The notes below the pieces were generated by a model. That model was not told where the DNA came from and ran no database searches. It worked only from the letters and a program-made list of their open reading frames with translations. 64,000 nucleotides of DNA from Rhizobiales bacterium IMCC20636 (GTDB lineage: Bacteria > Pseudomonadota > Alphaproteobacteria > Rhizobiales > GCA-2746425), in NCBI GenBank assembly GCA_016865015.1, contig CP018226.1:2325001-2389000 (forward strand). Reading direction: 5' to 3'. The position numbers and the translations under genes were made by a program. This document shows positions 1 to 64,000 of the stretch, piece after piece; position 1 is the stretch's first letter; every line of letters starts with the position of its first letter.

Positions 1-511
1 CTTTGCTCTGGCTGACAGTGAGGGCGGCACCTACGACATCACGCCTTACGGCACTGAGGCGATGCATGTGTTGCGTGCCGAAAAAGGCTTTATCATTGTC
101 GGGCAGGACACCGATGGAACGGCCACACCATTTGATCTGGGGATGAACTGGATCGTGAAAAAGTCAGGAGACTTCGTCGGACGGCGTTCGCTGTCCCGTT
201 CGGACACGTCCCGGGACGACCGCAAACAATTGGTTGGCCTCGTGACCGAACAGCCCGATTTCGTGTTGATGGAAGGGACTCAAATCATTGGCAGCAAGGA
301 TGAGGGCGCGGTTCCGGTTGTCATGCTTGGGCATGTTACCTCCAGTTATTTCAGTCCAAATCTGGGCAGATCAATTGCGATGGCAATGGTGGAACGCGGG
401 CAGGGGCGGGCTGGCGAAACGCTTTATGCATCGCGAAAAGGCGAGGCGCCGATGGCCGTCCGTGTGGTTGGCACAGATTTTCTGAAGGAGCGCAGCGATG
501 GCACAATCTGA
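1..511 (+). CDS. soxA: Sarcosine oxidase alpha subunit, C-terminal part (truncated by window start)
   Basis: The frame is open from the first bases of the window and ends at 511; the start lies outside. The visible ~169 residues are the C-terminal aminomethyltransferase-like (GcvT) part of the large subunit of heterotetrameric sarcosine oxidase. It contains the family stretch YGTEAMHVLRAEKGFIIVGQ followed by DTDGT and a typical C-terminal beta-barrel with VGLV and LGHVTSSYFSP. In the family this domain takes the methylene group from oxidised sarcosine onto tetrahydrofolate. The next gene, soxG, overlaps it by 14 bases, as in soxBDAG operons, so soxB and soxD are expected upstream. The methionine at base 62 is internal, because homology continues before it. 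Confidence 0.93.
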   Translation, partial: FALADSEGGTYDITPYGTEAMHVLRAEKGFIIVGQDTDGTATPFDLGMNWIVKKSGDFVGRRSLSRSDTSRDDRKQLVGLVTEQPDFVLMEGTQIIGSKDEGAVPVVMLGHVTSSYFSPNLGRSIAMAMVERGQGRAGETLYASRKGEAPMAVRVVGTDFLKERSDGTI

Positions 512-1160
512 TCCAACGTTAAAGCCACCACAAGGCCGACCAGAGCGATTGAGTGCACTCGCTCATCGCGCGCCACTGTCTGGTGATGAGGGGTTGACGA
601 TGCAGGAGGCAGCCCATCTGGGAAAGCTGGTTTTACGCCTTGATGAGAGCGTGGCTGGAACAATTGTTCCAGACGCGCTGAATGGGGTTCATCTGCCGAC
701 GCTTCCATGCTGTTCTGACACATCTGCAACAGGTACTTTATCAGTGTTGTGGCTTGGTCCGGACGAGTGGATGATCGTCAGTGAAGCGGGCACTGAGCAG
801 ACTTTGCAAACCGAGCTTGAATTGCAATTGAAAGGGCAGCATTTCCAGTTGTCCAATGTGACAGATTATTATGTGTGTATCGACATTACAGGCCCTCAGA
901 CCCGGGAAATCCTGATGAACCTGACCACTCTGGATATGCACAGGCGGTCCTTTGAGGCCGGGCAGGTGAAAGGCTCCATATTGGGCCACGCCAATGCATT
1001 TGTTTGGCAGTTGCACACTGATACAGGAGCCACCGAAACGTTTCGTCTGATCGTTCGCTCTTCCATGGCTGATTATCTGTGGTGCCTTATCAGCCGATCA
1101 GCGCGCTTGTTTGGAATGGCAGAAGAAACGCCGCTTTCGGGTGAGCGGTTGGTAATTTGA
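498..1160 (+). CDS. soxG: Sarcosine oxidase gamma subunit
   Basis: A 220-residue protein that matches SoxG in length and in the segment WLGPDEWMIV, a hallmark of the gamma subunit. SoxG is a small subunit of the soluble heterotetrameric enzyme that oxidises sarcosine to glycine, H2O2 and methylene-tetrahydrofolate; it stabilises the alpha subunit and resembles the GcvT fold. The ATG at 498 overlaps the end of soxA and has AAGGAG a few bases upstream, so translation is probably coupled. It is the last gene of the sox operon here, because the following 105 bases lead to a gene of unrelated function. Confidence 0.92.
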   Translation: MAQSDPTLKPPQGRPERLSALAHRAPLSGDEGLTMQEAAHLGKLVLRLDESVAGTIVPDALNGVHLPTLPCCSDTSATGTLSVLWLGPDEWMIVSEAGTEQTLQTELELQLKGQHFQLSNVTDYYVCIDITGPQTREILMNLTTLDMHRRSFEAGQVKGSILGHANAFVWQLHTDTGATETFRLIVRSSMADYLWCLISRSARLFGMAEETPLSGERLVI

Positions 1161-1233
1161 CGCCGCTCGTTAGCGTTGTGTTTATTATCGGTGCAATTTA
1201 ATTGTTCTGTTAAGTTTCAACTAGGCCGAGCAT

Positions 1234-1249
1234 GTTAAAACCTTTTAAC
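1234..1249. promoter_or_regulatory. AT-rich inverted repeat upstream of the GGDEF-EAL gene
   Basis: GTTAAAA and TTTTAAC form perfect 7-base arms around CC, 16 bases before the start codon at 1266. It could be a protein binding site or a weak hairpin in the leader. The TTAA spacing does not fit the CtrA consensus exactly, so no regulator is assigned. Confidence 0.25.
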
Positions 1250-1265
1250 TCAAAGGGTTTCCAAT

Positions 1266-3680
1266 ATGCGCATTCGCACAGTCCTGCTTATTGCATTCTT
1301 TATTGCCGCGATTCTTCCAACAGCCATTTTTGGCTTATGGTCGTATAATCATGCGGTGCAGCGGGAATTTGCAGAAGTAAAAGACCGGCATCTGTTGCTG
1401 GCACAAAACCTGGGCGCTGCACTGACCCGATATCACACGGATCTGATGGGGACCTTGAAGGTAATATCGTCTGCATTGGTATCTGATCAGAAAACGCCTG
1501 ATCTCAAACCCTTGATGTCAGAACTCAATATTGCCAAGGTGTTTCTGGTTGAGGAGCTGTCAGGTTCCGTAATTGCGCAGACTCATCTCGGAAACGATGC
1601 GGATACCGAGTTGTTGTCGGCTAAACTCATCGCACTGGCCGGGTCCATCGCTCAGCGTGATAAAGTCACTTTTTCCCCTGTCGTGGCCACAAAAACGCAT
1701 GGAAATGTGCTGTTGGGGGCTTATCGACACGCAGATAATCTGACCATCGCACTGATTTCGACGGCGTATTTCATGGACCTTGGAGAGCAGATTTCCTTTG
1801 GAAAAAATGGCCATGCGGCAATCGTGGATGGTGCCGGGAACGTTCTGTTTCATCCCATACCAGAATGGATGGCTGAACGGAAAAACCTTGCCAAGGTTTC
1901 AGCTGTGGCCCGGATGATAAATGGCGAAACTGGCATAGAACAGTTTTTCTCCCCCGCATTCCAGGGAGACATGATCGCTGGTGTGACGGCCGTCAAAGGA
2001 CCGGGTTGGGGTGTCATGATCCCTCAACCTATTGAAGAGATTTATGGAAAGGTCAGGGAGAACAGCAATTCCATCATATTGGCATTGGTGATTGGATGGA
2101 CTTTGGCCGCGATCTTTGTCTGGCTGTTCGTGAATTCTCTGATCCGACCCATGGAAGAACTTTTGCAATCGATCAGACAGAACGCCAGAGAGAAGCAACT
2201 TCATCCTGTGCGGGTGCGTCTCGGTCTGGTGCCGTTGCGGGAAGTCTGGCAGTTGAAACTTGGCTATAATGCGATGGTTGGCCGGGTCGCGCAGGCGACT
2301 GAAATCGTGTCTGCCATGGCATTCACTGATGGTGTGACCGGATTGGCCAATCGTAAGCGATTTGAGCAAATTACATCGAAACTGCTTCAAAACTGCGAAG
2401 GGGATGCCGCGCGGGGCATCGTTGCTTTCATCGATCTTGATGATTTCAAGCAGGTCAATGACGTTCATGGCCACAGTTATGGCGACCGGTTCCTGAGGGA
2501 ATGCGCACGCAGGCTTACTGAGTTGGTTCAGGAAGCCGAACACACCTTCTTCGGGGATGAGATTGTTGAACACCCACCGATTGCCGCGCGTGTTGGCGGC
2601 GATGAGTTTGCAATCATATTTCCAGGATTGACAGAAGAAGCGGATATCAGACGTTTCATGAATTTGGTTCGCGATGTTCTGTCACAGCAATCGACAATCC
2701 TTCCGGAAATTGCCATTTGCAGTGCGAGCATAGGCTGCGCACGCTATCCTGAGGATAGCTCAAACCTTGATGAGCTGCTTAAACGTGCAGATATTGCCAT
2801 GTATCACGCAAAAAAATCCGGCAAGAATCGTTTTGATATGTATTCCTCCGAAATGGGGATGATGACAGCAGCAGAGCTTTGCGTTGCTGTCGACAGTGCT
2901 ATCGACAATGGTCAACTTGTTCTGGAGTATCAGCCAAAGGTCTGCGCCAGAACGAAAGCGCCACGGGGTGTTGAAGCGCTGGTACGCTGGAATCACCCGA
3001 CGCTGGGACGCTTGCTGCCTGACAATTGGATACCGGTTATCGCGCACTCTCCCGTCATGGAACGGCTCGGAGAATGGTTGATCACGCAGGCTATTGAAGA
3101 TCATGGCAAATGGACACGTGCAGGTTTGAATTTGTCCGTTGCGGTCAACGTCACAGCCGGACATTTCTCCAGCCCTAATTTCACAACATCAATTTCACAA
3201 TTGGCACGTGCGCAGAATTTTGATTGCAGCAATATGGAAATCGAAATTACAGAAGACGCATTGTTTGACTGTGAAGTTCACGCGGATAATGTGCTTGAAA
3301 ACCTGCGCGATCAGGGATTCCGTATTTCCATCGACGATTTTGGTACCGGCTATTCGAATATCGCCCGGTTAGCTCAGATGCGCGTGGATTTTCTGAAAAT
3401 TGACAGGTCGGTGATCTCACTGGCTCTGTCTGATAAACGTGTTGCTACTGTGATGGACTGTATCGTCATGATGGCAAAGACGCTTGGCTGCAAAACGGTC
3501 GCAGAAGGTGTCGAAACCCAGGCTGAGGTTGATTTTCTTGCCCGTCACAATATTGATATCATGCAGGGGTTCTATTTCTCAAAGGCGCTGACAGTGGTAG
3601 AGTTGCTGAAATGGTCTCGCGAACACGGCATGGCTGTGAAATCAGATGTGTTTGAACAACGAGCCAGCCACGCAGCTTGA
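1266..3680 (+). CDS. Membrane sensor diguanylate cyclase/phosphodiesterase (Cache-GGDEF-EAL)
   Basis: 804 residues. A transmembrane helix at about 7-28 and another at about 269-291 bracket a ~240-residue periplasmic sensor of Cache type. A short linker leads to a GGDEF domain (about 345-525; LDDFKQVND, GGDEF at 444-448) and an EAL domain (about 540-790; EAL at 570-572, DDFGTGYS at 690, EGVET and QGFYFSKAL later). All catalytic signature residues of both domains are present, so the protein may make and break cyclic di-GMP or be switched by the sensor. The inhibitory RxxD site that normally precedes GGDEF by five residues is not present (PPIAARV there). It is a single-gene unit, converging with xthA only 7 bases downstream. 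The signal sensed is unknown. Confidence 0.93.
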   Translation: MRIRTVLLIAFFIAAILPTAIFGLWSYNHAVQREFAEVKDRHLLLAQNLGAALTRYHTDLMGTLKVISSALVSDQKTPDLKPLMSELNIAKVFLVEELSGSVIAQTHLGNDADTELLSAKLIALAGSIAQRDKVTFSPVVATKTHGNVLLGAYRHADNLTIALISTAYFMDLGEQISFGKNGHAAIVDGAGNVLFHPIPEWMAERKNLAKVSAVARMINGETGIEQFFSPAFQGDMIAGVTAVKGPGWGVMIPQPIEEIYGKVRENSNSIILALVIGWTLAAIFVWLFVNSLIRPMEELLQSIRQNAREKQLHPVRVRLGLVPLREVWQLKLGYNAMVGRVAQATEIVSAMAFTDGVTGLANRKRFEQITSKLLQNCEGDAARGIVAFIDLDDFKQVNDVHGHSYGDRFLRECARRLTELVQEAEHTFFGDEIVEHPPIAARVGGDEFAIIFPGLTEEADIRRFMNLVRDVLSQQSTILPEIAICSASIGCARYPEDSSNLDELLKRADIAMYHAKKSGKNRFDMYSSEMGMMTAAELCVAVDSAIDNGQLVLEYQPKVCARTKAPRGVEALVRWNHPTLGRLLPDNWIPVIAHSPVMERLGEWLITQAIEDHGKWTRAGLNLSVAVNVTAGHFSSPNFTTSISQLARAQNFDCSNMEIEITEDALFDCEVHADNVLENLRDQGFRISIDDFGTGYSNIARLAQMRVDFLKIDRSVISLALSDKRVATVMDCIVMMAKTLGCKTVAEGVETQAEVDFLARHNIDIMQGFYFSKALTVVELLKWSREHGMAVKSDVFEQRASHAA

Positions 3681-3687
3681 AACAAGT

Positions 3688-4461
3688 TTAGATGTCGATC
3701 CAGACCGGCACGTGATCGGATGGCTTTTCCCAGGCCCTGACATGTTTGTCGACCTCGCACCGGCGCAGCATGTCGGCGACACCGGGCGACAACAACAGAT
3801 GGTCGATCCGGATGCCGTTGTTTTTCTGCCAGGCACCGGCTTGGTAATCCCAGAATGTGTATGCCTGATCCTGATTGGTCTGGCGCAGCGCATCTGTCAG
3901 TCCCATATTTTTCAGTCTGAAAAAAGCAGAACGGGTTTCCGGGCGATAAAGCGCGTCCCCTTCCCATGCTTTCGGATCATGACAATCAATCGGTTGGGGG
4001 ATGACGTTATAGTCCCCGGCGAGAATGAAATCCTCTTCCGCCTTCAACTGAGCTTCTGCCCAGGACTGCAGGCGATCCATCCAACCCAGCTTGTAGGGGA
4101 ATTTGGGAGTGTCCACCGGATTGCCATTTGGAAGATAGAGTGACGCGACGCGCACCATTTTCCCCTCCACAGCGATAAGTGCCGAGATAAATCGCGCCTG
4201 CTCATCACTGTCATCACCCGGCAGGCCGCGTTGCACGTCTTCAAGTGGTGTTTTGGAAAACAGGGCTACGCCGTTGAAGCCCTTTTGCCCATGTGTATGA
4301 ACCTCATAGCCCATATCTTCAAACACAGTGCGGGGGAAATTTTCATCAATCGATTTGATTTCCTGCAAGGCAACCAGATCCGGTTCAGCCTCTTTCAACC
4401 ATGCCTGAAGGGTTTCAAGGCGTGCCTTGATGCCGTTTATGTTCCATGTTGCAATCTTCAT
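3688..4461 (-). CDS. xthA: Exodeoxyribonuclease III
   Basis: Endonuclease/exonuclease/phosphatase-fold enzyme that cleaves DNA at abasic sites and degrades 3' ends in base excision repair. The start at 4461 gives MKIATWNINGIKAR, the classic N-terminus, and 257 residues; an 11-residue longer frame from 4494 is possible but would overlap erpA. Conserved residues are visible in order: NINGI, LQEIK (metal-binding Glu), YLPNG (Tyr), GDYNV (Asp and Asn), RIDHLLLS and the C-terminal SDHVPVW. It follows erpA on the same strand with 4 bases between, so the two are probably cotranscribed. It converges with the GGDEF-EAL gene. Confidence 0.95.
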   Translation of the reverse strand: MKIATWNINGIKARLETLQAWLKEAEPDLVALQEIKSIDENFPRTVFEDMGYEVHTHGQKGFNGVALFSKTPLEDVQRGLPGDDSDEQARFISALIAVEGKMVRVASLYLPNGNPVDTPKFPYKLGWMDRLQSWAEAQLKAEEDFILAGDYNVIPQPIDCHDPKAWEGDALYRPETRSAFFRLKNMGLTDALRQTNQDQAYTFWDYQAGAWQKNNGIRIDHLLLSPGVADMLRRCEVDKHVRAWEKPSDHVPVWIDI

Positions 4462-4465
4462 GAAC

Positions 4466-4846
4466 TTAAATCGAGAAAGAAGTTCCGCATCCACAGGACG
4501 CGGTGGCGTTGGGATTGGTGATCTGGAACGACTGACCCATCAGGTCATCGACAAAATCGATTTCAGAACCTTCCAGAAAGGGCAACGAGATGGGGTCTAT
4601 CAGAATGGTTGCACCGTCACGGCGCAATACCAGATCATCTTTCTCTACATCGTCTACGAGATCGTATTTGTAGGAAAACCCTGAACAACCGCCGCCATCC
4701 ACGCTGATGCGCAGAGATTTTCCATAGGCTTCAGAGGCAAGAATTTTTGCGACGCGCAATGCTGCACGCTCTGTCACCGTGACAGAGGTGGGCGCGGTCT
4801 GTGGCTTTGCGACCGTTGAGGTCGATTGTTGTGCTGTACTGGTCAT
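4466..4846 (-). CDS. erpA: Iron-sulfur cluster insertion protein, A-type carrier
   Basis: A 126-residue HesB/IscA-family scaffold that delivers iron-sulfur clusters to apoproteins. The three cluster-binding cysteines are present: one in GGGCSGFSY and two in the C-terminal SCGCGTSF. The start at 4846 is preceded by AAGGGTGG and leaves a short Thr/Ser/Gln-rich N-terminal tail; a TTG further upstream at 4915 would add 23 unlike residues and is less likely. It shares a 119-base divergent promoter region with dgt. The order dgt-erpA-xthA is common in Rhizobiales and supports the ErpA name over other A-type carriers. Confidence 0.92.
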   Translation of the reverse strand: MTSTAQQSTSTVAKPQTAPTSVTVTERAALRVAKILASEAYGKSLRISVDGGGCSGFSYKYDLVDDVEKDDLVLRRDGATILIDPISLPFLEGSEIDFVDDLMGQSFQITNPNATASCGCGTSFSI

Positions 4847-4965
4847 GTTGATCCACCCTTTTGCGGAACATCTGCTATAGAACAAAGAGGTAGGCGTGTG
4901 ATCACCGCAAGTCAAACCTGATCATCTCTTTTGTAGTCGTTTCGAGCAAGTGGCAGAGTAGATAT

Positions 4966-6180
4966 ATGAAATCAGATGAGTTGCCAGATACGCTGGACTT
5001 CTCAGGTATCGGATTTGGATTCGCCGACAGAGCAATTTATGCTGTCGATCCGAAACAGACCCGTGGCCGGGTGTTTACAGAACCCGAAAGTCCGACACGG
5101 ACGCCATTCCAGCGTGACCGGGACAGAATCATCCATTCCAATGCGTTCCGCCGTTTGATGCACAAGACACAGGTGTTCATTTCCGATGAAGGAGATCATT
5201 ACCGCACACGGCTGACCCACTCGATTGAAGTGGCTCAAATCGCGCGCTCCATTGCGCGCGCTTTCAGGCTTGATGAGGATTTGACCGAGGCTTTGGCTCT
5301 GGCGCATGATTTTGGCCACACTCCTTTTGGCCATGCTGGTGAACGGGCACTGGATGCGGCAATGGCTGAATTTGGCGGATTTGATCACAATCTTCAAAGT
5401 CTTCGAATTGTCAGCAAGATGGAGCGCCGCTATCCCCGTTTTGACGGTCTCAATTTGAGCTGGGAGACCTTGGAAGGGCTGGCGAAACACAATGGTCCGG
5501 TTGCAGGCCCGCTGGCAGACAGCATTCGCGAGTTGCTACCGAATCTGGATTTGCAGTTGGATGGTTATGCCAGCCTGGAAGCGCAAGCCGCCGCTCTGTC
5601 GGATGACATTGCATATGATACGCATGATATAGATGACGGACTGCGCTCGGGCCTGCTGAATCTGAAGCAATTGGAAGATGTGCCCTTGTTGCGCGGCTTG
5701 CTGAACGACATTGCAGATGAGTTTCCCGGTCTTGACGAAGAGCGGACGCGGCATGAATTGTCGCGCAGGCTGATAACAGTCATGGTTGAGGATGTGATAC
5801 GTCAAACACAGCGCGCGCTGTTGGACCTTCGACCAGGCTCTGTGGATGACATCAGAAATGCCGGCACCGCAGTTCTGCGTTTCTCTGATCGGTTCAGCCG
5901 ACAAGAAAGCGAATTGAAGGCGTTTCTTTTCAAACAACTCTACCGTCATCCCGCGTTGATGAACAGAATGACGGCGGCAGAGGCCGTTGTAAAAAACCTG
6001 TTCACTGCCTATTTCCAGACTGTTGAAGAAATCCCGTTGCGATGGCGTCAACAATTTGTTCAAGGGACAGCCGGGGCCAGTGAAGCAAAAATGGCCAGAA
6101 TGGTCGCCGACTATATTGCCGGAATGACAGACGTATTCGCAGATCAGGAACATGGGCGCCTTTTTGGACCCAAGGTTTGA
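4966..6180 (+). CDS. dgt: Deoxyguanosinetriphosphate triphosphohydrolase-like protein
   Basis: 404 residues of the HD-domain dNTPase family, which hydrolyses dNTPs to nucleosides and triphosphate and so helps set nucleotide pools. Metal ligands are seen in [17 protein letters not shown], then [19 protein letters not shown] (HD motif), and a later [17 protein letters not shown]. The N-terminal [20 protein letters not shown] stretch is also characteristic. Length fits the shorter type 2 dGTPase-like proteins rather than the 505-residue enzyme of E. coli. It is transcribed away from erpA and lies about 97 bases before argS, with which it may be cotranscribed. Confidence 0.94.
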
Positions 6181-6277
6181 CCGCAGCGCTAAAAACCTTT
6201 AGGTGCAGCGCACATTTCCAACAGTTCTGTTGCTGAAAATCCAGCCAGTTACTGCACTCATTCAAAAACAGATAGCT

Positions 6278-8053
6278 ATGAACATTTACGCAGAATTTGC
6301 CCAAAAAATGCTCCCGTTGATCGAGGCGTCGAGCCTGCTTGCAGGAGTTGATGCCGATACACGAGCAAAACTTCCTCTGGATCGTATCGTCGTGGAACCG
6401 CCAAGAGACGTTTCCCATGGTGATATGGCAACCAACGCAGCTTTGGTGCTAGCCAAAGGCTTGCGGCAAAAACCACGTGACATTGCGGAGGCTATTGCAG
6501 CTTTATTGTCTGACAATGCCGCAGCGTTGAATGTGCAGTCTGTCAGTATTGCGGGGCCCGGCTTTATCAACATCACGCTGGAACATAGCGTCTGGCAATC
6601 GATCATTGGCGAGGTTTTGCACAATGGAAAGAATTTTGGCCGTCCGGATCTGGGGCAGGGCGAAAAGATCAACGTTGAATATGTCTCGGCCAATCCCACC
6701 GGCCCGATGCATGTGGGGCATTGCCGGGGTGCGGTATTCGGTGATGCATTGGCAACCCTGCTGTCCTTTTCAGGTTTTGATGTCACGCGCGAATATTACA
6801 TCAATGATGCAGGCGCGCAGGTGGACGTGTTGGCACGCTCTGCGTTTTTGAGATATCGCGAAGCTCTGGGTGAGAATATTGGCGACATACCTGAAGGCTT
6901 TTACCCAGGCACCTATCTTGTACCACTGGGCGAGCAATTGAAGGACCAGTACGGTTCCACTTTGCTTGATATGGATGAGACAGATTGGCTTCCCCTCATC
7001 AAGAGAGCAGCTATTTCAGCGATGATGGATTTGATCCGGGCCGATTTAGAGAAACTCGGGGTCGCTCATGATCTGTTCTTTTCGGAGCAGTCACTGACAC
7101 AGGACGGGCATGATCGCGTTGCAGAAATGATCGACGATCTGACGGATCGGAATTTGATCTATCGCGGCACATTGCCACCGCCAAAAGGCAAATTGCCTGA
7201 CGATTGGGAAGACCGTGAACAGACGCTTTTCAGATCGACATTATATGGTGACGATGTTGATCGTGCGTTGTTGAAGTCAGATGGCAGTTATACATATTTT
7301 GCCTCCGATATTGCCTATCATTTTGACAAGTATAAGCGTGGATTCAACCTGATGGTCGACGTGCTTGGCGCCGATCATCAGGGTTATTTGAAGAGAATGA
7401 CCGCTGCGGTGAAGGCAATTTCGGCTGGAAATGCGAGCCTGGACATTCGATTCTGTCAGTTGGTCAACCTGTTTCGGGACGGTCAACCGGTAAAAATGTC
7501 GAAACGTTCGGGAAATCTTGTGACGCTTGCAGACGTTGTTGAAGAGGTCGGACGTGATGTGACCCGCTTCATTATGCTGTATCGAAAAAATGACGCGACA
7601 CTGGATTTTGACTTCACAAAAGTCCTCGAACAATCGAAGGATAATCCAGTATTTTACGTGCAATATGCACATGCACGCACACATTCAACATTCGCGCAAG
7701 CTGTTGAAGTTTTTGATGAAAAAATTCTGGATGACCTGGATCAGGTGGATGTTTCGGCTTTGACTGACGCAAGCGAATTGGCGCTTATGCGCAAGCTTGC
7801 AGAGTATCCGCGGATTGTGGAAGCAGCGGCGAAATTCTATGAGCCACATCGTGTAGCATTTTATCTAAATGATTTAGCAAGTGCGTTTCATGGTCATTGG
7901 AACAGAGGCAAAGATTTGCCCCAATTACGATTTATTAAAGATGATAATGAAAAATTGACCAGAGCACGCTTAGCTCTTGTTCTGGCGGTGCAAATTGTCC
8001 TGCGCTCCGGCTTGAATCTGCTGGGAGTAGATGCGCGGGAGGAATTGCGATAG
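6278..8053 (+). CDS. argS: Arginyl-tRNA synthetase
   Basis: Class I synthetase of 591 residues that charges tRNA-Arg. The start at 6278 ([11 protein letters not shown]) is chosen because alphaproteobacterial ArgS begins this way; the frame is open 75 bases further up but the extra residues do not look like the family. The ATP-binding HIGH motif appears as HVGH in [14 protein letters not shown], and KMSKS appears as KMSKR in VKMSKRSGN. The N-terminal ArgS additional domain and the C-terminal anticodon-binding (DALR) domain, ending [12 protein letters not shown], are intact. Confidence 0.96.
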
Positions 8054-8127
8054 CATAGATGATGATTTGCAGGCGCAGTTTTTACGAATGCATCAGTGAA
8101 TTTGGTTAACGAAAGAGACGCCTTGTT

Positions 8128-10329
8128 ATGTCCGAGTATGTGTATGACAAAAACAAGCCGGGACAATCAGCCGGTGCTGGAGACGATCATGTTTCGGGCG
8201 ATGCTGGTTCCGGAATGACCTCCTCAGGAAGACCTGCTGCGCAGCAAAGCCGTAGTTCGGCTTCTGAAGCTGCTTGGGAAAACGATGATTGGTCGATGCG
8301 GTCCTCTTCCGTTTCCGATGACGATGATCCGCTGATCAAGCTTGCGCGCCTGATGGAGCAGAATGAACGGAATTTCGAGGCCGCTGCCCAACGATCAGAC
8401 GATGGTGGTTCCGGCAGAACTTCGGGCGCGTATTCGCCTGAGGCTGCGCCAGCTGCTGAGGCTCGCCAACCACAAACCTATCAGGCTGAGCCACAAATGG
8501 CCGATCAGAACCTGTCCCCGGAGCCGGTCTATCATCATGCGCCGCAAGAGCCTGATTATGTGCCAGCCAGTGATTTCTCAGGGCAGGGTGACAGTCGGTA
8601 TGCTGGATCGGGCGCAGCGGTTGCAGAAGCGCCAGCTTCCCGTCGATCTCCTCCTCCGGTATTTACAGACCAGGCCGATGATCAGCAATATGATCCGTTT
8701 GCGCCAGGTGGTTCTGCCCAGCCTCTTCCGGAACGGGATTTTGACGTTTCCAGGATTCCACGGGCGATTAGACCGGCCGTTTCCGTTGAACAGTCCCAAA
8801 GGGGTGGTTTGCACGGCAGCGCCAGTCAAGACCAGACTGAAGCTGACCATGTTCAGGAGCCGCCCGCAGTGGTGGCCCGCCAGCCTCAACCCGCAGCGCC
8901 GAGGCCGCCATCCGCACCGATGCCAGCCGCATCTATGCCAGCTCCAACTATGAATGAACCGGTGGCGGGACAACCCGACCCGATTGCTGCCGAGCTCCAG
9001 CGTTACGTCGATGCGAATGACCTCGCTCAATCCAACAGATCCAATGCGGCACCGCAGGTGCAGGCGGCAACCTCTGTCCAGCCGGCCTCAGAATTAGCTG
9101 CTGCTCCTGCATCGCAGCCTGATTTTTCATATTTGCGGGAAGTGGAGGACTTGCGTGTACCGCCTCGTCAGACTTTGCATGAGCAGCCTTCTGAGCCGGA
9201 TGTCTCCGAGCAGGACACCGCGCAATACGCAGCATCACAGACCGAAGAAGCTGACGTGCTTTACGATGGCTATGAAGATGATGAAAATGGTGGCCTGTTT
9301 GCCAGTCGTGGCATGATGGTGGCGGCCGGTGTCATGGCCTTTGTCTTGCTTGGCGGGGGTGCCCTGTTAGCCTATCAGGCCATTTTCTCCAGCGATGATG
9401 GTGGTCCGCCGCCACTCGTTCTGGCGGACAAGAATCCCGTCCGGATGCTACCTGATGGTCAGGCCGCAGATACCAGCGGTTCCGGTGATATACCTTTGAC
9501 CAGTGAAGGCGATTTTTCAAATGGCGTGATCCAGCCGGGCGCTGAAACACCCATCGCACGTATCAATCCCAATATTGACCCGGATAGAACTGTCCGGCAA
9601 ATTGGTGCCAATGGCAATGGCAGTCAATCAGAAGGAATAGCTCCCCGGAGTGTTCGTACATTCAAGGTGAATCCTGATGGCAGTATTGTTGCCGAACCGG
9701 CGACCACAGTTGACAACAACTCAAACGCCATTCAGCCCAGAACCGTTGCAACTCAACAGGTGTCAGGAGATGGGCAGTTTGTGTCTGCACCCGCGACACA
9801 AACCGACGGCGGAACACCTCTTCCACGGGCGCGTCCAGGGAGCGCAACTTCCGCACCGGCCAATTCTTCTGGTGCCACAGGCATACAGCCACGCGTAGTA
9901 GCCAACAATACTACCAATGCGAGTGGACGCGCCGATTTGCCCGTTGCTCCACGAGTCTCGGTCGGGAACAATGCGCCGACCTTCAATCAGAACGCTCCAT
10001 CGGTTCAGCCTTCGGCAAATACCGCAACGGCGAGCGCTCCTTCAGCCACTGTCGCACCGGCAGCACCTACTGCCGCAGTTGGAGACTTTGTTGTGCAGGT
10101 GTCCTCGCAGCGGTCTGAAGAGGCCGCACGTTCAGCCTTTGTTGGACTGCAACGACGTTTCCCTTCGGTGCTTGGCAATCAGTCACCCGACATAGCGCGT
10201 GCTGATTTAGGGTCCAGAGGCGTGTTCTATCGCGTCCGGGTGGGGCCAATGGAAACCCGCGTTGCTGCAGCCAATTTCTGTGAGACCCTGAAGAATGCAG
10301 GCGGCGATTGCATCGTAGCGCGACGTTGA
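8128..10329 (+). CDS. Large single-pass membrane protein with C-terminal SPOR domain
   Basis: 733 residues in three parts. Residues 1 to about 390 are a cytoplasmic low-complexity region rich in Pro, Ala, Gln, Ser and Asp. A transmembrane helix follows at about 394-418, then a disordered Asn/Thr/Pro/Ala-rich periplasmic linker, and a SPOR domain at about 650-731 (GDFVVQVSSQ through VRVGPMETRVAA). SPOR domains bind peptidoglycan glycan strands lacking stem peptides, at sites of division. The gene sits between argS and nagZ, a conserved position in Rhizobiales, and with nagZ and scpAB forms an envelope and chromosome group. A direct role in division is inference from the domain. Confidence 0.88.
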   Translation: MSEYVYDKNKPGQSAGAGDDHVSGDAGSGMTSSGRPAAQQSRSSASEAAWENDDWSMRSSSVSDDDDPLIKLARLMEQNERNFEAAAQRSDDGGSGRTSGAYSPEAAPAAEARQPQTYQAEPQMADQNLSPEPVYHHAPQEPDYVPASDFSGQGDSRYAGSGAAVAEAPASRRSPPPVFTDQADDQQYDPFAPGGSAQPLPERDFDVSRIPRAIRPAVSVEQSQRGGLHGSASQDQTEADHVQEPPAVVARQPQPAAPRPPSAPMPAASMPAPTMNEPVAGQPDPIAAELQRYVDANDLAQSNRSNAAPQVQAATSVQPASELAAAPASQPDFSYLREVEDLRVPPRQTLHEQPSEPDVSEQDTAQYAASQTEEADVLYDGYEDDENGGLFASRGMMVAAGVMAFVLLGGGALLAYQAIFSSDDGGPPPLVLADKNPVRMLPDGQAADTSGSGDIPLTSEGDFSNGVIQPGAETPIARINPNIDPDRTVRQIGANGNGSQSEGIAPRSVRTFKVNPDGSIVAEPATTVDNNSNAIQPRTVATQQVSGDGQFVSAPATQTDGGTPLPRARPGSATSAPANSSGATGIQPRVVANNTTNASGRADLPVAPRVSVGNNAPTFNQNAPSVQPSANTATASAPSATVAPAAPTAAVGDFVVQVSSQRSEEAARSAFVGLQRRFPSVLGNQSPDIARADLGSRGVFYRVRVGPMETRVAAANFCETLKNAGGDCIVARR

Positions 10330-10345
10330 ATGCCAATTAAGTCAA

Positions 10346-10371
10346 CACCGGTCCCTGCTCAGGGGCCGGTG
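10346..10371 (+). terminator. Hairpin between the SPOR gene and nagZ
   Basis: A 10-base-pair stem (CACCGGTCCC with GGGGCCGGTG, one T-G wobble) around a 6-base loop lies 17 bases after the SPOR stop codon. There is no run of T afterwards, so it may be a partial terminator or an intercistronic RNA stabiliser. Confidence 0.4.
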
Positions 10372-10411
10372 ACGGCTTGACGACGGTGAAACCTCGCTCT
10401 AACCACATTCT

Positions 10412-11437
10412 ATGACACAATCAGCTTTTATCAGTGGCTGCGAAAGCCTTATCCTGTCGGCAGACGAAAGACGGTTTCTCAGGGATGCAGACCCCTGGGG
10501 CTTCATTCTGTTCGGTCGTAACATCGAATCGCCTGATCAGGTGCGCGCGCTGGTATCATCGTTTCGTGAGTGCGTGGGGCGTGAAAATGCTCCTGTTCTG
10601 ATTGATCAGGAGGGCGGTCGCGTTCAGCGGTTGAGGCCACCGCATTGGGCATCCTATCCTTCAGCGGCTCTTTTTGGTCAGCTTGATCAGAAAATTCCCG
10701 GTAAAGGAATCCAGGCTGCCTTCATGGGTGCACGCCTGATGGCACATGATCTGCTTGCGCTCGGGATTACCGTGGATTGTCTGCCGGTGCTGGACGTTCC
10801 GGTACAGAACACCACCAAGGCGATAGGCGACAGGGCTTATGGCGACACACCTCAAGCTGTGGCAAAGCTTGGGAAGGCTGCTGCAGATGGCCTGATGTCC
10901 GGCGGCGTGTTGCCGGTTGTCAAACACATGCCTGGTCATGGAAGAGCAGTCGTGGACAGCCATGTCGAACTGCCAAGGGTGAGCGCAACACTGGCTGACC
11001 TTGCTGTCCATGATTTCGCAGCCTTCAAGCCATTGGCGGATTTCCCATTTGGTATGACTGCCCATGTGGTGTTTGAAGCGATTGATCCGGATAGACCGGC
11101 AACTCTGTCTTTGGAAGTGATCTCAACTGTCATTCGGCACGAGATCGGCTTTCAGGGTCTGTTGATGTCAGATGATATTTCCATGGGGGCGTTGCAGTCT
11201 GATTTGTCAGATCGGACAACAGACGCGATTCGGGCCGGTTGTGATATTGTCCTGCATTGCAATGGATTGATGGACGAGATGCTGTGTGTTGCGGCCAATG
11301 TGCCTCAACTCGACGGTCTGGCGCTTGACCGCGCCAACAAAGCGCTGGCTTCGCGACGCGAACCCGATGTGATCGATGAATCTCAATTGCGCGACGAATT
11401 TGCCGCCATGCTTGCTTCGGTTCGCTGGGAGGCTTGA
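10412..11437 (+). CDS. nagZ: Beta-N-acetylhexosaminidase (muropeptide recycling)
   Basis: 341 residues, glycoside hydrolase family 3, cytoplasmic. NagZ removes GlcNAc from GlcNAc-anhydroMurNAc peptides during cell wall recycling and so also influences AmpC induction in many bacteria. Signatures: LIDQEGGRVQRLR near the N-terminus, the substrate and catalytic loop KHMPGHGRAVVDSHVELP, and the nucleophile Asp in LMSDDISMGAL. No signal peptide is seen. The stop codon overlaps the TTG start of scpA, so the genes are translationally coupled. Confidence 0.95.
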   Translation: MTQSAFISGCESLILSADERRFLRDADPWGFILFGRNIESPDQVRALVSSFRECVGRENAPVLIDQEGGRVQRLRPPHWASYPSAALFGQLDQKIPGKGIQAAFMGARLMAHDLLALGITVDCLPVLDVPVQNTTKAIGDRAYGDTPQAVAKLGKAAADGLMSGGVLPVVKHMPGHGRAVVDSHVELPRVSATLADLAVHDFAAFKPLADFPFGMTAHVVFEAIDPDRPATLSLEVISTVIRHEIGFQGLLMSDDISMGALQSDLSDRTTDAIRAGCDIVLHCNGLMDEMLCVAANVPQLDGLALDRANKALASRREPDVIDESQLRDEFAAMLASVRWEA

Positions 11438-12288
11438 AATTGGCCGACGACTCCCGCCAGATTGCGAAGGATCCGCTTACTCAGGCGTTGCTGTGGGAAA
11501 ACCAGAAAGAACGGGTGGCTGAACCCGATGCTTCAGAACCATCATTGGTAGTGGATGTCGACGGGTTCGAAGGGCCGCTGGATTTGCTGTTGGTGTTGGC
11601 ACGATCGCAAAAGGTGGATCTCGCCAAAATTTCCATTCTGGCATTGGCCGATCAGTATCTGTTGTTCATTCAGGAAGCACGTCGGATGCGCCTGGAATTG
11701 GCTGCGGATTATCTTGTCATGGCGGCATGGCTTGCCTATTTGAAGTCGCGCCTTCTTCTGCCTGATATCAAGGATGATGAAGATGAGTTGACCGGTGAAG
11801 AACTGGCAGCTGCCCTGGCATTTCGGTTGCGCAGACTGGAAGCCATGCGAGATGCTGCAGCGCAGCTCATGGCGCGGCCGCGCCTTGGTCAGGATGTTTT
11901 CGCGCGCGGAGATCCGGAGCCGGTGATCACCGTCCGGCACAGCAGTTATGTCGCGAATCTCTATGATCTGTTGACTGCGTATGCCAGTCAACGTCAACGA
12001 AATTCGGTGACATCGGTTCACGTGCGCAAACGCACTGTCTGGTCGCTGCAGGAAGCCAAAGACATGCTGGTTCGAATGCTGGGGCAGGTGGTCGACTGGA
12101 CACCGATCGAAAGTTTTCTGGTGGAGTATTTTTCAACGCCTGATCAGCGCGCCACTGTGATCGCCAGTTCGTTTACAGCCAGTCTGGAAATGGTTCGGGA
12201 AGGTGTATTGGAGGTGCGTCAGAGTGGCGCGTTTGCACCGATTTTCATTCGTCCGGTGACAAAGCAGGATGGGGGAGGTGCGTCATGA
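11434..12288 (+). CDS. scpA: Segregation and condensation protein A
   Basis: 284 residues. ScpA is the kleisin that bridges the SMC dimer and recruits ScpB in the condensin-like complex that compacts and separates chromosomes. The hallmark N-terminal segment VDGFEGPLDLLLVLARSQKVDL is present, followed by the helical LEAMRDAA region and a C-terminal winged-helix part. A TTG start at 11434 overlaps the nagZ stop; a second in-frame TTG at 11440 is an equally possible start. The N-terminal ~30 residues before the kleisin signature are charged and poorly conserved in appearance. Overlaps scpB by the usual ATGA. Confidence 0.94.
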   Translation: MKLADDSRQIAKDPLTQALLWENQKERVAEPDASEPSLVVDVDGFEGPLDLLLVLARSQKVDLAKISILALADQYLLFIQEARRMRLELAADYLVMAAWLAYLKSRLLLPDIKDDEDELTGEELAAALAFRLRRLEAMRDAAAQLMARPRLGQDVFARGDPEPVITVRHSSYVANLYDLLTAYASQRQRNSVTSVHVRKRTVWSLQEAKDMLVRMLGQVVDWTPIESFLVEYFSTPDQRATVIASSFTASLEMVREGVLEVRQSGAFAPIFIRPVTKQDGGGAS

Positions 12289-12935
12289 ACGAGCCTGCCA
12301 GCCAGACACTGCATTTGAGAATGCTGGAAGCCATGCTGTTTGCCTCTGAACGACCGCTGGAAGCGGCTGTTCTGAAAGAACGCCTTCCGGCAACGGCCAA
12401 TCTTGATCAGTTGTTAGCTGATCTTGCCGAGCATTATCAGGGTCGGGGTGTGGTCTTGAAGAAAATCGCCGATGGTTGGACGTTTCGCACGGCTGATGAT
12501 CTGGCATTTCTGTTGCAATCTGAAACTGCAGAGCAACGCCGATTGTCTCGCGCAGCCCTGGAGACACTGTCCATTGTGGCATATCATCAACCTGCAACAC
12601 GTGCTGAAATTGAACAAATTCGTGGCGTTTCTACAAGCAGGGGTACATTGGACGTATTGTTGGAAACGGGCTGGATACGTTTGCGCGGCCGGCGCAGGTC
12701 GCCAGGGCGACCTGTAACTTATGGAACAACTCCGGAGTTTCTGGAGCATTTCAATCTGGAATCGATAGTAGATCTGCCTGGATTGGATGAATTGAAAGGT
12801 GCCGGGTTGCTGAACAGCGCGTTGCCGCCGGGGGCGTCTATGCCTATGCCGAATGATGATCCGGACCTTGACCATGATGAAGACCCCCTTGAAGATGACC
12901 TGTTTGCACCCGATGTGGTGCTTGAAGATGATTAG
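12285..12935 (+). CDS. scpB: Segregation and condensation protein B
   Basis: 216 residues forming two winged-helix domains, partner of ScpA in the SMC complex. Typical features: EAMLFASERPLEAAVLKERLP at the N-terminus, the AALETLSIVAYHQPATRAEIEQIRG core, and GRRRSPGRPVTYGTTPEFLEHFNL. The last ~35 residues are a very acidic Asp/Glu tail, common in alphaproteobacterial ScpB. ATG overlaps the end of scpA by 4 bases. Last gene of the nagZ-scpA-scpB run. Confidence 0.94.
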   Translation: MNEPASQTLHLRMLEAMLFASERPLEAAVLKERLPATANLDQLLADLAEHYQGRGVVLKKIADGWTFRTADDLAFLLQSETAEQRRLSRAALETLSIVAYHQPATRAEIEQIRGVSTSRGTLDVLLETGWIRLRGRRRSPGRPVTYGTTPEFLEHFNLESIVDLPGLDELKGAGLLNSALPPGASMPMPNDDPDLDHDEDPLEDDLFAPDVVLEDD

Positions 12936-13039
12936 GGTCTGGACCCAGCCCGAGGGGATGCTGAGCGAGCTATCCAGTCGCCCTTTTACCATTCCTGGAA
13001 AGGCAACCAGCCTGACCTGCAATTCCGGATGAACTATCA

Positions 13040-14176
13040 ATGAACCAGACGACACGTCCATCCGGCTTGAAGACTGCCTTGAACTGGGGCCGTCGCGGCA
13101 CAACAGGGGCGACCATTGCCAGAGAGATGCGTTTTGAGCGCGTCTGTCACAATTATGGTGACACACAAGCCCTGCGCGACATCAATTTGACAATCGCATC
13201 CGGCGAGATCGTGTGTCTGCTTGGGCAGTCCGGCTCCGGAAAATCAACACTGTTACGTATTGCAGCCGGTGTCGAGACGCCACAATCGGGACGCTTTCTG
13301 GTTGATGGCAAGGAATTTGGTGGGCCGGATAGTCTCGTGCCGCCCGAAAAACGCGGCATCGGCCTGATGTTTCAGGATTTTGCGCTGTTTCCACATTTGA
13401 CCGTTTTGAAAAATGTCATGTTTGGCCTGACTGCGTTGTCAGCGGCAAATGCGCGCAAGGAAGCCTTGCTGGCTCTGGAACGAGTCGGGCTTGCGGACCA
13501 CGCAAATTTGTATCCGCATCATTTGTCGGGTGGAGAACAGCAACGGGTTGCTCTGGCCCGATCAATTGCTCCGCGTCCGGGCATCTTGTTGATGGATGAG
13601 CCGTTTTCAGGCCTTGATCAAAGGCTGCGTGACAGCGTGCGCGATGAAACCATAACAATTTTGCGGGAAATGCGGGCGACGTGCTTGATGGTAACCCACG
13701 ATCCTGAGGAAGCCATGCGGGTCGCAGATCGTATTCTGCTGATGAAGCACGGTGAGATCGTGCAGGACGGGACCGCGCGGGAACTTTATTTTCATCCGGT
13801 CGATCTTGCCTCGGCACGGTTCTTTTCTGAAGTGAATATGCTTGAAGGCGAGATCGTGGATGAGCTCGTCATTACGCCTGTCGGGACATTCCCGGCTTCC
13901 GGCAAGCCAAATGGAGCCGCGAATATCTGTATTCGGTTTCAAGGCATTCAAATTACGCCGAAAACGGAGACTGCTGGTCCGGCAAATGCTAAGAATGGCA
14001 GAGTCTTGCGACGTCGATTTCTGGGTGAAGTCGATCTGGTCGATGTGGCAATTGAAGGTCTGGATGATCCATTTCAGGCACGCATTCGGAATGCAGACAA
14101 ACTGAAACCGGGGACCGAGGTTTTTATCACTTTTGATCCACGCGATATTTTGGTGTTTGAAAAAGAACACCTTTAG
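13040..14176 (+). CDS. Iron(III)/thiamine-type ABC transporter ATP-binding protein (orphan)
   Basis: 378 residues. Walker A GQSGSGKST, Q-loop MFQDFALFPH, signature LSGGEQQR, Walker B ILLMDEPFSGLD and H-loop VTHDPEEAMR are all intact, so ATP hydrolysis is expected. A C-terminal TOBE-like domain follows at about 280-375. The closest known group by motif is FbpC/PotA-type importer ATPases. No permease or binding protein lies nearby, so the partner must be elsewhere or the ATPase is shared between systems. The start at 13040 gives a 29-residue basic leader before the ABC fold; an internal Met at 13127 (MRFERVCHNYGD) is an alternative. About 100 bases separate it from scpB. Confidence 0.85.
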   Translation: MNQTTRPSGLKTALNWGRRGTTGATIAREMRFERVCHNYGDTQALRDINLTIASGEIVCLLGQSGSGKSTLLRIAAGVETPQSGRFLVDGKEFGGPDSLVPPEKRGIGLMFQDFALFPHLTVLKNVMFGLTALSAANARKEALLALERVGLADHANLYPHHLSGGEQQRVALARSIAPRPGILLMDEPFSGLDQRLRDSVRDETITILREMRATCLMVTHDPEEAMRVADRILLMKHGEIVQDGTARELYFHPVDLASARFFSEVNMLEGEIVDELVITPVGTFPASGKPNGAANICIRFQGIQITPKTETAGPANAKNGRVLRRRFLGEVDLVDVAIEGLDDPFQARIRNADKLKPGTEVFITFDPRDILVFEKEHL

Positions 14177-14449
14177 TCCCACATCTGATGTGTCGTCTGT
14201 TTGTGGGCGCGATACGGCAGAAAGCAGGGTGAAAACCTGCTGAGTGAGCGTGCTTTGCAGGTCAATTGTTTTTACCGGCTGAAAGCAGCCATTTTCCTGC
14301 GTGTAAAGAGTCCGCATCTTAGACCTAAATATGGGTGTCTTTTCGCAGATGGGCGGTGTAATACTGTGATTAGCAAGCGATTTTTACGGGCTGTGAGGAT
14401 TGCAAACATGGATTGCCTTTGCGGCCCACGAAGAATTTAGGAGTACATA

Positions 14450-14665
14450 ATGGGTATTAGTTTCTGGCAGATTGCCATCGTTGTCGTCCTGGTCGTGCTG
14501 TTGTTCGGTCGTGGCAAAATTTCCGATTTGATGGGCGATGTCGCCAAGGGCATCAAAAGCTTCAAGTCAGGTCTCGCCGATGAGGATGACGAAACAAAAA
14601 CCATCGATCAGTCAACTGGCGAAACTGCTGCCACTGTCAAAACCGAAGACAAGCAGACCAGCTAA
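14450..14665 (+). CDS. tatA: Sec-independent protein translocase subunit TatA
   Basis: 71 residues: a short N-terminal membrane helix ([15 protein letters not shown]), the conserved Phe-Gly hinge, then an amphipathic helix ([20 protein letters not shown]) and an acidic soluble tail. TatA oligomers form the path for folded twin-arginine substrates across the cytoplasmic membrane. AGGAG lies 7 bases before the ATG. First gene of tatABC; the 270 bases upstream hold its promoter and no other gene that I can see. Confidence 0.95.
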
Positions 14666-14735
14666 TTCATAATTCCTGACGGCGGCGGTACGCATGGCGT
14701 TCTGTACCCTTTTATTGAGAAACCGGTAGATCTGA

Positions 14736-15413
14736 ATGTTCGATCTTGGATGGACCGAATTCATTGTTGTTGCTGTTGTGGCGATTCTTGTGGTGGGTCC
14801 TAAGGAACTGCCAGGGATGTTGCGCACCATTGGCAAGACCATTGGCAGCATGCGCCGGATGGCAGGTGACTTCCAGCGGCAGATGAATGATGCCCTGAAA
14901 GAAGCTGATCTAGATGGTATCAAAACCGGCATTGACAGCGTCAAGAACATCAATCCCGTTTCGAAAATCAAAAACAGCCTGAATCCGATCAAGCAGGCGA
15001 CAGAAGATGTTCAACGGGACATCAACAAGGGCTTACTGAAGCCGGGCGAGAGCACAAAACCAACCGCAAGCGCCCAAACTGAACCTGCAACACCATCGAC
15101 TGAAGGAACAGCGGAAAAACCGAAGACCGCTGCAAAGCCGAAGGCCACTGCAAAGCCGAAGGCTGCGGCCAAACCGAAGCCGACTGCAACGGCTAAAGCT
15201 GCGGCAAAGCCGAGGGCGCCTGCAAAATCCAAGACTGCCACAAAAGCTGTGGCCACCAAGACTGCAACCACCAAATCGACGGCTGCAAAACCTGCTACGG
15301 CAAAGACAACTGCAGCGAAGCCGGCCGCCAAGACGCCTGCAGCACGCAAACCTGCTGCCAAAAAGACCACCGCAAAAACTGCGGGTGCTGCCAAGAAGGA
15401 AACTGACGCGTGA
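14736..15413 (+). CDS. tatB: Sec-independent protein translocase subunit TatB with long AKP-rich tail
   Basis: 225 residues. The N-terminus MFDLGWTEFIVVAVVAILVVGPKELPGMLRTIGK carries the conserved Glu in WTE and the VGPKELP hinge of TatB, which with TatC forms the receptor for twin-arginine signal peptides. The amphipathic helix runs to about residue 75. From about residue 105 to the end the protein is almost only Ala, Lys, Pro and Thr in repeats such as AKPKA, so the tail is longer and more basic than usual and resembles histone H1-like tails. The stop overlaps the GTG start of tatC. Confidence 0.94.
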   Translation: MFDLGWTEFIVVAVVAILVVGPKELPGMLRTIGKTIGSMRRMAGDFQRQMNDALKEADLDGIKTGIDSVKNINPVSKIKNSLNPIKQATEDVQRDINKGLLKPGESTKPTASAQTEPATPSTEGTAEKPKTAAKPKATAKPKAAAKPKPTATAKAAAKPRAPAKSKTATKAVATKTATTKSTAAKPATAKTTAAKPAAKTPAARKPAAKKTTAKTAGAAKKETDA

Positions 15414-16213
15414 GCGAGATCGAAGACGAAGTCGACAGCAGTCGGGCTCCGCTGATTGAGCATCTTATCGAGTTGAGGCAAAGACTGTTCAAGTCCGTCA
15501 TCGGGCTGACGATCATGTTCATTATCAGTTTCATTTTTGCCACTGACATCTTCAATATCCTGACAGTTCCGTATGAAAAAGCTGCCGGTGATTTGCGTGA
15601 CATCGAGTTCATTTACACAGCACCGCAGGAATTTTTCTTTACCCAGTTGAAGCTGGCATTTTTTGGCGCGCTGTTTCTGTCGTTTCCCGTGCTGGCGTCT
15701 CAAGTCTATATGTTCGTGGCGCCGGGTCTTTACCGGAACGAGCGGTCGGCCTTTGTTCCCTATCTGATTGCAACCCCGGTTCTCTTCATCATTGGCGCTG
15801 CTCTGGTTTATTATCTGATCATGCCGCTTGCGATGGGGTTCTTCCTCAGCATGGAGCAAACCGGCGGCGACGGGCAGGCGTCCATTCAGTTGGTGGCCAA
15901 GGTGAGCGAATATCTTGGGCTGATCATGACGCTGATTTTCGCGTTTGGTCTTGTGTTTCAATTGCCCGTTGTGTTGACGCTTCTTGGGCGCATTGGCGTG
16001 GTGAGCTCTGCTGGCCTGAAATCGAAACGGCGTTACGCGGTTGTTGCTGCTTTTGCCATGGCGGCTATTCTGACCCCGCCAGATCCCATCAGCCAAATTG
16101 GCTTGGCTTTGCCCACTATTGTGCTTTACGAGCTCTCTATTCTGTCTGTGCGGTTTATCGAACGTCGCCGTGCCGAGCAGGAAAAGGCAGACGAAGCGGT
16201 TGATACTGTCTGA
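15410..16213 (+). CDS. tatC: Sec-independent protein translocase subunit TatC
   Basis: 267 residues, six membrane helices. The N-terminal HLIELRQRLFKS, the periplasmic FIYTAPQEFFFTQLKLAFFGALF and the FVAPGLYRNER segment are signatures of TatC, which binds the twin-arginine signal sequence. Translation starts at a GTG that overlaps the tatB stop (GTGA). Followed after 59 bases by serS. Confidence 0.95.
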   Translation: MSEIEDEVDSSRAPLIEHLIELRQRLFKSVIGLTIMFIISFIFATDIFNILTVPYEKAAGDLRDIEFIYTAPQEFFFTQLKLAFFGALFLSFPVLASQVYMFVAPGLYRNERSAFVPYLIATPVLFIIGAALVYYLIMPLAMGFFLSMEQTGGDGQASIQLVAKVSEYLGLIMTLIFAFGLVFQLPVVLTLLGRIGVVSSAGLKSKRRYAVVAAFAMAAILTPPDPISQIGLALPTIVLYELSILSVRFIERRRAEQEKADEAVDTV

Positions 16214-16272
16214 CATTAGCGCTAATGCGACGCTTATATCACTCAACGACAACCTGATAATTGAGCTTCCCA

Positions 16273-17559
16273 ATGCATGATATTCGATGGATAAGAGAAA
16301 ATCCTGCAGCATTTGATACAGCGATGAAAGCACGGTTTGCCGACTATCGTGCTGCTGACCTGATCGCGCTGGATGATGAACGCCGAGCCCACGTGACGAA
16401 ACTTCAGGTCGCGCAGGAAAGTCGGAATTCAGCCTCCAAGGAAATCGGCAAAGCCAAGGCTTCCGGTGATGAAGGCGCTGCCCAGGCTGCCATTGCAGCT
16501 GTATCGGAACTCAAGGCATTTATTCAAAGTGGTGAGGATGTCGAACGTCAGCTGACTGCAGCATTGACTGACACACTGGCTGAAATTCCCAATATTCCTC
16601 TTGGTGACGTTCCTGTCGGGCCTGGAGAAGACGAGAACGTTTTGCTGCGGGAAGTTGGCGAGAAGCCAACAAGCAATTTTGCGGCAAAAGAACATTTTGA
16701 GCTGGGCGAAGCTCTGGGCATGATGGATTTTTCCACTGCCGGTAAAATATCGGGTTCCAGATTTGTCGTGTTGCAGGATCAACTTGCCAGACTGGAACGT
16801 GCTTTGGGGCAGTTCATGCTGGATTTGCACACGCAGAGCCATGGATATCAGGAAGTCATGCCACCGCTGCTGGTCAATGATGATGCTGTCTATGGCACAT
16901 CACAACTGCCCAAATTCAAGGAAGATCTGTTTCATACCAATGATGGGTTCTGGCTCATTCCAACTGCGGAAGTGCCTTTGACCAATCTGGTTCGTGAAAG
17001 CATTCTTGATAATGCTCAACTTCCATTGCGGTTTTCGGCTTTGACGCCTTGTTTCCGATCAGAGGCTGGATCTGCCGGGCGTGATACGCGCGGCATGCTG
17101 CGGCAGCATCAGTTTTCGAAGGTCGAAATGGTCAGCATTACCAGGCCGGAAGACGCGCCCGCGGAACTGGAGCGCATGCTGGAATGCGCCGAAGCTGTGC
17201 TGAAGCAATTGGGCCTGGCCTACCGTGTCATGACCCTGAGCAGCGGTGATATGGGTTTTGCTGCGCGAAAAACCTATGACATTGAAGTATGGCTGCCGGG
17301 GCAGAATACCTATCGCGAGATATCCAGCTGTTCGGTGTGCGGCGATTTTCAGGCACGGCGGATGTCAGCGCGCTATCGCATGGAAGATGGAAAGTCGCTT
17401 GGGTTCGTTCACACGCTGAACGGCTCTGGTGTTGCCACTGGTCGTGCGCTTATCGCAGTCATGGAAAATTATCAGCGCGCAGATGGTGGTATTGATATTC
17501 CAGACGTCCTGAAACCGTATATGGCGGGGATGAGCTATATTGCTGGCCCTGCGGAGTAG
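16273..17559 (+). CDS. serS: Seryl-tRNA synthetase
   Basis: 428 residues, class II synthetase that charges tRNA-Ser and tRNA-Sec-type species. The start at 16273 gives [15 protein letters not shown], the normal alphaproteobacterial N-terminus; an in-frame TTG 12 bases upstream is less likely. An N-terminal coiled-coil tRNA arm (about 30-105) precedes the catalytic domain with motif 2 ([23 protein letters not shown]) and motif 3 ([19 protein letters not shown]). It sits between tatC and surE, the usual Rhizobiales order. Confidence 0.96.
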
Positions 17560-17564
17560 ATTTG

Positions 17565-18320
17565 ATGCGTATTCTGGTAACAAATGACGATGGGATAAAT
17601 GCTCCAGGTCTCGAGGTTCTGCGCGAGATCGCTGAAGCTTTGGGATCAGAGGTCTGGGTTGTCGCACCAGAGACCGATCAAAGTGGCTTGTCCCATTCCC
17701 TCACGCTCAATGATCCATTGCGACTTCGCAAGGTTGAAGACAGGGTTTATGCCTTGCGCGGGACGCCAACGGATTGCGTGATAATGGGCGTGCGTGAAGT
17801 CATGAAAGAGGCTCCGGATCTTATCCTGTCTGGGGTCAATTCTGGTCAAAACATATCCGATGATGTGACCTATTCCGGAACGATTGCCGCAGCCATGGAA
17901 GGAACAATGTTGCGCATTCCAAGCATTGCGCTCAGCCAGGCTTATGACTGGGATTCCGGAGCGGCTATTCCCTGGAATGTGACCAGTACACATGCGCCGG
18001 ATTTGTTGCGCAAGATATTGGAGAAGGGGATTGAATCAGGCGTCCTGATCAATATCAATTTTCCCAGTTGCGCAGTGGAAGATGTAGCGGGGGTGCAGAT
18101 CACCCGTCAGGGTGCCTTGACCCATGGCCTGTTCATAGACAAGCGCAGTGATGGTCGGAGCAATCCCTATTACTGGCTGACCTATCAAAGACAATCCCAA
18201 AACGTTCTATCCGGGACTGATATGGATGCCTTGCAGCAGAATTTTATTTCGGTCACGCCTTTGAAGCTGGATCTGACAGCCGATGATGCGATGAGCCGAT
18301 ATTCAGATCTAGCAGAATAG
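17565..18320 (+). CDS. surE: 5'/3'-nucleotidase SurE
   Basis: 251 residues from the ATG at 17565. SurE is a metal-dependent phosphatase acting on nucleoside monophosphates, linked to stationary-phase survival. The metal site is visible as [12 protein letters not shown] at the N-terminus and [25 protein letters not shown] further on, both fully conserved. An in-frame TTG directly upstream is ignored. It lies 5 bases after serS and 9 bases before pcm; surE-pcm-nlpD is an old conserved trio also present in E. coli. Confidence 0.95.
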
Positions 18321-18329
18321 AGGTGTCGT

Positions 18330-18986
18330 GTGGCTGGATTCTCAGGTCCGCATAGCCATCATCTACCGGCCTTCCTTTTGCGTCTGCGAGAGCTTGGCGT
18401 TACCGATGTCCGGCTGTTGAAGGCTTTGGAGAGGACTGATCGGCGATTGTACATTCCTGATCTCAGCACAGAAGAGATGTGGGAAGATCGCGATCACTCC
18501 ATTGGGTTTGGCCAGACCGCAGGTGTGCTCAGCCTGGTTGCGATCGTGGTGGATGGGCTGAAACTGCAGCCTCATGACAAGGTTCTCGATATCGGGGTTG
18601 GATGTGGCTACCAGACTGCGTTGCTGGCTCGGCTTTCTCGCCGGGTCTATGGCGTGGAGCGGGTGCGACCCTTAACCCGGCAAGCGGAAAAAAACCTTGA
18701 AAGGGATGGTGTTCTGAATGCCACCCTGTACAGCGGCGATGGTCATGCGGGGTGGCAGATGCAGGCTCCCTTTGACGCAATCGTGCTGACGGCTGCTTGT
18801 GAGACCGTCCCGCCTGTTCTGTTTGAGCAACTGGCTGATGGCGGACGACTGGTAGCCCCTGTCGATGAAGGCCATGGCGAAGAAGCAATCACATTGTTCA
18901 AGAAATCGGGTGAAACTATTACGTCCAAAACGATTGGCCGGGGAGAGTTTCCGCCGCTGGTTCCGGGACGCGTAAGTGATGATTGA
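18330..18986 (+). CDS. pcm: Protein-L-isoaspartate O-methyltransferase
   Basis: 218 residues, starting with GTG. The enzyme methylates isoaspartyl residues in aged proteins using S-adenosylmethionine. The SAM-binding motif VLDIGVGCGYQTALLAR and the motif IGFGQTAG (canonical form IGxGQTIS) are visible; the second is slightly divergent. The C-terminal ends with GEFPPLVPG in place of the usual VRFVPLVG. Sits between surE and nlpD with short spacing, consistent with an operon for protein repair and envelope survival. Confidence 0.9.
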   Translation: MAGFSGPHSHHLPAFLLRLRELGVTDVRLLKALERTDRRLYIPDLSTEEMWEDRDHSIGFGQTAGVLSLVAIVVDGLKLQPHDKVLDIGVGCGYQTALLARLSRRVYGVERVRPLTRQAEKNLERDGVLNATLYSGDGHAGWQMQAPFDAIVLTAACETVPPVLFEQLADGGRLVAPVDEGHGEEAITLFKKSGETITSKTIGRGEFPPLVPGRVSDD

Positions 18987-19096
18987 TTCTCGCGGCTCAG
19001 CGTAAAGCTGCAAAAACTGAATCAATTTAAGCATTTATAAAGGGTGTCACGGTTAATACTTCGTCTGTGTTTTGAGTACAGGCGTGAGTATGCCGG

Positions 19097-20704
19097 ATGT
19101 GTAATAGTATAGCGTTTTCGCGGAGCCGGGCTGGCCGCTTAATTTCAAAGGCCCTGTTTGTTTCATTTCTTTCGGGCACTCTTGTGGCCTGCAGCAATGA
19201 TTTCTCCAGAGTGTCAGATCAGGATTATACGGCAGCTGTGTCTGCGCGTCAGGATTTCCTGCGCCAGCCGACACGGCAACCAATGCCAGCTGTTCCGATG
19301 GCCAATGGATCATCTAATATTGTGGCGCGGCAGGATTTGCAGCCGGTTCAGCCTTATCCCGCGCAGCAGGCATACCCAGCGCAACAGGCGTATCCGGCCC
19401 AACAGACTTATGCTGCAACTCAGCCAGTCGTGGATTACACCAGACCTGCGCCCTCGGCCCAGTACCGTCCGACGCCAGCTAATATGGCAAGCGGTGCAAA
19501 CCAGCAGCTTGCGCCAAGATCTGCTGATCCGATCACAACGGCTGCTGTCGGCCAGGACGAGTCTGGCTGGACGCGCAATGGCGGAACGACGATGACAATC
19601 ACGCCAGGCGAAACGCTGTATTCCATTTCCCGACGCTACAATGTGCCGGAACAGGCTATTTTGAATGCAAATGGATTGTCTGGCCCCCGTGATATTGTTG
19701 CCGGACGTTATCTGACAATTCCAACCTTTGTCAGTGCACAGACCCGTCAGGCTTCGGCCCAAAATGCGCAACCGCGATTGCAGGCATTCCCACAACAGGT
19801 TGCGCAGCCTGCCGCTCAAGTTGCTCCGCGCACAACAGCCCGTGCTGCTGTGGTCGATGCGGTGCGCTCCGTTGGACGTGCTCCCAAACCTTCTACCAAG
19901 CCTGTGGCGCAAGCGGCTGTATCAAGGCCTGCAGCAACGCCTGCTCGTGCCGCAACTGCCGGTGGTAGTTACAGAGTGGCCTCCGGTGATACGCTTTACA
20001 GCATTGCGCGACGCCACAATGTCAATATTGGAACATTGTCTGCTGCGAATAATCTTGGCCAATCATCCAACATCAAGATTGGTCAAACCCTGGTTATTCC
20101 AGGCCCAGGACAAACCACGTCACTTGCAGCCAGACAGGTGCCGACGCAAACTGTATCGGCAAATACCCAAACGGCGCAGCTTGCGCCACGCAATGTTCAA
20201 ACGACCGGATCCATCCAGCCACCAAAGCCGGTTGCGGTTCAACCTGTGAAACAGGTACAGCCTGTGGCCTATACACCGCCCAAGGCTGAGCAACAGCAAG
20301 CGGTCAAGCAGCCTGCTGCAGGAAGTCTTTCATTCCGTTGGCCTGTACGGGGACGCGTCATTTCGACTTTTGGTGACAAGACCAATGGCGAGCGCAATGA
20401 TGGTATCAATCTGGCGGTGCCAGATGGAACGCCGGTCAAAGCAGCTGAAGATGGTGTTGTAATCTACTCCGGTAATGAGTTGAAAAGTTACGGGAATCTG
20501 GTACTGGTGCGTCACTCTGACGGCTGGGTAACAGCCTATGCCCACAATCGGGCCTTGAGCGTAAACCGTGGTGATCAGGTGCGTCGCGGGCAGGAAATTG
20601 CCCAAGCAGGCGCGACCGGTTCGGTCAGTTCTCCACAATTGCGCTTTGAACTTCGCAAAGGATCGACTCCGGTCAATCCTTTGGACCATTTGGGCGGCGT
20701 TTGA
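19097..20704 (+). CDS. nlpD: NlpD-like lipoprotein with two LysM and a degenerate LytM (M23) domain
   Basis: 535 residues. A basic N-terminus and hydrophobic stretch end in a lipobox LVAC at about residue 32, so this is a lipoprotein. A run of near-identical six-residue units (YPAQQA) lies at about 80-105. LysM domains lie at about 165-210 and 291-335, and a LytM/M23 domain at about 411-530. The M23 zinc ligands are not conserved: the HxGxD site reads NDGIN and the HxH site reads AHN. It is therefore probably a non-enzymatic amidase activator like NlpD or EnvC, needed for septal peptidoglycan splitting. Position after surE-pcm supports the name. A strong terminator follows. Confidence 0.88.
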   Translation: MCNSIAFSRSRAGRLISKALFVSFLSGTLVACSNDFSRVSDQDYTAAVSARQDFLRQPTRQPMPAVPMANGSSNIVARQDLQPVQPYPAQQAYPAQQAYPAQQTYAATQPVVDYTRPAPSAQYRPTPANMASGANQQLAPRSADPITTAAVGQDESGWTRNGGTTMTITPGETLYSISRRYNVPEQAILNANGLSGPRDIVAGRYLTIPTFVSAQTRQASAQNAQPRLQAFPQQVAQPAAQVAPRTTARAAVVDAVRSVGRAPKPSTKPVAQAAVSRPAATPARAATAGGSYRVASGDTLYSIARRHNVNIGTLSAANNLGQSSNIKIGQTLVIPGPGQTTSLAARQVPTQTVSANTQTAQLAPRNVQTTGSIQPPKPVAVQPVKQVQPVAYTPPKAEQQQAVKQPAAGSLSFRWPVRGRVISTFGDKTNGERNDGINLAVPDGTPVKAAEDGVVIYSGNELKSYGNLVLVRHSDGWVTAYAHNRALSVNRGDQVRRGQEIAQAGATGSVSSPQLRFELRKGSTPVNPLDHLGGV

Positions 20705-20731
20705 CCAGACACCAATATCCGCCCAATAGTT

Positions 20732-20770
20732 GTGGCGTTGAAGCTTAAGGCTTCAACGCCACTTTCTTTT
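20732..20770 (+). terminator. Rho-independent terminator after nlpD
   Basis: GTGGCGTTGAAG and CTTCAACGCCAC form a 12-base-pair perfect stem with a short inner loop, followed by TTTCTTTT. It ends nlpD transcription and overlaps the last codons of the opposing DUF815 gene, which stops at 20745. Confidence 0.85.
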
Positions 20771-21635
20771 TACCCGCCATATCCTGAATGAACTGCCACG
20801 CAGTGCGCCCGGACCGATATCCCCGTGTGGTTGCCCATTCCAGTGCGGCAGGTCGCCATTCTGATTCGTCGGTCTCGATTTCAAAATGCTCCAGATATCC
20901 GCGCACCATGCGCAAATATTCATCCTGGCTGCATTTGTGAAAACCCAGCCACAGGCCGAATCTATCCGACAATGAAACTTTTTCTTCCACGGCTTCACTT
21001 GGATTGATGGCTGTAGACCGTTCGTTCTCAATCATGTCGCGGGGCATCAAATGCCGACGGTTTGAGGTTGCATAGAGCAGCAGATTGACGGGCCGCCCCT
21101 CAATGCCCCCATCCAGCGCCGCTTTCAGTGCCTTGTAGGACGTGTCGTCCGTATCGAAGGAGAGATCATCACAGAACAGCAGAAACCGTAATGGCTGTTG
21201 GGCCAGCAATGTCATCAGATCGGGGAGGGATTCGATATCTTCCCTATGGATCTCAACGAATTTCAGCTTTTGTGTCTCTGAGACGGCCGTATCGTTGATA
21301 TGGGCATGAATTGCCTTGACGACAGAGCTTTTGCCCATGCCGCGTGCGCCCCACAAAAGCGCATTGTTTGCAGGGTAGCCGGTCGCGAATTGCTGTGTGT
21401 TCTGAAGCAGAATGTCGCGCACCTGCTCTATGCCCTGCAGCAGGCCCAAATCCACCCTGTTGACTTGGTGGACCGGTTTGAGGACGCCACTGCGCGCATG
21501 CCACACGAAGGCGTCCGCTGCACTGAAATTCACCTGTTCAACAACTTTTGGCGCCATGAGCTCCAATGCGTCAGCGATGCGAGTCAGGGTTCGATTCAGG
21601 GTAGCTTGGTGATCTTCGAGAGGAATCTGTGTCAT
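20745..21635 (-). CDS. DUF815 family AAA-type ATPase
   Basis: 296 residues. A helical N-terminus is followed by a P-loop GARGMGKSSVVKA at about 98-110, a Walker B-like stretch RFLLFCDDLSFD, and a sensor-like LLYATSNRRHLMPRDM. These match the DUF815 group of predicted AAA ATPases found in many proteobacteria. The biochemical function is not known to me. It converges with nlpD and is transcribed away from yajC with about 220 bases between. It ends inside the nlpD terminator hairpin. Confidence 0.85.
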   Translation of the reverse strand: MTQIPLEDHQATLNRTLTRIADALELMAPKVVEQVNFSAADAFVWHARSGVLKPVHQVNRVDLGLLQGIEQVRDILLQNTQQFATGYPANNALLWGARGMGKSSVVKAIHAHINDTAVSETQKLKFVEIHREDIESLPDLMTLLAQQPLRFLLFCDDLSFDTDDTSYKALKAALDGGIEGRPVNLLLYATSNRRHLMPRDMIENERSTAINPSEAVEEKVSLSDRFGLWLGFHKCSQDEYLRMVRGYLEHFEIETDESEWRPAALEWATTRGYRSGRTAWQFIQDMAGKKKVALKP

Positions 21636-21855
21636 AAAGTGTCCAGCTTTGCGTTTTTGTGGCTTCGTGCCTTTGTTTTCGCTGGCAATTTATGGGCAGA
21701 TACCCCATTTGCAAAGCGGTTATAAGCGATCCCGTGGATGAGGCTTGCAAAGCAAAGCGCCGTGAGTATAGTCCGCGAGACTTTTTGGTAAATAAAACAG
21801 CAATACGACCCGTGCCGATTTGGCGTGTGGGAGTGTATCTAGACAGGATTGACTG

Positions 21856-22188
21856 ATGTTCGTAACGCCCGCATATGCGCAGGCCGCCGGTGGCGGCGCT
21901 GGCATGATTACCAGCCTTCTTCCATTTGTGCTGATCTTCGCAGTGATGTATTTTTTGATCATTCGGCCCCAGCGCCAGCGGATGAAGAAGCACGAAGAAA
22001 TGATCGGCGCAGTGCGTCGTGGCGACACCATTGTCACCAGCGGTGGCCTGATCGGTAAAGTCACGAAAGTGATCGATGATGGCGGCGAATTGCAGGTTGA
22101 ACTGGCAGAAGGCGTGCGCGTTCGTATCGTGCGCACAATGGTTTCTGATGTGCGCGCCAAGGGCGAGCCAGCAAAAGACGATTCCTGA
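21856..22188 (+). CDS. yajC: Preprotein translocase accessory subunit YajC
   Basis: 110 residues with one N-terminal membrane helix (MITSLLPFVLIFAVMYFLIIRPQRQR) and a small beta domain starting RRGDTIVTSGGLIGKVTKV, diagnostic for YajC. YajC associates with SecD and SecF in the holotranslocon. The segment FVTPAYAQA before the helix looks like a remnant signal-like sequence and is frequent in alphaproteobacterial members. secD follows after a 103-base gap containing a stable hairpin. Confidence 0.95.
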   Translation: MFVTPAYAQAAGGGAGMITSLLPFVLIFAVMYFLIIRPQRQRMKKHEEMIGAVRRGDTIVTSGGLIGKVTKVIDDGGELQVELAEGVRVRIVRTMVSDVRAKGEPAKDDS

Positions 22189-22217
22189 GCGTCACAGACG
22201 GCCTGGAATACCTGTGT

Positions 22218-22233
22218 GACCACTTCGGTGGTC
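22218..22233 (+). promoter_or_regulatory. cUUCGg tetraloop hairpin between yajC and secD
   Basis: GACCAC and GTGGTC form a 6-base-pair stem closed by the exceptionally stable TTCG tetraloop, 58 bases before the secD start. No T-run follows, so it probably tunes the ratio of yajC to secD message or stabilises a processed end instead of ending transcription completely. Confidence 0.45.
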
Positions 22234-22291
22234 GCTTTGGGCTTTGTCCAGGTTTGAATAGACGGTTTTGTGAATTCAAACAGGTGACTGA

Positions 22292-23902
22292 ATGCTTTAT
22301 TTCTCTCCGTTCAAGACAATTGCTATTGTCCTGACCGTCCTGGTGGGCTTTGTCGCCGCCGTTCCCAATTTGATGCCTAAAGATGTTGCGGATAACTGGC
22401 CAGGCTGGATTCCCGGGGGACAGTTGGTGCTTGGACTGGATTTGCAGGGCGGCGCCCATTTGCTGTTGCAGGTTGAGCGTCAGGATCTGATCGAAACCCG
22501 ACTGGATGATATCAAGGACAGTTTGCGCAATTCCTTGCGCAATGAGCGCATCGGATATACCGGGCTGACAAGTGTTGGAGAGACAGTTCAGGCCCGGTTG
22601 CGCGATGTGTCGCAAATCGAAGCGGCCAGAACCGCCTTGCAGGATATTGTTGAACCGATTCCCGGCGGCCTGCTTTCGGGTGGTTTGCCCGTCACAGAGA
22701 TCACGCTTGAAATCGACGATAATGGACTGATTCAGCTCACATTCACGCCGGAAGGTATTGCCCGCAGGGTGAGTTCGGCCGTTGACCAGTCGATTGAAGT
22801 CATCCGTCGCCGTGTTGACGAACTTGGCACAACAGAACCGAACATCCAAAGACAGGGCGAGGACCGCGTTCTGGTTCAGGTTCCGGGTCTTGGTGATCCA
22901 CAAAGACTGAAAGATCTGCTGAAACAGACAGCCCGGTTGAGTTTCCGTCTGGTCAGTCAGGAGATGTCTGGTGAACAGGCTTTGCAAGGGCGGCCACCAT
23001 CGGGTGCCGAGGTCATGTTTTCATCTGACGAGCCTCCCATCCCCTATGTAATTGAACGGCGTGAGATTGTAAGTGGCGAGGATCTTGTTGATTCCCAGCC
23101 AGGCTTTGATCAGCGCACCAATGAACCTCTTGTTACATTCCGCTTCAACAATTCTGGCGCCCGTGATTTTGGCCGGGCATCGACAGATAATGTTGGTCGG
23201 CCTTTTGCAATTATACTTGATGATGTGGTCATTTCCGCCCCCGTTATTCGGGAGCCGATTTTAGGTGGCAGCGGCCAGATCAGCGGTAATTTTACGGTTG
23301 AAAGTGCCAATGATCTTGCAATTTTGCTGCGCGCCGGGGCATTGCCCGCTGATCTGACAATTGTGGAAGAGCGCACGGTCGGTCCGGGGCTTGGACAGGA
23401 CTCGATTGAAGCGGGTGAAACTGCTGGCATCATCGCTGCAATAGCCGTGCTTGTGTTTATGGTGCTGTCCTATGGCTTGTTCGGCATATTTGCGAATATT
23501 GCCTTGACCATAAACATCATCATGATCATCGGCGTTCTGTCGATGTTGCAAGCCACGCTGACATTGCCTGGTATCGCTGGAATCATTCTCACGATCGGTA
23601 TGGCGGTTGATGCCAACGTTCTGATTTATGAGAGAATTCGGGAAGAGGCACGTGCCGGCAGAAACGCAATTGCTGCAATCGATGCAGGCTACAAGCGAGC
23701 GCTTGGAACAATTCTGGATGCGAACATCACAACTCTGATTGCTGCAATCATTCTGTTTTCACTTGGGTCAGGACCAATCCGTGGTTTTGCGATCACACTG
23801 GCTATCGGTATCGTCACAACCGTCTTTTCCGCCTTCACCGTCAATCGCCTGATCGTGGCATTCTGGGTGCGTAGGACGCGCCCATCAACAGTGTCGATTT
23901 AA
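22292..23902 (+). CDS. secD: Protein translocase subunit SecD
   Basis: 536 residues. One N-terminal helix, a large periplasmic P1 region with the family motif LGLDLQGGAHLLLQV, and five C-terminal helices with the proton-conducting core GMAVDANVLIYERIREE. SecD with SecF uses the proton motive force to pull exported proteins through SecYEG. A fitting AGGTGA precedes the ATG. secF starts 16 bases after its stop. Confidence 0.96.
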   Translation: MLYFSPFKTIAIVLTVLVGFVAAVPNLMPKDVADNWPGWIPGGQLVLGLDLQGGAHLLLQVERQDLIETRLDDIKDSLRNSLRNERIGYTGLTSVGETVQARLRDVSQIEAARTALQDIVEPIPGGLLSGGLPVTEITLEIDDNGLIQLTFTPEGIARRVSSAVDQSIEVIRRRVDELGTTEPNIQRQGEDRVLVQVPGLGDPQRLKDLLKQTARLSFRLVSQEMSGEQALQGRPPSGAEVMFSSDEPPIPYVIERREIVSGEDLVDSQPGFDQRTNEPLVTFRFNNSGARDFGRASTDNVGRPFAIILDDVVISAPVIREPILGGSGQISGNFTVESANDLAILLRAGALPADLTIVEERTVGPGLGQDSIEAGETAGIIAAIAVLVFMVLSYGLFGIFANIALTINIIMIIGVLSMLQATLTLPGIAGIILTIGMAVDANVLIYERIREEARAGRNAIAAIDAGYKRALGTILDANITTLIAAIILFSLGSGPIRGFAITLAIGIVTTVFSAFTVNRLIVAFWVRRTRPSTVSI

Positions 23903-23918
23903 GGCTGGAGCAACGTCA

Positions 23919-24860
23919 ATGCGTCTTTTGAAACTTATTCCTGATGATACAAAAATTGCCTTTATGCGGCACCGTAAATGGTCGTTTCCGCTGTCAGCAG
24001 CAATGATCATCATCAGTATCGCTTTGTTTGCCGTAAATGGGCTCAATCTCGGCATTGATTTCCGCGGTGGCACGCTCATTCAGATCAAGACCATTGAGGG
24101 TCCAGCCGACATTGGGGAAATCAGAAACGTGCTCTCTGGTCTGGATTTAGGCGATGTCCAGGTCCAGGAATTCGGATCCCCGGAAGATGTTCTCATTCGG
24201 ATTCAGCAACAAGACGGGGGAGAAGCAGCTCAGCAGGCGGTTGTCGAGCAGGTTAGAGGCATTCTGTCCGGCACGGTGACTTTTGAACGTGTTGAAGTCG
24301 TTGGGCCTGCTGTTTCGGGCGAATTGACGCAAACCGGCATTCTCGCTGTGGTGGCGTCTCTCGGGGCAGTGCTGATTTACATCTGGCTTCGGTTTGAGTG
24401 GGAATTTGCAGTTGGTGCCGTCATTGCCACGTTGCACGATGTGATTTTGACAATCGGCATGTTTGCAGTTTTACAGCTTGAGTTCAATCTGGCCAGTATT
24501 GCTGCAGTTCTGACCATTGTGGGGTACTCGCTGAATGATACGGTGGTGGTCTATGATCGGGTGCGGGAAAAATTACGGAAATACAAGCGCCTCCCGATTG
24601 TCGAACTTTTGGATTTGGCGATCAACAAGACCCTGTCCAGAACAGCGCTGACCTCGATCACGACCCTGCTTGCGCTGGCTGGTCTGTACATATTTGGCGG
24701 AGAAGTGATTTCTTCCTTCACATTCGCGATGATATGGGGCGTGGTGATCGGTACATATTCATCGATCTTTCTTGCGGCTCCATTGCTTATTTTCCTTAAG
24801 CTGCGCAGCACTGATGCTGCCAAGGGTACCGAGGAAGTGGAAAGTTCCAGCGCTGCATGA
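23919..24860 (+). CDS. secF: Protein translocase subunit SecF
   Basis: 313 residues, six membrane helices. Signatures: LGIDFRGGTLIQI in the first periplasmic segment and the core GYSLNDTVVVYDRVRE with SRTALTSITTLLALAGLYIFGG. Forms the SecDF motor with SecD. GGAG lies 10 bases upstream. The stop overlaps the ATG of the next gene by 4 bases, which ties the Mth938-type gene to the secDF operon. Confidence 0.96.
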   Translation: MRLLKLIPDDTKIAFMRHRKWSFPLSAAMIIISIALFAVNGLNLGIDFRGGTLIQIKTIEGPADIGEIRNVLSGLDLGDVQVQEFGSPEDVLIRIQQQDGGEAAQQAVVEQVRGILSGTVTFERVEVVGPAVSGELTQTGILAVVASLGAVLIYIWLRFEWEFAVGAVIATLHDVILTIGMFAVLQLEFNLASIAAVLTIVGYSLNDTVVVYDRVREKLRKYKRLPIVELLDLAINKTLSRTALTSITTLLALAGLYIFGGEVISSFTFAMIWGVVIGTYSSIFLAAPLLIFLKLRSTDAAKGTEEVESSSAA

Positions 24861-25318
24861 CAAAGGATCGGACGTCAAAGCCCGAAACTGTGTCCGATCC
24901 GGCACCACGCGACGTCCTTCGCTCACCTGGAACGATAATTACAGAATCCCACTTTCCGGGCCGTGCGCAAATTGATGCTTACGGTAATGGTGGTTTCCGG
25001 TTTGCGGAGATGTCGCATCGTGGTGGCATATTGGCGTTGCCTTCCGGAATTTACGGCTGGTCTGCAGCGGTTCCCGAAGATGTCACTTTTGAGCGTCTGG
25101 ACAGGATTGTGGCAGAAGCGGACGAGATTGAACTGGTGTTTCTCGGCATGGGGGATACGGGCGTATTTCCATCCAAGGAGACCCGTCAGGCTTTGCGCGA
25201 TGCGAATATCCGCTTTGAAATCATGTCGACAGGCGCTGCCATTCGGACTTTCAATGTCATTCTTGGGGAAGGGCGACCGGTTGCGGCGGCCCTGCTGCCG
25301 GTCGAGACTGTTCGATGA
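24857..25318 (+). CDS. Mth938-domain protein (NDUFAF3-like)
   Basis: 153 residues. The Mth938/DUF498 fold is recognised from the run DAYGNGGFRF, GGILALPSGIYGW and IELVFLGMGDTG, then a C-terminal AIRTFNVILGEGRPVAAALLP. The mitochondrial member of this family, NDUFAF3, helps assemble respiratory complex I. Overlaps secF at one end and the squalene-synthase-like gene at the other, each by ATGA, so all are one operon. A bacterial role in complex I assembly or membrane insertion is inference from the mitochondrial homologues. Confidence 0.85.
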   Translation: MTKDRTSKPETVSDPAPRDVLRSPGTIITESHFPGRAQIDAYGNGGFRFAEMSHRGGILALPSGIYGWSAAVPEDVTFERLDRIVAEADEIELVFLGMGDTGVFPSKETRQALRDANIRFEIMSTGAAIRTFNVILGEGRPVAAALLPVETVR

Positions 25319-26190
25319 AGCCGGTTGCGGCTGAGATCGATCTCCACGACATTGTTCGGTCTGCTGACCCAGCGCGCTATTTTGCCAATCAGTTTGTTCC
25401 TGCAATATACCGCAATGATGTGTTTTTGCTGCATGGATTTGATCTGGAAATCCGTAAGATTGCCCGAACGATCCGCGAGCCAATGGCTGGTGAAATTCGC
25501 CTGCAATGGTGGCGCGAAGTGTTTCAAGGCAGCCGCACAACGGAAGCTGCCGCAAGCCCGCTTGCTCAGATGATGCTGGACTTTTCGCAACGCCATTCCG
25601 TGGGGCCGCAGATATGGGACAACTACCTGGATGGCCGAATCTTTGATCTGTATGATGATGCTGTCGAAGATTTGGCTGCATTTGAGGCTTATGCAGGCCA
25701 GACCGAAGGCACTGTCCTGCAACTTGCATGCCTTGTTCTAGACCGCGGGCAGTCATCATCCGCTTCACAGGTGTCCGGCTATCTGGCGTGTGTTCTCTGT
25801 TTGTGGAACCGTGTGTTGCAGCCAGTCCTGTATGCAAACCAGCCGCCAACTGCCGAACTCGTCGCCCGTATTTCCCGATATCTTCCTCCGCAATTGCGGC
25901 AGTCTGCCGGGTTTGTGGCGAATCCGTTTCTGGAGTCAAAAGATGTTGATATTGCGCAAGCGGTGTCAGAGATTTGCGCGGTTGCCGAAACCTATCTTGA
26001 GAAGGCGCGGGCCGCTGCAGACGCTGTTCCTGCCACATTGCGACCAGCGTTCTTGTCTGTCGCGCCTATTGCAACTCAACTGTCAAAAATCCGCCAGCAT
26101 TTCGATTTGCCGCTCCCCATGACAGAGAGCAGCAAATCGGGACTCATCTGGCGACTTTGGCGCAGTTCGAAACGCTGGCCATACTTTTAA
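25315..26190 (+). CDS. Squalene/phytoene synthase-fold protein (NDUFAF6-like)
   Basis: 291 residues of the all-helical squalene/phytoene synthase family, with the conserved [11 protein letters not shown] helix and [17 protein letters not shown]. The Asp-rich metal motif of true prenyl synthases is not seen at the expected N-terminal position ([11 protein letters not shown] there), so catalytic activity on prenyl diphosphates is doubtful. The mitochondrial homologue NDUFAF6 is a complex I assembly factor. It overlaps the NDUFAF3-like gene, and its stop codon overlaps that of the opposing trmFO by 4 bases. A carotenoid or hopanoid role is possible but no such genes are nearby. Confidence 0.82.
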
Positions 26191-27596
26191 GCCGCCAGCT
26201 TTGGTTTTGAGGTTTGCAACCATTCTGCAAAGTCGGTGAGGGCACGGCTGCAGATGGCCTGGCGTTTGGCGATTGTCTTTTCCTTACCGCGCAATCTGCG
26301 TCCGTCGATCTCATTGATCGCAGGGACCGGTGGAAATAGCCCGAAATTGATGTTCATCGGTTGAAATGATCGCTTGCCCGGAGCCTCTTCTGTTGCCAGA
26401 TGCCCTCCTGTGATGTGCGATAACAGTGCGCCAAAGGCTGTTGTGCCTGGCGGTATCGACTTGTCTGAGCCATGCCATTCTTCCGCAGCAAAGCGACCCG
26501 CCAACAATCCCATGGACGCAGATTCCACATAGCCTTCACAACCGGTAATCTGGCCGGCGAAACGAAGGCGCGTGTCAGCTTTCAGCCGCAAGGTTTCATC
26601 CAGCAGCACAGGCGAGTTCAGGAATGTATTGCGATGAAGGCCGCCGAGACGCGCAAACTCGGCATTTTCCAGGCCCGGTATCAGTCGGAAGATTTCTTTT
26701 TGAACGCCATATTTCAGCTTTGTCTGGAAGCCGACCATATTGTACAGCGTTCCCAATGCGTTATCCTGCCTGAGTTGCACAACCGCATAGGGTTTGACAG
26801 TGGGATTGTGAGCATTGGTCAGGCCCATCGGTTTCATCGGCCCATGACGTGGCGTCTCCGGACCCCGTTCCGCCATTACTTCAATGGGCATGCAGCCTTC
26901 AAAATAGGGTGTGCCTTCCCATTGTTTGAATTCGGTTTTTTCGCCTTCATTCAAGGCGTCTATGAACTGATAATACTGCTCCTTGTCCATGGGGCAGTTG
27001 ATATAGTCCGCGCCTGTTCCGCCGGGACCAACCTTGTCGTAGCGGGATTGGAACCAGGCCACCGACATGTCGATGCTTTCGAAATAGGCGATTGGGGCGA
27101 TGGCATCGAAAAATGCCAGTGCAGATGTATCGGTGAGTGAGGCAATAGCCTCTGACAGGGCGGGTGATGTGAGCGGCCCGGTTGCGATGATCACATTGTC
27201 CCAGTCTTCAGGCGGGATGCCTTGGACTTCATTGCGATCAATCGTGATGAGCGGCTCGTTCTCCAGCTTCTCTGTGACAGCTGCTGAAAATCCGTCACGG
27301 TCGACGGCCAGAGCCCCGCCGGCTGGCACCTGATTTGCATCACCGCAGGACATGATCAGCGAATCCGCCAAACGCAATTCTGCATGCAGCAGGCCGACCG
27401 CATTGTTTTGTGCATCATCTGACCGGAAGGAATTCGAACAGACAAGTTCTGCCAGATGATCTGTCTTGTGGGCATCCGTTCCGCGAACCGGGCGCATTTC
27501 GTGAATGATTGCGGGGACATCGCGCCGCGCAAGTTGCCATGCTGCCTCGGAACCTGCCAGGCCGCCGCCGATAATATGAACCGCCTTCTTTGTCAT
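26187..27596 (-). CDS. trmFO: Methylenetetrahydrofolate-tRNA-(uracil-5-)-methyltransferase TrmFO
   Basis: 469 residues. TrmFO is an FAD and folate enzyme that makes 5-methyluridine at position 54 of tRNA. The N-terminus [20 protein letters not shown] is the FAD-binding fold, followed by the family stretch [19 protein letters not shown] and [12 protein letters not shown]. Starts at the ATG at 27596 with GGAGAC upstream; a TTG immediately before it is in frame. Its stop overlaps the stop of the convergent squalene-synthase-like gene. Divergent from the lipoprotein gene at 27731. Confidence 0.95.
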
Positions 27597-27730
27597 CAAG
27601 GTCTCCTTCAGATTTGGTCAGTCAAATGATTTGATACTGTTGAAGAACGATCTAGCACATCCGTTCCTGATTGCGTGTGGCTTTTCCCCGCAATGTGCGG
27701 TAATCGGGCAGTTCTGATGTAGGAGCCTTT

Positions 27731-28351
27731 ATGAGACATTTCCTGGTAGTATTGATTGCAGCGACCTTGTCAGGCTGCATTCAATCCGGCGAAGGCGATC
27801 CGATGAGTTGGTATGCCAGCCAGGACGGACGGGCGCCAAAAGGAACCTCCGTCTATGTCTGTCATGGAACTGGCTGTGCGCGGAAAGAACGTGTCGATTT
27901 GTCTGCAGCGGACATGAAGCGACTGAAATCCATTCTTGCGAAAGGTGCCGCCTCTCCAAAACAGGAACGCAAGGCTATGGGCCGTGCTGTGCAATGGTTT
28001 GAAAAACGCGTCGCGCCGCAGGTCGGGTCGGGCAATGATGTCGGCGGGTTCGACCTTTCAACAGTCAACAAGCCCGGCCAATTGGACTGTATTGACGAGG
28101 CCACCAACACCACCAGCATTTTGAAACTGGCCGCTGACAATAATTATCTCAAACACCATCGCATCGGACGTCCCAAAGCCAGAGGCTTTTTCCTGGATGG
28201 TCGATACCCGCATGCAACGGCTGTGGTTGTTCAGGCCAGCAACAGCGAATCCTATGCCATCGATTCCTGGTCGCGGGATAATGGCGAACCGCCTGAGATC
28301 ATGCCACTTGGTATCTGGTTCAAGCAGCGTCCTGGCGGAGCCCAGTTCTAG
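27731..28351 (+). CDS. Conserved lipoprotein with a possible Cys-His-Asp triad
   Basis: 206 residues. The signal sequence ends with the lipobox LSGC (Cys16). Near the middle a QLDCIDEATNT segment (Cys120) is followed by RYPHATAVVV (His161) and YAIDSW (Asp178). The order and spacing look like a papain or transglutaminase fold, with the Cys at the start of a helix and the His and Asp on neighbouring strands. I do not recognise a named family with certainty; similar proteins occur in other Rhizobiales. Hydrolase or transpeptidase activity in the periplasm is a hypothesis. It is preceded by a short divergent promoter region shared with trmFO. Confidence 0.75.
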   Translation: MRHFLVVLIAATLSGCIQSGEGDPMSWYASQDGRAPKGTSVYVCHGTGCARKERVDLSAADMKRLKSILAKGAASPKQERKAMGRAVQWFEKRVAPQVGSGNDVGGFDLSTVNKPGQLDCIDEATNTTSILKLAADNNYLKHHRIGRPKARGFFLDGRYPHATAVVVQASNSESYAIDSWSRDNGEPPEIMPLGIWFKQRPGGAQF

Positions 28352-28444
28352 CGAATTGAGGGTCGTCTGCAGATCAGACGGTGTCACAATGCTGTAATGC
28401 GATCCTGCGAAGCCTCTCGTGTTTTCAACACAAATGGGGTTCCC

Positions 28445-30619
28445 ATGTATCAGACGTCCAAATTTGCATCGCTCGCGGCATTGCTGGTGGCATTGTCGTC
28501 CACCACAGCAATGGCAGACATGATGTTCAACCGGATTTCAAGCTTTCCGGTGAACGAGAATATTCCATCCGCTAAGGATCAAAACACTGAATCATCTGCA
28601 GAAATAATTTCTGCAACGGATGATGGCACTCTGCTGATCTATACCGACAGCCCTATGGGCGGTGTTGGTATGGTGGATATTTCCAATCCAACTCAGCCGA
28701 AACCAGCTGGTTTTCTGAGTTTGCATGGAGAACCGACCTCAGTATCGGTTGTCGGAAAATATGCCCTGATTGGCGTCAATACATCGCAGAGTTACACCGC
28801 GCCAAGCGGGAATCTCTCGGTGGTAAATATTGAGACCAAATCTATTGAAACGGCCTGCGAGCTTGGCGGGCAGCCTGATTCAATTGCAATTTCGCCGGAC
28901 AAGTCACTGGTGGCTGTGGCCATCGAAAACGAGCGTGATGAAGATCTCAATGATGGTGTCATTCCGCAGCTTCCAGCTGGGAATGTGACTGTATTTTCAC
29001 TCAAGGACGACCTGCCCATTTGCGACAGCAAGAAAGTTGTTGATCTGTCCGGTCTTGCAGATATCGCAGGCAGTGATCCTGAGCCGGAATTTGTTGATTT
29101 CAATGCGCTCAACGAAATTGTTGTTACCCTTCAGGAAAACAACCACCTCGCGGTCATTGATGGCATAACGGGCACTGTGAAATCGCATTTCTCTGCCGGA
29201 AGCGTTGATCTTGAAAACGTCGATATTGATGAAGAAGGTGCGCTGACATTTGACGGAAAACTGGATACGGTTCCACGGGAGCCAGATGCAGTTCAATGGC
29301 TGGACACTGATCGTTTCGTGATCGCCAATGAAGGGGATTATAAAGGTGGATCTCGCGGCTTCACGATTTTCAGCAAGTCGGGCGAGGTGCTCTATGATTC
29401 TGGTCTTGATTTTGAATATCGCGTTGCGATGGCTGGGCACTATCCCGAAAAACGGTCTGGCAACAAGGGTGCTGAGCCGGAGGGACTGGAAGTGGCGACC
29501 TTCAATGGCGAGACTTTCATCTTTGTTCTGTCTGAGCGTGGTTCTGTGATTGGTGTTTATCGTGACACGGGCGCCACACCTGAATTTGTTCAACTGCTGC
29601 CAACCGGTCTTGCTCCTGAAGGTGCCATTGCTCTGCCTGGACGCAATCTGCTGGCGGTTGCCAATGAAGCGGACCTGATTGAAGATGGTGGGGTGCGCTC
29701 TCACGTAACTCTGTACCAATTGGCAGACCAGTCATCTGCCTATCCAATGATCCAGTCCGTCATGAAGGATGGGCGTCCAATTGGTTGGGGTGCATTGTCG
29801 GGCTTGACGGCCGACCCATCAATTCCGGGTAAACTCTATGCTGTAAATGACAGTTTCTATGCGATGCAGCCAACGATCTTCACAATAGATGCCACACAAC
29901 AGCCTGCGACAATCACAGCCGCAACGCCAGTCACGCGCAATGGTGCTCCAGCTCAGCTGATGGACCAGGAAGGTATTACAGTTGATGGAGAAGGTGGCTT
30001 CTGGCTGGCCTCCGAAGGTCGCACTGATCGCATGATCCCGCATGGGCTTTATCATGTGAACGCATCCGGCGAAATCAAGCAGCAGATTGCCTTTCCATCC
30101 GAGTTGCTTCACGTTGAAAAGCGCTTTGGTTCGGAAGGTGTTGCCATGAACGGCACGACTTTGTGGATCGCCATTCAGCGCGAATGGAAGGATGATTCAG
30201 CCAATCAGGTGAAACTGGTTTCCTACGATACAGAGTCGAAGGAATGGGGCGCTGTGCTCTATCCGACGGAAAAGGCTGACAAGGGTTGGACCGGTCTTTC
30301 CGAGATCACGATTCACGGTGACTACGCCTATATTGTCGAGCGTGACAATCAGATTGGGGCAAATGCCAAACTCAAGAGGCTTTATCGCGTAGCTCTGTCA
30401 GAGATGAAACCTGCCAAACTGGGCGGTAAACTGTCGATCGTCAGCAAGGAACTGGTGCGTGATTTCCTGCCGGACCTGAAAGCCACTGGCGGCTACGTGG
30501 TGGATAAGATTGAAGGATTTACAATCGATGCCGATGGTGTTGGCTTTGCTGTGACCGATAATGACGGCACTGACGACAGCAACGGTGAGACATTGTTCTT
30601 CTCAACCGGAAAAATGTAG
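28445..30619 (+). CDS. Secreted protein with LVIVD-like propeller and phytase-like esterase domain
   Basis: 724 residues from the ATG at 28445, which gives a clean signal peptide ending STTAMA. An upstream frame start at 28397 would bury the signal and is rejected. Residues ~30-420 carry repeated beta-propeller motifs (VDISNPTQPKPAGFLSL, LSVVNIETKSIETACELG, AVQWLDTDRFVIANEGDYKGG). Residues ~430-720 match the esterase-like phytase domain (LSGLTADPSIPGKLYAVNDS, DQEGITVDGEGGFWLASEGR, SEGVAMNGTTLW). Acidic Asp/Glu residues suggest calcium binding. A role in releasing phosphate from organic phosphates is the family assignment; no PhoB box or phosphate gene is seen nearby. A strong bidirectional terminator follows. 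Confidence 0.82.
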   Translation: MYQTSKFASLAALLVALSSTTAMADMMFNRISSFPVNENIPSAKDQNTESSAEIISATDDGTLLIYTDSPMGGVGMVDISNPTQPKPAGFLSLHGEPTSVSVVGKYALIGVNTSQSYTAPSGNLSVVNIETKSIETACELGGQPDSIAISPDKSLVAVAIENERDEDLNDGVIPQLPAGNVTVFSLKDDLPICDSKKVVDLSGLADIAGSDPEPEFVDFNALNEIVVTLQENNHLAVIDGITGTVKSHFSAGSVDLENVDIDEEGALTFDGKLDTVPREPDAVQWLDTDRFVIANEGDYKGGSRGFTIFSKSGEVLYDSGLDFEYRVAMAGHYPEKRSGNKGAEPEGLEVATFNGETFIFVLSERGSVIGVYRDTGATPEFVQLLPTGLAPEGAIALPGRNLLAVANEADLIEDGGVRSHVTLYQLADQSSAYPMIQSVMKDGRPIGWGALSGLTADPSIPGKLYAVNDSFYAMQPTIFTIDATQQPATITAATPVTRNGAPAQLMDQEGITVDGEGGFWLASEGRTDRMIPHGLYHVNASGEIKQQIAFPSELLHVEKRFGSEGVAMNGTTLWIAIQREWKDDSANQVKLVSYDTESKEWGAVLYPTEKADKGWTGLSEITIHGDYAYIVERDNQIGANAKLKRLYRVALSEMKPAKLGGKLSIVSKELVRDFLPDLKATGGYVVDKIEGFTIDADGVGFAVTDNDGTDDSNGETLFFSTGKM

Positions 30620-30652
30620 GCTGGACAATTTAGCCTAGACGTCTGGAATCAG

Positions 30653-30687
30653 AAAAGGCCCAAACATTGAAATGTTTTGGGCCTTTT
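30653..30687. terminator. Bidirectional terminator between the phytase-like gene and the DUF1127 gene
   Basis: AAAAGGCCCAAACATT and AATGTTTTGGGCCTTTT pair with a single bulged T around a very short loop. A-runs on one side and T-runs on the other let it work in both directions for the two convergent genes. Confidence 0.85.
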
Positions 30688-30713
30688 CAATTGTTAGCAG
30701 AACGCGGGGTTGA

Positions 30714-30869
30714 TCAGCCACGGCTGGAACTACGTGCAATGCTTTCGATGTCGTATGGAGCAATACCAAGATCGTCGAGTTCACGACGGGACAGGCGGGA
30801 CAATTCGCCAACAGTTTTGCGGTACTGGCGCCAGTTGCGGTATGATTCAGTGAAAGAAGAAAATTGCAT
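30714..30869 (-). CDS. DUF1127 small protein (51 residues)
   Basis: A short frame starting ATG at 30869 with GGAG about 7 bases upstream. The peptide contains YRNWRQYRKTVGELSRLSRRELDDLGI, the signature of the DUF1127 (YjiS-like) family of small Arg-rich proteins. In alphaproteobacteria, members have been linked to RNA turnover and to phosphate and carbon metabolism. Ends with IARSSSRG. Convergent with the phytase-like gene across a shared terminator. Confidence 0.9.
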   Translation of the reverse strand: MQFSSFTESYRNWRQYRKTVGELSRLSRRELDDLGIAPYDIESIARSSSRG

Positions 30870-31232
30870 TTTAGTCTCCGGTTTGGTTTTTTGTGTTCAG
30901 GGTTTGATTTGTTTCCCTTGTGATCTCTATCTAGTGTGCGTTGCAGCATTTGTGGAGTGACAAAACGGAATGTCTGTCCTGCAAAAAACGCAGGTCTGGA
31001 ATAAAAATTGATTAAGAATCAGCGTGTTGACCTAAGGTCAAGTGCGGTGTTCAGAGTGGGAATGAAGCAAGCCTCACGGGGCAGGGAGGCTCAGCGATAG
31101 CTATGCCTGGAAAAGGGAGTCCAGAGCAAATTTCAACAATTCCATCCTGTCAAAACTTGCTGTGAAAACTCCCGCGCCTGATGACGCGGAACAGACAATT
31201 CCGCTGTCGTCTCAGATAATTAGCGTCGTGTA
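30870..31232. other. Intergenic region upstream of DUF1127 and downstream of uvrA
   Basis: 363 bases without a gene that I can support. It must hold the DUF1127 promoter. A perfect inverted repeat TTGACC-TAA-GGTCAA lies at 31027-31041, about 160 bases before the start codon. A 6-base inverted repeat GCGGAA/TTCCGC at 31186-31204, just past the uvrA stop codon, could be a weak terminator, but no T-run follows it. Confidence 0.45.
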
Positions 31233-34193
31233 TTACTCGGCGGCCTGCATGGCTTTGTCTTTTGCCGGTTTGCCATTCGAATTATCCTGAGGCCGTCGTT
31301 CCAAAAGGCCTTTCAGGAATTTTCCGGTGTAAGAGCGTTCTTCCAGAATGATTTGCTCGGGAGTGCCCTCTGCCACGATCTCGCCGCCACCATCGCCGCC
31401 TTCCGGACCGATATCGATCACCCAGTCGGCGGTCTTGATCACTTCCAGATTGTGTTCGATCACAGCAACCGAATTTCCCTGATCCACAAGTTCATGGAGC
31501 ACTTCCAGCAATTTGGCGACATCATGAAAATGCAGTCCGGTGGTTGGCTCATCCAGAATATAAAGCGTCCGGCCGGTTGAGCGTTTTGACAGCTCTTTGG
31601 CAAGTTTCACGCGCTGCGCTTCGCCGCCGGACAATGTCGTTGCCTGCTGGCCAACCTTGACGTAACCCAACCCGACCCGTTGCAGAGTGAGCATTTTGTC
31701 CCGGACAGCGGGAACAGCAGTGAAGAAATCTGCGGCTTCATCAACGGTCATGTCCAACACGTCCGAGATCGACTTGCCCTTGAACTGAACTTCCAGAGTC
31801 TCGCGGTTGTAGCGTTTTCCCTTGCACACATCGCAGGTGACATAGACGTCTGGCAGAAAGTGCATCTCGATTTTGATGAGACCATCGCCCTGACAGGCTT
31901 CGCAGCGTCCACCCTTCACGTTGAAGGAGAATCTGCCCGGGGCATAACCTCTGATTTTGGCTTCCGGCAGACCCGAAAACCATTCACGGATCGGCGTAAA
32001 TGCGCCGGTGTAGGTTGCCGGGTTGGAGCGCGGCGTACGGCCAATCGGCGACTGGTCGATATCGATGACCTTATCGAGGTGTTCCAGTCCGGTAATGGCT
32101 TTGTGCGGTGAGGGCAGGGCTTTCGCACCATTCAGATGTCTGGCGACAGCGCGATATAATGTGTCGAGCAACAATGTGGACTTGCCACCACCCGAGACGC
32201 CGGTGATGCAACAAAATGTGCCAAGCGGAATCGATGTGGTAATATCTTTCAGATTGTTGCCTGTTGCGCCCTTGACTGTAATCTTTCGGCTTTTGGTGAC
32301 TTTGCGCCGGGTCTTCGGGAGTGGAATGGAGCGCCGTCCGGACAAATATTGGCCGGTCAGGGACTTCTCGCATTTCATGACATCTTCCGGTGTTCCGGCC
32401 ACCACGATTTCTCCGCCGTGGATGCCGGCCATCGGCCCAACATCCACCACATGATCGGCCGTCAGAATGGCGTCCTCATCATGCTCCACAACAATGACGG
32501 TATTTCCCAGATCACGCAGATGTCGAAGTGTTGTCAGAAGCCGGTCATTGTCACGTTGATGCAGGCCGATGGACGGCTCGTCCAGGACATAGAGCACGCC
32601 TGTCAGACCGGAACCGATTTGGGACGCAAGCCGAATGCGCTGGCTTTCGCCACCCGACAGAGTTCCGGAATTCCGCGACAGGGTCAGATATTCCAGCCCG
32701 ACATCATTGAGAAAGGCCAACCGCTCACGGATTTCTTTCAAAATACGTCCGGCAATCTCGTTCTGCTTATCTGTCAGATCCGCAGGGAGCGTCTCAAACC
32801 AGCCCAACGCGTTGCGGATTGACAATTCGGTAATCTGGGCTATGTGTTTTCCGGAAATCTTGACAGCCAAAGCTTCCGGTTTCAGCCGATAACCATCGCA
32901 AGCCTGGCACGGTGCGGAGGACATGTATTTTTCGATTTCTTCGCGTGACCACGAGGAATCCGTTTCCCGCCAACGGCGCTCCAGATTGGGAATCACCCCC
33001 TCAAACGCTTTTTTCGTTTTGTAGGAGCGCAGACCGTCATCATAGGTGAATGTGATCTCTTTCTTTCCGGTGCCAAACAAAACGGCGGTCTGGGCTTCGG
33101 CCGACAATTTTGACCATTTGTCTCTCAGACTGAAACCATAAATCTTGCCCACGGCGGCGAGCGTCTGTTGGTAATAGGGCGATGTCGAGCGCGACCAGGG
33201 GGCAACGGCGCCTTTGGCAATGGTAAGCTCAGCATCAGGGATGACCATCTCTTCACTGACGCGTTTTTCCGAGCCCAAACCGTCACAGGTCGGACAGGCT
33301 CCAAATGGATTGTTGAATGAAAACAGGCGCGGCTCGATTTCTGCGATCGTGAAACCGGATACAGGGCAGGCAAACTTTTCTGAGAAAATCAGGCGATCAG
33401 GCGCATCTGCGCCTTCAGCCTTGTCAGCATATTCGGCAACGGCGATGCCATCTGCCAGTCCCAGAGCGGTTGCAAGCGAATCTGCCAACCGCGCCCCTAT
33501 GTCTGATCGAACCACGATCCGGTCTACGACCACATCAATGTCGTGCTTGTACTTCTTGTCCAGGACCGGCGCATCGGCAATTTCATAATAGGTGCCGTCA
33601 ATCTTGATCCGCAGAAACCCTTTCTTCTGCAGTTCAGCCAGTTCCTTGCGGTATTCACCCTTGCGACCGCGCACAATGGGGGCCAGCAGAAACAGTCGCG
33701 TGCCGTCAGGCAGCGTCATAATACGATCTACCATTTGTGAAATGGTCTGGCTTTCAATCGGCAAGCCGGTTGCAGGCGAATAGGGGATGCCAACCCTGGC
33801 GAACAGAAGCCGCATGTAATCATATATTTCGGTAACTGTTCCCACAGTTGAGCGCGGATTGCGCGATGTGGTTTTCTGTTCGATTGAAATGGCAGGTGAC
33901 AGGCCATCAATCTGGTCAACATCCGGTTTTTGCATCATTTCTAGGAATTGACGGGCATAGGCGGACAGCGATTCAACATAGCGTCGCTGACCTTCTGCAT
34001 AGATGGTGTCAAACGCGAGTGACGACTTTCCGGAGCCCGACAGACCCGTCATGACGATGAGCTTATCCCGGGGCAGATCGATGTCGACGCCTTTCAGATT
34101 ATGCTCGCGAGCACCACGAACTGATATCATGGGGACGAGATTTTTGGCGGATTTGGGCTGATTGCGCGTTCCAGAAGATGATTTGCTGGGCAT
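31233..34193 (-). CDS. uvrA: Excinuclease ABC subunit A
   Basis: 986 residues. UvrA is the damage-recognition ATPase of nucleotide excision repair, with two ABC modules. Seen: [21 protein letters not shown], first P-loop [25 protein letters not shown], second P-loop GVSGGGKST and [15 protein letters not shown], with the second zinc module (CEAC and CDVC) intact. In the first zinc module the first pair reads CPVS instead of CPxC, while the second pair CPTC is kept. The N-terminus has a ~20-residue basic leader; an internal Met ([10 protein letters not shown]) is an alternative start. The distant LexA box in the region shared with ssb suggests SOS control. Confidence 0.96.
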
Positions 34194-34306
34194 AAAGATT
34201 ACTTGACCGTCTGAACTGGGAAAAACTGGTTTAACTGAAAACTATTCAACTGGCTGATTGGTTCAAGTTTTCAAGGCAAAAGCTGAGATCTCGGATTTGC
34301 CAATTT

Positions 34307-34412
34307 TCCGATTTAGAAGTGTTTCGAATTGATCGTGTTCCGATTTGGCACTTTCTCGATTTGGCACTTTAATGGCACTAATCAAGCCCCCAATGGCACT
34401 AATCGAGCCTAG
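34307..34412. repeat. Short tandem repeats upstream of uvrA
   Basis: Four degenerate 16-base units in direct tandem (34307, 34323, 34339, 34355); the last two share CGATTTGGCACTTT exactly. They are followed by two 21-base units (34371 and 34392) that both begin AATGGCACTAATC. GGCACT recurs four times. The arrangement looks like iterons or a regulatory array 115-220 bases from the uvrA start. Confidence 0.7.
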
Positions 34413-34484
34413 GACCCACTAATATGCCGGAATCAACAGGCATCTTGCATTTTATCCAAGGCTAATGCATGTTCACCTCAATTG

Positions 34485-34499
34485 GAACATAAAAAGAAC
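34485..34499. promoter_or_regulatory. LexA-binding site (SOS box, alphaproteobacterial type)
   Basis: GAACATAAAAAGAAC, i.e. GAAC-N7-GAAC, or GTTC-N7-GTTC on the other strand, which is exactly the alphaproteobacterial LexA consensus. It lies between uvrA and ssb, both SOS genes in many bacteria, but 290 and 243 bases from their start codons, so long leaders or an upstream position would be needed. Confidence 0.8.
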
Positions 34500-34741
34500 A
34501 AAACTCGAAATCCACCTATGGAAGTCATGTATCGAGGCCATTTTGGACCTGTCTATCAACAGCAGGTGTGGAAAACTGTCAGTAGCGTGTTTTTAAAGCA
34601 GGCTGTGACGGGGCGAAGCGAATGATATGTGTTAATTACCACGGGAATGATTGTACCAGATGCCTCGCATGAGGCTTGGACAATTGACTTTTACCAACGG
34701 AGCCAGTGCTTGCTGGCTGAAATTTACGTCAGGAGTATGCC

Positions 34742-35281
34742 ATGGCTGGCAGTGTCAACAAAGTAATATTGGTGGGAAATCTTGGGGCCGACCCGGAGAT
34801 TCGTCGTTTGAACTCCGGCGATCCCGTGGTCAATCTGCGGATCGCCACCAGTGAATCCTGGCGCGACAAGAATTCTGGCGAGCGCAAAGAGAAAACCGAA
34901 TGGCATCAGGTTGTTATTTTCAATGATAATCTGGCGAAAGTTGCTGAGAACTATCTGAAGAAGGGTGCCAAGGTTTATATTGAGGGCCAGCTTCAGACAC
35001 GGCAATGGGAAGACCAGTCGGGCCAGAAACGCTATACGACCGAAATCGTGCTGCAACGTTATCGCGGCGAGTTGCAGATGCTAGATGCTCGTGGTCAGGG
35101 TGGCCAGGATTCCGCCGGTGGCGGTGGTGGTTACGAGCGCGGTGCTGTCAGCAATCGGGGTGGTGACAACCAATCAGGTGGCAATCAGGGCGGTGGCAAT
35201 AATTTTGGTCAATCCGATCCCATGCAAAGAGGCGGCGGAAGCAGTTTCGCCGATGATATGGATGATGAAATTCCATTCTAG
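34742..35281 (+). CDS. ssb: Single-stranded DNA-binding protein
   Basis: 179 residues. An OB-fold at about 1-110 ([59 protein letters not shown]), then a Gly/Gln/Asn-rich linker and the acidic tip DDEIPF that recruits replication and repair partners. Binds single-stranded DNA as a tetramer. AGGAG lies about 8 bases before the ATG. The ATG of the next gene lies inside its last codons. Confidence 0.97.
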
Positions 35282-35663
35282 GAGTTTGAAAATTTTTGCT
35301 TTCCTGGCGGTAGTCGCGCTGTGCCTGGTCATGGTGCCAGATGCTGCTGTGGCCGGGGAAGCGGATGTGGTGAATGCCACAGCGACCCGCATCAGCGGCG
35401 ATACATGGCGGATTGAAGCAACCGTTCGCCATGCGGATGAAGGCTGGGATCATTATGCCAATGCCTTTGAAGTGCTTGACCCACAGGGTCAGGTGCTTGG
35501 GGTGCGTGAATTGCTGCATCCCCATGTCAATGAACAGCCATTCACGCGGTCTCTTGGAAGTGTCTCCATTGTGTCGGGGACGGAGTTCATTGTGGTTCGC
35601 GCCAGAGATTCAGTCCATGAATATGGTGGTGCAGAATTTCGCATCGAATTGCCCGCTCAATAG
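35265..35663 (+). CDS. Small periplasmic protein of unknown function, coupled to ssb
   Basis: 132 residues from the ATG at 35265, giving a signal peptide ([30 protein letters not shown], cleavage after AVA). A TTG at 35286 is possible but lies one base after a GGAG and seems too close. The mature part, about 95 residues, has conserved-looking segments [37 protein letters not shown] and [11 protein letters not shown], rich in His and suggestive of a small beta-sandwich. Similar proteins occur in other alphaproteobacteria, but I know of no function. Overlaps ssb by 17 bases. Confidence 0.72.
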
Positions 35664-35676
35664 CGAGACTTGAGAT

Positions 35677-36312
35677 TCAAGCCGCTGGAGTGGCCATAAA
35701 AGCGACAATGCCGTCGGCAACGAATTGAACCGACAATGCCGCCAAAATCACGCCCAGCAGCCGTGTGAGCACCATGCGGCCGGTGTCTCCCAAGATACGT
35801 TCCAGCCGCTCGGCAAGCACGAAGACGATCATGCAGAACATCATCAAGACGATGATAACGCCAATCAGGGCGCTGCGCTCCAGTGGTGATGACATTTCCG
35901 TGGACAAAAGCACCGTTGCCGAGATGGCGCCTGGTCCCGCGATCAGCGGAATGGCCAGTGGGAAGACCGCAATGTGTTTTGCTTCATCATGGCTGACAAC
36001 CCGTTCGGCCGTCTCCTGTTTCCGCTCCTGACGTTTCTCGTAGACCATTTCGAAGGCCAACCAGAACAACAACAGGCCCCCGGCGATGCGAAAGGCCGGC
36101 ATGGTAATGCCGAAGAGGTCGAGAATGGTCATTCCCGCCAGTGCAAACATCACCAGAAGGCCCGTGCTGATCAGGATGCTCCTCAGAGCAATATGTCTGC
36201 GCGTCACACGGTCCATGCCAGCTGTGAGCGCCAGAAACAGTGGGGCCAGTCCAATCGGATCAATGGTCACCAGCAGTGTCACAGACGCATTTATGAGCGT
36301 ATCAAATTCCAT
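35677..36312 (-). CDS. MarC family integral membrane protein
   Basis: 211 residues with six predicted membrane helices. The family signature TIDPIGLAPLFLALTAGM near the N-terminus and FPLAIPLIAGPGAISATVLL in the middle are clear. MarC-family (UPF0056) proteins were once linked to antibiotic resistance but their transport role is unresolved. It converges with the ssb-linked gene 13 bases away and is transcribed away from gyrA. Confidence 0.9.
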   Translation of the reverse strand: MEFDTLINASVTLLVTIDPIGLAPLFLALTAGMDRVTRRHIALRSILISTGLLVMFALAGMTILDLFGITMPAFRIAGGLLLFWLAFEMVYEKRQERKQETAERVVSHDEAKHIAVFPLAIPLIAGPGAISATVLLSTEMSSPLERSALIGVIIVLMMFCMIVFVLAERLERILGDTGRMVLTRLLGVILAALSVQFVADGIVAFMATPAA

Positions 36313-36467
36313 GGCAACAAGCCGTGCAGTGATGGATCATGGGTGTCAAGGCGCAAATTCCGCGCGCAGATGCGTATGAAAAAACAAGGTCCGTGGAAAA
36401 TTTGCCGAAAATATCTGTAACCATCTGATTTATAGAGGGAATAAGGGGTCTATTTCGCCGCCTTAAA

Positions 36468-36497
36468 TTGGTCTTTGCCGATGTGACGGTCTATAAT
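36468..36497 (+). promoter_or_regulatory. Putative gyrA promoter
   Basis: TTGGTC at 36468-36473 and TATAAT at 36492-36497 separated by 18 bases resemble a sigma-70 promoter; the expected start is near 36504, giving a leader of about 36 bases. Confidence 0.5.
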
Positions 36498-36513
36498 GGG
36501 TCACCTCAAGTCG

Positions 36514-36532
36514 GGGCGACGATTCGTCGCCC
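36514..36532 (+). promoter_or_regulatory. Hairpin in the gyrA leader
   Basis: GGGCGACG-ATT-CGTCGCCC forms an 8-base-pair perfect stem that ends 7 bases before the GTG start. It occupies the place of a ribosome binding site, and no Shine-Dalgarno sequence is seen, so it may restrict or present the start codon. Confidence 0.5.
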
Positions 36533-36539
36533 ATAACCC

Positions 36540-39416
36540 GTGAGTACAGATTTGTCCGATAACGAGAATACCCCTCAGGGAAATGAGCCAACTGGCGATC
36601 TGCCATCCGATATTGAACGCATCGGTATTGTTGAAGAAATGAAGCGGTCTTATCTTGATTACGCAATGAGCGTGATCGTCAGCCGCGCCTTGCCTGATGT
36701 GCGTGACGGTTTGAAACCGGTGCATCGGCGTATCCTCTATGCAATGCATGGCATGGGTCTTGAGCACAACAAACCCTATCGTAAATCAGCCGGTGTCGTT
36801 GGCGAGGTGATGGGCAAATATCACCCCCATGGCGATAGTGCCATTTATGACGCCTTGGTGCGCATGGCGCAGGAATTTTCCATGCGTCTGCCGCTCGTCG
36901 ACGGGCAGGGCAATTTCGGCTCTGTTGATGGCGATCCACCAGCTGCGATGCGGTATACCGAATGCCGCATGGAAAAGGCCGCGCAGTATCTGCTGGCGGA
37001 TCTCGAAAAAGATACGGTTGATTTCCAGGAAAACTATGACGGACGCGAGAAAGAGCCGGTTGTCATGCCGTCGCGTTTCCCCAATCTGCTGGCAAATGGT
37101 GCTGGTGGTATTGCGGTTGGCATGGCCACCAATATTCCGCCGCACAATCTGGGGGAGGTGATCAATTCCTGCATTGCACTGATCGATGATCCAGCCATCA
37201 CGCTTTCGGGTATCATGGAGTATATGCCCGGTCCCGACTTTCCAACCGGCGGGATGATCCTTGGACGTGCGGGCATCCGCTCTGCGTTTGAAACCGGCCG
37301 CGGCAGTGTGATTATGCGCGGCAAGGTGGCCACCGAGATGGTGCGCAAGGATCGTGAAGCGCTGATCATTACGGAGATTCCCTATCAAGTGAACAAGGCC
37401 ACAATGATCGAGAAGATTGCCGATCTGGTGCGCGAGAAGCGTGTCGAAGGCATTTCCGATATTCGTGACGAATCCGATCGTGATGGCATGCGGGTTGTGG
37501 TTGAATTGAAGCGCGATGCGGTAGCTGATGTGGTGCTCAACCAGATCTATCGCTTCTCGCCGCTGCAAAGCTCCTTTGGCTGCAACATGGTAGCTCTGAA
37601 TGGTGGTAAGCCGGAGCAGATGACACTTCTGGACATGTTGCGTGCGTTCGTTGCTTTCCGTGAAGTCGTTGTCAGCCGCAGAACAAAGTTCTTGCTGAAC
37701 AAGGCGCGTGACCGGGCCCATGTTCTGGTCGGTCTAGCGATTGCTGTTGCGAATATCGATGAAGTGATCGCGCTTATTCGTGCGGCGCCAGATCCGGCGA
37801 CTGCGCGTGCTCAGTTGCTTGAAAAAAGCTGGCCTGCGCGGGATATCGAACCTTTGATTCGATTGATTGATGATCCCCGGCATCGTGTCCAGGAAGATGG
37901 TACCTACAAATTGTCGGAAGAACAGGCCCGTGCGATTCTGGAACTGCGCCTTCAGCGTTTGACCGGCATCGGACAGGAAGAAATTTCCGATGAGCTGAAC
38001 AAGCTGGGTGAAGAGATCAAGGAATATCTTGAAATTCTCGGATCCCGTTTGCGCATCATGACAATCATCAAGGATGAATTGCAGGAAGCGCATGATCTGT
38101 TTGCAACACCACGCCGGACGGAAATTCTGGATGGTGGTGCAGAACTGGAAGATGAAGATCTGATCCAGCGCGAAGATATGGTGATTACCGTATCTCATAC
38201 CGGCTATATCAAGCGTGTGCCTTTGGCCACATACCGGGCGCAGCGTCGCGGTGGCAAGGGCCGCTCGGGCATGTCCACCAAGGATGAGGATTTCGTGACA
38301 CGGCTGTTTGTGGCCAATACCCACACGCCGCTGTTGTTCTTCTCCTCGCGCGGCATTGTCTACAAATTGAAGGCCTGGCGCTTGCCGATCGGCAGCCCGC
38401 AATCACGCGGCAAGGCGCTGATCAATATTCTGCCATTGCAGCAGGATGAAACGATCACCACCATCATGCCGTTGCCGGAAGATGAAGAGAGTTGGGCGCA
38501 GTTGGATGTGATGTTTGCCACTTCGCGGGGCACAATTCGTCGCAACAAGCTGTCGGATTTTGTTCAGGTCAACCGGAACGGCAAGATTGCCATGAAGCTG
38601 GATGAGGGTGATGCCATTGTTGGCGTCGAGACCTGTTCTGCCGATGATGATGTGCTGCTGACCAGTCTGAAAGGTCAGTGTATCCGCTTCAGAGTTCAGG
38701 ATGTGCGTGTGTTTACCGGCCGAAATTCGGTTGGGGTGCGCGGTATCAATCTGGCATCTGGTGACAAGGTCATTTCGATGTCGATCCTGCGTCATTTCGA
38801 GGCAACACCAGCGGAACGGACGGCCTATATCAAGAAGAGCCGGTTGTTGCGTGGTGTCGAAGATGATGCCGCTCCGACAGAGGTTCCTGATGATGAGGCT
38901 GAAGGCAGCTCGGATGAAGCCGTTCTGGATGACGCTAAATTCGAAGCGATGATGGAAGCCGAACAGGTCATTCTGGCGATTTCCGAAAATGGCTATGGCA
39001 AACGCAGTTCATCCTTTGAATACCGGGTGTCCGGTCGCGGTGGCAAAGGCATTGCTGCCATGAGCATGTCAGACCGAAATGGCGCATTGGCGGCATCCTT
39101 CCGGGTTGATGAGGGTGATGAAATCATGCTTGTCACCAATGGCGGTCAGCTTATTCGATGCCCAATCGGTGGCATTCGTCTTGCGGGTCGGTCAACTCAG
39201 GGCGTGACTGTCTTCAACACTGCGAAAGATGAAATTGTCGTTTCTGTCGAGCGTATCAGCGAGATTGAAGGCGATGATGAGATCGATGATGTCGACGGAG
39301 AAGAGGCCGATGGCAGCAACTCTGATACTTTGGAACCAGGTGTTGCGGAAGTCTCATCTGAGGCGTCTGCAGTCGATGAAACCGATGCAGAAGACACAGG
39401 ATCTGAAGAGACCTGA
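36540..39416 (+). CDS. gyrA: DNA gyrase subunit A
   Basis: 958 residues, with a GTG start. GyrA is the DNA-breaking subunit of gyrase, which introduces negative supercoils. The catalytic Tyr is seen at 139 in AMRYTE. The quinolone-determining region [10 protein letters not shown] keeps Ser100 and Asp104, the usual sensitive residues. The GyrA box QRRGGKG, diagnostic of gyrase over topoisomerase IV, is in the C-terminal beta-pinwheel domain. There is an insertion of acidic residues near 780 and a long acidic tail ([13 protein letters not shown] onward). It follows a leader hairpin and is closed by a strong hairpin at 39424. Confidence 0.97.
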
Positions 39417-39423
39417 TGCAATT

Positions 39424-39456
39424 CATTCCGGGGTTTTGATCCAAAACCCTGGAATG
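39424..39456 (+). terminator. Terminator-like hairpin after gyrA
   Basis: CATTCCGGGGTTTT and AAAACCCTGGAATG form a 14-base-pair stem (one G-T wobble) with a 5-base loop. The following T-run is short (GCTTTG), so termination may be incomplete and holB could receive some transcription from gyrA. Confidence 0.65.
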
Positions 39457-39512
39457 GCTTTGATCCTGCAATGAACGTGTTCTAGGATCAGACTTTCTGT
39501 GCTGGAATATCA

Positions 39513-40556
39513 ATGTCCGTTGAAGAATATGATCGCATATTGCAGCCCCGCGCTGCGCAGAGCCTTGTCGGTGCGGAAGATTTGCAACGCTTGTTTCTGG
39601 ATGTTCTGGGTCAAGGCAGGCTGCATCACGCCTGGTTGATTGGCGGACCTGACAGTTGCGGCAAAGCGACCTTTGCCTATCAGGTCGCCAAGTTCTTGCT
39701 GAGCCATCAATTGAGTGTCCACGAAGCTGCTTTACAGGCTCAGGATCTATCCGTACCTGCAGACAGTCGTTCTGCCGCCAAGATCAGTGTCGGATCACAC
39801 CCGGATCTGCTGCTTTTGTCACGACGCTGGGACGCTGAAAAGAAACGCATGACAGCCGGAATACCGGTGGATGATGTGCGCCGTTTGACCCAGTTTCTGG
39901 GGTCAACAGCCGGTGAAGGTGGTTGGCGCATTGTCATTGTCGACAAGGTTGATGACATGGCGCCGGCAGCTGCTAATGCACTTCTGAAGTCACTTGAAGA
40001 ACCACCGTCCAACTGTCTGTTTTTGCTGATTTCTGATAATATTCAGAGATTACTTCCAACAATCCGGTCCAGATGCCGCAAAGCGCAACTCCCAAGACCG
40101 AGCGAACATCATATGGTGGAGATTCTGCAAACAGTGCAGGATGATTTTGATCCAGCTGAGTTTGCATTGATCGAGGGGCTTGCCAATGGCCGTGTGCGCT
40201 ATGCCATGGACCTTCTGGAAGCGGACCATGGAGATCTGCGACACGACATGCAGGCCCGTCTTGAGGAGCCCGCAGGCGATCGGAAAAACCTTCATGCCCT
40301 GGCGGATGCTGTGAGTCTGCGTGGGCGTGATGCCTTGTTCGAAGAGTTTCTGGAACGCGCCCGGTTGTTTGTTCATGACCGGGCAAAAGCCGTGGCGGGG
40401 CAGGGTGGCGCAAACCCCTGGATTGAGGTGTGGGACGTGCTGGATCGACAACAGCGCGAGACGGAGACTTACAATCTGGACAAGAAACAGTTGATCCTCA
40501 ATCTGTTTGCGCTACTAAACAAAGCCAAACACGAAGAGGCGCTTTTGCTCGTTTAA
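39513..40556 (+). CDS. holB: DNA polymerase III delta' subunit
   Basis: 347 residues. Delta' is a clamp-loader subunit of DNA polymerase III with a AAA+ fold. The P-loop-like GGPDSCGKATFAY, DDVRRLTQFLGSTAGEGGWRIVIVDKVDDM, NALLKSLEEPPSNCLFLLIS and the SRC-like motif IRSRCRKAQLPRP are visible. The position just before metG and tatD is the usual one; tmk, which often precedes holB, is absent here and gyrA occupies its place. Confidence 0.92.
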   Translation: MSVEEYDRILQPRAAQSLVGAEDLQRLFLDVLGQGRLHHAWLIGGPDSCGKATFAYQVAKFLLSHQLSVHEAALQAQDLSVPADSRSAAKISVGSHPDLLLLSRRWDAEKKRMTAGIPVDDVRRLTQFLGSTAGEGGWRIVIVDKVDDMAPAAANALLKSLEEPPSNCLFLLISDNIQRLLPTIRSRCRKAQLPRPSEHHMVEILQTVQDDFDPAEFALIEGLANGRVRYAMDLLEADHGDLRHDMQARLEEPAGDRKNLHALADAVSLRGRDALFEEFLERARLFVHDRAKAVAGQGGANPWIEVWDVLDRQQRETETYNLDKKQLILNLFALLNKAKHEEALLLV

Positions 40557-40586
40557 AGCGCCCGGTTATACAGGTCAGTCTCGGTT

Positions 40587-42137
40587 ATGAGTAAACAGAC
40601 GTTCTACATCACCACAGCAATCTCTTACCCCAATGGTGCGCCCCATATCGGGCATGCCTATGAGTTGATTGCGACAGATGCCATGGCACGCTTCAAACGT
40701 CTGGATGGCTTTGACACGCTCTTTTTGACAGGCGTTGATGAACATGGTCTGAAAATGCTGAAGACGGCCAGAGACCTTGGCATTACCACGCAGGAACTTG
40801 CTGATCGCAATACAGCGCGCTTTCAGGAGATGGCGGTCGCGCTGAATGCATCCAATGATGATTATCTGCGCACATCCGAACCCCGGCATCACGCGGCCAG
40901 TGTTGAAATCTGGAAACGCATGGCAGCGGCAGGCGATATCTACAAGAACACCTATTCCGGTTGGTATTCGGTCCGTGATGAAGCCTATTACGGCGAAGAT
41001 GAAATCACCACGAATGAGGACGGCGTCAAGCTGGGCGGACAGGGCACGCCGGTGGAATGGGTGGAGGAAGACAGTTACTTCTTCAAACTGTCTGCCTATC
41101 AGGACCGTCTGCTGGCCTATTTTGAGGCCAATCCAGACTTTATCGGCCCGGATGAACGGCGCAACGAGATCGTCAGCTTTGTGAAATCCGGCCTTAGGGA
41201 TCTGTCGATCTCTCGCACCACCTTTGATTGGGGTGTGACAGTTCCTGACGATTCCGAGCACGTCATGTATGTCTGGGTGGATGCGCTGACCAACTATCTG
41301 ACAGGAACCGGATTTCCCGACGAAAATGCAGAAAGAGCAAGGTTCTGGCCTGCGGATGTTCATGTGATTGGCAAGGATATCATCCGCTTTCATGCCGTAT
41401 ATTGGCCAGCCTTCCTGATGTCTGCCGGCCTTCCATTGCCGAAACGGGTATTTGCGCATGGTTTTCTGTTCAACCGCGGTGAGAAAATGTCCAAATCGGT
41501 CGGCAATGTGGTCGATCCTTTTTCTCTGGTTGAGACCTATGGCCTTGATGCGTTGCGCTTTTTCCTGCTGCGTGAAGTTCCGTTCGGGCGTGATGGCAGT
41601 TACAGCCACGAGGCAATCGTTGCCCGCATGAATGCCGATCTTGCCAATGATCTGGGCAATCTGGCGCAACGGTCTTTGTCCATGGTTTTCAAGAATTTGG
41701 ATGGAACTCTTGAGGCGCCAGCACAATTTTCAGATGAGGATGTGGCCATTCTGGAGCAGGCGCGAGCCTTGCTGCCGCTGTGCCGCGACGCAATGGACGT
41801 GCAGGCGCCACACAATGCATTGAACGCAATCTGGAGTGTGGTCGGTGAAGCCAACCGGTATTTTGCAGCTCAGGAGCCCTGGGCGCTGAAGAAAACAGAT
41901 CCGCAGCGCATGGCAGCGGTTCTGTTTGTTACAGCCGAGATCGTGCGCCGGGTCGCCATTCTGGCGCAGCCATTCATGCCGGAATCGGCTGCAAAACTGC
42001 TCGATGCGCTGAGTGTGCCGGAAGATGCCCGTGATTTTGAGGCATTGGCACAAGACCAGATGCTGACCAGCGGTACGCAGATCGGCAAGCCGGAAGGTGT
42101 GTTCCCAAGGTTTGTTGACGATACGCCAGAAAGTTGA
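40587..42137 (+). CDS. metG: Methionyl-tRNA synthetase
   Basis: 516 residues, class I synthetase of the short form without C-terminal tRNA-binding domain. HIGH motif as HIGH in [16 protein letters not shown] in [11 protein letters not shown]. No four-cysteine zinc knuckle is seen, as in the alphaproteobacterial type. Begins 30 bases after holB. tatD begins 8 bases after its stop codon. Confidence 0.96.
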
Positions 42138-42145
42138 GAGAGCCG

Positions 42146-42928
42146 ATGCTGATCGATAGTCATTGCCATCTGGATTTTCCCGATTTTGCAGACCAGTTAG
42201 CCGATGTGGTTGCGCGCGCTCGTGCGCGTGGGGTTCAGCGCATCATCACAATTTGCACCAGGGTTGAAAAATTCGATCAGGTGCTTGCCGTTGCAGAACA
42301 GTTTGATGAGGTGTTTTGTTCTGTCGGAACCCATCCGCACAATGCCGATGAAGAATTGCACATCACGACAGATCGCCTGGTCGAATTGTCGAGCCACAAG
42401 AAGGTCGTGGCAATCGGGGAGGCGGGGCTCGACTATCATTACGACAAGGGCTCACCAGCGGCGCAGAAACAGAGCTTTGTGGCGCATATCGCCGCTGCGC
42501 GTATCACCGGTCTGCCATTGGTGATTCATGCCCGGTCCGCGGATGCCGATATGATCGATATCTTGCAAAAAGAGACTGAAAACGGAGCATTTCCGGCGGT
42601 GCTGCATTGTTTTTCATCGGGTGCGGAATTGGCCCGCATTGGTGTTGAACTGGGGCTGTATGTCTCGTTTTCAGGTATTGCGACCTTCAAGAATGCGCAG
42701 GACATCCGCGATATTGCGCGCGCTGTGCCACTGGATCGCATTCTGGTCGAGACAGATGCACCATATCTGGCACCCGTGCCATATCGTGGCCGAACCAATG
42801 AGCCAGCCTATGTTGCCGATACAGCGGATTCTCTGGCCGAGACGCTGAATCTGGATGTCGCGGAACTGATTGAACAAACCGGGACCAACGTGTTCAGGCT
42901 GTTCCAAAAACTGCCCAAGACCTTATGA
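42146..42928 (+). CDS. TatD family metal-dependent DNase
   Basis: 260 residues, starting at the ATG at 42146 (MLIDSHCHLDFPDF) with GAGAG upstream; a TTG overlapping metG is in frame but gives an untypical N-terminus. TIM-barrel hydrolase with metal ligands in DSHCHLDF, GEAGLDYHY, VIHARSADAD, LHCFSSG and VETDAPYLAPVP. Family members show 3'-5' exonuclease activity. Overlaps the next gene by ATGA. Confidence 0.93.
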   Translation: MLIDSHCHLDFPDFADQLADVVARARARGVQRIITICTRVEKFDQVLAVAEQFDEVFCSVGTHPHNADEELHITTDRLVELSSHKKVVAIGEAGLDYHYDKGSPAAQKQSFVAHIAAARITGLPLVIHARSADADMIDILQKETENGAFPAVLHCFSSGAELARIGVELGLYVSFSGIATFKNAQDIRDIARAVPLDRILVETDAPYLAPVPYRGRTNEPAYVADTADSLAETLNLDVAELIEQTGTNVFRLFQKLPKTL

Positions 42929-43719
42929 GCCTGCGGTTCACCATTCTTGGCAGCGGATCATCGCCAGGCGTTCCCAGAATTGGAAATGAATGGGGTGCGT
43001 GTGATCCGGACAATCCAAAAAACCGTCGCCGACGTTGCAGTCTGCTTGTTGAAAAACGCAGTGACGATGGCGTGACGCGCGTCATCATAGATACGGGGCC
43101 GGATTTTCGCGAACAATGCCTGTCGCAGCACATCGATTGGGCTGATGCCATATTGTACACCCATGCGCATGCCGATCACGTCCACGGGATTGATGATTTG
43201 CGTGCTTTTGTCATCAACCGTCGCAAGCGCGTGCAGATTTATGCAGACGCCGTTACAATGGAACGGCTGCATGAAGGCTTTGGCTATTGCTTCAAGACAC
43301 CCGTCGGTTCGTCCTATCCGCCAATTCTGGTGTCGCATGATCTGACGCATGGCGAAACTTTGAGCATTGATGGTCCAGGTGGCCGCATCGACATTCTGCC
43401 GTTCAAACAGATACATGGCGATATTCTTTCATTCGGATTCCGAATTGGCGATCTGGCATATTCATCAGATATCAGCGCGCTGCCATCCGAGAGCGCTGCG
43501 CTGTTGTCCGGACTGTCACACTGGATTGTCGATGCGCTGCGCTATAAACCACATCCCAGTCATTTTTCGCTGGATGAAGCGCTGGAAGCCATTGAGCAGA
43601 TTGGCCCGAAGCAGGCACTTCTCACGCATATGCATATTGATCTAGACTATGAGACAGTGCTGCAGGAAACCCCGGATCACGTGGAACCGGCCTATGATGG
43701 CTGGTTTTGCGAGATATAA
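42925..43719 (+). CDS. MBL-fold metallohydrolase (PhnP-like phosphodiesterase)
   Basis: 264 residues. The metallo-beta-lactamase signature THAHADHVHGIDDLR is present, along with N-terminal LGSGSSPGVPRIGNEWGACDP and C-terminal LLTHMHIDLDYE. Family members include the cyclic phosphate phosphodiesterase PhnP and tRNA-processing-like enzymes. It is the last of the holB-metG-tatD-MBL operon, a conserved group in Rhizobiales; no phosphonate genes are nearby, so a PhnP role is uncertain. Confidence 0.88.
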   Translation: MSLRFTILGSGSSPGVPRIGNEWGACDPDNPKNRRRRCSLLVEKRSDDGVTRVIIDTGPDFREQCLSQHIDWADAILYTHAHADHVHGIDDLRAFVINRRKRVQIYADAVTMERLHEGFGYCFKTPVGSSYPPILVSHDLTHGETLSIDGPGGRIDILPFKQIHGDILSFGFRIGDLAYSSDISALPSESAALLSGLSHWIVDALRYKPHPSHFSLDEALEAIEQIGPKQALLTHMHIDLDYETVLQETPDHVEPAYDGWFCEI

Positions 43720-43946
43720 TTATTCCATAATATATCTTATGCGATAATTGGATGTCTGTAAGCGAGTTGCGGTGTTACCGAGTTCGCCTCACTATTTCCG
43801 ACCAGATAGAAGTTGGCGTTGGACCTGCGCGCGCGCCGTCTTGGACTGTTGGTGGACGCGGGCACAGCACCGGAACCTGTCACTGCTTCTAGGAACGTGA
43901 ACCGTTGAAATTCGGTGTGAAGCTAGCGTCGGTTAATGTTCATATC

Positions 43947-44483
43947 CTATTTGCTGGTTTTTTGAGTTCCATACACGTCAGTATCTTTATAAAGATCCAA
44001 ATCATGCGATACGAGATCCGTCCATAGGCTCAAGATTAGAACGGTGAAATCATACTCGTGTTTAGGACCAAGCTGCGTCGAGTATCCCCGATTGCTATTC
44101 ATATTGGCTAGTCGTGCTGTGAGCTTATTCAACGTGTATTTCTGAGTAAGGGATAGACAGCTGTATAATTCCGTCACGCTTTTCTCGGTTAGATGGTAAT
44201 TCAGCTTGTGGGCAACATCATTGCGTAAATTGTTGAGCTTTCTATATAGTGTGGTGCCCTCTTTCTCCAATCCGAGCGCTTGCGCAATTCTCAAATTATT
44301 TGAAAAACCATCTGCTAATCTGCCAAGAGCTTTAATGTCTGCGAGTCTTCTTTCGTTAAAACGGTTCAATTCGCGTTCAAGAATAATATGGGCGCGAAGT
44401 ATTAGCGCGATGTCATTTTCACGAAACAGCGTGTTTGAAATAATGACAAGACGCTCATTAATGTCCAACGGCAGTTCCTGCAT
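43947..44483 (-). CDS. Unrecognised helical protein with HEPN-like R-X4-H motif
   Basis: 178 residues, predicted mainly helical. The base composition is visibly AT-richer than the neighbouring genes and codon use differs, which suggests transfer. The segment LNNLRNDVAH has Arg87, Asn88 and His92, matching the RNxxxH form of the HEPN nuclease motif, within a helix pair resembling DUF4145/MltR-like proteins. No antitoxin-like partner is adjacent; the neighbouring NIPSNAP gene seems unrelated. A role as RNase or defence effector is a hypothesis. I do not recognise a named family with certainty. Confidence 0.65.
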   Translation of the reverse strand: MQELPLDINERLVIISNTLFRENDIALILRAHIILERELNRFNERRLADIKALGRLADGFSNNLRIAQALGLEKEGTTLYRKLNNLRNDVAHKLNYHLTEKSVTELYSCLSLTQKYTLNKLTARLANMNSNRGYSTQLGPKHEYDFTVLILSLWTDLVSHDLDLYKDTDVYGTQKTSK

Positions 44484-44571
44484 TGGAGACTCACAGCTTT
44501 ATTGTAACAATTGTTATTAATATAGCGGCACCCTCGCCCTTTATCGAGTGCAATCACGCACACCCACAAAT

Positions 44572-44898
44572 TCAGCGCTTGGCAGGATCAAAAAACGCTG
44601 CTGGTGTCAGAATAGTGTTGGTCTGACTCACCAGATTTCCGGCTTCTGCGCTGAGTTTCAGATAATTCTGCCAATCAGGATCTGCGGCCATTGCGGCGCG
44701 TTTCGTGGCACGGTCTGCCGCATCCTCATACACCCAGATATGCACGTAGGAATTCACGTCGCCGGTTTCGACCGCGCCATAGACAGCTGGATATCCCAGA
44801 TGACGGCTTTGTGCTTCCCAGCCATGGTCTTCATAGAGTTTCATCTGTTTTTTGATTGTGCCAGGGCGGCATGCATAGGTGCGCATATCATAGATCAT
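44572..44898 (-). CDS. NIPSNAP family dimeric alpha-beta barrel protein
   Basis: 108 residues. Contains MIYDMRTYACRPGTIKKQMKLYEDHGW and VHIWVYEDAADRATKRAAM, matching NIPSNAP-type ferredoxin-like domains. The family occurs near catabolic genes, but its biochemical role is poorly known. Divergent from the SDR-GMC pair across 348 bases containing two DnaA boxes. Confidence 0.88.
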   Translation of the reverse strand: MIYDMRTYACRPGTIKKQMKLYEDHGWEAQSRHLGYPAVYGAVETGDVNSYVHIWVYEDAADRATKRAAMAADPDWQNYLKLSAEAGNLVSQTNTILTPAAFFDPAKR

Positions 44899-45246
44899 GT
44901 GGTGGTTTCCTTTGCTGGGACATCAGGTCGAAGAGCGCGAATCTCATAATGCGCGGTGTACAGATTATCATCATCAACCCTGAGATGGGGAGATGCCGTC
45001 AAGCGGATTGTGTCTTGCATCGAGAAATTTTGGCAGAAGTCTGGTCCTGGCGGTGATCAGTTCCGCACAGTTTATCCACAGCTTCTCCTAAAGTTTTACA
45101 CTGGTTTTCAAGAGGTTATCCACAGGTACCCTCGCTTGGCCCGTATGGCTTAAAAGCGTGTCACAGAAGAAGCAATATAGCGCCAACGAGGACTTGTATC
45201 GCAGGAATGCTTGTATGTAACATGCGGCGAGTCAGGGAGGCTTTTT
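44899..45246. other. Intergenic region between the NIPSNAP and SDR genes
   Basis: 348 bases with no gene that I can support. Promoters for both divergent genes must lie here. The second half contains two perfect DnaA boxes; the stretch between them (CTAAAGTTTTACACTGG) is moderately AT-rich. Confidence 0.6.
45072..45124 (+). promoter_or_regulatory. Pair of perfect DnaA boxes
   Basis: TTATCCACA occurs at 45072-45080 and again at 45116-45124 in the same orientation, 44 bases apart, both matching the consensus exactly. They lie 120-170 bases before the SDR start. Genes typical of an alphaproteobacterial origin are not nearby, so control of the adjacent genes or DnaA titration is more likely than oriC. 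Confidence 0.7.
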
Positions 45247-45975
45247 ATGAGTTGGGATCTATCTGGAAAGATTGCGCTGGTAACCGGAGCAAGTTCTGGC
45301 ATTGGCCGTGCGCTAGCCATCGCTGTCGTCAACGCTGGCGCTCAAGTGGCGCTTGTCGGGCGATCTGAAGAGCGTCTTGAAGCTGTCAATCAGGAAGTTG
45401 GCGGAAATGCGCTGGTGCTGTCTGCCGACCTCACCGACCCTGCCCAGGTTGACCGGGTTGCAGCTGATGCACTTGCCCATTTCGGCCGGATCGACATTCT
45501 GCTGGCAAATGCGGGCCTCTATGTGCCGGGCAATGTGGTCGATGGTGATCCCGATGCCTGGGACGAAATGCTGAAAGTCAATGTGAACAGTGTTTTCCGT
45601 CTGGTGAACCGGGTGTTGCCGCAAATGACGGCGCGTCGATTAGGCGATATCGTTATCACCAGCTCTGTTTCCGGCCATCAGGCGATTCAGTGGGAGCCGG
45701 TTTATTCGGCATCCAAACACGCGATCCAGTCGTTCACCCATGGTCTGCGCCGACAGGTTGCGCCTGATAATGTGCGCATTGGTGCGCTTGCACCGGGCAT
45801 GGTGCTGAATCCGCTTTGGGGCTTCTCAGATAGCGATGCTATTGACAAAAAAGTTGCTGCGCATGAAGGCATACGCTCTGAAGATGTGGCTGAGGCGGCG
45901 ATGTTCATGCTGACCAGGCCGCCTCATGTAACCGTGCGGGATCTGGTTCTACTTCCGCAAAATCAGGATATCTGA
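45247..45975 (+). CDS. Short-chain dehydrogenase/reductase
   Basis: 242 residues from the ATG at 45247, which follows GGGAGG; a frame start at 45211 is ignored. Classical SDR: cofactor motif GASSGIGR, NAG at LANAGLY, and the catalytic Ser, Tyr and Lys in SSVSGHQAIQWEPVYSASKHA. The residues after the second strand (VGRSEERL) suggest NADP preference. The next gene, a GMC oxidoreductase, starts 2 bases after its stop, so the two are cotranscribed and probably act on the same substrate. Substrate unknown. Confidence 0.9.
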   Translation: MSWDLSGKIALVTGASSGIGRALAIAVVNAGAQVALVGRSEERLEAVNQEVGGNALVLSADLTDPAQVDRVAADALAHFGRIDILLANAGLYVPGNVVDGDPDAWDEMLKVNVNSVFRLVNRVLPQMTARRLGDIVITSSVSGHQAIQWEPVYSASKHAIQSFTHGLRRQVAPDNVRIGALAPGMVLNPLWGFSDSDAIDKKVAAHEGIRSEDVAEAAMFMLTRPPHVTVRDLVLLPQNQDI

Positions 45976-45977
45976 CA

Positions 45978-47672
45978 TTGGACAAGTTTGATTACGTTAT
46001 TGTGGGCGCAGGCGCTGCGGGCTGCGTTCTGGCCAACCGCCTGTCTGAAGATCCCGATGTGCGCGTTGCGCTGATTGAAAGTGGGTCGGATCGCAATTCG
46101 CGCAAGGCCATCATCCGGATGCCACTGGCAATGGTGACTTTCATGGCACCGGCCCTCGCCTTTCTCGGCGGTGCCAAATTCATGGACTGGTTCAAGACCG
46201 AACCGGAAGAAGGTGTGGATAATCGCGAGATCGACCTGCCGCGTGGACATGGCACTGGCGGCTGTACGCTTGTGAACGGGCAGATTTTCATTCGGGGTCA
46301 ACGTGAGGATTATGACGAATGGCGCGATCTGGGCGCATTTGGCTGGGGCTATGATGATCTGTTGCCGTATTTTCGAAAAGTGGAACGGTTTGAACCGTTG
46401 CTGGACAAGGCTGCGGATTCGCATCTTCCAGCAAAGGCGGAACGTGACGCACAACCGATTGATCCTGCCTATCACGGCACGTCTGGCCAAATAAACCTTG
46501 CACATATCCGCAGTGTCAATCCGCTGACCCTTGCGTTTTTGAAATCTGCGAAGCTTGCCGGGTACCGGTTCAACTCCGACTTTAATGGTCCCCGCCAGGA
46601 CGGCTATGGCTTTTACACCTTCACCCAATCCAATGGTGAGCGTGTGACAGCCGAAAGCGCCTATATCAATCCGATCCGGGATCGCGCAAATCTGACGATC
46701 CTGTCCGGACGCAAGGCCACCAAAGTCATCATGAATGGCAAACGGGCCGAAGGCGTTGTCTGGCAGGATAATGATGGTGTCACGGGAGAAACGCGCGGGG
46801 CAGAGATCATCCTGTCCGCCGGCAGTTTCGTCTCCCCCCATTTGCTGCTTCTGTCCGGCATCGGTGACAAGGATCAGCTTGCTGAGCATGGCATTCCCCT
46901 TGTGCATGATCTGCCCGGCGTTGGCGAAAACCTGCAGGACCATCTGGATGTCAGTGTCGAATATCTGTCCAAGAGCCGTGTTCCCTATGCTGCGTCATTG
47001 CGGGCTTTGCCGCAGAACATCGCCCACGTGGCAAACTGGATTTTCAGGCGCCGCGGGCTGTTTGCCAGCACCACCGCCGATGGCGGCGCGTTTCTGTCGA
47101 CCAAGGGGGATGGGCGTCCCGATATTCAGCTGTTCTTTTGCACAGCCATAGCCAACACCCAGAATGCCAAGGGGTTCAGCGCCCATGGTTTCATCATGCA
47201 TGTTTGCCAATTGCGACCGGACAGTATTGGGCGGCTGAAGCTGAAGAATGCCGACCCGCTGGAAAAACCTCTGATCAAGTACAATTTCTTTCAGGGCAAA
47301 AGCACCACTCAGGCGCTGCGTGATGGTATCCGGATTTCCCGAAAAATTATCGATCAGGCCCCCTTTGCACCGCATAAGGATGTGGAACTGTCTCCCGGCA
47401 TGGATGCGACAGATGATGAGGCGCTTGATGCCTTCATCCGCAAGAATGTCGGGACCTTGTTTCACCCGGTTGGCACCTGCGCCATGGGCGCTGGTCCAAT
47501 GGCGGTGGTTGATCCGGGTTCCATGCGGGTGCATGGCACATCCGGCCTGCGCGTTGTCGATGCCTCCGTGATGCCCAAGATTGTCTCCGGAAACACGGTG
47601 GCGGCGACCTACTGCCTTGCCGAAAAAGCCGCTGATCTGATCAAAGGTAACCGTCGCAGCGCAGTGGAATAG
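45978..47672 (+). CDS. GMC family FAD-dependent oxidoreductase (choline dehydrogenase-like)
   Basis: 564 residues, starting at a TTG 2 bases after the SDR stop. FAD-binding VGAGAAGCVLANRL at the N-terminus, the GMC signatures GHGTGGCTLVNGQIFIRG and GAEIILSAGSFVSPHLLLLSGIG, and the active-site FHPVGTCAMG with the second catalytic position in PKIVSGNTVAATY. The enzyme oxidises an alcohol to an aldehyde or acid with transfer of electrons to quinone or oxygen. Betaine genes are not adjacent, so choline is not the obvious substrate; pairing with an SDR points to a polyol or long-chain alcohol. Confidence 0.9.
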   Translation: MDKFDYVIVGAGAAGCVLANRLSEDPDVRVALIESGSDRNSRKAIIRMPLAMVTFMAPALAFLGGAKFMDWFKTEPEEGVDNREIDLPRGHGTGGCTLVNGQIFIRGQREDYDEWRDLGAFGWGYDDLLPYFRKVERFEPLLDKAADSHLPAKAERDAQPIDPAYHGTSGQINLAHIRSVNPLTLAFLKSAKLAGYRFNSDFNGPRQDGYGFYTFTQSNGERVTAESAYINPIRDRANLTILSGRKATKVIMNGKRAEGVVWQDNDGVTGETRGAEIILSAGSFVSPHLLLLSGIGDKDQLAEHGIPLVHDLPGVGENLQDHLDVSVEYLSKSRVPYAASLRALPQNIAHVANWIFRRRGLFASTTADGGAFLSTKGDGRPDIQLFFCTAIANTQNAKGFSAHGFIMHVCQLRPDSIGRLKLKNADPLEKPLIKYNFFQGKSTTQALRDGIRISRKIIDQAPFAPHKDVELSPGMDATDDEALDAFIRKNVGTLFHPVGTCAMGAGPMAVVDPGSMRVHGTSGLRVVDASVMPKIVSGNTVAATYCLAEKAADLIKGNRRSAVE

Positions 47673-47805
47673 CTGGCAAGGCGACAGGTCAGTCTGGCCG
47701 GAGCGCAGAGCCGCATTTCCAGTGCAATTCGTGGGCCTTTAAATGCCATAAATTCCATGATAGAATTTTTGGAATAACACGGAGATTTCATGTCCTGATC
47801 ATGTG

Positions 47806-47825
47806 GGGAGGCAAAATGGCCTCCC
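47806..47825 (+). terminator. Hairpin downstream of the GMC oxidoreductase gene
   Basis: GGGAGGC-AAAATG-GCCTCCC, a perfect 7-base-pair GC-rich stem about 130 bases past the stop codon. It lacks a T-run, so it is a possible terminator only. Confidence 0.4.
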
Positions 47826-47854
47826 GGTGCAAAGCAGATGCAACCAAACCCATG

Positions 47855-47869
47855 AACCAAAGTTTGGTT
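47855..47869. promoter_or_regulatory. Palindrome upstream of rsgA
   Basis: AACCAAA-G-TTTGGTT, a perfect inverted repeat 85 bases before the rsgA start, possibly an operator. No regulator is assigned. Confidence 0.25.
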
Positions 47870-47953
47870 TGTGGAATGCAGTTTTGTGTTTTCAGACCTT
47901 CTGACACTTTGACCCGAGCGATGCTCGTGGTTTGAACATGAGAGTTCACATAA

Positions 47954-49030
47954 ATGACACGGGATTATTCAAAATTCCTGCGACCTCCAGCAAAGGCTGG
48001 AGAGAGCACACGCACGCCCACCATTCTCGAACAGCTTGGCTGGCGGCCCTTCTTCGCACAACAAATCAGCACGGAAGAGATGGAACAGACGCCGCCTGTG
48101 CGCATCGTTGAGGTCCACCGCAACGGTTTCAATGTGCTGGGCAACGGGATTGATACATTCATTCCGCCAATCCTTGATGCAACCGTCGGGGATTGGCTTT
48201 TGCTGGACCGAGAGGCACCCGGTGACAGCCGGGTCCTGGAGCGCAAAAGCGTGATCAAGCGCCGGGCTCCGGGCAGCGACCGGACCATTCAGTTGATCGC
48301 AGCCAATATTGATACGGCCTTCATCGTCTCATCCTGCAATCAGGATTTCAATGTTGCACGGCTTGAGCGCTACATCGCAGTGGCATTCGAGGCGGAGGTG
48401 TCTCCTGTCATCGTCCTGACCAAGAGCGATCTCTGCGAGACACCTGAGCAGTTTGTGGATGCGGCCAGAGGGATTTCCGATCTGGTGCCGGTTGTGGTTC
48501 TGGATGCGCGGGGGGATGAGCCGCAGCAACGATTGGCCGAATGGTGCAAGCCAGGGCAGACGGTCGCGTTTTTGGGGTCATCCGGTGTGGGCAAATCAAC
48601 CCTCACCAATGCCTTGTCCGGAAATCTCTCCATCGAGACGCAGGCCATTCGTGAGGATGATGCGAAGGGCCGCCACACCACCACAAGCCGCAAGCTGCAT
48701 GTTTTGCCAGGCCGATGCGCGGTGCTGGACACGCCGGGCATGCGGGAATTGCAGCTGACAGACGTTGAGACCGGGATCGCGAACCTGTTTTCCGACCTTC
48801 ACGAGCTTTCAACCCAATGCCGGTTCAATGATTGTCGGCATGAGAGTGAACCGGGATGCGCGGTGCTGCAGGCTGTCGAAGCCGGCGAAATTGAAAATCT
48901 GCGGCTCCGGCGCTGGCGTAAGCTGTTGGCGGAAGACCGTTTCAACACCTCCAGTCTGGAGCAAAGAAAAGCCAAGGACAAAGCCCTTGGCAAGCTGATC
49001 CGTGAGGTGAAGAAGCAAGGCCAGAGATAA
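47954..49030 (+). CDS. rsgA: Small ribosomal subunit biogenesis GTPase RsgA
   Basis: 358 residues. RsgA is a circularly permuted GTPase that assists late maturation of the 30S subunit. In order: an OB-fold, then the G4 motif LTKSDLC, P-loop GSSGVGKSTLTN, RHTTTSRKL, DTPGMREL, and a C-terminal zinc knuckle CRFNDCRHESEPGC. The GTP-binding order G4-G1-G3 confirms the circular permutation. A strong terminator follows after 11 bases. Confidence 0.95.
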   Translation: MTRDYSKFLRPPAKAGESTRTPTILEQLGWRPFFAQQISTEEMEQTPPVRIVEVHRNGFNVLGNGIDTFIPPILDATVGDWLLLDREAPGDSRVLERKSVIKRRAPGSDRTIQLIAANIDTAFIVSSCNQDFNVARLERYIAVAFEAEVSPVIVLTKSDLCETPEQFVDAARGISDLVPVVVLDARGDEPQQRLAEWCKPGQTVAFLGSSGVGKSTLTNALSGNLSIETQAIREDDAKGRHTTTSRKLHVLPGRCAVLDTPGMRELQLTDVETGIANLFSDLHELSTQCRFNDCRHESEPGCAVLQAVEAGEIENLRLRRWRKLLAEDRFNTSSLEQRKAKDKALGKLIREVKKQGQR

Positions 49031-49041
49031 TCAACTTGCAA

Positions 49042-49076
49042 GAAGAGAGTGCCAGCAACGGCACTCTCTTCTTTTT
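49042..49076 (+). terminator. Rho-independent terminator after rsgA
   Basis: GAAGAGAGTGCC and GGCACTCTCTTC form a 12-base-pair perfect stem with a 6-base loop, followed by TTTTT. Confidence 0.93.
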
Positions 49077-49099
49077 CAGCGGCGTGGTTTCCGCCGCGT

Positions 49100-49680
49100 G
49101 GATTCTCGGAACAAGTCGGAGAACGACGACAAGAGCGTTGTGACTTGGCTGGTTGCGGGTCTCGGTCTGAATTCACCCTCTGCGTCGTTCTCGGATTTAT
49201 TCCGAGAACCCAGGGGCCAAACGTGGTCAGGAGTTGTTCCTGTTTATACGAAAATGGCTATGACTGTGGATCGCGTTGCTTGGGATAGTGCGCGCTGATC
49301 CAATAGCTTTGGGTGCTGGGCCGTTGCTTGGGTCCTCGGAACAAGTCCCAGAACGGCGGCAGGAGCGTTGTGACTTGGCTGGTTGCAGGTCCAGGTCTGA
49401 ATTCACCCTCTGCGTCGTTCTCGGATTTATTCCGAGAACCCAAGGGCCAAACGTGGTCAGGAGTTGTTCCTGTTCATGCGAAAATGGCTCTGGCTATGAC
49501 TGTGAATCGCGTTGCTTGGGATAGTGCGCGCTGATCCAATAGCTTTGGGTGCTGGACCGTTGTCTGGGTCCTCGGAACAAGTCCGAGAACGACGGCATGA
49601 GCGTTGTGACATTGCTGGTTGCAGGTCTAGTTCTGAATTCACCCTCCCCGTCGTTCTCGGACTTGTTCCGAGGACCCACG
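49100..49680. repeat. Tandem array of 230-bp units built on long inverted repeats
   Basis: Two full units (49100-49329 and 49330-49565, the second 6 bases longer by an inserted CTCTGG) and a third partial unit (49566-49680). Each unit starts with an arm like TCCTCGGAACAAGTCCGAGA and has the matching arm CGTTCTCGGACTTGTTCCGA about 85 bases on, so each can fold into a long hairpin. A variable ~117-base spacer joins full units. Pairwise identity between copies is very high by eye. The core resembles intergenic palindromic elements widespread in alphaproteobacteria. Any reading frames across it are artefacts of the repeat. No further gene lies between rsgA and the EamA gene. Confidence 0.85.
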
Positions 49681-49714
49681 GGCATCAAGCGATTCCGTGT
49701 AAACAGATAGAACC

Positions 49715-50578
49715 CTACGCACGTACAGATTTCGGGCGCAGGGCGTATTGGGCCAGGAATACGCTGGCGAGGGCGATGATGGCGCCGAGTAATTGCAGGC
49801 TGCCGAGCGTTTCGTTGAGTATCAGCCAGCCCAGTATGGATGCGCTTAACGGGCTGAGAAACCCGAGCACGGACACCGATGATGGCTGCAATCTGGCAAT
49901 GCCGCGGAACCAGATCATATAGGTGAGACCGGCACCGATCAGGCTGAGATAGATTAGTCCCAAAATGTTGATGCTGCTCAGGGTTGTCCAGTCCGTGGAA
50001 GCGAGTGGGAGGAATGGCAGCAGCAATATGCCGCCTGCTGTGAGTTGCCATGCGGTGAATGTAAGTGCCGATACGGGTGGTTGCCATTTTCGACTGAGGA
50101 CGGTTCCCATCGCCATGGAGGCTGCACCCAGCAGACCTGCGGTGACACCCAAACCATCCAGACTGGCTTTGGGTGTCAGAAGAAGCAATGCGATGCCACC
50201 TACCCCGGCCAGAACAGCGATCAATGCCACAGGCCTTACCGGATGCCCCAGAAAGGCCCGCGCCGCGAAGATGACGATCAGTGGCTGCAAGGCACCTAGA
50301 ATGGCCGCAACGCCACCGGGCAGTCGATAAGCGGAGAAAAACAGGCATCCCCAAAAGATCGAGAAGTTGAGCGCGCCGAGGACAAACATTCTGGGGATCC
50401 AGATTCCCGACGGAAGCTGTCGCACCCATACCAGCATGAGCAGCCCGGCAGGCAATGCGCGCAGGACGGCAATCGACACAGGGTCCATATTCGGCAGCAT
50501 TTGGGTCGTGACAATGTAACTGCTGCCCCAGATGATGGGCGCAAGTGATGTCAGCAACAGATCGGACAGGCGGTTCAT
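49715..50578 (-). CDS. EamA/DMT family transporter
   Basis: 287 residues with about ten hydrophobic helices in two EamA repeats (SLAPIIWGSSYIVTTQMLP, and LTFTAWQLTAGGILLLPFLP followed by GFLSPLSASILGWLILNETL). Drug/metabolite exporters of this family move amino acids, metabolites or drugs. Divergent from a marR gene with two palindromes between, so expression is probably controlled by that regulator. Substrate unknown. Confidence 0.9.
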   Translation of the reverse strand: MNRLSDLLLTSLAPIIWGSSYIVTTQMLPNMDPVSIAVLRALPAGLLMLVWVRQLPSGIWIPRMFVLGALNFSIFWGCLFFSAYRLPGGVAAILGALQPLIVIFAARAFLGHPVRPVALIAVLAGVGGIALLLLTPKASLDGLGVTAGLLGAASMAMGTVLSRKWQPPVSALTFTAWQLTAGGILLLPFLPLASTDWTTLSSINILGLIYLSLIGAGLTYMIWFRGIARLQPSSVSVLGFLSPLSASILGWLILNETLGSLQLLGAIIALASVFLAQYALRPKSVRA

Positions 50579-50595
50579 GATGGAATTCCGTAAAA

Positions 50596-50613
50596 TATCT
50601 TGATGTCAAGATA
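50596..50613. promoter_or_regulatory. MarR-type operator 1
   Basis: TATCTTGATGTCAAGATA, a perfect 18-base palindrome apart from the central TG, located 17 bases before the EamA start. Together with the site at 50623 it is the likely binding site of the divergent MarR regulator. Confidence 0.75.
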
Positions 50614-50622
50614 GATGAATTA

Positions 50623-50638
50623 ATCTTGACGTCAAGAT
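50623..50638. promoter_or_regulatory. MarR-type operator 2
   Basis: ATCTTGACGTCAAGAT, a perfect 16-base palindrome sharing its half-site with operator 1; centres are 26 bases apart. It lies 22 bases before the marR start and fits autorepression. Confidence 0.75.
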
Positions 50639-50660
50639 AAAAGCAGTCTTCCATTGGCGT

Positions 50661-51155
50661 ATGGATGATATTGATACAATCAAAGCCCAATGGGCGCAGC
50701 AGAGACCCGATCTGGACACCGATCCAATGGCATTGATCGGCCAGTTGATGCGTGTCAGCCAGCATCTTTCCCGGCAAATGGCTGACACTTTTGCACAATT
50801 CGATCTGACCAGTGCCAGCTTCGACGTGTTGGCAACCCTGCTTCGCTCAGGCCCGCCCCACGCACTGTCTCCAAATCAGTTGCTCTCCACCATGATGATC
50901 ACATCCGGCACCATGACTAACCGGATTGATCAGCTGGAAAAACAGCAATTGGTGAAGCGGATCAGGAGTACAGAAGACCGGCGCAGCGTTCAGATTGCCC
51001 TGACGGACAAGGGTCGCCGCCTGATTGACGAGGCCGTCACAGCCCATGTTGCCACACAAACGCGTCTGGTCTCTGCCCTGCCCGCGCAAGACCGTGAGGC
51101 TTTGGATCAGTTGCTACGGAAATATCTGGTCAATATGGCCGAGAGCTCAGAGTGA
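50661..51155 (+). CDS. MarR family transcriptional regulator
   Basis: 164 residues, winged helix. The recognition helix region SPNQLLSTMMITSGTMTNRIDQLEKQQLVKR and the wing with STEDRRSVQIALTDKG are typical. It probably represses itself and the divergent EamA transporter through the twin palindromes. The inducing ligand is unknown. Converges with the ureohydrolase gene 28 bases downstream. Confidence 0.92.
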   Translation: MDDIDTIKAQWAQQRPDLDTDPMALIGQLMRVSQHLSRQMADTFAQFDLTSASFDVLATLLRSGPPHALSPNQLLSTMMITSGTMTNRIDQLEKQQLVKRIRSTEDRRSVQIALTDKGRRLIDEAVTAHVATQTRLVSALPAQDREALDQLLRKYLVNMAESSE

Positions 51156-51183
51156 AGCAGTGCATCGCCCTTCCCTGCTGAAC

Positions 51184-52161
51184 TCAGTCTGCTGATGCTT
51201 TTGGCTGAAGTGTCGAGGCAATTACACACAGCATTTCGAAAATCAGCGACGCGCCCAGATAGGCGGTGCCGCCTGATGCATCAAATGGTGGGGAGACTTC
51301 GACCAGATCGGCGCCGACGATATTGACGCCTTTCAGATGGCGTATGACCTCGATGGCCTGAAAGCTGTTGGGGCCACCAATCTCGGGTGTGCCGGTGCCG
51401 GGCGCAAAGGCCGGGTCAACGAAATCGATATCATAGGACACATAGGTGTTGCCGGAGCCTGCGATCTCACGTGCTTCCAGCATCACATCGGCGACACCGC
51501 GGGTGTGAAATTCTTCAATCGGAATGACGCGAATGCCAACACTGTTGGCAAAATCGCGGTCTTCATTATCATATGTGGTGCCCCGGATGCCGATCATGCA
51601 AACCCGCTTGGGGTCGAGCAATCCTTCTTCGACGGCCCGACGGAAGGGTGTTCCGTGGGTGTATTTCGAGCCGTTGAAATAGTCCTTGAACAAATCTGTA
51701 TGGCTGTCGAAATGGATCATCCCGACCGGCTGATTTGCAGCCACCGCCCTGAGAATCGGCAAGGTCGACAGATGGTCACCACCAGCAGTCATGGGAAAAA
51801 TGCCTGCCTTCAAGACGGTTTCGTAAAAAGCTGTGATCCGGCTCATACTGTCCATCAGATCTGCCGGATTGGGCGGTACATCTCCCAGATCGGCACAATT
51901 GAGTTGTTCAAATGGACGGATGCCGGTTGCGCCGTTTTGCGCCCGGATCATGGTGGACATGTCGCGAATTTGCCGTGGACCGTGGCGCGGCCCGGCCCTG
52001 TTGGTTGTGCCACTGTCCCAGGGCACGCCGATCAAACCGGTATCCACGTCTGACAGGCGTGTATCTTCAAGGGTCAGGTGCGGCAAGCGCATGAAGGTTG
52101 GAACACCAGCGTAACGCGGCAGATCAAAGCCGGAGGGTGGTTGAAAAAACGGATCGCTCAT
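51184..52161 (-). CDS. Agmatinase/ureohydrolase family protein (first copy)
   Basis: 325 residues of the arginase-agmatinase fold. All six metal ligands are seen: GGDH (His130), FDSHTD (Asp152, His154, Asp156) and SYDIDFVDP (Asp244, Asp246), followed by APGTGTPE. Such enzymes split a guanidino group to urea, on agmatine, guanidinobutyrate, guanidinopropionate or guanidine itself. It follows an ABC importer with a 33-base gap on the same strand, so it probably acts on the imported compound. The TetR gene divergent from this operon suggests induction by substrate. Exact substrate unknown; no nickel chaperone genes are in view. Confidence 0.87.
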   Translation of the reverse strand: MSDPFFQPPSGFDLPRYAGVPTFMRLPHLTLEDTRLSDVDTGLIGVPWDSGTTNRAGPRHGPRQIRDMSTMIRAQNGATGIRPFEQLNCADLGDVPPNPADLMDSMSRITAFYETVLKAGIFPMTAGGDHLSTLPILRAVAANQPVGMIHFDSHTDLFKDYFNGSKYTHGTPFRRAVEEGLLDPKRVCMIGIRGTTYDNEDRDFANSVGIRVIPIEEFHTRGVADVMLEAREIAGSGNTYVSYDIDFVDPAFAPGTGTPEIGGPNSFQAIEVIRHLKGVNIVGADLVEVSPPFDASGGTAYLGASLIFEMLCVIASTLQPKASAD

Positions 52162-52194
52162 ATGGTCCTCTTCGAAGTGTCGTACCGGCAGATA

Positions 52195-53022
52195 TCAGCG
52201 CTCGTCATTCGCGCCCTGTTCCTGCATCATGCGCATGATTTCCTTTTCCAGGACACCATAGCCGTCCAGTCCGATAACCTCTTCCTTGCTCTTGTAGCGT
52301 TTGCCCTGTTTGAATTCAGGAACAATGATCTTGTGGACGCGGCCGGGATGGCTGGACATGAACACAATCTTGTCTCCCAGATAGATGGCCTCTTCGATGT
52401 CATGGGTGACCATCACCATGGTCGTGTTTGCGGTCTCGGCAATGCCGACCAGCAGTTCCTGCATATGCCAGCGCGTTTCCGCATCCAGTGCGCCAAATGG
52501 CTCATCCATCAGCAGCAATGCGGGATCGTTTGCAAGCGTGCGGGCGATGGCGACTCTCTGTTTCATGCCACCTGATAATTGTGACGGATAGGCATCTTCG
52601 AACCCACCCAGATTGACAAGATCGATGAATTTCTGCGTGCGTGCGCGGCGTTCCGGTTTGGGGACGCCATTGATACGCATGCCGTATTCAACGTTGCCCC
52701 GCACGGTCAGCCAATCGAACGAGGTGTAGGCCTGAAACACCATGCCACGTTCCTTGTCCGGGCCGGTGATGACGCTGCCATCAAGGCGCAACTCGCCTGT
52801 TGTCGGCCTTTCAAGGCCTGCCATCATCCGCAGAATTGTCGATTTGCCACATCCGGAAGATCCCAGGATCGTGCAAATCTCGTTTTCATCCACGATAAAG
52901 GATGCATCGGCGATGGCCTGAACCTCACGCCCCTTTCCCAAAGAGAAGCGTTTGGTAACGCTGTCCACAACCAGTTTGGCAGACGCGGCAGCCACGGTAT
53001 TTGTGTGTTGAATGTCGGACAA
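52195..53022 (-). CDS. NitT/TauT-type ABC transporter ATP-binding protein
   Basis: 275 residues starting at a TTG one base past the permease stop; GGAG lies 8 bases before it. A longer frame would overlap the permease and lacks homology. Walker A GSSGCGKST, Q-loop VFQAYTSFDW, signature LSGGMKQR, Walker B LLLMDEPFGALD. Subfamily of SsuB/TauB/NrtD ATPases that energise importers for small nitrogen or sulfur compounds. Confidence 0.92.
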   Translation of the reverse strand: MSDIQHTNTVAAASAKLVVDSVTKRFSLGKGREVQAIADASFIVDENEICTILGSSGCGKSTILRMMAGLERPTTGELRLDGSVITGPDKERGMVFQAYTSFDWLTVRGNVEYGMRINGVPKPERRARTQKFIDLVNLGGFEDAYPSQLSGGMKQRVAIARTLANDPALLLMDEPFGALDAETRWHMQELLVGIAETANTTMVMVTHDIEEAIYLGDKIVFMSSHPGRVHKIIVPEFKQGKRYKSKEEVIGLDGYGVLEKEIMRMMQEQGANDER

Positions 53023-53023
53023 A

Positions 53024-53845
53024 TCAGTTTCTCCGGTCTTGGATATAGGGGAAGAACCAGCGATGTGCCCGGCGGAACAGGATATCAAAACACAGTCCCA
53101 GAACGCCAATGACTATAATACCGGCCATGATTTCATCAGTATGCAGGAACCGCCGTGCTCGCATCATCATCGCTCCGACACCTGTGGTCGAGGCGACAAT
53201 TTCGGCGATCACGAGGTAGGTCCAGGTGACGGCCAGCATCTGGCGCATCGCCGTCAGCACATGTGGCAAAACCGCTGGTAAAATGATTGTCCGAACGATG
53301 GTCCAGCGCTTGCCACCCAAGGTCAGCCCGGTTTCAACCAGTTCTGTGCGCACTTCGCGGGTGTGGTCCATGATGATTGTAATCAGGAAGAAAACCACCC
53401 CAATGACCAGAAGCACAAGTTTTGGCGTCTCGCCGGTTCCAAACCACATCAGCAGAATTGGAATGAAGGATGGCGCGGGCAGATAGCGCCAGGCTGAAAC
53501 AAACGGGTTGAATACGGCTTCTATGGCGGGAAAGGCACCCATCGCGACTCCTAGCGGAATGGCCACCGCACAGGCAATGCTGAAACTGAACACGACGCGC
53601 CAAACGCTGATCAAGATATCTGACACCAACCCGCGGTTGACCAGCATGTCGACCAATGTCGTGAGAACGGTATGAGGCGCTGGCACCAACAGATCATTGA
53701 CCAATCCTGCCAGTGAAACACCTTCCCACACGGCAAAGAACAGCGCCCATATGAAAATTGCCGAGAGAATGGATTGCTTTGAAGACACCGGCTTGCGCAA
53801 CTGAAACCAGGGCGTCGGCGCGGCTCTATTCGATGAATTGGTCAT
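53024..53845 (-). CDS. NitT/TauT-type ABC transporter permease
   Basis: 273 residues, about six membrane helices, with the ABC permease EAA loop seen as ETGLTLGGKRWTIVRTIILPAVLPHVLTAMRQ. Matches SsuC/TauC/NrtB-type permeases. The stop codon lies one base from the start of the ATPase gene; the binding protein is 72 bases upstream. Part of a four-gene operon. Confidence 0.92.
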   Translation of the reverse strand: MTNSSNRAAPTPWFQLRKPVSSKQSILSAIFIWALFFAVWEGVSLAGLVNDLLVPAPHTVLTTLVDMLVNRGLVSDILISVWRVVFSFSIACAVAIPLGVAMGAFPAIEAVFNPFVSAWRYLPAPSFIPILLMWFGTGETPKLVLLVIGVVFFLITIIMDHTREVRTELVETGLTLGGKRWTIVRTIILPAVLPHVLTAMRQMLAVTWTYLVIAEIVASTTGVGAMMMRARRFLHTDEIMAGIIVIGVLGLCFDILFRRAHRWFFPYIQDRRN

Positions 53846-53917
53846 GATCGTCGCCTGTTATCAGGTTGCCGAAAATCGGGAGGCCGTCAATAAACGGCCT
53901 CTCGACATTATCGTTGT

Positions 53918-54979
53918 CTATTTGCGTGCTTCTAAGGATTGACGATAGCCCTGGCTGATCAGATCGGCCATCAGAGAGCAATCTACACCAGCTTCGGGAT
54001 CGTGGACTTCAGTCATCAGACCAAACCGCACCCAATATTCATTGATCGTTTTAATGACCGTGGTGATGGAACCGTTTTCAAGGCCGAAAGGTGGTTCACC
54101 GTCCAGAACGCCACAGACTTTGGCGGATTCATCAAAGTCGTACATGTAAATGCCACCATCGAGGAATTTCCCGTTGGTTCCAATGACGGACTCAATGTCG
54201 GCCAATGGCCATTGCAGGAAATCAGACATCAGCTGATTGCCCTCTTCGGTGTTGTCATGCCACCAGCCAACAGCTTCAAAGCGCGCCTTCAGCATATCAA
54301 GAGCAGCCTCACGGTGATTGGCTATGAAATCGCCATTCATGTAAATCACATCCGTGAAAATTCCGGTTTTCAGCATCCAGTCTTCGCTGGTATCTGCCGC
54401 TGAACTGGATCCGGGCAGGTTTTCCATGACTTTGGAAATCCAGGGCTCATACAGATATGCAGCTGCAAGATCGCCTGAAAGCATGGGGCCGACGGCCTCA
54501 TCGGCCAAAAGGTTGACCCATTCGACATCATCCAGCGGAATGTTTGCACCATCCATCCAGACACCCATCAACAGCTGACCGATATAGGCCTGCGGCGCGC
54601 CGATACGCTTTCCCTTGATGTTTGAGACGTCAATGCCCGGGGCAAGAATGACGTGGTCGACACCGTAAGACGGGTTGGCGAATGCGACAGTTACAACCCC
54701 GGTGCCGCGATCAATTGCCAAAGGCGTGTAATCGCCGGTGCACTCATAAATATCGATCTGACCTGCGGCCAAAGCAGCCTGCCCGCCCAGTGGGTCATCA
54801 AAGATGACCGTGTTTATCTCGTAGCCTTCGGCAAGGCCCTTTTGTTTGGCGATTTCCAGCATGGCGTAACCTGGCCATGAGACACAAAGCCCTACGTTGA
54901 TCTGTTCTGCCGATGCTGCGCTCGCCGAAAACGTCAATGCTACGGCGCCCGCAGCCAATGCGGTTCCCATCTTTCTCAT
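53918..54979 (-). CDS. NitT/TauT-type ABC transporter substrate-binding protein
   Basis: 353 residues with a signal peptide (MRKMGTALAAGAVALTFSASAASA). NMT1/SsuA-like two-lobe binding fold: INVGLCVSWPGYAMLEIAKQKGL, then FDDPLGGQAALAAGQIDIYECTGDYTPLAIDRG and YLYEPWISKVMENLPG. Acidic residues (Asp, Glu) and Tyr/Trp around the predicted cleft would fit a positively charged nitrogen ligand, as expected for guanidino compounds, but this is inference. First gene of the operon; GGAG precedes the ATG. Confidence 0.9.
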   Translation of the reverse strand: MRKMGTALAAGAVALTFSASAASAEQINVGLCVSWPGYAMLEIAKQKGLAEGYEINTVIFDDPLGGQAALAAGQIDIYECTGDYTPLAIDRGTGVVTVAFANPSYGVDHVILAPGIDVSNIKGKRIGAPQAYIGQLLMGVWMDGANIPLDDVEWVNLLADEAVGPMLSGDLAAAYLYEPWISKVMENLPGSSSAADTSEDWMLKTGIFTDVIYMNGDFIANHREAALDMLKARFEAVGWWHDNTEEGNQLMSDFLQWPLADIESVIGTNGKFLDGGIYMYDFDESAKVCGVLDGEPPFGLENGSITTVIKTINEYWVRFGLMTEVHDPEAGVDCSLMADLISQGYRQSLEARK

Positions 54980-55010
54980 TACGTCGTCTCCATCTGAATT
55001 TATTTTTTAT

Positions 55011-55035
55011 TGACTATTAAAGTTTAGTCACTAAA
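55011..55035. promoter_or_regulatory. Putative TetR operator between the two divergent operons
   Basis: TGACTA and TAGTCA (55011-55016 and 55025-55030) form one dyad, and TTTAGT-C-ACTAAA (55023-55035) is a perfect 13-base palindrome overlapping it. It lies 32 bases before the substrate-binding-protein gene and within the promoter zone of both arms. Binding by the adjacent TetR protein is the likely function. Confidence 0.6.
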
Positions 55036-55122
55036 ATTCTTGTGTGTCTAGACGTTTTTTCAAGCTCTCTCTAGGATTGCACCGAAGCAAAGGTACCGAC
55101 AGCAACGTCTGGGAGTACGCAA

Positions 55123-55788
55123 ATGGCAAAAGTCTGGGAGGACGACATGGCAGTTTTGAGCTTACGGAAACGCCAGAAACTGGACCGCTCCAAACGCATT
55201 CTGGAAGTGGCCAGAACCCGATTCCAGAATGAAGGCTACGGCACCGTCACGATTGAGAGCATCGCCGCAGAGGCGGGCGTGTCTGCAGTCACTGTTTATA
55301 ATTATTATGAAACCAAGGCCAATTTGCTTCTGGCTCTGGTGAAGGAAAGTGACGTTCGGCTGATTGCACAGCTCAACTGTCTGATCGATGAGTTACCGGT
55401 CGATATTCGCGATGCTGTGGCCGATTTTGGGCGAATCATGCGCAGCCACGCAATGACATATCTTGCCAAAAGCACCTGGCGTGAAGTGCTTGCTGCAAGC
55501 ATTCTGGAAGGCGGCAAGCAGTTTGGACACACCTATCGTGATCTGGATCGTGCCCTGATCGAGTTGATGTCGTTCCTGGTGAAAGCCTATCAGCGCCGCG
55601 GCACCCTGTCCCGACAGGTCGATGCCGATACGTTGGCAGACACCTTGTTCGAAATGCAGAACATCCGGTTCTTCCTGTTTATCTCAGACGAAAATCAAAC
55701 TGAAGAAGATGCCAGCGCACATTTTCGACGGGATGTTTTCGTGATCTTTGCCGACAAGCTCAAACCGCATTTGAAAGAAGTAAAATGA
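55123..55788 (+). CDS. TetR family transcriptional regulator
   Basis: 221 residues. N-terminal helix-turn-helix TVTIESIAAEAGVSAVTVYNYYETKANLLLAL, preceded by a basic helix (RSKRILEVARTRF). The C-terminal ligand domain is helical without a recognised subfamily. Two starts are possible: 55123 and 55147, each preceded by a GGGAG-type ribosome site in a local direct repeat; the second gives the more typical N-terminus. The gene is divergent from the ABC operon and overlaps the second ureohydrolase by ATGA, so it probably controls both arms. Confidence 0.9.
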   Translation: MAKVWEDDMAVLSLRKRQKLDRSKRILEVARTRFQNEGYGTVTIESIAAEAGVSAVTVYNYYETKANLLLALVKESDVRLIAQLNCLIDELPVDIRDAVADFGRIMRSHAMTYLAKSTWREVLAASILEGGKQFGHTYRDLDRALIELMSFLVKAYQRRGTLSRQVDADTLADTLFEMQNIRFFLFISDENQTEEDASAHFRRDVFVIFADKLKPHLKEVK

Positions 55789-56759
55789 CCAAAAATCAAT
55801 ATGAGTCAGGCCGACTGGATCTTCCTTTTGTTGGCATTTCAACGTTTGGCAAGAATCCTTACGTTTCGGATTGGGACAACATAGATGCCGATTTTGCCAT
55901 TCTTGGCGCGCCTTATGATTTTGGAACCCAATGGCGGCCGGGTGCGCGCTTTGGCCCGCGCTCGATCCGCGAGGCATCTACCCTGTTTTCCTTTGGACAT
56001 GGTGGCGCTTACGACCATGAGGATGACGTCACCTACCTACCGGCTGGTCAGGTTAAAATTGTCGATATTGGCGATGCCGATATCGTCCACACCGATACGA
56101 TCAAAAGCCATGCAAACATAGAATATGGGGTGCGCAAAATTCTGGAGGCCGGTGCCATCCCGATCACTCTGGGCGGCGATCATTCGATCAATATCCCATG
56201 TGTCAATGCGTTTAGTAATCAGGACCCTGTCCATCTTGTGCAGATCGATGCGCATCTTGACTTTGTTGATGAGCGGCATGGTGTGCGCTTTGGTCACGGA
56301 AATCCGATGCGCCGGGCCGCGGAAAAACCCTATGTGACCGGACTGTCGCAGATTGGGATTCGCAATGTCTCGTCCACTGCCAAGGAAGGCTATGATGACG
56401 CTCGCGCCATGGGGTCGGACATTCTGTCCGTGCGGCAGTTCCGCAAGATGGGCGTTGAACAGGTGCTGGAGCGCATTCCCGACGGGGTGCGCTATTATGT
56501 GAGCATCGATATTGACGGGTTCGACCCTTCGATTGCCGCAGGCACCGGTACGCCCTCGCATGGCGGATTTCTTTATTACGAAATCCTGGAATTCCTGGAC
56601 GGGCTTACAAAGCGTGGCCAGATTGTCGGACTGGATCTGGTCGAGGTCGCACCGGATTACGATCACTCCGGCACCACCGCGATTCTTGCAGCTCAGATTC
56701 TGATGAATACGATTGGCCGGATATCCCACAACCGCCCCTCACCAACCGCTAACGAGTAA
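55785..56759 (+). CDS. Agmatinase/ureohydrolase family protein (second copy)
   Basis: 324 residues, arginase-agmatinase fold, only distantly like the first copy at 51184. Metal ligands complete: GGDH (His133), IDAHLD (Asp155, His157, Asp159) and SIDIDGFDP (Asp242, Asp244), then AAGTGTPSHGG. Differences in the loop after APYDFGTQWRPGARFGPR and the HGGAYDHEDD segment, compared with the first copy, suggest a different substrate or a partner subunit. Overlaps tetR by 4 bases and is 3 bases from the following SDR. Confidence 0.87.
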   Translation: MTKNQYESGRLDLPFVGISTFGKNPYVSDWDNIDADFAILGAPYDFGTQWRPGARFGPRSIREASTLFSFGHGGAYDHEDDVTYLPAGQVKIVDIGDADIVHTDTIKSHANIEYGVRKILEAGAIPITLGGDHSINIPCVNAFSNQDPVHLVQIDAHLDFVDERHGVRFGHGNPMRRAAEKPYVTGLSQIGIRNVSSTAKEGYDDARAMGSDILSVRQFRKMGVEQVLERIPDGVRYYVSIDIDGFDPSIAAGTGTPSHGGFLYYEILEFLDGLTKRGQIVGLDLVEVAPDYDHSGTTAILAAQILMNTIGRISHNRPSPTANE

Positions 56760-56762
56760 ATC

Positions 56763-57545
56763 ATGGGCAAAGTGACATATGATTTTTCGGGCAAAACTGT
56801 TCTGGTGACCGGCGGCAGCCGTGGCATTGGTTATGGGGTTGCCAGAGGTTTTGGACAGGCTGGCGCCGATTTGGCGATTCTTGCCGACGATGAAGGTGTT
56901 TTCAACGCTGCTGAAACCCTGGCTGCCGAGACCGGACAAGATGTCAAAGGTCTTCGCTGCGACATCACCGATGTGGAACAGATCAAACAGGCTCTCGGTC
57001 AATTGCCCCGGCTTGATGTTCTTATCAATAATGCGGGATTGGAGCGCACGACACCAATCACAGATCCCGACGACGCCGTAGAATCCACTTTTCGACGGAT
57101 CATCGACATCAATGTCATGGGCACATTTCTGATGACGCGGCATGCATTGCGCAAGATGGAGAAGGGCGGCCGCATCATTTTGACCGCCTCCATCTGGGGC
57201 CGGACAGCTGTCGCCGACTATTCAGCCTATTGCGCATCGAAACACGCCAATATCGGTTTCATGCGCTCGATGGCCCATGAATTGGCCCCCTTGGGGATCA
57301 ACGTCAATGCGGTATGCCCCGGCTGGGTCAAAACCGAAGCCGCAATGCTGACCCTTGCGAAAATGGCTGCAAGTTCAGAGCGTTCAGAAGATGAACTGCT
57401 TGAAGAAATCATTTCAGGTCAGGTCCTGGGCGGATTGCTGGAGCCCGACGATATGGCTTCGATCTATTTGTATCTGGCCTCTGATGGCGCGCGGGACATC
57501 ACCGGACAAGCCTATCATCTGGATCGTGGGGAGGTCATGGCATGA
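56763..57545 (+). CDS. Short-chain dehydrogenase/reductase (divergon, first)
   Basis: 260 residues, classical SDR: GGSRGIG, NNAG, catalytic Ser in TASIWG and Tyr/Lys in SAYCASK. An Asp after the second strand (ILADDEG) suggests NAD preference. Translationally coupled with the next SDR (ATGA overlap at 57542). In this operon it may oxidise an alcohol or reduce a ketone made from the guanidino compound after removal of urea. Substrate unknown. Confidence 0.9.
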   Translation: MGKVTYDFSGKTVLVTGGSRGIGYGVARGFGQAGADLAILADDEGVFNAAETLAAETGQDVKGLRCDITDVEQIKQALGQLPRLDVLINNAGLERTTPITDPDDAVESTFRRIIDINVMGTFLMTRHALRKMEKGGRIILTASIWGRTAVADYSAYCASKHANIGFMRSMAHELAPLGINVNAVCPGWVKTEAAMLTLAKMAASSERSEDELLEEIISGQVLGGLLEPDDMASIYLYLASDGARDITGQAYHLDRGEVMA

Positions 57546-58282
57546 CCAAAGGCTATGAAGGCATGAACGTGTTGGTAACTGGTGCCTATCGCGGTATCGG
57601 AGCGGCCTGTGCAAAATTGTTTGGCGCAGCGGGCGCTCACGTTTTATGCGCGGATCTGAAAAATCCTGACGAGACGGTCGAGTCCATTCGCACCGCAAAC
57701 GGCACGGCCGAAGGCATTGTCTGCGATGTGACGGACGAAGCTTCAATTCTGGACCTGTTCCAACACGTCAATGGGCGTTTTGCGCCACTCAATGCTGTGG
57801 TCAACTGCGCTGGTATCATCCATGAGCGCGGCCTGCTGGAAACCACAACTGCCGAATTTGATCAGGTGATGGCAGTGAATTTGCGTGGCTCATTTTTGAT
57901 TGGCCGTGAAGCTATCCGTGCCATGCAAGGCAATCAGGGGCGCGTCATCATGATCGCCTCCGATTTGTCTTATTACGGGCGTGAATCCTACTCGCCCTAT
58001 GTGGCGTCGAAACACGGGGTCCTGGGGCTCGTTCGCTGTTGGGCAAAGGAATTTGCACCCAATATCCTGGTCAATGCACTGTGTCCCGGTCCGATCGATA
58101 CGGCGATGCTGGCGGCTGAAAACATGAGCCCGGAGTGGCGTGCCAAGGAGCTTGAAATTCCGTTGGCCAGATTCGGTCAACCAGAAGAAATTGCACAGAT
58201 GGCACTGTTTCTTGCAGGGCCAAATGCAGCATATATCACCGGCCAGGGGATCGGTGTAAACGGCGGGAGTATAATGCCATGA
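57542..58282 (+). CDS. Short-chain dehydrogenase/reductase (divergon, second)
   Basis: 246 residues, classical SDR: TGAYRGIG, NCAG, IASDLSYYGRESYSPYVASKHG with Ser, Tyr and Lys. Shares the fold with the preceding SDR but the sequences are clearly different, so the two probably catalyse successive steps or form a heteromer. Overlaps its neighbours on both sides by ATGA, which shows tight coupling. Confidence 0.9.
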   Translation: MTKGYEGMNVLVTGAYRGIGAACAKLFGAAGAHVLCADLKNPDETVESIRTANGTAEGIVCDVTDEASILDLFQHVNGRFAPLNAVVNCAGIIHERGLLETTTAEFDQVMAVNLRGSFLIGREAIRAMQGNQGRVIMIASDLSYYGRESYSPYVASKHGVLGLVRCWAKEFAPNILVNALCPGPIDTAMLAAENMSPEWRAKELEIPLARFGQPEEIAQMALFLAGPNAAYITGQGIGVNGGSIMP

Positions 58283-59190
58283 TCAAAAACCCGGTGCCTT
58301 GGCCCAATGGCGCAAAATGCGCGGCCTGCGTAACCTTCGATATGGATGCAGACAGTCTGGTTCATATCAACCACCCAAAGCAGAGCCACCGCAAGGCGGC
58401 GACGACGTCGATGCTGCAATATGGCCCGGAAATCGCCATTCCGCGCATTGTGGAGACCTATCGTCGCCTTGGCATCAAACAGACCTTCTTTATTCCTGCA
58501 TGGTGTGTTGAGCGCTATCCGAAGGCAATTGAAACGATTTTGGAAGGTGGCCATGAAATTGGCCATCATGGCTACATTCACGAGCATCCGAATGAACTGG
58601 AGCCGGAAGAAGAAGCCCATTGGCTAGACGTCGGGATCGATATTCTGAAGCGCGCAACCGGCAACAGTCCGCGTGGCTGGCGCGCCCCGTTGTACAACAT
58701 GTCCGACGTTTCATGTGACCTGCTGACCGAGCGCGGGTTCAGCTATGATGCATCTCTCATGGGCGATGATCAACCCTACATGCTGGACACTGCCAAAGGC
58801 AGCCTGGTTGAATTGCCAACGCATTGGGGCCTTGATGACTGGCCGCAATTTGTTCAATCCGAGGACCTTGGCTATTTCGGCAATATCATGGCCCCCACCA
58901 TGGGGTTTGAGCCGTATATTCAGGAATTCAATACACTCAAGAAATATGGCGGGCTGTGGGTGGCTGTGGTCCACCCGTTCGCAACAGGCCGATTGGCCCG
59001 TTGGGAGGTTGTGGCCAACTTCCTGGAACAGGCAATTGCCTCCGAGGATGTCTGGTTTGCACCCATGGAAGAAATCGCGGCTCATGTCCGCAAAGTGACG
59101 GAGTCCGGCGAATACACACCGCGCCGTGTTGACATGCCAGCTTATTCGACGCCGGTTTATGACGAGGCGCTGGCAAAGTATAAAAAATAG
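58279..59190 (+). CDS. Polysaccharide-deacetylase family (CE4) hydrolase
   Basis: 303 residues of the NodB/CE4 fold: TFDMDAD (general base and metal Asp), GHHGYIHEHP with metal-binding His residues, and RGWRAPLYNMS. No signal peptide is seen, so the protein is cytoplasmic. This clade (PuuE-like allantoinases and HpPgdA) acts on small amide or cyclic nitrogen compounds rather than on cell wall sugars, which fits the surrounding ureohydrolases. Last gene of the right arm; overlap with the SDR is 4 bases. Confidence 0.85.
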   Translation: MIKNPVPWPNGAKCAACVTFDMDADSLVHINHPKQSHRKAATTSMLQYGPEIAIPRIVETYRRLGIKQTFFIPAWCVERYPKAIETILEGGHEIGHHGYIHEHPNELEPEEEAHWLDVGIDILKRATGNSPRGWRAPLYNMSDVSCDLLTERGFSYDASLMGDDQPYMLDTAKGSLVELPTHWGLDDWPQFVQSEDLGYFGNIMAPTMGFEPYIQEFNTLKKYGGLWVAVVHPFATGRLARWEVVANFLEQAIASEDVWFAPMEEIAAHVRKVTESGEYTPRRVDMPAYSTPVYDEALAKYKK

Positions 59191-59658
59191 GCCGATGCAA
59201 ACCTGCATGTGCCGCTGCCTCAGGCCGTGGTGACGTCTATGCGCCTTGCGGCACTACTATCGAAGGACGAGCTTTCCTCTTCACTCGGCTTGAGCATGAG
59301 CGCGTGGTAAGATTTAAATGATCAGAGTCACCAGATTTGGCCATGTCAGCAAGACAGCGAGCGCCAGAAACTGGATGGCAATAAGGGGTGGATACCATAA
59401 AACAGCCAATCAAGGTGCCGCCATTGGCCCACCAAAGCCTGAGAAGCCAAGTGACCGACGGTGCTGTGTGCACAGGGTTTTCTGGGTGTCCACTTGCGTG
59501 CGAGATCATTTGAGAAGCGATTGACAACCTGACCACCGTGTACGCGCATCAGGAGACTTGTTAGCAAAACAGAACCATCATTTGCGCCCATGCAATCGAA
59601 CATCACATTGGCCATCATCCTGATCCGCTAAGGTTCAGCTTCAAGGGGAAGAAGTTTC
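59191..59658. other. Intergenic region with a transporter remnant
   Basis: 468 bases after the deacetylase gene without an intact gene. The part at 59314-59409, minus strand, encodes a lone membrane helix that ends like a transporter, described separately. The remainder shows only short frames with stops in all frames. Confidence 0.5.
59314..59409 (-). pseudogene. C-terminal remnant of a membrane transporter (DctM-like)
   Basis: A short minus-strand frame reads LAVLWYPPLIAIQFLALAVL (first 20 residues) and then TWPNLVTLII, followed by a stop. Such an end resembles the last helix of TRAP transporter large subunits (DctM). A stop codon lies directly before it and neighbouring frames carry scraps of similar length, so the gene is decayed. 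Identification rests on this one helix and could be wrong. Confidence 0.35.
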
Positions 59659-60468
59659 ATGAAACCTGATCAATTTGACGTCTCGAACACAGTTGTTCTG
59701 GTGTCTGGTGGGAGCCGAGGAATCGGTCTGGCAGCCGCAGTTGAATTTGTCCGCCAGGGTGCACAAGTGATTATCACCGGGCGCAATGAAGAGAGTTTGC
59801 GCCAAGCTTGTGCGACCTCCATTGAGGGCGAGCATGCGATGGATTTTGTAACCTGTGACGTTGCAGACACCGATGCCATCACTGCGTGCGTGGACAGTGT
59901 GACAGAAAAATATGGTGGCATCGACACATTGATCAATTGCGCCGGAATCAACACACGCAAACCGGCTGTTGACTTCGCGCCCGAAGAGTATGACCGCATC
60001 ATGGATATCAATCTGCGCGGAGCCTTTTTCATGGCGCAGGCCGTTGGTAAGAAGATGATCGTCGCGGGAAAAGGCAATCAGATCAACATCGACAGCCTTT
60101 CAACCTTGACCTCTCTTACCGGGGTTTCGCCCTACAGCATGTCGAAATCCGGTCTCAGCAACATGACCCGTGCCCTGGCCTTGGAATGGGGCAAGTATGG
60201 CGTTCGCGTGAATGGACTGGCACCTGGATTCATCCTCACTGACCTGACAAAAAAGATGTGGTCCGACCCGAATATGCAAGCCTGGAATAAAACCGTGACG
60301 CCACTTCAGCGTCTCGGTGAAGTTGAGGATCTAACGGGCACAATGGTTTTCCTGGCCTCCCCTGCTGCGGCATTTGTGACAGGCCAGATCTTACGCGTCG
60401 ACGGAGGTGCCTCCGCAGGCATCAATTGGCCAATTAATCATGATTTCGAAGTCACATCGAAAGATTAG
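59659..60468 (+). CDS. Short-chain dehydrogenase/reductase (gluconate 5-dehydrogenase-like)
   Basis: 269 residues, classical SDR: SGGSRGIG, NCAG, then the catalytic Ser in NIDSLSTLTS and Tyr/Lys in SPYSMSKSG. VIITGRNEESL after the second strand suggests NADP use. The overall pattern fits the gluconate 5-dehydrogenase/IdnO-like group. AGGGG lies about 10 bases before the ATG. Separated from the divergon by a remnant region, so it may belong to a lost transporter operon. Confidence 0.88.
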   Translation: MKPDQFDVSNTVVLVSGGSRGIGLAAAVEFVRQGAQVIITGRNEESLRQACATSIEGEHAMDFVTCDVADTDAITACVDSVTEKYGGIDTLINCAGINTRKPAVDFAPEEYDRIMDINLRGAFFMAQAVGKKMIVAGKGNQINIDSLSTLTSLTGVSPYSMSKSGLSNMTRALALEWGKYGVRVNGLAPGFILTDLTKKMWSDPNMQAWNKTVTPLQRLGEVEDLTGTMVFLASPAAAFVTGQILRVDGGASAGINWPINHDFEVTSKD

Positions 60469-60770
60469 AGTCTTTCCCGATTATACGGAATCGTTTGATG
60501 CCCTGAAACTGGTCATCCAGCCAGGCAGCCAGCGCAGCGCCCAATAGTGTCGGGTGTGGGCGCACCGGGCAAGCTGGCTAACGCCGCTGTTGGGCTGTTC
60601 CGGGGCGCCGAAGGCTGGATTTGCATGTTCGCTGGACATCGTTACAGCCCACTTGTGGGCATAAACACCTCCCGCAAAGCAAAAAGTGTTACCTATGTGT
60701 CCGGTACGTTCTGTTACCTATGTCTCGGGTCGCTCACACTGGTAAGAGGTATCCTCAGTGTCTGCCGTGG
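60469..60770. other. Intergenic junction with IS-like repeats
   Basis: 302 bases. The first part shows no intact gene; a minus-strand stretch at about 60470-60580 reads HPTLLGAALAAWLDDQF, possibly the C-terminal end of an unidentified gene. The second part contains a 25-base direct repeat described separately. This is probably a junction of two DNA segments of different origin. Confidence 0.4.
60687..60736. repeat. 25-base direct repeat resembling an insertion-sequence end
   Basis: TGTTACCTATGT occurs at 60687-60698 and 60712-60723, 25 bases apart, with similar flanks (GTCCGG versus CTCGGG). Repeats of this form sit at the ends of some insertion sequences in alphaproteobacteria. No transposase gene remains nearby. 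Confidence 0.4.
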
Positions 60771-60983
60771 TTACCGGCTTCTGATCAGGTTCCGCCAGTG
60801 GTCGCCATATGTACCGAGATGCTTGTAGGCGATATATAGTCCCATCCAGATGGAGCAGATCCCTGAAATAGTAGCTCCAAAACCAATATAGCTGAGTTCT
60901 AGAATGATGAATATACCGGTGCCAATTGCCATTGAGATATTGATCAGGTCGCAAAACAAAGCTTCTTTTGGTGAAAGTTCCAT
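60771..60983 (-). CDS. Small membrane protein, 70 residues
   Basis: Starts at 60983 (MELSPKEALFCDLINISMAIG) with GAGAAAGG upstream. Two membrane helices are evident, at about 12-32 and 37-57, then a short basic tail ending RNLIRSR. No family is recognised. Lies on the same strand as the TctA-IclR operon, 46 bases after its last gene, so it could be cotranscribed. Confidence 0.55.
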   Translation of the reverse strand: MELSPKEALFCDLINISMAIGTGIFIILELSYIGFGATISGICSIWMGLYIAYKHLGTYGDHWRNLIRSR

Positions 60984-61029
60984 GTGGTAGCCTTTCTCCA
61001 CAAAATTACGCGGCCATCATTCACTTATT

Positions 61030-61680
61030 TCACGACGATCCGGCTTCCGCGGAAGTGATATCGTGCTCCAGTCGGTAGAGATCCGTCACCACCCGCTCGG
61101 CTGCAATTCCGGTGATAAATCCCTCTACATCGCCTTCCGGCCAGCCGCCCAGTTCGAGGAGCAGCACCGCCTCAGATGGGGCTAGGTCGCCTTGGCGCAG
61201 GCCTCGTTCCCTGGTCTGTTGCGGCGTTTCGGTGGCTATCGCCGCGACACCTGCCAGTGCGCCGCTAGTGTCCATTACCTTGCGCAACAAAGCATCAAGC
61301 TCCGCTCCTTGTCCGATGGCACCCCAAAGTCGCACGGTACCGACCACTCCGCCGCGTCCAGATCCATGGCGATGAGCAATGCTGGCCCCCATGCGCTCAG
61401 TAGCAACAAACGAAGGCAGTACCGATTGGGTCCATTCGGTCGGGTTATTGAGACGATCAAGATAGGCAGTACTGGATAACACGCTAGCATCGTCCACCTC
61501 ATAGAGGGTCAACCACCGCGGCTGCGCTTGGGAGCTGAACAACCTGCGGCCACGCTTGAAGCCAGGTACGCTCATGCGCTCGGGCAGGTGCTCACGGCTG
61601 TGCCAGCGTCTGAATTCATTTTCGGCACCACCAGCAATATCGTTCCAGATGGCCAGCAGTCCCCCGTTTTCATCGCTCAT
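61030..61680 (-). CDS. Dimeric alpha-beta barrel protein (DUF4286/EthD-like)
   Basis: 216 residues from the ATG at 61680, which overlaps the IclR stop (ATGA). The N-terminal half shows LLAIWNDIAGGAENEFRRWHSREHLPERMSVPGFKRGRRL, the signature of DUF4286 or EthD-type small barrels; a second similar barrel follows in the C-terminal half. Such proteins accompany aromatic and carboxylic acid degradation. A longer reading frame to 61839 is rejected because it runs into the IclR coding region. Confidence 0.8.
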   Translation of the reverse strand: MSDENGGLLAIWNDIAGGAENEFRRWHSREHLPERMSVPGFKRGRRLFSSQAQPRWLTLYEVDDASVLSSTAYLDRLNNPTEWTQSVLPSFVATERMGASIAHRHGSGRGGVVGTVRLWGAIGQGAELDALLRKVMDTSGALAGVAAIATETPQQTRERGLRQGDLAPSEAVLLLELGGWPEGDVEGFITGIAAERVVTDLYRLEHDITSAEAGSS

Positions 61681-62483
61681 ACAAAATCCTGCTGCTCGGA
61701 GTCGTTGGTCATGTGTTGACGGATCGGCCACAGGGTTGAAATGCGTGCCGCTGCAGACTTGAGAAGCGGCATCAATTCCTCCATGCGGGCCGGGGTCATC
61801 CGAGCACTTGGACCCACCACAATGATGGCGCCGGCGCAAGTGCGCGAACTGGCTCCCGCGAAAACTGCAGCAGCCACAGAATTGACACCGACAGCGGCCT
61901 CCTCGATCGCCATCGCACAGCCCAGACGGCGCGTGCGTTCAAGCTCCTCTAACAGCTCCTTCATCGTTTTTATCGCGCGGGGGCCGGTCTCGTTGACATT
62001 TGGAAAGCCCTGCTTCAGCACCAGCCGCGCCGCATCGGCGTCATCGAGCGTGGCGAGCCATGCCTTACCTGCCGCAGTAGAGTGAAGCACCGCTTGCCTA
62101 CCGATATTGCCGTCATAGCGTAGCCCATCGCGCGCGCCTTGGGCTTCGGCCACCCAAGTCAGACTATCGCCGTCGATCACCGCCAACCGGGCGAGTTCGC
62201 CAGTTGCCTTGGCGAGCAGCCTCATGTCCGCATAGCAGACGTCACGGATACCGGTAGCGTTAAGGTGGGCGAAGCCGAGTACCGCAAGCTTGAGAGTTGC
62301 GCTGTAGCGTTGGCTTAAGGTGTCTTGTTCGATATAGCCGCGACCGAGCCATACTTGAAGTAGCCGATGGGCGGCCGACTTGGGCATGCTGATTGCTGCC
62401 GCTATTTCACCCAACGCCATCGGCCGTTCGGCTTGCTCAATGAGTTCGAGAATGTCGATCGCGCGCTGGAGTTGAACAGACAT
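61677..62483 (-). CDS. IclR family transcriptional regulator
   Basis: 268 residues. N-terminal winged helix (RAIDILELIEQAERPMALGEIAAAISMPKSAAHRLLQVWLGRGYIEQ) and C-terminal ligand-binding IclR domain (VLHSTAAGKAWLATL, GCAMAIEEAAVGVNSVAAAVF). Starts 16 bases after the TctA gene and overlaps the barrel gene, so the regulator is part of the operon it probably controls. Ligand unknown; base composition is higher in GC than the rest of the window. Confidence 0.92.
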   Translation of the reverse strand: MSVQLQRAIDILELIEQAERPMALGEIAAAISMPKSAAHRLLQVWLGRGYIEQDTLSQRYSATLKLAVLGFAHLNATGIRDVCYADMRLLAKATGELARLAVIDGDSLTWVAEAQGARDGLRYDGNIGRQAVLHSTAAGKAWLATLDDADAARLVLKQGFPNVNETGPRAIKTMKELLEELERTRRLGCAMAIEEAAVGVNSVAAAVFAGASSRTCAGAIIVVGPSARMTPARMEELMPLLKSAAARISTLWPIRQHMTNDSEQQDFV

Positions 62484-62499
62484 GTTATGTTATAGCGCC

Positions 62500-63990
62500 T
62501 TACACTCGTCCGGAGAACAGGCCGAGACGTTTTCCTGGGCGGGCTTTGCCCCCAATGACAATGGCAGCTATGCAGATCATGATCAACAAGAGCGCGATTG
62601 GCCGGGTCAGGATATCCATGGGGTCGCGGGCGAACAGCATGAGCCCGCGTCTTAGGTTCTGATCAATCATGCCTCCAAGGATGATGCCAAGGATGAGTGG
62701 TGCCATCGGATAGCGCATCATCCGAAGCGCATACCCGAGCAACCCGAACGCCAGCACTACATAGATATCGAAAATACGCTGGGTCAGGGCGTAGGGCCCG
62801 AGCACGCACAGCGTGAACACCACCGGTGTCAGAAATTCGCGGGGAATCTTGAGTACATAGAGCAGCGGCCGTGTCAGCATCAGACCCATCACCGCCATGG
62901 CAATGCTGCCGAAAATGATGATCCAGAACACGGTCGAAATAAATACCGGATTTTCAATCAGGATCATCGGACCAGGGCGGACGTTGTGAATGAACATCGC
63001 TGCTAACAGCACTGCGGCCGGTGCCGAACCCGGTACAGCCAGTGTTAGCGCCGGTATGATCGCCGCTGGCAACGCCGCACTGTTGGCAGTCTCTGCGGCA
63101 ATCAAGCCGTCACGTGAACCCTTGGTGAATTCCTCTGGATGCTTGCTCAGGCGGCGGGCCGCACCATACGAAATCCACGAGGCGATGTCCTCTCCCACGC
63201 CGGGAATGACTCCCACGACGATGCCGATCACACTGGAACGGACCACCGTTACCCAGTTGCGTATCATGTCCCCCAAAATTGAAAGTAAGCTTGCTGATTT
63301 AACTTTGGCCTTTACCAACTTGGCCTCGCCGGTCCCCAGCGAGAGCAGTAGCTCCGATACTCCGAAGGCACCAACCATGGCTGGGATCAGTCCAATACCA
63401 CCACTCAGATTGAGGTTGCCGAATGCATAGCGCGGATAGGCATGCATCGTCTCCTGCCCAATCATTGCCACAGCTAGCCCCAGGAACCCGGCCAGCCAGC
63501 CCTTCAACGGGTCGTCCGCAGATGTCATTCGACCGGCTACGATCACTCCCATAATTCCGAGGAAGAAGTATTCGAAGGAGCCGAATCCAAGCGCGAGGTC
63601 AGCAAGGGCCGGCGAGATCAATGACAGACTGATGCCGCCAATTAAGCCGCCAGTGAGCGAAGCTACCGTGGCCAGTCCCAGAGCCCGGGCCGCCTCGCCT
63701 CTGAGGGCCATTGGATGGCCCTCCAATCCAGTTGCCGCGTTGGCCGGGGTGCCCGGTATGTTGAGAAGAATTGCGCTACGACTGCCGCCATAGATCGAAC
63801 CAATATAGATGCAGATGAGTACCAAAATCGCTTGGTTTCCCTCCATCGAATAGGTTAGCGACGTCATCAGTGCGAGGCCCATGGTCGCGGTCAGGCCGGG
63901 CAAGGCTCCGATGACGATCCCAGCCAGGGTGGCCCACAGGACGTTGAACAGGGTGTCGAAGGTCAGCAGACCGATCAGTGCATCGATCAT
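62500..63990 (-). CDS. Tripartite tricarboxylate transporter large membrane subunit (TctA)
   Basis: 496 residues, about 12 membrane helices. The TctA signatures GIVIGALPGLTATMGLALMTSLTYSM, YGGSRSAILLNIPGTPANAATGLEGHPMA and GVIPGVGEDIASWISYGAARRLSKHPEEFTKG are clear. Works with a small membrane subunit (TctB) and a periplasmic binding protein (TctC), which are not seen downstream and would have to lie beyond the window end, upstream on this strand. The substrate is probably a carboxylate. The start lies 10 bases from the window edge. Confidence 0.94.
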   Translation of the reverse strand: MIDALIGLLTFDTLFNVLWATLAGIVIGALPGLTATMGLALMTSLTYSMEGNQAILVLICIYIGSIYGGSRSAILLNIPGTPANAATGLEGHPMALRGEAARALGLATVASLTGGLIGGISLSLISPALADLALGFGSFEYFFLGIMGVIVAGRMTSADDPLKGWLAGFLGLAVAMIGQETMHAYPRYAFGNLNLSGGIGLIPAMVGAFGVSELLLSLGTGEAKLVKAKVKSASLLSILGDMIRNWVTVVRSSVIGIVVGVIPGVGEDIASWISYGAARRLSKHPEEFTKGSRDGLIAAETANSAALPAAIIPALTLAVPGSAPAAVLLAAMFIHNVRPGPMILIENPVFISTVFWIIIFGSIAMAVMGLMLTRPLLYVLKIPREFLTPVVFTLCVLGPYALTQRIFDIYVVLAFGLLGYALRMMRYPMAPLILGIILGGMIDQNLRRGLMLFARDPMDILTRPIALLLIMICIAAIVIGGKARPGKRLGLFSGRV

Positions 63991-64000
63991 CAGGGTAACC

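Follow-up and report, generated by a model that had tools for sequence, protein, structure and literature searches.

A divergent gene cluster of a Rhizobiales bacterium with a possible role in the catabolism of a guanidino compound

What would a bacterium take up and degrade with two ureohydrolases, two short-chain dehydrogenases (SDRs) and a hydrolase that resembles polysaccharide deacetylases? This question is raised by a locus of Rhizobiales bacterium IMCC20636, which lies in a window of 64,000 nucleotides (the whole stretch of DNA that was analysed). Among the matches listed from the open-licence literature there is no description of this gene set, and no listed title on guanidinoethanol, glycocyamidine or lombricine deals with bacterial breakdown. 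An earlier note on this DNA had proposed nine genes in two divergent operons with ATGA overlaps, and all of the open reading frames (ORFs) and families were confirmed. Nine ORFs lie within 51184-59190, in two divergent arms and on the strands it had given. Pfam and NCBIfam models assign them to two Arginase/ureohydrolase proteins (U1 and U2), an ABC ATPase, an ABC permease, an NMT1/SsuA-type binding protein, a TetR regulator, two SDRs and a polysaccharide-deacetylase-domain (CE4/NodB) hydrolase, here called CE4.

Gene layout and the intergenic palindrome

51184..52161, minus strand: U1 ureohydrolase, 325 aa, guanidinopropionase/guanidinobutyrase-like (PF00491, 301.6 bits)
52195..53022, minus strand: ABC transporter ATPase, TauT-type family (PF00005, 110.5 bits); the ORF runs to 53109, with a likely start near 53022
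53024..53845, minus strand: ABC transporter permease, TauC/SaoP-like (PF00528, 86.3 bits)
53918..54979, minus strand: substrate-binding protein, NMT1/SsuA family (PF13379 and PF09084)
55011..55035, no strand: operator-like site, TGACTA-n8-TAGTCA overlapping TTTAGTCACTAAA, a palindrome in the divergent intergenic region
55123..55788, plus strand: TetR-family regulator (PF00440, 44.7 bits)
55785..56759, plus strand: U2 ureohydrolase, 324 aa, uncharacterised but strongly conserved subfamily (PF00491, 274 bits)
56763..57545, plus strand: SDR1 short-chain dehydrogenase, NAD-type by sequence (PF13561, PF00106)
57542..58282, plus strand: SDR2 short-chain dehydrogenase, NAD-type by sequence (PF13561, PF00106)
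58279..59190, plus strand: CE4/NodB-fold hydrolase, predicted cyclic-amide (imide/lactam) ring opener (PF01522, 57.1 bits)

Three 4-base ATGA overlaps join TetR to U2 (55785-55788), SDR1 to SDR2 (57542-57545) and SDR2 to CE4 (58279-58282), and U2 and SDR1 are spaced by 3 bases. The ATPase ORF as listed (52195-53109) runs into the permease solely through an upstream TTG; the geometry of the Roseovarius orthologue (L039), which is annotated, makes a start near 53022 more likely. A third SDR (59659-60468) was excluded from the cluster because a gap of 468 bases separates it from CE4 and the congener copy (L165) has no SDR after CE4.

The palindrome between the arms is exact in seven of nine window-type clusters and degenerate in the other two (L039 and L049). 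Exact copies of its core occur once in the organism's own genome and once in the congener G386, each time at this locus, and the TetR proteins of the eight other window-type clusters are 62-88% identical to this one. The site sits on a sigma70-like match (55010-55037; the search gave 11 such matches, with 6.3 expected). The divergent intergenic region carries, by sequence, the conserved and locus-specific palindrome that local control by TetR would call for. No guanidine riboswitch or other Rfam RNA matched the window between 46000 and 64000 at E<=1, nor did a guanidine riboswitch or other structured RNA match seven related loci at the gathering score.

Enzymes and importer

Both U1 and U2 score over the PF00491 cut-off, and both keep all six metal ligands (H; DxHxD; DxD), at H130, D152/H154/D156 and D244/D246 in U1 and at H133, D155/H157/D159 and D242/D244 in U2. 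U1 resembles two Pseudomonas aeruginosa enzymes, the 3-guanidinopropionase GpuA (3nip; 172 of 313 aligned positions identical, 55%) and the guanidinobutyrase GbuA (3nio; 152 of 311, 49%), with all metal ligands present. This kinship makes a guanidino compound the likely theme of the cluster, and to this extent the earlier suggestion of uptake and degradation of a guanidino or ureido compound stands. U1 also has a tyrosine at the position of GpuA Tyr157, a residue that we take to have a role in specificity. We know of no SDR or CE4 gene in the gpu and gbu loci.

A further difference from GpuA and GbuA is U2, which belongs to a separate, uncharacterised subfamily. Its best PDB match is 1wog (186.5 bits), and it lies at about equal distance from all solved ureohydrolases, therefore no substrate can be transferred to it. 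On the agmatinase model TIGR01230, U1 and U2 reach 189.7 and 186.3 bits, both above the cut-off of 174.3; on PRK02190 they reach 275.8 and 199.8, both under the cut-off of 302. The formimidoylglutamase model gives U2 129.3 bits, below its cut-off. Those plasmid records that have a gene name call U2 'agmatinase'. According to the available part of PMC9772407, a human enzyme that carries the agmatinase annotation has guanidino acids as its substrates instead.

Matches to U2 at E<=1e-70 occur in 37 of the 385 genomes sampled of the class, and the cassette is missing in 35 of the 36 other U2-bearing genomes whose neighbourhoods were fetched. Ten proteins encoded next to U2 in class genomes were scanned. 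They belong to mixed families (ATP synthase beta, diaminopropionate ammonia-lyase type, ectoine-hydrolase type, cytosine deaminase, succinate-CoA ligase, a cysteine-desulfurase-like protein and a TRAP binding protein), with two or three lacking a match, and so this wider context did not settle the substrate of U2.

The SDRs carry the motifs TGGSRGIG and YCASK (SDR1) and TGAYRGIG and YVASK (SDR2), each with an Asp after the second strand, which is typical of NAD-using SDRs and fits oxidation. The motifs of CE4 are TFDMDAD, HGYIH, RAPLY and VHPF. Sequence and fold both place it in the cyclic imidase/allantoinase branch, nearest to 3rxz, HP0310 (3qbu) and the PuuE allantoinase, although the best match, 3rxz, is itself uncharacterised. 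In Foldseek this group is found at E 3e-25 to 1e-15, and carbohydrate deacetylases follow from 2e-9. CE4 reaches 80.1 bits on the PuuE model TIGR03212, against a cut-off of 424.6. We predict that CE4 opens the ring of a cyclic amide (lactam or imide), and that proteins of this kind annotated as 'polysaccharide deacetylase' probably do not act on polysaccharides.

The ATPase, permease and binding protein fall in the same broad family as TauT-type taurine/alkanesulfonate importers, but all three are far under the taurine and sulfonate-family cut-offs of NCBIfam. The best model for the ATPase is the taurine ATPase (220 against a cut-off of 357), the permease scores 136 on TauC (cut-off 342), and the binding protein scores 79.6 on SsuA_fam (163.5) and 19.9 on TauA (304.25), and is also far below the cut-off of the urea-uptake model. 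Membership among taurine or aliphatic-sulfonate importers was rejected on the TauA and SsuA-family scores of the binding protein. A PDB sequence search with this protein at E 0.1 gave no match. The folds nearest to its structure model (mean pLDDT only 66.9) are TauA, Thi5, a formylaminopyrimidine binder and SsuA; with taurine, pyrimidine and sulfonate binders mixed in this way, the model is too weak to discriminate between ligands.

Conservation of the arrangement and of the right-arm core

The conservation of the gene set in other genomes, which had been proposed as a check, is borne out. All nine genes, arranged alike, recur in L039, L044, L045, L046 and L165; the hosts are the congener G386 (L165), three further alphaproteobacterial genomes and a plasmid of Roseovarius, and this recurrence makes the arrangement more than chance. 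U1 is divergent in L048 (47%), and no U1 lies within 9 kb in L047 or L049.

For the counts that follow, 82 CE4 loci were examined. Out of 273 confirmed stretches, the 80 most similar to the window protein or its relatives were taken, which gave 77 distinct loci, and to these were added four loci on plasmids and that of the congener; the sample is therefore not random. The counts come from tblastn at fixed identity cut-offs (U2 60%, U1 44%, SDR1 48%, SDR2 44%; CE4 50% over 75% of length), within a radius of 9 kb and for named reference families only. Genes in the fetched loci were called by an in-house script, so the neighbourhood strings may lack genes or show them in the wrong place. On the tree, importers are labelled by thresholds that we set, with a single label even where a locus has several importers.

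The core of U2, SDR1, SDR2 and CE4 is present in 30 of the 82 loci, alongside many different importers (NCS1, BMP-type ABC, APC, polar-amino-acid ABC and other TauT-type). This points to a core with exchangeable importers, and not to one fixed nine-gene pathway, a part of the earlier proposal that falls. Separate occurrence of the two arms, which the earlier note had named as an outcome that would refute it, is largely what these loci show, and the left-arm importer is one among several alternatives paired with the core.

CE4 has a ureohydrolase within 9 kb at 55 loci, U2 at 48 and U1 without U2 at seven, and thus either ureohydrolase seems able to serve. Plasmid records have U2 some 2.5 kb upstream of CE4 in 12 of 12 cases. 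At 13 of the 82 loci U2 and CE4 occur with neither SDR over the cut-offs; four of these are from close Bradyrhizobium relatives, and another (L058) adjoins an aldehyde dehydrogenase (ALDH) and a GMC dehydrogenase. Four loci combine U2, SDR2 and CE4, three of them with a xanthine-dehydrogenase-type Mo hydroxylase. The 27 loci with no U1 or U2 homologue within 9 kb, including 11 from Pseudomonas and two that adjoin pyrimidine-type genes, indicate that CE4 is not tied to guanidines.

Sister modules combine U2 with an ALDH, an NCS1 permease and a GMC dehydrogenase that passes the BetA cut-off. All five plasmid records with that ALDH have U2 and four of the five have no CE4 match, as if the ALDH could stand in for SDR plus CE4. 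However, both kinds of module are present in L065 and L079, which argues against a simple replacement. The ALDH is over the cut-off for no NCBIfam model. It scores 585 on phenylacetaldehyde dehydrogenase, the best model (cut-off 850), and 510 on betaine-aldehyde dehydrogenase, the next best (cut-off 668.6).

A proposed route and its rivals

Our main reading, to which we give a probability of about 40%, is that the cluster encodes a catabolic system for a guanidino compound, induced by its substrate and acting in the order oxidation, ring opening, urea release. The importer would take the compound into the cell, and TetR at the palindrome would repress both arms until an effector is present. 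The reduced form would be a guanidino alcohol or aldehyde; the aldehyde would close on a guanidine nitrogen to give a cyclic carbinol, which the NAD-type SDRs would oxidise to a cyclic lactam (an acylguanidine, chemically imide-like). CE4 would hydrolyse the lactam ring to a linear guanidino acid, and U2, here also the guanidinopropionase-like U1, would cleave this acid into urea and an amino acid. We infer the identity of the substrate (a C2 to C4 chain), the step order, the role of each SDR and the regulation. As candidate substrates, 2-guanidinoethanol is suggested by the BetA-like GMC enzyme of the sister modules and 3-guanidinopropanal by U1. The available part of PMC9772407 describes the human guanidino acid hydrolase as inactive on guanidinoacetate, which speaks mildly against 2-guanidinoethanol.

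A precedent is nicotinate breakdown in Aspergillus nidulans. As described in the accessible portion of PMC9304392, a ring carbinol becomes a cyclic imide through oxidation by the SDR HxnW, the cyclic imidase HxnM opens the ring, and a later hydrolase, HxnN, frees nitrogen; the closest structural homologue of HxnM is HP0310, for which that portion gives no known substrate of its own. The likeness lies in an SDR acting on a ring carbinol, a ring opener related to HP0310 and PuuE, and a final hydrolase. That said, the fungal pathway is pyridine-derived, its last hydrolase is an amidase where the cluster has ureohydrolases, its upstream genes differ, and CE4 is likened to HxnM through HP0310, not by direct comparison. 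In favour of the main reading we count that CE4 and a ureohydrolase persist across changes in the oxidising genes. Against it, the presence of two SDRs gets no explanation from it.

The earlier note had placed urea removal first, followed by oxidation and hydrolysis. A linear guanidino compound would then be imported and stripped of urea, the SDRs would oxidise the freed amino alcohol or aldehyde, and CE4 would hydrolyse an amide last. The gene content is compatible with this, and U2 adjoins amino-acid ABC importers without SDR or CE4 in Rhizobium and Variovorax plasmids, where urea release can stand alone. In the part of PMC7268258 that is available, the Sinorhizobium ureohydrolase SpeB2 accepts both 4-guanidinobutyraldehyde itself and the acid, and the loss of urea could accordingly precede oxidation. 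This arginine transamination network also has a guanidino aldehyde oxidised by a dehydrogenase, but it employs aldehyde dehydrogenases where the cluster has SDR plus CE4. Loci with CE4 and U2 but no SDRs, or with U1 replacing U2, are easier to understand if CE4 feeds the ureohydrolase, and no obvious cyclic amide is left for a PuuE/HxnM-type enzyme once urea is gone. We consider urea removal first to be unlikely; oxidation, ring opening and then urea removal fits the neighbourhoods better, with neither order proven.

Also quite unlikely is an aromatic or reduced N-heterocycle as substrate (e.g. a 2-amino- or 2-methyl-pyrimidine, the thiamine pyrimidine being one such), with CE4 opening the oxidised ring and U2 cleaving an amidine in place of a guanidino acid. 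Such a substrate would suit the nucleobase- or BMP-type importers of sister modules, Thi5 and the formylaminopyrimidine binder among the best folds for the binding protein, the Mo hydroxylase of three U2-CE4 loci, a cytosine-deaminase-family gene that adjoins U2 in L145, and the GTP-cyclohydrolase-N and deaminase genes near CE4 in L117. However, U1 is a relative of guanidino-acid hydrolases, U2 occurs by amino-acid importers without any ring opener, and U2 passes the agmatinase cut-off but not that for formimidoylglutamase.

A single mixed enzyme of U1 and U2, acting on one unusual guanidine as the metformin hydrolase MetCaCb does, is very unlikely. Both systems have two arginase-family genes at one locus, U1 and U2 homologues are adjacent in L081, L135, L137 and L140, and the available part of PMC11271267 reports arginase pairs with intact ligands whose cooperation is an open question. 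In the same part, however, 3 to 5 of the six metal ligands are gone from MetCb-type partners, whereas U1 and U2 keep all six, and membership in that type of heteromeric pair was rejected on this ground; U2 also occurs with CE4 in loci that lack U1, and U1 in loci that lack U2. Least probable of all is that CE4 is a true deacetylase taking an N-acetyl group off an acetylated guanidino or amino-sugar substrate, as its polysaccharide deacetylase domain, its NodB-like motifs and the depositors' names for 3rxz and 3qbu (putative deacetylases) might suggest, given that characterised carbohydrate deacetylases lie far behind the allantoinase/HP0310 group in fold, that CE4 is under the cut-off for all NCBIfam deacetylase models, and that the cassette has no gene for acetyl-group handling.

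Beyond this locus, it is possible, if doubtful, that many bacteria share an undescribed lactam route. SDRs would oxidise the ring-closed carbinol, with no aldehyde dehydrogenase acting on the open aldehyde, a CE4-fold enzyme newly linked to guanidines would open the acylguanidine, an uncharacterised ureohydrolase subfamily would free the urea, and this core would be combined with different importers. Because the cassette is compact, its importers are swapped in nature and U1 is present in some modules and absent from others, a comparison of modules offers a direct test of the substrate. If true, the finding would give a function to a ureohydrolase subfamily that is present in about a tenth of the sampled class genomes (37/385) and to CE4 proteins now annotated 'polysaccharide deacetylase', and a further route would be known for the recovery of nitrogen from guanidino compounds by marine and soil bacteria.

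The nine genes, their predicted regulation and their spread

The window spans bases 2325001-2389000 of one 4.79 Mb contig. The earlier note had claimed nine open reading frames at 51184-59190, and their coordinates and strands are borne out. By family scan, the left arm holds a ureohydrolase (U1), an ABC ATPase, a permease and an NMT1/SsuA-type binding protein. The right arm holds a TetR regulator, a second ureohydrolase (U2), two SDRs (SDR1 and SDR2) and a polysaccharide-deacetylase-domain protein (CE4). Three adjacent gene pairs share an ATGA overlap. The listed ATPase frame and the permease share 86 bases, solely owing to an upstream TTG; judging by the geometry of the orthologues, the true start is more likely near 53022. 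Directly 3′ of a third SDR, about 60466-60672, the window matches several sites in three congeners, much like a dispersed repeat.

The intergenic region between the binding protein and TetR carries, at 55011-55035, a TGACTA-n8-TAGTCA palindrome overlapping TTTAGTCACTAAA, and a sigma70-like match (55010-55037) coincides with it. Seven of nine clusters have this palindrome in exact form; in L039 and L049 it is degenerate. Allowing up to one mismatch, its core is found at two sites in the window's own genome (the window copy exact, the other mismatched) and at one in the congener G386, while a reversed control pattern gives 20 and 18 hits, respectively. The simplest reading is a predicted single-target TetR repressor at a putative operator.

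All nine genes occur in the same arrangement in G386 (L165), with identities of 88-96%. The arrangement is also found in Pseudohalocynthiibacter RR4-35 (L044), Roseovarius ZX-A-9 (L045) and Roseovarius spongiae (L046), and on a plasmid in Roseovarius THAF9 (L039). The U1 of L048 is divergent (47%), and no U1 was found within 9 kb in L047 and L049. Among 61 genomes drawn as relatives, five carry the binding protein at E<=1e-30, and only the own genome, G386 and the order-mate G412 at 70% identity or more; it is absent at E<=1e-30 from three of the four congeners. The cluster of G386 sits near 4.77 Mb, and relatives of the genes flanking the window's left end lie near 3.13 Mb. Sporadic in presence and shifted in position, the set thus acts like a mobile accessory locus. 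No published account of it was among the open-licence papers that searches listed.

A core beside changing importers

We compared 82 CE4 loci: 77 from the genome collection (the distinct loci among the best 80 of 273 confirmed stretches), four from plasmid records and that of the congener. By tblastn within 9 kb, U2, SDR1 and SDR2 all stand beside CE4 at 30 of the 82, U2 and SDR2 only at four, and U2 without any SDR1 or SDR2 match that passed the cut-offs at 13. One of these 13, L058, adjoins an aldehyde dehydrogenase (ALDH)/GMC module, and four are Bradyrhizobium. In L094, one of the four loci with SDR2 only, the SDR2 match (44%) is on the opposite strand, and L081 has U1, U2 and SDR1 plus an SDR2-like gene at 41%. 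U1 without U2 is seen at seven loci, and neither homologue was found near CE4 at 27, of which 11 are from Pseudomonas (order APC permease, SDR, epimerase-like gene, CE4). On plasmids, CE4 at E<=1e-100 occurs in 12 records; in every one U2 lies upstream on the same strand, by 2472-2489 bases (2494 in the window).

The earlier note saw a single fixed set in all nine genes. This view is not supported: the core (U2, SDR1, SDR2 and CE4) recurs with or without U1 and beside different importers, among them NCS1 permeases, BMP-type ABC, APC permeases, polar-amino-acid ABC and three kinds of TauT-type ABC. On a CE4 protein tree with 83 rows, a single group of nine carries the window-type importer (support 89; 99 for eight of the nine), and the nine importer labels require 26 changes in all. 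Modelling of the binding protein gave a weak structure (mean pLDDT 66.9), its nearest folds being a mix of taurine, pyrimidine and sulfonate binders.

Some neighbourhoods deserve separate mention. The Pseudomonas loci L096-L101 and L103-L107 form a separate, tightly conserved set in which an APC permease, an SDR and a protein resembling NAD-dependent epimerases accompany the CE4 relative, without a ureohydrolase. A neighbouring operon with sugar-kinase-like, ureidoglycolate-lyase-like, BtpA/SgcQ, GntR and amino-acid ABC genes is shared by L041, L074 and L109 (partly also by L053, L056 and L071), so that it is seen next to two different kinds of CE4 module. CE4 relatives in L117 and L120 (55% and 52%) lie near GTP-cyclohydrolase-N-family and cytidine-deaminase-like members (Pfam scan for the L117 proteins only), a set reminiscent of the URC uracil pathway. 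In L057, L064, L119 and L110, CE4 has a TauT-type importer and a three-subunit xanthine-dehydrogenase-type Mo hydroxylase as neighbours; L110 has neither U2 nor SDRs.

U2 occurs at E<=1e-60 in 66 plasmid records against the 12 with CE4, which makes it much more frequent than the cassette. Of 385 genomes drawn evenly from the class, 37 have U2 (E<=1e-70) and 16 have CE4 (E<=1e-60); the top CE4 hit beyond the own genome is 52% identical. Both occur in nine, most of them drafts, and on the same contig only in the window's genome. SDR1, SDR2 and CE4 were not seen near U2 in the 35 genomes fetched from the 36 others bearing it. In L135, L137 and L140 homologues of U1 and U2 stand in tandem with a LysR gene next in line, and neither SDR nor CE4 was found nearby; such partners may act jointly in other settings. 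On a Mesorhizobium plasmid (L125), three ureohydrolase genes (U2, a homologue of U1 and a third type) stand with a urea-carboxylase-associated protein and an ABC importer of the amino-acid type.

Enzymes of the locus

U1 is 55% identical to the 3-guanidinopropionase 3nip (172 of 313 aligned positions) and 49% to the guanidinobutyrase 3nio (152 of 311), and the site of GpuA Tyr157, a specificity-determining residue, is likewise occupied by Tyr. U2 is 35% identical to U1, and the solved relatives are all about equally distant from it (1wog scores best, at 186.5 bits); it is 78-83% identical across five carriers of other genera. The six metal ligands are complete in both. In SDR1 and SDR2 the TGxxxGIG and YxxxK motifs are present, and an Asp follows the second strand; this Asp indicates NAD, hence oxidation, so both are predicted NAD users working in the oxidising direction. 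Human AGMAT, a related enzyme that shares 60.2% identity with GbuA, acts hydrolytically on linear guanidino acids of intermediate length; agmatine and guanidinoacetate are not cleaved (PMC9772407). The theme of the earlier note, uptake of a guanidino compound with release of urea, finds support.

The best sequence matches of CE4 are the uncharacterised 3rxz, HP0310 and the allantoinase PuuE. Its model (mean pLDDT 83.1) matches this group at E 3e-25 to 1e-15, and other carbohydrate deacetylases from 2e-9; 3rxz and 3qbu were named putative deacetylases by their depositors. According to an Aspergillus paper (PMC9304392), HP0310 is related to cyclic imidases, its own substrate being unknown, and is the nearest structure to the cyclic imidase HxnM, which opens an imide after the SDR HxnW has oxidised a ring carbinol.

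Proposed order of steps and substrate

Three locus patterns point the same way. The first is the common U2 and CE4 without SDRs which, with U1 sometimes present where U2 is missing, fits CE4 producing the substrate of the ureohydrolase. Secondly, the oxidising genes are exchangeable: most core loci have SDR1 and SDR2, and L057, L064 and L119 have SDR2 and the Mo hydroxylase. Thirdly, sister modules pair U2 with an ALDH, a GMC dehydrogenase and an NCS1 permease. With 774 and 757 bits, this GMC dehydrogenase passes the 732.1 required by the BetA choline-dehydrogenase model; for the ALDH, phenylacetaldehyde dehydrogenase is the top match and betaine-aldehyde dehydrogenase the second, both below cut-off. 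All five plasmid records with the sister-module ALDH have U2, four of them without a CE4 match; the two genes are adjacent in three records, in the same block in Azoarcus and in the same record only in Roseateles XES5.

One aldehyde with two oxidation routes would explain this distribution of ALDH or SDR/CE4. In one branch ALDH would oxidise the aldehyde directly; in the other the aldehyde would close on a guanidine nitrogen, an SDR would oxidise the ring to a lactam and CE4 would open it. Both would end in a guanidino acid, the substrate of U2. From the three patterns, the earlier order of urea removal, SDR oxidation and CE4 hydrolysis is less likely than oxidation, ring opening and urea release. 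That said, the ALDH module adjoins CE4 in L058 and the whole cassette in L065 and L079, which counts against a simple replacement of SDR/CE4 by ALDH. A Sinorhizobium ureohydrolase that acts on 4-guanidinobutyraldehyde itself, as described in PMC7268258, counts against the proposed order.

The idea that the substrate is an N-heterocycle is kept alive by the nucleobase-type importers, by a cytosine-deaminase-family gene adjoining U2 in L145 and by pyrimidine-type genes near CE4 in L117. As for the locus itself, it is real, conserved, modular and probably catabolic.
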